Assembly (NCBI GenBank): GCA_016209155.1
Contig: JACQWU010000040.1
Coordinates: 1-5,948, forward strand
Direction: 5' to 3'
Length of the DNA stretch: 5,948 nt
Source of the DNA: Candidatus Desantisiibacteriota bacterium
GTDB taxonomy: Bacteria > JACRDZ01
Position 1 is the first letter of the stretch. Each line of letters begins with the position of its first letter. A program made the translations under genes and the position numbers. The notes beneath the pieces were generated by a model, which was not told the DNA's origin, made no database searches, and saw only the letters and a list, made by a program, of their open reading frames with translations. Positions 1 to 5,948 of this stretch are shown one piece after another.

Positions 1-440
1 GAATTAATATTACCCTGAAAGTTTTTTCCGGTGAATTTTTCAGGCAAAGCTCCCAGTGTCAGCAAAAAACCTTTTCGATTTGTTTTTTGAGAGCCTATGG
101 GTTTATGAAAAATATATTTAAGGCACCAGAACATTTGACAGCGGTCAATCATAGCTTTAAGATGTGAGGGAGGTCCCATGAAGAACACAGGTGATGAAAT
201 TACTACCCCGTCGGCTAAAGCTAAAGCAGAATATAAATATTGCATATCATCCTGAATAATACATTCCTCATGTTTTGCGCAGTGAAGACATTCATTGCAT
301 GGAGTAATTTTTCGTTCGATTAATCGTATTTTTTCAACAACTGCTCCGCGGGTAAGAGCGCCTTTTATAAATTCATCCAGAAGCTGTTCTGAATTTCCAT
401 ATCTGCGCGGACTACCTGATATTGCAAGAAGTTTGAACAT
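1..440 (-). CDS. Iron-sulfur flavoprotein-like / NADPH-dependent FMN reductase family protein, C-terminus cut by window edge
   Basis: My translation from the ATG at 440-438 gives 146 residues with no stop before the left edge; the family is usually about 180-250 residues, so the C-terminus is missing. The N-terminus has a flavodoxin-like first strand followed by the FMN phosphate loop SGSPRRYGNS (residues 8-17). A second family hallmark, SSPVFFMGPPSHLKAMIDR, spans residues 82-100. Between them lies a compact cysteine cluster, C48-x2-C51-x2-C54-x5-C60, which matches the CX2CX2CX4-7C motif of archaeal/anaerobe iron-sulfur flavoproteins (Isf) that carry a 4Fe-4S cluster beside FMN. The likely role is cytoplasmic low-potential electron transfer or oxidant reduction; the partner is not visible. 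A weak ribosome site (AAGAGA, 450-454 region) lies 9 bases upstream. It is the last visible gene of the minus-strand operon, 47 bases after the DnaC-like gene and separated from it by a hairpin. Confidence 0.85.
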   Translation of the reverse strand, partial: MFKLLAISGSPRRYGNSEQLLDEFIKGALTRGAVVEKIRLIERKITPCNECLHCAKHEECIIQDDMQYLYSALALADGVVISSPVFFMGPPSHLKAMIDRCQMFWCLKYIFHKPIGSQKTNRKGFLLTLGALPEKFTGKNFQGNIN

Positions 441-462
441 GTTTTTTTTCTCTTATTTGTAA

Positions 463-480
463 GTGGGATGGTAATCCCAC
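463..480. repeat. Short perfect hairpin between the DnaC-like and flavoprotein genes
   Basis: The arms GTGGGAT (463-469) and ATCCCAC (474-480) pair perfectly around a 4-base loop. In the direction of transcription (minus) it begins 7 bases after the stop of the DnaC-like gene. No T-run follows on the minus strand, so a classical intrinsic terminator is unlikely; an RNA-stability or REP-like palindrome is more probable. Confidence 0.55.
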
Positions 481-487
481 CTCTACA

Positions 488-1219
488 TTATTTTTCATGA
501 TGCTGCAAAGCTGTTTGACGGTTAAGCCTGAAATCCTGTCCATCCATTACCACTACTTTACACATTTCATTTAAGCGCGACCTAAGACGATAACCGATTC
601 TGTCTGTAAGATTTTCTTCTTCATCTTTGCCTTCCTTGCTTCTTACAGGATTGTCCATATAATTGGATGTAATAATAGTAATTTTATTATCATTATATCT
701 GCGGTTAATAATATAAGTCAAAGTATCGCGTATCCATGAGGTTATTTTTTGCGCTCCAAGCTCGTCAAGGAGCAGAATATCTTTTTCTATGACAGGTTTT
801 AATACCTCCTCTTCAGTTAATTCTGATTCTGTATTATAGCTATGCTGAAGTTTTTTTAATAATTCCCGAAAGTCATAGAAAATACAGGAAAAACCTTTAT
901 CAAGAATACTACGCATAGTTGCGACGGCAAGATGTGTTTTCCCTACACCGCATGTTCCCATAAAAAAAAGGCCTGAATTAATATCAGGATATTCTTCAAT
1001 AAAACGAATTGCAATTTGTTTGGCTTTTTTCTGGGTAGCATGCTGAGGGTGATAACTTGCTAAAGTACAGTGCTCATACCGTGACGGGATAAGAGCGGAA
1101 GAAAGCCTTTTAATCTGTGTTTTTTTGAAATAACATGCAGGGCATCTTCTGGCTGTGTTCAATTCACCTTCTTTGATAAATTCCCAGCCGGTACCACCGC
1201 ATATATTGCAGGTATTCAT
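488..1219 (-). CDS. DnaC/DnaI-like AAA+ ATPase, putative replicative helicase loader
   Basis: This 243-residue cytoplasmic protein has the size and layout of DnaC/DnaI/IstB-type ATPases, which deliver the replicative helicase to DNA. A probable zinc-binding N-terminus has two CxxC pairs (C4/C7 and C26/C29), as in DnaI. The AAA+ core shows Walker A GTCGVGKTH (88-96), Walker B DILLLDE (147-153), sensor-1 TIITSNY with N186, and a C-terminal basic DRIGYRLRSRL stretch (207-217) fitting the arginine-finger region. An AGAGG ribosome site (1226-1230) lies 6 bases before the ATG, supporting this start. The gene begins 24 bases after the coiled-coil gene and lies in one operon with ahbD. There is no insertion-sequence transposase next to it, so a chromosomal loader is more likely than an IstB transposition helper, although the ATPase alone cannot separate the two. 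Confidence 0.85.
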   Translation of the reverse strand: MNTCNICGGTGWEFIKEGELNTARRCPACYFKKTQIKRLSSALIPSRYEHCTLASYHPQHATQKKAKQIAIRFIEEYPDINSGLFFMGTCGVGKTHLAVATMRSILDKGFSCIFYDFRELLKKLQHSYNTESELTEEEVLKPVIEKDILLLDELGAQKITSWIRDTLTYIINRRYNDNKITIITSNYMDNPVRSKEGKDEEENLTDRIGYRLRSRLNEMCKVVVMDGQDFRLNRQTALQHHEK

Positions 1220-1243
1220 TTTTAACCTCTGTTTTAAATTTAT

Positions 1244-1918
1244 TTACATTAACATATCAGGTAATTTAAAGTATTCTTCTATTTTTTTATTAATAATATT
1301 ATCAAGAGTTTTTGAATAAGCATCCTGTGACATTTTATTTTTATGTTTTTTTAATTTTTCTTTGGCTTCTTCTTCAATTTTTTTTAAAATTTCAGATGGA
1401 ACAAACTGTTTAGCGTCCTTAATTAATTTTTGGTTCAGGGAATGTAATTTATCCTCTATGTCAATAACTATGATTTTATCCTGTTTTAAATTTTTTTCAA
1501 TATCATTAATTTGTTTATACAGGACTCTAAGCAGCCCTACAACCTGTTTTTCCTGAATTGATTTAAGATATTCCGCGCTGTTTCTTAAATTTTGTTTTAA
1601 TTCTTTAAGTTTTTCGAGTGTATATCCGCATTCATCAAATTTCTGGCTGGTTTTGCTTTCCCCGATCATGTTTTCTTTATATTCCTGCCAGAGTTCTATT
1701 ACAGCAGGTTCGCAGTATTTTATTGTATTTAATGTACGCCCATCATTTTTATGCCTGGTGAAAAAATTTTCCAGACTCGTGTCTATTCCCTGTTTCACAA
1801 TTCTAAGAGGAATTCCTATATTGTACCATTTTTCTATCAGCGTCCAGTCTACGGGAGATATAATCAAGGACTTTTTGCGCTTTTTTATAAAATATTTTTC
1901 TACTTCATCAAGATACAA
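1244..1918 (-). CDS. Hypothetical coiled-coil protein, possible helicase-loading partner, TTG start
   Basis: I do not recognise a named family with certainty. From the TTG at 1918-1916 the product is 224 residues. The N-terminal 50 residues contain SPVDWTLIEKWYNIGIPLRIVKQGID (21-45 region; W25, W31, G35-I-P, G44-I-D), a pattern I associate with proteins encoded just upstream of DnaC-like loaders and loosely with DnaD-like primosome proteins. Residues about 100-215 are charged and helical, rich in K, E and L, and likely coiled coil. The TTG start is chosen because AAAGG (1927-1931) lies 8 bases upstream and only one base separates it from the ahbD stop. A longer reading from an ATG at 2065 would overlap ahbD by about 145 bases and encode no plausible domain. 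The adjacent ATPase gene suggests a joint role in replication initiation; this is inference. Confidence 0.7.
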   Translation of the reverse strand: MYLDEVEKYFIKKRKKSLIISPVDWTLIEKWYNIGIPLRIVKQGIDTSLENFFTRHKNDGRTLNTIKYCEPAVIELWQEYKENMIGESKTSQKFDECGYTLEKLKELKQNLRNSAEYLKSIQEKQVVGLLRVLYKQINDIEKNLKQDKIIVIDIEDKLHSLNQKLIKDAKQFVPSEILKKIEEEAKEKLKKHKNKMSQDAYSKTLDNIINKKIEEYFKLPDMLM

Positions 1919-1919
1919 G

Positions 1920-2990
1920 TTATTTACCTTTATCGGTTTTCCTGGGTGTATAGGTACAATATGGTTCCGGAGCAAGATAATCGCCTGTAACAGCATAAGC
2001 GCGGGCTCTGCATCCTCCGCATACGGTACGGTACTCGCATATACCGCATTTACCCCTGTATCCATCTATATTTCTCATTTCGTTAAATATTTTTGATGTT
2101 TTCCATATTAATGAGAAAGGTTCTTTTTTTATATCACCGCATTCTTCTTCAAGAAATCCGCATATCTGCACTTTGCCGGTATTGGAAATAAAAGCAAAAC
2201 CTGTTCCTCCCATACATCCTTTTGTCATGGCATCCATCCCGTGCGATTTAACTGTTACAGTTCTTCCAGCGGCTTTTTCCTGTTGTCTGTAAATACGATA
2301 ATAATGAGGCGCGCAGGTCGGTTTAAACTGAATGGGAATATTATTTCTTTGGTTGTAGATCCAAAGCAGAGTTTTTTCGTAATCTTCAGGCGATATTTCC
2401 TGGTCGGCAAGATCTTTCCCTCGACCTGTCGGTACCAGAAGAAACGGATGATAAGCTTTTGCTCCAAGTGCAACAGCTAATTTAAGTATTTCCGGAACTT
2501 CATGGATATTGATTTTTGTAATTGTAGTATTAATCTGGAATTCCAGTCCGACAGTGTTTGCGCATTCTATTGCTTTCATAACTCCGGCAAATGCGCCTTC
2601 CTGCTGGCGGAATTTGTCATGGGTTTCGCTTGTTGCGCCATCAATACTCAGGCTTATTCTTTGTATCCCGACTTCTTTCATGAGGTTTGCTTTTTCAATA
2701 TTCATTAAAGGTCCGCAGGGCGCCATGACCATGCGCAGACCAAGATCTGTCCCCTTTTTTGCTATTTCAAAAATATCATCGCGCATCATTGGTTCGCCGC
2801 CGGTAAGAATAATAATCGGTTTGGCAAATGTTGCCACATCTTCAAGAAATGAAAAACATTCCGCTGTGGTTAATTCTCCTTTGTATTTACCGCGTGTAGC
2901 TGCTGCTCTACAGTGAATACAGGACAGTACACAGCTCCTTGTCACTTCCCATGCTATCAAACGCGGCAGATATTCCTGATTTTGCATCAT
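1920..2990 (-). CDS. ahbD: AhbD-type radical SAM heme b synthase (Fe-coproporphyrin III decarboxylase)
   Basis: The product is a 356-residue radical SAM/SPASM enzyme. The SAM-cluster motif is C20-x3-C24-x2-C27, followed by GGEP (64-67). The C-terminal auxiliary cluster region has C259, C277, C284 and the string C315-x2-C318-x5-C324-x2-C327-x17-C345. Stretches such as LPRLIAWEVTRSC, KPTCAPHYYRIYRQQ (223-237), GMDAMTKGCMGGTGFAFIS (251-269) and VCGGCRARAYAVTGDYLA (323-340) match AhbD as I remember it, rather than AhbC or NirJ. AhbD converts two propionates of iron-coproporphyrin III to vinyls, the final step of siroheme-dependent heme synthesis, in the cytoplasm. AGGAG (3000-3004) lies 9 bases before the ATG, and a second ATG follows directly. 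It is the first gene of the operon, behind a promoter at 3118-3148. No other ahb gene lies in the window, so the pathway must be encoded elsewhere. Confidence 0.87.
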   Translation of the reverse strand: MMQNQEYLPRLIAWEVTRSCVLSCIHCRAAATRGKYKGELTTAECFSFLEDVATFAKPIIILTGGEPMMRDDIFEIAKKGTDLGLRMVMAPCGPLMNIEKANLMKEVGIQRISLSIDGATSETHDKFRQQEGAFAGVMKAIECANTVGLEFQINTTITKINIHEVPEILKLAVALGAKAYHPFLLVPTGRGKDLADQEISPEDYEKTLLWIYNQRNNIPIQFKPTCAPHYYRIYRQQEKAAGRTVTVKSHGMDAMTKGCMGGTGFAFISNTGKVQICGFLEEECGDIKKEPFSLIWKTSKIFNEMRNIDGYRGKCGICEYRTVCGGCRARAYAVTGDYLAPEPYCTYTPRKTDKGK

Positions 2991-3028
2991 TTATTTTTTC
3001 TCCTTTAATTCATATTTCATATATAACA

Positions 3029-3110
3029 ATTCAGGTATAAAGGCTGAAGACTGAAGTATATTAGGATTTGTACCTAAAAGCCTTCCCCCCTTCAGTCTAT
3101 TCACCTGAAT
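3029..3110. repeat. Nested fold-back element in the ahbD leader
   Basis: Three sets of arms nest around one centre. The outer arm is ATTCAGGT 3029-3036 with ACCTGAAT 3103-3110. The middle arm is AGACTGAAG 3048-3056 with CTTCAGTCT 3090-3098. The inner arm is TTAGG 3061-3065 with CCTAA 3073-3077. A competing pairing exists between AAGGCT (3040-3045) and AGCCTT (3079-3084). The right half (3074-3111) is also found at 3925-3961. The element lies between the predicted ahbD start of transcription and its ribosome site, so it would fold in the ahbD mRNA. It also lies downstream of the cupin gene. It may be a dispersed palindromic repeat or a regulatory leader; the sequence alone does not decide. Confidence 0.6.
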
Positions 3111-3111
3111 A
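3074..3111 (-). repeat. Leader repeat, copy A (reads toward ahbD)
   Basis: Read on the minus strand this 38-base stretch starts TATTCAGGTGAATAGACTG and ends GGCTTTTAG. It aligns with the plus-strand copy at 3925-3961 in 33 of 38 columns, with four substitutions and one gap. Its first bases, with one base upstream, form a small hairpin, CTATTC-AGGT-GAATAG. It begins 7 bases after an ATATAA sequence in the predicted -10 region. Confidence 0.7.
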
Positions 3112-3117
3112 GTTACG

Positions 3118-3148
3118 TTTATATTACAAAATATAAATTTAATGTCAA
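3118..3148 (-). promoter_or_regulatory. Predicted vegetative promoter for the ahbD operon
   Basis: On the minus strand a perfect -35 TTGACA (3148-3143) is followed by two overlapping -10 candidates: TAATAT (3126-3121) after 16 bases and TATAAA (3123-3118) after 19 bases. Neither spacing is the ideal 17, but the -35 is exact and the site lies in the only gap upstream of ahbD. Transcription would start near 3111-3114, at the edge of the leader repeat. Confidence 0.5.
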
Positions 3149-3162
3149 GTGAAAAGGTTCTT

Positions 3163-3666
3163 TTACTCTTTTGTTAATGCTATGATAAATTTTTTATATT
3201 TGGGATAAATTTTTATCAAAGTTTTTCTGTCTCCTGATTTATAATCTTTAAATTCAAATCCCGGAGCAACTGTTGTTCCCATAATGGCGAATTTTCCGCC
3301 TGATACAAGTCTTGCTCCCTGCCATACTCCTTTTTTGACAATAACCTGAGGTCTCATAGCTTTTTCAATATTATTGCCTATTGTAATTATTTTACCTGAA
3401 CCGTCAGGATATAAATTGAGCATTTCAACAGGGTCCCCAAGATAAAAATGGAATATTTCATCTGATATAAGCGAGTGCATTTCGGAAAAAGTTGAAGGAG
3501 TTAAAAGATAATAAATAGCAGTGCTTATACATCTTTTTCCTTTATATCTTCTCGGCAGATATTTTCCGGAAATATTTTCATCTGAACGGTAGGTCTCTAA
3601 ATAGTATCCACCTTCAGAAGGATGAGGTTTAAGATTAAGAGCTTTTATTAATTTTTTTAGATCCAC
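3163..3666 (-). CDS. DUF985 / cupin_5 family protein
   Basis: From the GTG at 3666-3664 the product is 167 residues, the usual size for this single-domain cytoplasmic cupin family. Family landmarks in order are LNLKPHPSEGGYYLETYRSDE (10-30), TAIYYLLTPSTFSEMHSLISDEIFHFYLGDP (49-79, with H64, E70, H73), and GVWQGARL (113-120) with APGFEFKDY (134-142). The biochemical function of DUF985 proteins is not established; the fold suggests small-ligand or metal binding. I chose this start because AGGA (3674-3677) lies 7 bases upstream, family similarity begins here, and the predicted promoter at 3694-3722 would start the RNA near 3687. A longer reading from a GTG at 3747 would start upstream of that and read through a palindromic repeat. 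It is a single gene, divergent from the sigma factor. Confidence 0.85.
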   Translation of the reverse strand: MDLKKLIKALNLKPHPSEGGYYLETYRSDENISGKYLPRRYKGKRCISTAIYYLLTPSTFSEMHSLISDEIFHFYLGDPVEMLNLYPDGSGKIITIGNNIEKAMRPQVIVKKGVWQGARLVSGGKFAIMGTTVAPGFEFKDYKSGDRKTLIKIYPKYKKFIIALTKE

Positions 3667-3693
3667 GAGAATATCCTGTATTAATTTTTTTAT

Positions 3694-3722
3694 AGTATAG
3701 CATTTTGCCGGAAATTTCCCAA
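3694..3722 (-). promoter_or_regulatory. Predicted vegetative promoter for the cupin gene
   Basis: On the minus strand, -35 TTGGGA (3722-3717, 4 of 6 to consensus) and -10 TATACT (3699-3694, 5 of 6) are spaced by exactly 17 bases. The RNA would begin about 20 bases before the GTG start chosen at 3666. Confidence 0.55.
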
Positions 3723-3732
3723 GAAAGAAATT

Positions 3733-3845
3733 AACCACAGAGGGCACAGAGTATTTTATTTTTTTTACTCTGTGTTCTCAAGGAAAATTAATTTGAGGAC
3801 ACAGGGTTTTTATAATTATAAATATATCTCAGTGTGCTCAGTGGT
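3733..3845. repeat. 113-bp fold-back repeat with AACCACAGAG termini
   Basis: The outer arms are AACCACAGAGGGCACAGAG (from 3733) and its imperfect complement ending CTCAGTGGTT (to 3845), pairing at 16 of 20 positions. An inner pair, ACTCTGTGTTCTCAA (3767-3781) against TTGAGGACACAGGGT (3793-3807), matches at 13 of 15. The CACAGAG/ACACAG repeats within arms resemble dispersed sequences I recall from many environmental genomes; that recollection is not verified here. No transposase is present, so it would be a non-autonomous or REP-like element. Confidence 0.6.
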
Positions 3846-3890
3846 TCGTTTTTTTGTTTTTGTAGAATTTCTGATATTTTGCGAAAAAGC

Positions 3891-3919
3891 ATGTCAATTT
3901 TTTAGTTATACGATATAAT
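3891..3919 (+). promoter_or_regulatory. Predicted vegetative promoter for the ECF sigma operon
   Basis: A perfect -10 TATAAT (3914-3919) follows a 17-base spacer from -35 ATGTCA (3891-3896, 4 of 6). Transcription would begin near 3926, at the first bases of the leader repeat. It looks like a housekeeping promoter; I see no obvious second copy of an ECF-type -35 AAC motif close by. Confidence 0.55.
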
Positions 3920-3924
3920 TCAAA

Positions 3925-3961
3925 TATTCAGGTTAATAGATTGAAGGTGGAAAGCTTTTAG
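3925..3961 (+). repeat. Leader repeat, copy B (reads toward the sigma factor)
   Basis: This 37-base stretch begins TATTCAGGTTAATAGATTG and ends AGCTTTTAG. It is the plus-strand counterpart of the minus-strand copy at 3074-3111. It begins 6 bases after ATATAA (3913-3918), nearly the same offset from the -10 region as in copy A. Unlike copy A it has no adjoining inverted half, and its first hairpin is weaker (TATT with AATA). Confidence 0.7.
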
Positions 3962-3994
3962 TTTAAAATATTGTAAAGGATACAAAAGATAATA

Positions 3995-4507
3995 ATGGAA
4001 GAACAAAAACTACTGGAAAAAATTCGAGCGAATGATCCTTCTTTTATTAAGGAATTATTTGATACATATAAGACCATGGTCTTTAATGTTTGTTTCCGGA
4101 TGTTAGGGAAAAAAGAAGAGGCAGAGGATCTAATGCAGGATGTTTTTTTTACAGCTTATAAATCCAATGCGTGCTTAAATCTCCAGCGGAAAAGGAAATT
4201 GGAGAAATGGCTTTCACTGGATTTTTTATTGGAGAGCAAAAGGGAACAAATCCCTCATAGTCAGAATGACACTCCTCTTGAAGCATTAGAAAAATCCGAG
4301 CGAGAAAATATTGTCAGAAATGCTATAAATTCACTTCCTGATAATCAGCGTATATCAATAATTTTGAGCAGATATGAAAATTTATCATATCAGGAGATTT
4401 CTAAAATAATGGAATGTTCGGTTTCATCAGTGGAATCCTATTTATTCCGTGCGAAACAGAATCTTGCTAAGAAGCTAATTTCTATTTTTGAAAATTCATT
4501 ATTGTAA
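3995..4507 (+). CDS. ECF-type RNA polymerase sigma factor with a shortened region 2.4
   Basis: The 170-residue product has sigma region 2 and region 4 and lacks regions 1.1 and 3, as in ECF sigma factors. Region 2.1-2.2 is clear at residues 15-57, including the core-binding AEDLMQDVFFTAYK (43-56). Region 4.2 is clear at about 113-161, with LPDNQRISIILSRYENLSYQEIS and SVSSVESYLFRAKQNLAKKL forming the helix-turn-helix. Between W72-L73 and the next segment SLDFLLESKRE (74-84), the usual YRIAxN-like residues of region 2.4, which read the -10 element, appear to be absent; neither other frame restores them. The ATG has only a weak ribosome site. The stop codon lies inside a palindromic repeat. It is followed by an anti-sigma factor and a metal-sensor-like gene, so it probably directs a metal or envelope stress response. 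It could also be a decaying sigma factor. Confidence 0.88.
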   Translation: MEEQKLLEKIRANDPSFIKELFDTYKTMVFNVCFRMLGKKEEAEDLMQDVFFTAYKSNACLNLQRKRKLEKWLSLDFLLESKREQIPHSQNDTPLEALEKSERENIVRNAINSLPDNQRISIILSRYENLSYQEISKIMECSVSSVESYLFRAKQNLAKKLISIFENSLL

Positions 4508-4531
4508 AGACGCAATGCCTTGCGTCTTTAC
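4504..4531. repeat. Palindromic repeat GACGCAA type, copy 1, supplies the sigma-factor stop codon
   Basis: The arms GTAAAGACGCAA (4504-4515) and TTGCGTCTTTAC (4520-4531) pair perfectly over 12 bases around the loop TGCC. The TAA stop of the sigma factor (4505-4507) lies in the left arm. A second copy sits about 130 bases downstream. The hairpin could slow RNA decay or weaken readthrough into the anti-sigma gene, but only CTGTTTATT follows it, which is a poor terminator tail. Confidence 0.75.
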
Positions 4532-4633
4532 CTGTTTATTATGAAATTTTGAGAGGATACGATTTATAACCGCAAGTTTTTTGCATAGCATGTGTCTAAT
4601 TTAATATAAGGAAATTTAATATATATTATTATT

Positions 4634-4673
4634 GTAGAGACGCAATGCCTTGCGTCTCAATGCCTTGCGTCTC
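4634..4673. repeat. Palindromic repeat GACGCAA type, copy 2, with a 15-bp tandem duplication
   Basis: The unit begins GTAGAGACGCAATGCC and repeats the core of the copy at 4504. Its right arm is duplicated: AATGCCTTGCGTCTC occurs at 4644-4658 and again exactly at 4659-4673. Both copies of the repeat are preceded by ATTATT. It lies 24 bases before the anti-sigma start codon. Confidence 0.75.
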
Positions 4674-4697
4674 AGCATTTTAATAACGGTAAAAAAT

Positions 4698-5180
4698 ATG
4701 AATCATAAAAATATTCAGAAAAAATTTCTGTTTTATATTGACGGGAACCTGCCGGCAAGCGAGATGAATATGGTGAAGGAACATATTAGTCTTTGTCCTT
4801 TATGCAGTAAACATCTGGATGAAATTTCCGAAATTTGGAAACAGGAAAAAATTTTGGAAGAGAGAGAGCCGTCACCCTACATATGGAAAAAATTGGAAAA
4901 AAATATCAGGGAATATGAGAATAATAAATATACGTTTTTATATATTGATATAAAAAAGCGTTTTGATTTTTTAATGCGCCCGGTATTGCTTTCTTTTATG
5001 CTTTTTATAGCAATTATCACAGGATATTATTTAGAAAATTTTTTATCAAACAATATTGATCTTAACGCGGATGTCGCTAATGAGCAAATCACAAAAATAT
5101 TTTATATAGATACTTTAAGTTATTCTACGATGGAATCTATTCATAATAGAGACCTTCCTGCGTATAATGAAAATAAATGA
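4698..5180 (+). CDS. Membrane anti-sigma factor with zinc-type N-terminal domain
   Basis: From the ATG at 4698 the product is 160 residues. The N-terminal cytoplasmic domain holds H29-x3-C33-x2-C36, the core of zinc-binding anti-sigma (ZAS / zf-HC2) domains, with H3 in the place often held by a further ligand. A single hydrophobic span follows at about 94-115 and then a short outside tail of about 45 residues without a recognisable domain. The expected role is to hold the upstream ECF sigma factor at the membrane until a signal arrives. I prefer this ATG to a TTG at 4650, because the extra 16 residues would be encoded by the palindromic repeat and the ZAS similarity begins after the ATG. The ribosome site is weak (CGGT). 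The gap of 190 bases from the sigma gene is large for such a pair. The stop codon runs into a hairpin. Confidence 0.82.
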   Translation: MNHKNIQKKFLFYIDGNLPASEMNMVKEHISLCPLCSKHLDEISEIWKQEKILEEREPSPYIWKKLEKNIREYENNKYTFLYIDIKKRFDFLMRPVLLSFMLFIAIITGYYLENFLSNNIDLNADVANEQITKIFYIDTLSYSTMESIHNRDLPAYNENK

Positions 5181-5211
5181 AGAATCTCGCAGCAAGCTGC
5201 GAGGTATCTTC
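5179..5211. repeat. Hairpin overlapping the anti-sigma stop codon
   Basis: An 8-bp stem CTCGCAGC (5186-5193) / GCTGCGAG (5196-5203) with a 2-base loop is extended after a small internal loop by GAAGA (5179-5183) / TCTTC (5207-5211). The first two bases are the last two of the TGA stop. TGTTTCTG follows, a weak T-tract, so partial transcription termination before the sensor gene is possible; a dispersed palindrome is equally possible. Confidence 0.55.
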
Positions 5212-5256
5212 TGTTTCTGATAGGAATTTTTATTGTTTAATTTAGTGCCGATTCAT

Positions 5257-5278
5257 CGTAAGCCTTAAAAGGCTTACG
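5257..5278. promoter_or_regulatory. Palindrome upstream of the metal-sensor-like gene, possible operator or repeat
   Basis: CGTAAGCCTT (5257-5266) and AAGGCTTACG (5269-5278) are perfect 10-base arms two bases apart. Short outer arms GTGC (5245-5248) / GCAC (5287-5290) frame it. It lies 25 bases before the ribosome site of the next gene. Its symmetry would suit a dimeric repressor or an RNA hairpin, but the neighbourhood is full of palindromic repeats, so it may be just another. I see no convincing -35/-10 pair in 5212-5300. Confidence 0.4.
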
Positions 5279-5313
5279 TATTAACAGCACTTCCAGATAA
5301 GTGAGGTATGAAT

Positions 5314-5760
5314 ATGAATAAGAAATGGTTCTTAATAGTCGTTATAATTTTGACAATAATAAATATTTCAGTTTTAGGCACATATACATTAAGACGCAGG
5401 TATCATGGCAGAGAGAACTATGGTTTAGGTAAAGACGAACATTTTAGGCATCTTAAAAGAAAGCTTGGTCTCACAAACGAGCAGGTAGTAAAAGTAAAAA
5501 ATTACAGAAATAAATTTAATCCGAAAATAGAGGTTTTATCAAAAACAATAAAAGAAAGAAGGCTTAATCTTGTTAAAGAATTAATGAAAGAATATCCGGA
5601 TTCAACTAATATTGGATATATACTTAATCAATTGGATTCATCACATTCTGCGCTTCAGCATGAAGTCGTGAATCATCTTTTGGCGGAAAAAGGGATTTTT
5701 ACTCATGAGCAGCAGGAAAAGTTTTTTTCTATTGTTTTAAAACGCTGTTCGGAAAGATGA
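5314..5760 (+). CDS. Membrane-anchored His-rich CnrX/ZraP-like periplasmic metal-sensor family protein
   Basis: From the ATG at 5314 the product is 148 residues. An uncleaved-looking hydrophobic anchor spans about 5-24, followed by RRR and a helical outside domain. LGLTNEQVVKVKNYRNKFNPKIEVLSKTIKERRLNLVKEL (51-90) is the long helical hairpin typical of the Spy/CpxP/ZraP/CnrX and heavy-metal-resistance group. Histidines at 31, 43, 46, 111, 116, 121 and 131 could bind metal; H121 lies in a C-terminal helix where, from memory, CnrX has a histidine ligand, but the methionine four residues later is E125 here. Start 5314 is preferred because GAGG (5303-5306) lies 7 bases upstream; the ATG at 5308 is too close. 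After the sigma and anti-sigma genes, a role in signalling metal or envelope stress to the anti-sigma factor is likely. The metal cannot be read from sequence. Confidence 0.72.
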   Translation: MNKKWFLIVVIILTIINISVLGTYTLRRRYHGRENYGLGKDEHFRHLKRKLGLTNEQVVKVKNYRNKFNPKIEVLSKTIKERRLNLVKELMKEYPDSTNIGYILNQLDSSHSALQHEVVNHLLAEKGIFTHEQQEKFFSIVLKRCSER

Positions 5761-5775
5761 AAGGAGGTGAAAATA

Positions 5776-5948
5776 ATGTTAAAAAAATTACAAATAATTA
5801 TTGTTTTTTCAGTTCTTTTATTATCCTCAATCATGATTTTTGCAAATATGGATTGTCCAAAAGAAAAAGCATGCAGTCCTGAAATGCATAAAAAGGGAAT
5901 GAAGATGATGACTACAGATATAACAGGATGTATGTTTTGTATGAAAAT
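5776..5948 (+). CDS. Exported Cys/Met/His-rich protein, C-terminus cut by window edge
   Basis: The best ribosome site in the window, AAGGAGGTG (5761-5769), directly follows the upstream stop and lies 8 bases before the ATG; this shows translation and an operon with the sensor-like gene. The first 57 residues are visible. Residues 1-23 form a signal peptide (lysines at 3-4, a long hydrophobic core, probable cleavage after IFA). The mature part has C27, C33, H38 and a C52-x2-C55 pair, with methionines at 25, 37, 42, 44, 45, 53 and 56. That mix suits binding of a soft metal such as copper, but I do not recognise the family. With no lipobox cysteine at the cleavage site it is likely a soluble periplasmic protein. 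The remainder lies outside the window. Confidence 0.75.
   Translation, partial: MLKKLQIIIVFSVLLLSSIMIFANMDCPKEKACSPEMHKKGMKMMTTDITGCMFCMK

Follow-up and report, generated by a model that had tools for sequence, protein, structure and literature searches.

Two copies of a short repeat lie on opposite strands near the middle of the stretch of DNA analysed here (the window, 5,948 nucleotides), each immediately behind a promoter-like site and each ahead of a gene. The features of this region are as follows.

1920..2990, minus strand: radical SAM/SPASM protein gene (PF04055, PF13186), downstream of the left copy; called ahbD in the earlier, sequence-only reading and placed here at family level only
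3015..3022, no strand: possible decayed 8-bp target duplication, downstream side, TTTCATAT; 6/8 match with 3117-3124
3023..3116, minus strand: left copy, a complete MITE-like element, 94 bp imperfect palindrome GTAACTATTCAGGTG...ACCTGAATTGTTAT; covariance-model match of 92 bits at 3025-3115, fold, and ends alignable with the GTAAC...GTTAC ends of relatives
3074..3111, minus strand: the 38-mer of the sequence-only reading, which is the left arm of the left copy; hand alignment, inverted-pair search, shuffle test
3117..3124, no strand: possible decayed 8-bp target duplication, upstream side, GTTTATAT; 6/8 match with 3015-3022
3121..3148, minus strand: promoter-like site immediately upstream of the left copy, TTGACA-16-TAATAT; consensus match only
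3163..3747, minus strand: Cupin_5 (DUF985) gene, PF06172, same-direction upstream neighbour of the left copy; the gene caller's start is 3738
3891..3919, plus strand: promoter-like site immediately upstream of the right copy, ATGTCA-17-TATAAT; consensus match only
3925..3961, plus strand: right copy, the left half of the element without its right arm; 23-mer search, comparison of copies
3995..4507, plus strand: ECF-type sigma factor gene (Sigma70_r2, Sigma70_r4_2), downstream of the right copy

The stretch 3995-5760 reads in one direction; besides the ECF sigma factor it encodes two proteins whose Pfam matches stay below the cut-off, one like a zinc-finger anti-sigma protein and one like a metal-resistance protein. 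A second dispersed palindrome, found at dozens of places in the genome, occurs there as GAGACGCAATGCNTTGCGTCT and GAGACGCAAAATTTTGCGTCT between the sigma-factor and anti-sigma genes (4507-4528 and 4637-4672).

The repeat itself was confirmed by re-alignment. By hand alignment, TATTCAGGTGAATAGACTGAAGGGGGGAAGGCTTTTAG (3111-3074, minus) and TATTCAGGTTAATAGATTGAAGGTGG-AAAGCTTTTAG (3925-3961, plus) are identical in 33 of 38 columns, with four mismatches and one gap, and the two copies form the longest inverted pair of the window (38 nt, 82% complementary, ungapped). Chance is excluded, because a 23-mer from the left arm has two matches in the window where shuffles lead one to expect 0.00. The extent of 38 bases first given to the repeat holds for the matching part only: the left copy is a palindrome of about 94 bp (3023-3116), and the right copy is the left half alone. 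Folding agrees with this arrangement, the segment that contains the left copy (2990-3125) reaching -35 kcal/mol (z = -3.9) and the right copy folding barely beyond its shuffles (z = -1.5).

The genome-wide search proposed for the 38-mer was run with the 23-mer. With up to three mismatches it matched 40 places in the 3.08 Mb genome, both window copies included, and the reversed-pattern control matched none. A covariance model built from 25 aligned near-complete copies then gave at least about 63 distinct places plus six left-half copies, a lower bound given that 150 of 2449 candidates were scored, and a right-arm pattern search added several more. The genome thus carries at least about 70 copies, and of the two explanations offered at the outset, a shared leader or a dispersed repeat, the second was the right one. 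The genes that follow the copies are unrelated to each other and include an alpha/beta hydrolase, a YacP-like NYN protein, an amidase and others. Among 40 other genomes, three of them from the same phylum and none from the same family, no match to the element was found, and with it no orthologous empty site for the window copies. At two loci (L012 near 1580, L018 near 1530), copies of the element contain or immediately adjoin a third palindrome, GTAGGGCAAGGCTTTAGCCTTGC, which suggests nested insertions.

The placement of the copies is far from haphazard. The genes for this census came from a home-made caller whose training set was 14 long contigs from the same genome, and all 69 copies fall outside the genes so called. 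Of these, 47 lie in sense and four in antisense between tandem genes (binomial p 2e-10); the others lie between divergent genes (11), between convergent genes (4) or at contig edges (3). Of 66 copies, 36 (34 sense, two antisense) are in tandem gaps that measure at most 60 bp once the element's length is subtracted; gaps of this size make up 9.4% of background intergenic bases (p 4e-20). Where the upstream gene is in sense, its stop codon is no more than 10 bases away from where the element starts in 29 of 52 copies; in 29 cases the stop codon falls within the first 45 bases of the element. The sequence-only reading held that random orientation and distance would mark a plain dispersed repeat. 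Dispersal is borne out, and random placement is not, since the copies are mostly sense (47:4) and close before start codons; "plain dispersed repeat" therefore undersells the element.

Promoters provide no general rule of placement. Each window copy does lie behind a consensus-like site, ending at 3121 (minus) and 3919 (plus), as first proposed, yet the 8 sites of this kind in the region do not significantly exceed the 5.6 +/- 2.4 expected. Across the genome 27.7% of copies have a -10-like box ahead of them, against 24.3% in letter shuffles. The -10 boxes ahead of both window copies are thus not part of a general pattern, and the idea that the repeat tends to land at promoters finds no support genome-wide.

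The origin of the element becomes apparent from its relatives. Named genomes contain more than 107 stretches with the same arm, mainly in Desulfobacterota, Nitrospira and other Nitrospirae, Nitrospinota and Brocadiaceae. Their better-kept form is about 190 bp long, running from GTAACTATTCAGGTGGATAGACTGAAGGTAGAAGGCTAATAGGGACAAATC ATGCGTGATCACACAAAACTGCGGGCATTTGAG... to CTTCAGCCTTCAACCTGAATAGTTAC, and its ends are GTAACTATTCAGGT...ACCTGAATAGTTAC, terminal inverted repeats that begin 5'-GTAA; the corresponding ends of the left window copy are GTAACTATTCAGG..CCTGAATTGTTAT. An open stretch inside these relatives translates to MRDHTKLRAFELADEIAVLV*, the start of the S23 protein. At L230, L239/L276, L245 and L277, ends of this kind enclose an intact S23 gene that begins in the same way, and the encoded protein matches 23S_rRNA_IVP (PF05635) at E = 2e-31. 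Because the interior of the relatives is an S23 start, and because intact S23 genes occur between the same ends, the small elements are best read as internal deletions of an S23 element. The window copies hold no S23 (PF05635) coding sequence, which relatives with such ends do have; three other copies of the genome (L008, L020, L037) retain decayed S23 starts by hand reading, L020 having been translated.

In some instances the remnant appears to have been drawn into the gene behind it, as at three loci the start of a host gene coincides with the S23 start site or lies close to it. In C20 (L221, G000:C20, minus strand, gene 3669-4580), the frame of the alpha/beta hydrolase opens with MRDNTKPWTFEITDELAILMYLV, an S23 beginning, so that an S23-derived N-terminus stands directly behind the element's ribosome-binding site; the true start may be an ATG further inside the frame, which precedes a signal-like stretch. 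The YacP-like NYN gene of C131 starts eight bases after TTTTTAGG, which is the S23 start position, and the amidase gene of C269 starts 10 bases after TTTTAGG.

A likely means of mobilization is indicated by the ends and flanks. For the 47 elements of relatives whose ends are clean, flank identity at 8 bp averages 0.574 against 0.303 in shuffles, other lengths being at background, and ten of the 47 have perfect 8-bp duplications. One nested element interrupts another repeat, paralogues of which carry the target site once. The intact S23 elements L276 and L277 are without a clear 8-bp duplication, and the copies of the genome under study, taken as a set, give no such signal; their outermost bases are mostly degraded. 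These copies are old, as the loss of most outer bases and duplications shows. The left window copy alone among them hints at a duplication, with a 6/8 match whose chance of arising (at least 6/8) in the local AT-rich stretch is about 0.006.

Ends beginning GTAA together with 8-bp duplications are characteristics of IS66 (PMC11946415), and the GTAA ends are reported elsewhere as well (PMC12888890). The genome encodes an IS66 transposase of its own (C12), whose element end, GTAACTATTCAG, is identical to that of the repeat element over 12/12 bases; just one end is on the contig and the frame is possibly broken. In another element-bearing genome the IS66 ends are GTAACTACTCAGGTA. From the GTAA ends, the 8-bp duplications and the 12-base-identical end of the resident IS66, mobilization in trans by IS66 would be the likeliest mechanism for the GTAAC lineage. 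It would not account for the S23 family as a whole, because the arms of most other S23 genes are built quite differently, from short phrases that recur, and lack GTAAC. An S23 gene of the genome studied here (L154, G000:C29:13955-14269) is intact (PF05635, E 9e-37), has inverted arms of the AGTGTAAGTG type and is flanked by two same-direction genes that by eye resemble CRISPR cas genes.

Taken together, the window copies are best explained as what is left of a MITE-like element, dispersed and non-autonomous, that derives from an S23 (PF05635) element through internal deletion, a reading to which a probability of about 0.78 is assigned. Observed directly are the copy number, the palindrome, the S23-derived interior, the intact S23 genes and 8-bp duplications of relatives, and the sense orientation at gene junctions; we infer the action of IS66 in trans and selection for sense. 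An internal deletion of the S23-encoding element would have left a palindromic element unable to move by itself, and an IS66-family transposase could have recognised its GTAACTATTCAG ends and moved it in trans. The S23 gene, presumably having no promoter of its own, would rely on host transcripts. In sense, the element would let translation of the operon go on by supplying stop codons and a ribosome-binding site; antisense insertions would tend to be lost, so that the bias would arise mostly by selection. In the genome studied here, what remains would be old copies, some of them reduced to the 5' half.

The orientation rule seems to be common to S23 elements in general. Fifty distinct S23 genes gave 37 sense and two antisense cases between tandem genes. 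This count depends on the home-made caller, may include S23 genes that are regular members of their operons, and draws on neighbouring genomes that are not independent of each other. The small S23-remnant elements of relatives stand at 13 sense to two antisense, and a pattern-defined set that includes nearly symmetric elements shows a weaker bias (33 to 18). Intact S23 elements whose arms are of a very different type likewise sit shortly after upstream stop codons. Random insertion by IS66 does not by itself predict this bias, and the simplest cause, which is assumed here, is selection for uninterrupted operon translation.

One could also suppose that S23 elements insert strand-specifically at intercistronic junctions, directed by transcripts or R-loops, and that IS66 moved one side lineage only. 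S23 is not known to have reverse transcriptase or insertion activity. An equally strong bias in intact S23 elements with such different arms (37:2), and their position close after upstream stop codons, would fit this idea, as would the kinship of S23 with Avd, the accessory protein of DGRs (PMC10053308). The 8-bp duplications of the GTAAC lineage, however, point to a DDE transposase, and selection alone could explain the bias; strand-specific insertion is thus considered unlikely.

A structured 5' leader RNA, riboswitch-like or otherwise shared, that co-regulates the radical SAM and ECF sigma operons is far less probable still. It would suit the position of both window copies at predicted transcription starts, the strong sense bias ahead of start codons and the good fold of the left copy. 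The element's copies, at least about 70, precede unrelated genes, however, and many begin at the stop codon of the upstream operon gene and not after a promoter. The half copies are unable to form the stem, and none of 13 stem pairs shows a compensatory change, a weak test given that the search patterns favoured conserved arms. The window has no Rfam match, and the interior is a decayed S23 gene. The earlier proposal of a shared leader linking heme synthesis to a stress sigma factor is accordingly unsupported; in the window, each copy would be no more than a section of the 5' leader of its gene, and the two genes are unrelated. Equally doubtful is a REP/REPIN-type palindrome moved by a Y1 (RAYT) transposase: the palindromes are short and dispersed and the genome has six Y1 transposases, but no element copy lies in the loci of these genes (L031-L036), the terminal inverted repeats and 8-bp target duplications of relatives are unlike single-strand Y1 transposition, and the interior derives from S23.

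The MITE-like remnant can be set beside several known systems. S23/IVP elements are mainly known as inserts in rRNA genes. In the intervening sequence (IVS) of the 23S rRNA of Coxiella burnetii (PF05635; PMC4990558), as in the elements described here, an S23 coding region lies between complementary arms that could form a long stem, which is here a predicted one; the present elements would also, like the IVS, rely on transcription by the host, and both decay through internal loss. Unlike the IVS, the present copies lie between protein genes in a window with no rRNA, lack S23, have many dispersed relatives and belong to a GTAAC lineage with 8-bp target duplications. With IS66-family MITEs they share ends beginning GTAA, the 8-bp target duplication (in relatives) and, as its one matching end suggests, perhaps a resident IS66 as source of transposase; they differ in an interior that comes from an S23 element and not from IS66, and in their strong sense orientation at operon junctions. 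REP/REPIN elements with RAYT are likewise short, dispersed, intergenic palindromes, from which the present elements differ in their target duplications, their S23 interior and the lack of any link to the Y1 genes of the genome.

A literature search found no account of intergenic S23 elements as mobile units, and a remnant of transposition is one of the listed hypotheses for the IVS (PMC4990558). It is conceivable, at somewhat less than even odds, that S23/IVP elements are widespread, sense-only hitch-hikers that settle after the stop codons of operon genes in several phyla, and that one lineage with GTAACTATTCAG ends, mobilized by IS66, spawns MITE-like derivatives and donates leaders and start codons. 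Shared leaders of this type should not be taken for regulons. The interest of the finding is the parent S23 family and its orientation rule. The latter, at 47:4 here and 37:2 in intact S23 elements, is an unexplained constraint on any model. The movement of IVS elements, and any part that S23 may have in it, becomes open to test in a lineage whose ends are transposase-like, which shows 8-bp duplications and whose end is shared by a resident transposase.
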